From Bacillota bacterium (lineage in GTDB: Bacteria; Bacillota_A; Clostridia; Clostridiales; Clostridiaceae): DNA of 6,382 bases. The notes under the pieces are model-generated. The model had not been told where the DNA came from, did not search any database, and worked only from the letters and a program-made list of their open reading frames with translations. The position numbers and the translations under genes were made by a program. Location of the stretch: the NCBI GenBank assembly GCA_021780795.1, contig JAJXYA010000295.1, forward strand, positions 1 to 6,382. The letters are read 5' to 3'. Shown in pieces: positions 1 through 6,382 of the stretch; within the stretch, counting starts at the first letter, position 1; each line of letters starts with the position of its first letter.

Positions 1-15
1 TACGCTGCTTTTTCA

Positions 16-759
16 CTATAAATTAAATATATCCTTTAGAACCTCATACCTCTCATGAGTAAGAAGAGCATCCTTATCTGTGTTTTTTAGCTTTACAACA
101 TAAGTCCATCTACCATAAGGATAAATTTTACAAATCATAGAAAGATTTATAATATAAGATTTGTGGCTTCGAAAGAATTGATTTTTATCTAATCTTTCTT
201 CTAATTCACTTAATGCTTCGGAGGTAATATAGCTATTATCCACAGTATAAATAACCGTATTTCTATCTTCTCTTTGAACAATAACTATATCATTTGTATC
301 TACAAAACTTATACCTTCTTTATTTTTAATTAGTATCTTATCTAATCCTTGCTCATGGCGGATTATTTTGTGCATTACCTCCTGATTTTCCTCACCATTT
401 AATGTTTTAATACGATTTAAAGTTTGATAAATCCTATCTAGTTTAAAAGGTTTTACAAGATAATCAAAAGCATAAAGTTGAAAAGCTTCTGTCATATAAG
501 TAGCATGTGCAGTAGCAAAAACTATGATTGTTTTAGGGTTTAAATCCATTATTCTTTTTGCACATTCTATTCCATTAAGCCTTGGCATCTCAACATCTAA
601 AAATACAACTTGCGGCCTTGATTCTTCAACAAAGGAGAGAACAGCCTCCCCATCGGCTGCCTCTCCTATAAGTTTAAAACCTTCTACTTTTTCAATGGCT
701 TTTTTCAAAACCATTCTCATGCCCTGTTCATCGTCTCCTATTATCACTTTAAATTCCAA
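16..759 (-). CDS. LytTR-family response regulator (receiver + LytTR DNA-binding domain)
   Basis: This 247-residue cytoplasmic transcription regulator should be phosphorylated by a partner kinase and bind DNA as a dimer. The receiver domain covers about residues 3-120. It shows the acidic pair D9-D10, the phospho-acceptor D55 in FLDVEMP, T83 in the FATAHA segment and K103 in LVKPF. A LytTR domain follows at about 138-243, with the typical FFRSHKSYIIN stretch at 196-206 and the late THERYEVLKD helix. The start is TTG at 757-759: in-frame stops lie just upstream, and the first internal ATG would remove the acidic pocket. The gene begins 6 bp after the stop of the 85-residue gene, and its ribosome binding site lies in that gene's end, so it is probably co-transcribed with floA. 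Its likely partner is the kinase at 2749-3609, because Spo0B-type two-TM kinases commonly pair with LytTR regulators. The family is certain; the pairing and target genes are inferred. Confidence 0.95.
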   Translation of the reverse strand: MEFKVIIGDDEQGMRMVLKKAIEKVEGFKLIGEAADGEAVLSFVEESRPQVVFLDVEMPRLNGIECAKRIMDLNPKTIIVFATAHATYMTEAFQLYAFDYLVKPFKLDRIYQTLNRIKTLNGEENQEVMHKIIRHEQGLDKILIKNKEGISFVDTNDIVIVQREDRNTVIYTVDNSYITSEALSELEERLDKNQFFRSHKSYIINLSMICKIYPYGRWTYVVKLKNTDKDALLTHERYEVLKDIFNL

Positions 760-764
760 CAGTT

Positions 765-770
765 ATCACC
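765..770 (-). promoter_or_regulatory. Ribosome binding site supporting a TTG start for the LytTR regulator
   Basis: On the minus strand GGTGAT lies 5 nt upstream of the TTG at 757-759 and matches the anti-Shine-Dalgarno 3' end AUCACC. A second purine stretch, AAGGAAG (772-778), lies 12 nt away. Both overlap the last codons or stop of the preceding 85-residue gene, which suggests translational coupling. The weak start codon may keep regulator levels below those of the upstream products. Confidence 0.5.
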
Positions 771-1023
771 GCTTCCTTCTTTTTGACTTTGGTTTACCAA
801 ATATTTCGGAATACACCATTGCTTGCACAATGTTTTCTTCATTGAAATCTAAATCTAAATATGATAATTCTTCTTTTCTCTCTACCTCTACCTTCAGAAC
901 TTCAGGCTTTTCCTTCTTAGTTGTAGTTGAGCAATTATATCTAGCATATTCCATTGATACTAATTTTCTGAGGTTCTCAGATTCCACATCTTTTGGTACG
1001 CCCTTGTCTCTAGATTTAAACAT
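766..1023 (-). CDS. Small soluble protein with basic C-terminal tail, function unknown
   Basis: I do not recognise this 85-residue protein. It has no signal peptide or membrane segment. The first half is charged and probably flexible, with one cysteine (C31) and a lysine/glutamate-rich linker at about 36-53. Residues 54-60 are acidic and hydrophobic (SYLDLDF). Residues 61-76 could form an amphipathic helix (EENIVQAMVYSEIF). The end, GKPKSKRRKR at 76-85, is strongly basic. The gene is real: its ATG follows a GAGGAG site at good spacing, it fits between floA (5 bp away) and the LytTR gene (6 bp away), and the frame fills the gap exactly. The basic tail could contact acidic membrane lipids, RNA or a partner protein. 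Its position suggests a role linked to FloA or to the regulator. In Bacillus subtilis floA is also followed by a small gene (yqfB), but I cannot show homology. Confidence 0.8.
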   Translation of the reverse strand: MFKSRDKGVPKDVESENLRKLVSMEYARYNCSTTTKKEKPEVLKVEVERKEELSYLDLDFNEENIVQAMVYSEIFGKPKSKRRKR

Positions 1024-1028
1024 AACTT

Positions 1029-2021
1029 CTACTCCTCAATATTCTTGGGTGCATTATACATATTTTCTTGCTTTTTATTCTTACTAGCTTTAGAAATAGA
1101 CTCTCTCATATTGGTATCTGCTATTACATTTTTCATATCATAATAATCCAAAACTCCTAGATTGCCGTCTCTTAATGCTGCTGCCATAGCTCTTGGAATT
1201 TCTGCTTCTGCTTCTACTACCGCTGCTCTCATTTCCTGCTCTCTTGCCACCGCCATTGCTCTTCTTTCTTCCGCCTTTGCCTGGGCTATATTTTTATCAG
1301 CTTCAGCTTGAAGTGTTTGAAGTTGTGCACCAATGTTTCTTCCAACATCTACGTCTGCAATATCTATAGATAATATTTCATAAGCAGTACCTGCATCTAG
1401 TCCTTTTGCAAGAACTGTTTTAGATATGGCATCTGGATTTTCTAAAACTTCTTTGTGAGAAGTTGCAGTACCTACTGTAGCTACAATACCTTCAGCAACC
1501 CTAGCAAGCACTGTTGCCTCTCCCGCTCCACCTATTAATCTATTTAAATTAGCTCTTACTGTTACCCTTGCCTTTGCTAAAAGCTCAATTCCATCCTTTG
1601 CAACTCCAGAAACATTTGGAGTTTCAATAACCCTCGGTGTTACACTCATTTTTACTGCTTCAAGTACATCTCTACCTGCAAGATCGATAGCTGCTGCCCT
1701 TTCAAAAGGCAAATCGAAACTTGCTCTATGAGATGCAATAAGTGCATTTACTACTGCATCAACATTTCCTCCAGCTAAATAGTGAGCCTCTAATTGATTT
1801 ACACTTACTTCTACTCCACCCTTTGTTGCTTTTATTAGTGGTATCACAATCTTCTTAGGCGTAACCCTTCTTAACCTCATACCTATCAAATTGAAAAAAC
1901 TAACCTTCACATTTGCAGCTAAGGCCGAAATCCATAATCCCACTGGCACAAAACTTAAAAACAAAGCTAAAATACATGCTATAACTCCTATAATAATAAC
2001 TAGAGCAATAGTACTATCCAT
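1029..2021 (-). CDS. floA: Flotillin-like membrane scaffold FloA
   Basis: FloA proteins oligomerise on the inner face of the cytoplasmic membrane, organise functional membrane microdomains and affect membrane fluidity. In Bacillus they support several kinases and proteases. This 330-residue protein is full length for the family (B. subtilis FloA has 331). A hydrophobic membrane anchor lies at about 4-25. The SPFH-like domain covers about 40-230, with family-typical segments such as [20 protein letters not shown] and [20 protein letters not shown]. An Ala/Glu/Arg-rich coiled coil follows at about 235-285, then a polar tail at 305-330. The ATG is preceded by AAGGGGG (2029-2035) at 7 nt. It follows the NfeD gene by 68 bp, with no convincing terminator between them. 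The nfeD-floA order matches the usual partnership of these families. The unusual neighbours are the kinase upstream and the regulator downstream. Confidence 0.97.
1032..1037 (-). promoter_or_regulatory. Ribosome binding site of the 85-residue gene, embedded in the end of floA
   Basis: The last two codons of floA (GAG GAG, encoding the C-terminal Glu-Glu) double as the GAGGAG ribosome binding site for the next gene. Its ATG lies 8 nt further on, after the floA TAG stop at 1029-1031. Ribosomes finishing floA are thus placed next to the start of the small gene, which argues for coupled translation. Confidence 0.65.
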
Positions 2022-2089
2022 AATGTTACCCCCTTCTATTTTTTAATAATATTAATCAATATATTATTATTTACTTTGAGCGATTAATC

Positions 2090-2614
2090 CTACTTTTTAT
2101 AAGTAATTTTACTTTCAGTGAGTACTCTTACAACAATCCTTCGTCCTTCTACTTTTATAATTTTCACCTTCGTATTCTGCGAAATAAATTCTCCTTCTGA
2201 AACTACATCCAATTTTATTCCATTAAACTCCGCAGTACCTGCGGGCCTTAAAATTGTTAATGCAACACCTTCTTGCCCTACAAAATATTCAAGGTCCTCC
2301 GCTCCGATGTATCCATTTTCCTTTTTTTGAGTTTCATGCAAAATAAGGATTTTTGAGAGACGTCCTTTTGTTACAGATTTCAAAACAAAATTAAGCGTTA
2401 CTCCGAGTATTGCAATTATAATACCTAGGAGCACCAATACTTCAATAACGCTATTAGCAGTGAGTACTACCCCTGCAATAAGAAGTATTGCGCCTAAAAT
2501 TCCTGGTATACCAAAGCCCGGATGAAACATCTCTACAATCACAAATATGAACCCAAATGCAAAACACATAATAGCAAGCCCGCTTATATTTGATAAAAAA
2601 CTTATTAGCTCCAT
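2090..2614 (-). CDS. nfeD: Short-form NfeD membrane protein (TM region + OB-fold domain)
   Basis: NfeD proteins are partners of flotillins and similar SPFH proteins. This 174-residue protein is the short form, without the N-terminal ClpP-like serine protease domain of long NfeD proteins. It has hydrophobic segments at about 6-29, 36-53 and 56-78, with the conserved HPGFGIPG turn at 31-38 between the first two. A soluble C-terminal OB-fold domain follows (about 110-170: GQEGVALTILRPAGTAEFNG, then a VSEGEFI strand and KVEGRRIVVRVL). In size and layout it resembles B. subtilis YuaF (partner of FloT) rather than the long YqeZ that sits with FloA in that species. The ATG is preceded by the G-rich site AAGGGGGT (2621-2628) at 6 nt. 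The gene lies 134 bp downstream of the kinase and 68 bp upstream of floA, so it may be transcribed from the kinase promoter, its own promoter or both. Confidence 0.92.
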   Translation of the reverse strand: MELISFLSNISGLAIMCFAFGFIFVIVEMFHPGFGIPGILGAILLIAGVVLTANSVIEVLVLLGIIIAILGVTLNFVLKSVTKGRLSKILILHETQKKENGYIGAEDLEYFVGQEGVALTILRPAGTAEFNGIKLDVVSEGEFISQNTKVKIIKVEGRRIVVRVLTESKITYKK

Positions 2615-2633
2615 ACCACCACCCCCTTGAAAA

Positions 2634-2661
2634 TTTATATATTTACCTTATGACAATACAA
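2634..2661 (-). promoter_or_regulatory. Possible sigma-A-like promoter in front of nfeD
   Basis: On the minus strand TTGTAT (2656-2661) and TATAAA (2634-2639) are separated by 16 nt. Transcription would start roughly 12-15 nt before the nfeD ATG, leaving a short leader that just contains the ribosome binding site. The -10 is good and the -35 is poor (3 of 6). In such AT-rich sequence this match is only suggestive. Confidence 0.3.
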
Positions 2662-2697
2662 TACACCCTTAGTATTTTAAAAAGAATAGATAATCGT

Positions 2698-2720
2698 TAA
2701 ACAATACATATGCTTGTCTA
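2698..2720. repeat. Interrupted inverted repeat between kinase gene and nfeD, candidate operator
   Basis: The arms TAAACAA (2698-2704) and TTGTCTA (2714-2720) are complementary at 6 of 7 positions. They are separated by 9 bp holding a CATATG. The arm centres lie 16 bp apart, between one and two helical turns. The repeat sits about 85 bp upstream of the nfeD start and upstream of the possible promoter at 2634-2661, where an activator could bind. It has no T-tract and is not a terminator. No binding protein can be named. Confidence 0.35.
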
Positions 2721-2748
2721 AAATGTCCTATTTACAGTATTATATTTT

Positions 2749-3609
2749 TTATCGAGGAATCCACCCCTCAAAAATAGTAGCCTCACTATCACTAAATATT
2801 TCAATATCTCCCTCGTATTTTTGGAGGATATCTTTTACAATATATAATCCCATACCTTCTCCTTGCTCTCCCTTTGTGGTGACTCCAGCGTCAAAAATTC
2901 TATTAATCCATTCTTCTCTAATCCTAGGGCCATTGTTTTTAATCCTAAATCTATAGGTCTTTAAATCCTCAGACAGTTCAATTTTAATAATTCTATTTTC
3001 TCCTCTCTCTTGAAGCGCATAAATAGCATTATCAATAATATTTCCAAGCACTCTGCAAAACTCCCAGGCTGGCACCTTTAAATCTTCTAGTGCAGAGGTT
3101 ATTAAAATTTCTGTTTTAATTCCCCTTTTTTCTCCATAAAGTATTTTTGCTTGGAGCAGTGCATTTACCGCAGGATTTGAGGTCTTTAATACCTTGTTTA
3201 TCCTTTGAATATCTTTAAATACCTTTTCAATGTATCCTGTGGCTTCAAAGTATTCTTCCATTTCCATTAAACTATACACTACTTGTAAATGGTTCATGAA
3301 ATCATGCCTTTGGCCTCTAAGTGTTTTATTTAAATCTTCTAACTGTCCTAAAGTACTCTTTAACATACTGTATTCCATGTTATTCTCATTTAAAGAACTA
3401 ATATCTTTAATAACAAAAAAACTGTTAATAACACCAAGAACTATTAATACATATATAATCAATTCCCCATTATTAAATTTTTCTTGAAAGTTCAGGAAGT
3501 TTTTATCGAAGTAATTATATATTACCACTCCTAAAATGGTGCTAACTTGAATTACATTTAAAAAAATCACTGTAACTATAGTTTTATTAACATTTAATTT
3601 TTTCTGCAT
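2749..3609 (-). CDS. Two-TM sensor histidine kinase (Spo0B-type phosphoacceptor box, GHKL ATPase)
   Basis: This 286-residue membrane kinase should autophosphorylate and pass the phosphate to a response regulator. Two membrane helices lie at about 10-33 and 50-68, joined by a loop of only about 15 residues, so there is no room for an extracellular sensor domain. The phosphoacceptor helix carries H102 in RHDFMNHLQ, the type found in Spo0B-like, CitA/DcuS and AgrC/NatK-like kinases. The GHKL ATPase domain shows an N box (NIIDNAIYA, 190-198), a G1-like segment (KNNGPRI, 224-230) and a G2 box (GEGMGLYIV, 250-258). The ATG is preceded by AGGAGG (3622-3627) at a rather long 12 nt; an in-frame TAG just upstream excludes a longer form. 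It is the first gene of the minus-strand group that continues with nfeD, floA, the 85-residue gene and the LytTR regulator. That regulator is its probable partner, although three genes separate them. Confidence 0.93.
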   Translation of the reverse strand: MQKKLNVNKTIVTVIFLNVIQVSTILGVVIYNYFDKNFLNFQEKFNNGELIIYVLIVLGVINSFFVIKDISSLNENNMEYSMLKSTLGQLEDLNKTLRGQRHDFMNHLQVVYSLMEMEEYFEATGYIEKVFKDIQRINKVLKTSNPAVNALLQAKILYGEKRGIKTEILITSALEDLKVPAWEFCRVLGNIIDNAIYALQERGENRIIKIELSEDLKTYRFRIKNNGPRIREEWINRIFDAGVTTKGEQGEGMGLYIVKDILQKYEGDIEIFSDSEATIFEGWIPR

Positions 3610-3806
3610 ATATTTCTAGCGCCTCCTATATTTTACACTTTATAGTTTATCAAATGTTTTACAATAAAGGAATATTTATTTACTTAGCATAGCTAAAAGA
3701 TATGGGCTATAACTTTATTTTTAAAATATTATTAAAACCTTTATTATAAATATTTTATTTTATTTTTGGTTAAACTTCTTAGTAGATATAATAAGGAGGG
3801 AATACT
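3610..3806. promoter_or_regulatory. Divergent intergenic region between kinase gene and DUF1540 gene
   Basis: This very AT-rich spacer must hold both divergent promoters, but neither is clear. Towards the kinase, TATAAA at 3639-3644 has only a poor -35 (TTATTG, 3662-3667). Towards the DUF1540 gene, a perfect TATAAT at 3787-3792 lies too close to the ribosome binding site to make a usual leader. An AAGGAGGG site at 3793-3800 sits 6 nt before the DUF1540 ATG. A small interrupted palindrome, TTAGC-ATA-GCTAA (3684-3696), lies near the middle and could be an operator for either gene. Confidence 0.4.
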
Positions 3807-4127
3807 ATGTCAAAAATTAACTGTAGCGTTGAAAATTGCTCTCACAATAATGAAAACACCTGTTATGCTAACGTAATAAATGTTGGTGGGAAAAGTGCAA
3901 AAAAAGATTGTGACACTTGTTGTGCTTCTTTCTTAGATAATAAGCATTATGACCATCTTACAAGTAACATTAATGAAAAGGGTAATGAGTGCAGCGCAAT
4001 TACCTGTAATGTGGGTACCTGCACTTATAACTCTAATAATCTCTGTAGTGCTGAGTCCATAGATGTTAGTGGCAAAGATGTTAATCTCTACTTAGAAACT
4101 AACTGTTCAACTTTTAAAACCACATAA
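3807..4127 (+). CDS. Cysteine-rich protein with two DUF1540 units
   Basis: This 106-residue protein has 11 cysteines and is built from two DUF1540-type units, at about 4-42 and 65-103. Both units have the same spacing C-x4-C-x7-C-x19-C (C6, C11, C19, C39 and C67, C72, C80, C100). Shared surroundings include the Asn-rich NNENTC/NSNNLC segments and V-x-GK turns. Unit 1 has extra cysteines C35 and C38, and C62 lies in the linker. No signal peptide or membrane segment is visible. The function of DUF1540 is unknown; four regularly spaced cysteines per unit suggest a small metal site or a disulphide-stabilised fold, but the sequence does not decide between them. The start is supported by AAGGAGGG at 6 nt. 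It is the only plus-strand gene here. It converges on the rubrerythrin gene and probably ends at the hairpin at 4152-4183. It may be a single-gene transcript. Confidence 0.9.
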   Translation: MSKINCSVENCSHNNENTCYANVINVGGKSAKKDCDTCCASFLDNKHYDHLTSNINEKGNECSAITCNVGTCTYNSNNLCSAESIDVSGKDVNLYLETNCSTFKTT

Positions 4128-4151
4128 GTAAATAATTTTTATAAAAAATAT

Positions 4152-4183
4152 AGGGTTCCTAAGTATTACTACAAAGGAACCCT
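4152..4183. terminator. Bidirectional intrinsic terminator between DUF1540 gene and rubrerythrin
   Basis: AGGGTTCCT (4152-4160) and AGGAACCCT (4175-4183) form a perfect 9-bp stem with a 14-nt loop. On the plus strand it is followed by a T-rich stretch (TTATCTTTATTT), and on the minus strand by ATATTTTTTAT. It sits 24 bp after the DUF1540 stop and 6 bp after the rubrerythrin stop, so it can serve both convergent genes. The long loop makes the hairpin somewhat weaker than a classic one. Confidence 0.8.
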
Positions 4184-4189
4184 TTATCT

Positions 4190-4735
4190 TTATTTATCGA
4201 AATATCTTTCTAAAAGACCTTTAAAAGCCCTACCATGTCTTGCTTCATCTTTGCACATTTCATGTACTGTATCATGAATTGCATCAAGGTTTTTTTCTTT
4301 TGCAAGAGCTGCAAGCTTCTTCTTGCCAGCACAAGCTCCATATTCTGCCTCAACTCGGGCCTTTAAATTTTCTTTAGTATTAGGCTTTACAACTTCACCT
4401 AAAAGTTCTGCAAACTTAGCTGCATGCTCTGCTTCTTCAAAAGCAATTCTTTTGTATGCTTCAGCAACCTCAGGAAGTCCTTCTCTATCTGCCTGCCTTG
4501 ACATTGCAAGATACATACCCACCTCTGTGCATTCACCTATAAAATTCGCTCTTAGGTCATTTATAATCTCACTATCAACATCAGTTGCCACACCAATTCT
4601 ATGTTCATCTGCCCATACTAAATTGTCTTTTACCTCGTTAAACTTACTTGAATCAGCCTTACAAATTGGGCATACTTCAGGCGGCTGGTCTCCTTCATGA
4701 ATATATCCACATACTGTGCAAACAAATCTTTTCAT
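4190..4735 (-). CDS. rbr: Reverse rubrerythrin (rubredoxin domain N-terminal, diiron domain C-terminal)
   Basis: Rubrerythrins reduce hydrogen peroxide (reverse types also oxygen, via NADH-dependent electron donors) in the cytoplasm of anaerobes. This 181-residue protein has the reversed domain order known from Clostridium acetobutylicum. The rubredoxin-like Fe(Cys)4 site comes first (C6-x2-C9 and C22-x2-C25, residues 1-35), followed by the four-helix diiron domain (about 50-178). Likely iron ligands are E68 (GECTEVGMY), E101 and H104 (EEAEH), a glutamate in VEAEYGA (E129 or E131), and E164 and H167 (DEARH). All expected motifs are present and the length is normal. The ATG has a strong AGGAGG site just upstream (4742-4747). 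In clostridia such genes are often derepressed by PerR loss or oxygen exposure, but only a half-match to a PerR box is visible here. It lies 82 bp downstream of the pseudouridine synthase gene and probably has its own promoter. Confidence 0.96.
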
Positions 4736-4773
4736 TTATAATCCTCCTACTACAAAATATACTTTTTCAATAT

Positions 4774-4804
4774 AGTATTTTTCTTTTTTATATATTTTAG
4801 TCAA
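4774..4804 (-). promoter_or_regulatory. Possible promoter of the rubrerythrin gene
   Basis: On the minus strand TTGACT (4799-4804, 5 of 6 to the -35 consensus) is followed after 19 nt by AATACT (4774-4779, 4 of 6 to the -10 consensus). The spacing is longer than the ideal 17. A good -35 in the gap between two unrelated genes supports independent transcription of the rubrerythrin, but the -10 placement is uncertain. Confidence 0.4.
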
Positions 4805-4817
4805 GGATTATAAAGAT

Positions 4818-5498
4818 TTATCCATTTCTTAATTCTATTACTTCTTTTTCTGTGAGATAACGCCACGTACCGTTATCTATTGCATCAATTTTTATATTAA
4901 TAATTCGAATTCGTTCGAGTCTCACAACTGTATATCCAAAGACCTTGCTCATTCTACGAATTTGTTTATTTAATCCCTGAGTGAGAATAATACGAAAAGT
5001 ATCCTCACTTATTCTATTAACTTTACAAGGTCTCGTTTTAGCTCCCGAAATCTCCACGCCTTCAGACATCTCTTTCATAAAAATGTCATCAAAAGGCTTA
5101 TTCAAAGTTACTATATATTCTTTTTCATGTTCATTTTCCGATTCTAAAATTTTATTTGCGAGTTCTCCATCATTTGTCATTAATATTAACCCTTGTGATG
5201 CCTTATCGAGCCTACCAACAGGGAAAATATATTCTGGATAGTTCATAAAACTAATTATATTGCTTTCCACGGTCTTTGCTGCAGTACACGTAATTCCTAC
5301 TGGTTTATTTAATGCAATATAAATTTTATGCTTCAGTGAAATAGGCTCATCATCAATAAGAATATTATCTTCTTCTTCTACCCACTGCCCAGGCTCGCAA
5401 AGCTTCCCATTTACGATTATTCTATTTTCCACAATAAGTCTATTGGCTTCTGTTCTCGAACAAATCCCATAGTTGCTAAGAAGTTTATTTATTCTCAT
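4818..5498 (-). CDS. rluF: 23S rRNA pseudouridine synthase, RluF-like
   Basis: Enzymes of the RsuA/RluB/RluE/RluF family isomerise a single uridine in rRNA to pseudouridine. E. coli RluF acts on 23S rRNA U2604. This 226-residue protein has an N-terminal S4 RNA-binding domain (about 1-50: RINKLLSNYGICSRTEANRL, then a VNGKL turn). The catalytic domain has ALNKPVGI (62-69), the active-site D98 in GRLDKASQGL (95-104), HEKEYIV (124-130) and the closing QGLNKQIRRM motif (174-183). LNKPVGI, NKILESENEHEKEY and QGLNKQIRRM resemble RluF more than RsuA or RluB. It lacks the long basic C-terminal extension of E. coli RluF. The ATG is preceded by an AAGGG-type site of moderate strength. It lies downstream of the permease terminator, so it should start its own transcript. 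The exact target base is inferred from the family. Confidence 0.93.
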   Translation of the reverse strand: MRINKLLSNYGICSRTEANRLIVENRIIVNGKLCEPGQWVEEEDNILIDDEPISLKHKIYIALNKPVGITCTAAKTVESNIISFMNYPEYIFPVGRLDKASQGLILMTNDGELANKILESENEHEKEYIVTLNKPFDDIFMKEMSEGVEISGAKTRPCKVNRISEDTFRIILTQGLNKQIRRMSKVFGYTVVRLERIRIINIKIDAIDNGTWRYLTEKEVIELRNG

Positions 5499-5549
5499 TT
5501 TAAACCCTTTATCCTTTCACTTGAAAATTCACCAAAATTGCTTAATTAA

Positions 5550-5555
5550 ATTATA
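5550..5555 (-). promoter_or_regulatory. Possible -10 element for rluF
   Basis: A perfect TATAAT occurs on the minus strand about 50 bp upstream of the rluF ATG and just downstream of the permease terminator, where a promoter is expected. No good -35 lies 16-18 nt upstream (best CTGTTT), and a second TATAAT at 5563-5568 shows how common such matches are in this AT-rich gap. Confidence 0.3.
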
Positions 5556-5573
5556 TACATATATTATAAATAA

Positions 5574-5611
5574 AACAGGAATTATTGTGTTTTGCACTTA
5601 TAATCCCTGTT
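5574..5611 (-). terminator. Intrinsic terminator of the KimA-like permease gene
   Basis: On the minus strand AACAGG...CCTGTT arms continue inward through ATTAT/ATAAT and GTG/CAC pairs, with a mismatch and a small internal loop, to form a hairpin with a short A-rich loop. The RNA then runs into TTTATTTATAAT. It starts 41 bp after the permease stop, in the right place to end that transcript before rluF. Confidence 0.75.
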
Positions 5612-5652
5612 GTATTCAACCTTATTCTTATTTTCTAAACTTAAAAATGATG

Positions 5653-6382
5653 TTATTCTTCTATAATATATGGAATTGTCACCAATGCTATATTACGCTT
5701 ACTTAATAATACTGCTTTGATAAATATAGATGTTTGGTTATGAAGTAGTTGGAGCCACCATTTTTTAACTACAAATTGATGAATAACCACAGTAATTATA
5801 GTATCTGGTCCAAGCTTCTTCTCCATTTTATCTATGTGTCTTAATAAAGTAGTAGTTATAGTTCTATATGGTGATTCTTCAATCACAAGTGGTGTCTTTA
5901 ATTTTGAAGCATCGTATTTAAATTTAAGTTTTTCAGTAGAATTTTCATCAATAGATACATGATATGCTTCTATGTCTCCACCTATAGTCTTAGCATAGTT
6001 AAGTGATTTTAAGAAAGCCTTATTAAACGTGTCTACTGGAATTATTACATAATTATTAATTTCTTTACGTTTTACTGGAAGCATACAAGCTTCTTTTTTT
6101 AATTGTTGTGCTACTTTATTATAGTGAGCTTTAACCCTATACATTACAAATACTATTACAGGTATTAATATACAAACAATCCATGCTCCATGACGGAATT
6201 TTGTTGCGCCTATGATAAAGGCCGTTCCGGCAGTAATTAACGCACCAGTACCATTGATAACTGCTTTATGAATCCATCCATCAGGTTTTAATTTTCTCCA
6301 TCTTGTAAACATACCAAATTGCGATAAAGTAAATGAAATAAATACACCTATAGCATATAGTGGCAATAATAAATGAGTGCTT
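5653..6382 (-). CDS. kimA: KimA/YdaO-like APC-family permease, C-terminal part (5' end outside window)
   Basis: Only the last 242 or so residues are present. The reading frame is open to the window edge (preceding residues Ser-Thr-His-Leu-Leu before LPLYAIGVF), so no start codon is visible here; the full family length is about 600. Visible are a hydrophobic helix with PLYAIGVFISFTLSQFGM, and two more helices around GTGALITAGTAFIIGA and GAWIVCILIPVIVFVMY. After a basic stretch (KAHYNKVAQQLKKE) comes a soluble cytoplasmic domain starting NYVIIPVDTFNKAFLKSLNY and ending with VVKKWWLQLLHNQT and VTIPY. This layout matches B. subtilis KimA (YdaO), a high-affinity proton-coupled potassium importer whose cytoplasmic domain has a universal-stress-protein-like fold and is inhibited by c-di-AMP. 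Other family members are annotated as amino acid permeases, so the substrate is not certain. A c-di-AMP riboswitch, if present, would lie upstream of the gene, outside the window. A hairpin terminator follows. Confidence 0.85.
   Translation of the reverse strand, partial: STHLLLPLYAIGVFISFTLSQFGMFTRWRKLKPDGWIHKAVINGTGALITAGTAFIIGATKFRHGAWIVCILIPVIVFVMYRVKAHYNKVAQQLKKEACMLPVKRKEINNYVIIPVDTFNKAFLKSLNYAKTIGGDIEAYHVSIDENSTEKLKFKYDASKLKTPLVIEESPYRTITTTLLRHIDKMEKKLGPDTIITVVIHQFVVKKWWLQLLHNQTSIFIKAVLLSKRNIALVTIPYIIEE

Follow-up and report, generated by a model that had tools for sequence, protein, structure and literature searches.

The control and responses of bacterial flotillins are little understood outside Bacillus and Staphylococcus. 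The operon yqeZ-yqfA-yqfB of Bacillus subtilis is reported to be under sigma-W (PMC3498285), which is described as responding to membrane stress (PMC8581546). Agr-type loci consist of a SPOB_a/GHKL kinase and a LytTR regulator with other genes, AgrB and AgrD, between them. For LytTR regulators, sites composed of direct repeats with 12 bp between them have been reported (PMC6193735), and AgrA repeats are described upstream of P2 and P3 (PMC4227749). The window analyzed here, a 6,382-nucleotide stretch of contig JAJXYA010000295.1, contains five open reading frames on the minus strand which, according to the ORF list and domain scans, encode the following proteins in the order of transcription.

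2749..3609, minus strand: kinase, 286 aa; SPOB_a, HATPase_c and HATPase_c_5, with a GHKL ATPase after SPOB_a
2090..2614, minus strand: NfeD, 174 aa; three hydrophobic segments, then the NfeD partner-binding domain
1029..2021, minus strand: FloA, flotillin-like protein, 330 aa; PF12127 (E 1.1e-150), NF010186 above cut-off
766..1023, minus strand: FloA-linked small protein, 85 aa; C-terminus ...VYSEIFGKPKSKRRKR
16..759, minus strand: response regulator, 247 aa; TTG start; Response_reg receiver and LytTR DNA-binding domain

The gaps from the kinase to the regulator are 134, 68, 5 and 6 bp, and FloA directly follows NfeD, as in an nfeD-floA operon. Hydrophobic segments of the kinase lie near residues 14-30 and 51-67, ahead of the SPOB_a domain with H102. 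This histidine, the conserved phosphoacceptor preceding the ATPase domain, and D55 of the regulator, the aspartate of the receiver which precedes LytTR, do not vary across 12 aligned homologues. The best 60 of 132 rows of a comparison with solved structures included matches to receiver domains. By its domains, the cassette is a LytTR two-component system. The nine window proteins scanned include no second kinase or regulator; the remaining ones are a DUF1540 protein, a rubrerythrin, a pseudouridine synthase and the end of a membrane protein with only a weak K+ transporter match. The preliminary description, which had reported this five-gene order on one strand, the last three genes almost touching and no alternative partner in the window, is thus confirmed in these respects. 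A plasmid origin was considered and rejected, as the window had no megablast match among 72,556 plasmid records.

A scan of genome contigs with the kinase as query gave 51 loci, of which 11 were near-full-length matches with 44-88% identity. In each of the 11, NfeD and the regulator are encoded on the strand of the kinase, and in 10 FloA lies between them; the exception, L007, consists of kinase, NfeD and regulator. The hosts include Clostridium tagluense, C. thailandense, C. cibarium, C. hydrogeniformans and Ruminiclostridium papyrosolvens, so the order occurs in more than one strain; its restriction to a single strain had been named as counting against a dedicated system. Flanking genes vary among the cassette loci while the unit stays: the pseudouridine synthase, rubrerythrin and DUF1540 genes adjoin it in L001 and L002 and in none of L003-L011. 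Different flanks around the same arrangement in related genomes indicate that the arrangement is more than chance. The DUF1540 gene (window 3807-4127, plus strand) is divergent from the kinase gene and adjoins it solely in L001 and L002 among L001-L011. The cassette NfeD of Clostridium sp. OS1-26 is broken into two reading frames (L003:9023-9570).

The search was extended with the regulator, which in seven genomes scored 399-467 bits at the cassette, versus 168 for the best paralogue. Among 291 Clostridia genomes, 24 had a match at E<=1e-55. Nineteen of these matches scored at least 281 bits, and all 19 have kinase and NfeD upstream of the regulator; G001 and G005 had already been compared, 17 more loci were retrieved, and among them G206 is the genome of L007. 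FloA lies inside the cassette in 18 of the 19, and G206 carries FloA elsewhere in the genome. The order in G020 is kinase, NfeD, regulator, FloA, small gene, and the cassette of G022 is without the small gene at that place. The regulator of G273 (L067:331-1053) contains an in-frame stop and reads as two ORFs. The other five matches reached 207-221 bits; the three examined (L069-L071) carry agr genes, AgrB being confirmed in two of them (L069, L070) and AgrD likewise in two (L070, L071).

The regulator was found in 39 of 194 Clostridiaceae genomes. FloA adjoins it in all 31 newly retrieved loci (eight others had already been compared), and the kinase is present in 29 of them; the contigs of L072 and L101 end before the kinase position. 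A search of 398 genomes of the wider phylum gave nine regulator matches at E<=1e-75, one of them G001, also part of the Clostridia sample. The loci of the other eight (269-281 bits) had no match to NfeD or FloA. The locus of one wider relative (L178:2534-9223) encodes two kinases that resemble each other, together with an AgrB and a single regulator. Before counting, L052, L076 and L077 were excluded, since they come from the genomes of L007, L008 and L005, respectively. The counts below refer to 54 distinct cassettes and to 56 cassette loci with FloA; L067 (regulator stop), L072 and L101 (contigs ending early) belong to the latter set and lie outside the former.

FloA is present in 48 of the 194 Clostridiaceae genomes, among them all 39 with the regulator, and in 90 of the 291 Clostridia genomes, including all 19 with the cassette-type regulator. 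It is also present in all five genomes with 207-221-bit regulator matches, so that the co-occurrence partly reflects lineage. The nine Clostridiaceae FloA loci without the regulator (L167-L175) were examined. L170 is a cassette cut by a contig end, and the element described below is present there at one mismatch. L167 and L172-L175 have a longer NfeD or an NfeD pair and neither kinase nor regulator. L168, L169 and L171 have kept nfeD, floA and the small gene, and both kinase and regulator are absent. L168 and L171 share genes on both flanks with the cassette locus L009, which shares its site with cassette L100, and L169 shares genes on both flanks with cassettes L090 and L095. The best kinase match anywhere in these three genomes reached 99-106 bits, versus at least 417 in four cassette genomes.

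The joint absence of two non-adjacent genes, with the three genes between them kept, is strong evidence that kinase and regulator form a working pair. We infer that the pair is missing from these three loci through loss, and its absence could instead be ancestral. Inheritance of the kinase together with the regulator was found in the loci retrieved with the kinase, in those retrieved with the regulator and at the sites lacking the pair; among the complete loci examined, none keeps just one signalling gene beside nfeD-floA. Tree distances over 53 cassettes agree with the pairing, giving a kinase-regulator correlation of 0.895 and a partial correlation, given FloA, of 0.56, values confounded by kinship. 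Many of the compared genomes are closely related, which speaks for the gene order being a relic of common descent without functional coupling; yet the flanks change around a constant unit, divergent regulators near 280 bits keep the order, and the two signalling genes are absent together, which makes a mere relic highly improbable. G186 carries a cassette-like NfeD (223 bits) and FloA (L112:3409-4959), beside which no kinase, regulator or small gene was detected, and also a second NfeD-FloA pair (L113).

Alignment of the kinase-nfeD gaps revealed a conserved element, for which the following features are annotated in the window.

2697..2727, minus strand: conserved two-part element upstream of nfeD, GACATTT-N12-TGTATNNTT at 2727-2700
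2726-2718 and 2705-2697, minus strand: two LytTR-like boxes 21 bp apart, a possible reading of the element which a formal scan supports weakly
2658..2663, minus strand: possible nfeD -10 region, TATTGT, 4/6 of TATAAT (proposed)

Better -10 matches occur at the aligned position in several relatives. The search pattern has 14 fixed bases and was applied with up to two mismatches within 350 bp upstream of nfeD. It is present in 47 of the 54 cassettes (20 exact) and missing from seven, a count that is partly circular since the pattern was drawn from these same cassettes; the contrasts are not. These are 1/53 upstream of the kinase, 0/54 upstream of the regulator, 5/54 on the opposite strand, 1/27 nfeD genes of other FloA loci and 0.6% of Markov sequences. 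When cassettes are clustered by regulator identity, the element is found in 19/26 clusters at 80%, 14/19 at 70% and 3/6 at 60%. None of the three loci lacking the pair (L168, L169, L171) has it upstream of nfeD; by eye, L168 and L171 have a TTGACA-17-TATATT-like sequence there instead. In L091 and L094 the kinase-nfeD gap is extended, between the element and nfeD, by an additional segment that is alike in both and self-complementary at its ends; it may be a small inserted repeat.

Read as direct repeats, the two parts of the element would be spaced by 21 bp, which corresponds to the reported LytTR geometry; a generic LytTR direct-repeat scan gave this reading weak support, with a slight rise at shift 21 (14.39 vs 13.91). 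Some copies read GACAGTTTAG, which we take to be close to the AgrA box. The weakness of the scan would also suit a standard promoter or a site recognised by some unrelated regulator, the pair then controlling other genes and its linkage being incidental, and by eye GACA-N17-TATNNT can be read as -35 and -10. Against this, nfeD genes without the pair also lack the element, both in the three loci and in all but one of the 27 others, and in cassette genomes further copies precede an acyltransferase gene. We regard an ordinary promoter or foreign site as distinctly unlikely.

Further matches were sought in cassette genomes with two patterns. A looser pattern gave 42 matches in 30 genomes, 15 at cassettes and 27 elsewhere; as the backward control gave 18, most single matches among the 27 may be chance. 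The loci of 20 of these 27 were examined. A stricter pattern gave 23 matches in 16 genomes, versus 2 in the backward control, with 15 at cassette nfeD and 8 elsewhere. Five of the eight lie upstream of one 333-aa acyltransferase (PF01757), which is VanT-like by NCBIfam, far under cut-off. An acyltransferase match is present in 10 of the 16 genomes, and the element (up to one mismatch, within 600 bp upstream) accompanies it in seven of the 10 and in none of the other three; six of the seven genes were found via the element, several of the genomes are close relatives, and the seventh is a different, 676-aa protein. Candidates seen in single genomes are ABC transporters, a BlaI/BlaR1 pair and a Band_7_1 SPFH gene; as leads only, they point to the envelope. 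The last of these, in G074 (L150:2998-4211), encodes another SPFH protein, with zinc ribbons, and the element copy before it could be chance.

A transcription end between the kinase and nfeD had been named in the preliminary description as an argument against shared control. Terminator-like sites were found in 0/54 kinase-nfeD gaps and in 0/53 of each of the next two gaps, compared with 9/54 upstream of the kinase and 15/54 downstream of the regulator, a distribution which suggests a single transcription unit containing a regulated internal promoter for nfeD. The comparative data, namely the conserved order, the co-occurrence, the joint absence of the pair and the absence of the element from the same loci, give good support to the proposal that nfeD-floA is under the control of its own kinase and regulator. 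It is likely, with a good deal of confidence, that a dedicated kinase/LytTR pair controls nfeD, floA, the small gene and the regulator as a self-contained circuit. The control is probably activation with positive feedback; because the stretch ends with the regulator gene, activation would close a positive loop. By analogy, the best reading of the circuit is an envelope-stress response, the clostridial counterpart of sigma-W control in Bacillus.

In the proposed mechanism, the small membrane kinase would sense a disturbance in or near the bilayer; two hydrophobic segments with a short loop, present in 51 of 54 cassettes, suggest sensing within the membrane or through partners. It would phosphorylate the LytTR regulator at D55, as domains and pairing indicate, and the regulator would act via the two-part element upstream of nfeD, to which the distribution of the element points, most likely raising transcription of nfeD, floA, the small gene and its own gene. 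Read-through from the kinase may supply the basal level. The output would be an NfeD/FloA assembly together with the small partner; certain species would add further envelope genes, that of the membrane acyltransferase among them.

The other half of the preliminary proposal, in which the scaffold passes signals to the kinase, is plausible. FloA and NfeD might then also belong to the sensor side, NfeD with or without FloA holding or scaffolding the kinase until damaged membrane protein or bilayer disorder titrates them away and frees it, comparable to LiaF with LiaS. The same two-segment architecture of the kinase would fit this arrangement, as would the retention of kinase, NfeD and regulator without FloA in L007 and the correlation of kinase and NfeD distances beyond the regulator (partial 0.66), although distance correlations are confounded by kinship. 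The persistence of nfeD, floA and the small gene without the pair in L168, L169 and L171 shows that they do not need it. Flotillins are reported to alter kinase dimerisation in B. subtilis (PMC4409396) and FloA-NfeD to hold unfolded proteins in S. aureus (PMC11222466), whereas another study reports no lasting flotillin-kinase association (PMC4928834); on the strength of these reports, FloA/NfeD may feed back on the kinase. A role on the sensor side is rather unlikely in our estimation. Its extension, in which free NfeD/FloA silences the kinase until drawn off and the regulator then boosts NfeD/FloA and itself, would amount to a closed microdomain homeostat built on an agr-related pair, and is to be taken as a tentative idea, doubtful to a similar degree.

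The output of the dedicated circuit, as preferred here, would include the 85-residue protein, for which the Pfam and NCBIfam scans of the ORF gave no family match. PF27722.1 is precomputed for this protein and its relatives; the Pfam scan performed here did not report that model. The family ends in a SEILGKP-like motif. A strict rule for this C-terminal motif marks the ORF after FloA in 49/56 cassette loci and 19/29 other FloA loci, and 0/6178 other ORFs, the rule having been written from such proteins. Near misses counted by eye raise the numbers to 55/56 and 25/29. In L064 the small gene follows FloA though the regulator precedes FloA, and L007, which is without FloA, has no room for the small gene. 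The small gene thus goes with FloA and not with the regulator, and its context marks the product as a FloA partner. In several non-cassette loci (L103-L131) the SEILGKP-type protein begins, by eye, with a hydrophobic stretch, which the window copy (766-1023) does not.

In many clostridia, the arrangement makes a connection between bacterial membrane microdomains and the sensing of membrane stress open to test. The linked pair is a direct handle in strict anaerobes, where the inducing stress would tell what the microdomains are for, and corresponding sites that have or lack the pair offer a natural contrast. The small FloA-linked family, whose genes follow most of the FloA genes examined, provides a fresh starting point for finding flotillin partners. 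The earlier remark that no system with this layout had been described agrees with the open-licence PMC literature, in which no description of a flotillin operon bracketed by its own kinase/regulator pair was found among the matches listed.

Agr-type loci contain the nearest relatives found of the cassette regulator and share with the cassette the kinase type, the LytTR regulator and the presence of other genes between them; the cassette has the flotillin module in the place of AgrB and AgrD, neither of which was matched among the window proteins. A tree built from 40 regulators places 11 non-cassette relatives on one side of a branch (support 90/89); its outgroups are very long, and it does not show the cassette rows as one clade. 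LytTR Regulatory Systems consist of a membrane inhibitor and a LytTR regulator, with no kinase. The cassette differs from them in having a receiver domain in its regulator and a histidine kinase that partners it. HdrRM and BrsRM, which belong to these systems, are described as combining LytTR output and positive autoregulation with direct repeats that lie upstream of the operon, separated by 12 bp (PMC6193735). LiaFSR and PSP-linked systems are reported to link a kinase and regulator to a membrane-protecting effector operon (PMC11237479), as here; their regulator is of the wHTH type, while the cassette has a LytTR regulator and a flotillin effector, and the scanned window proteins include no PspA/LiaH-type effector and no LiaF. 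The yqeZ-yqfA-yqfB operon of B. subtilis resembles the cassette in that NfeD and FloA are followed by a third gene and, as reported, in stress-linked control (PMC3498285, PMC8581546); that operon is controlled by an ECF sigma factor, whereas the clostridial cassette has a linked two-component pair.
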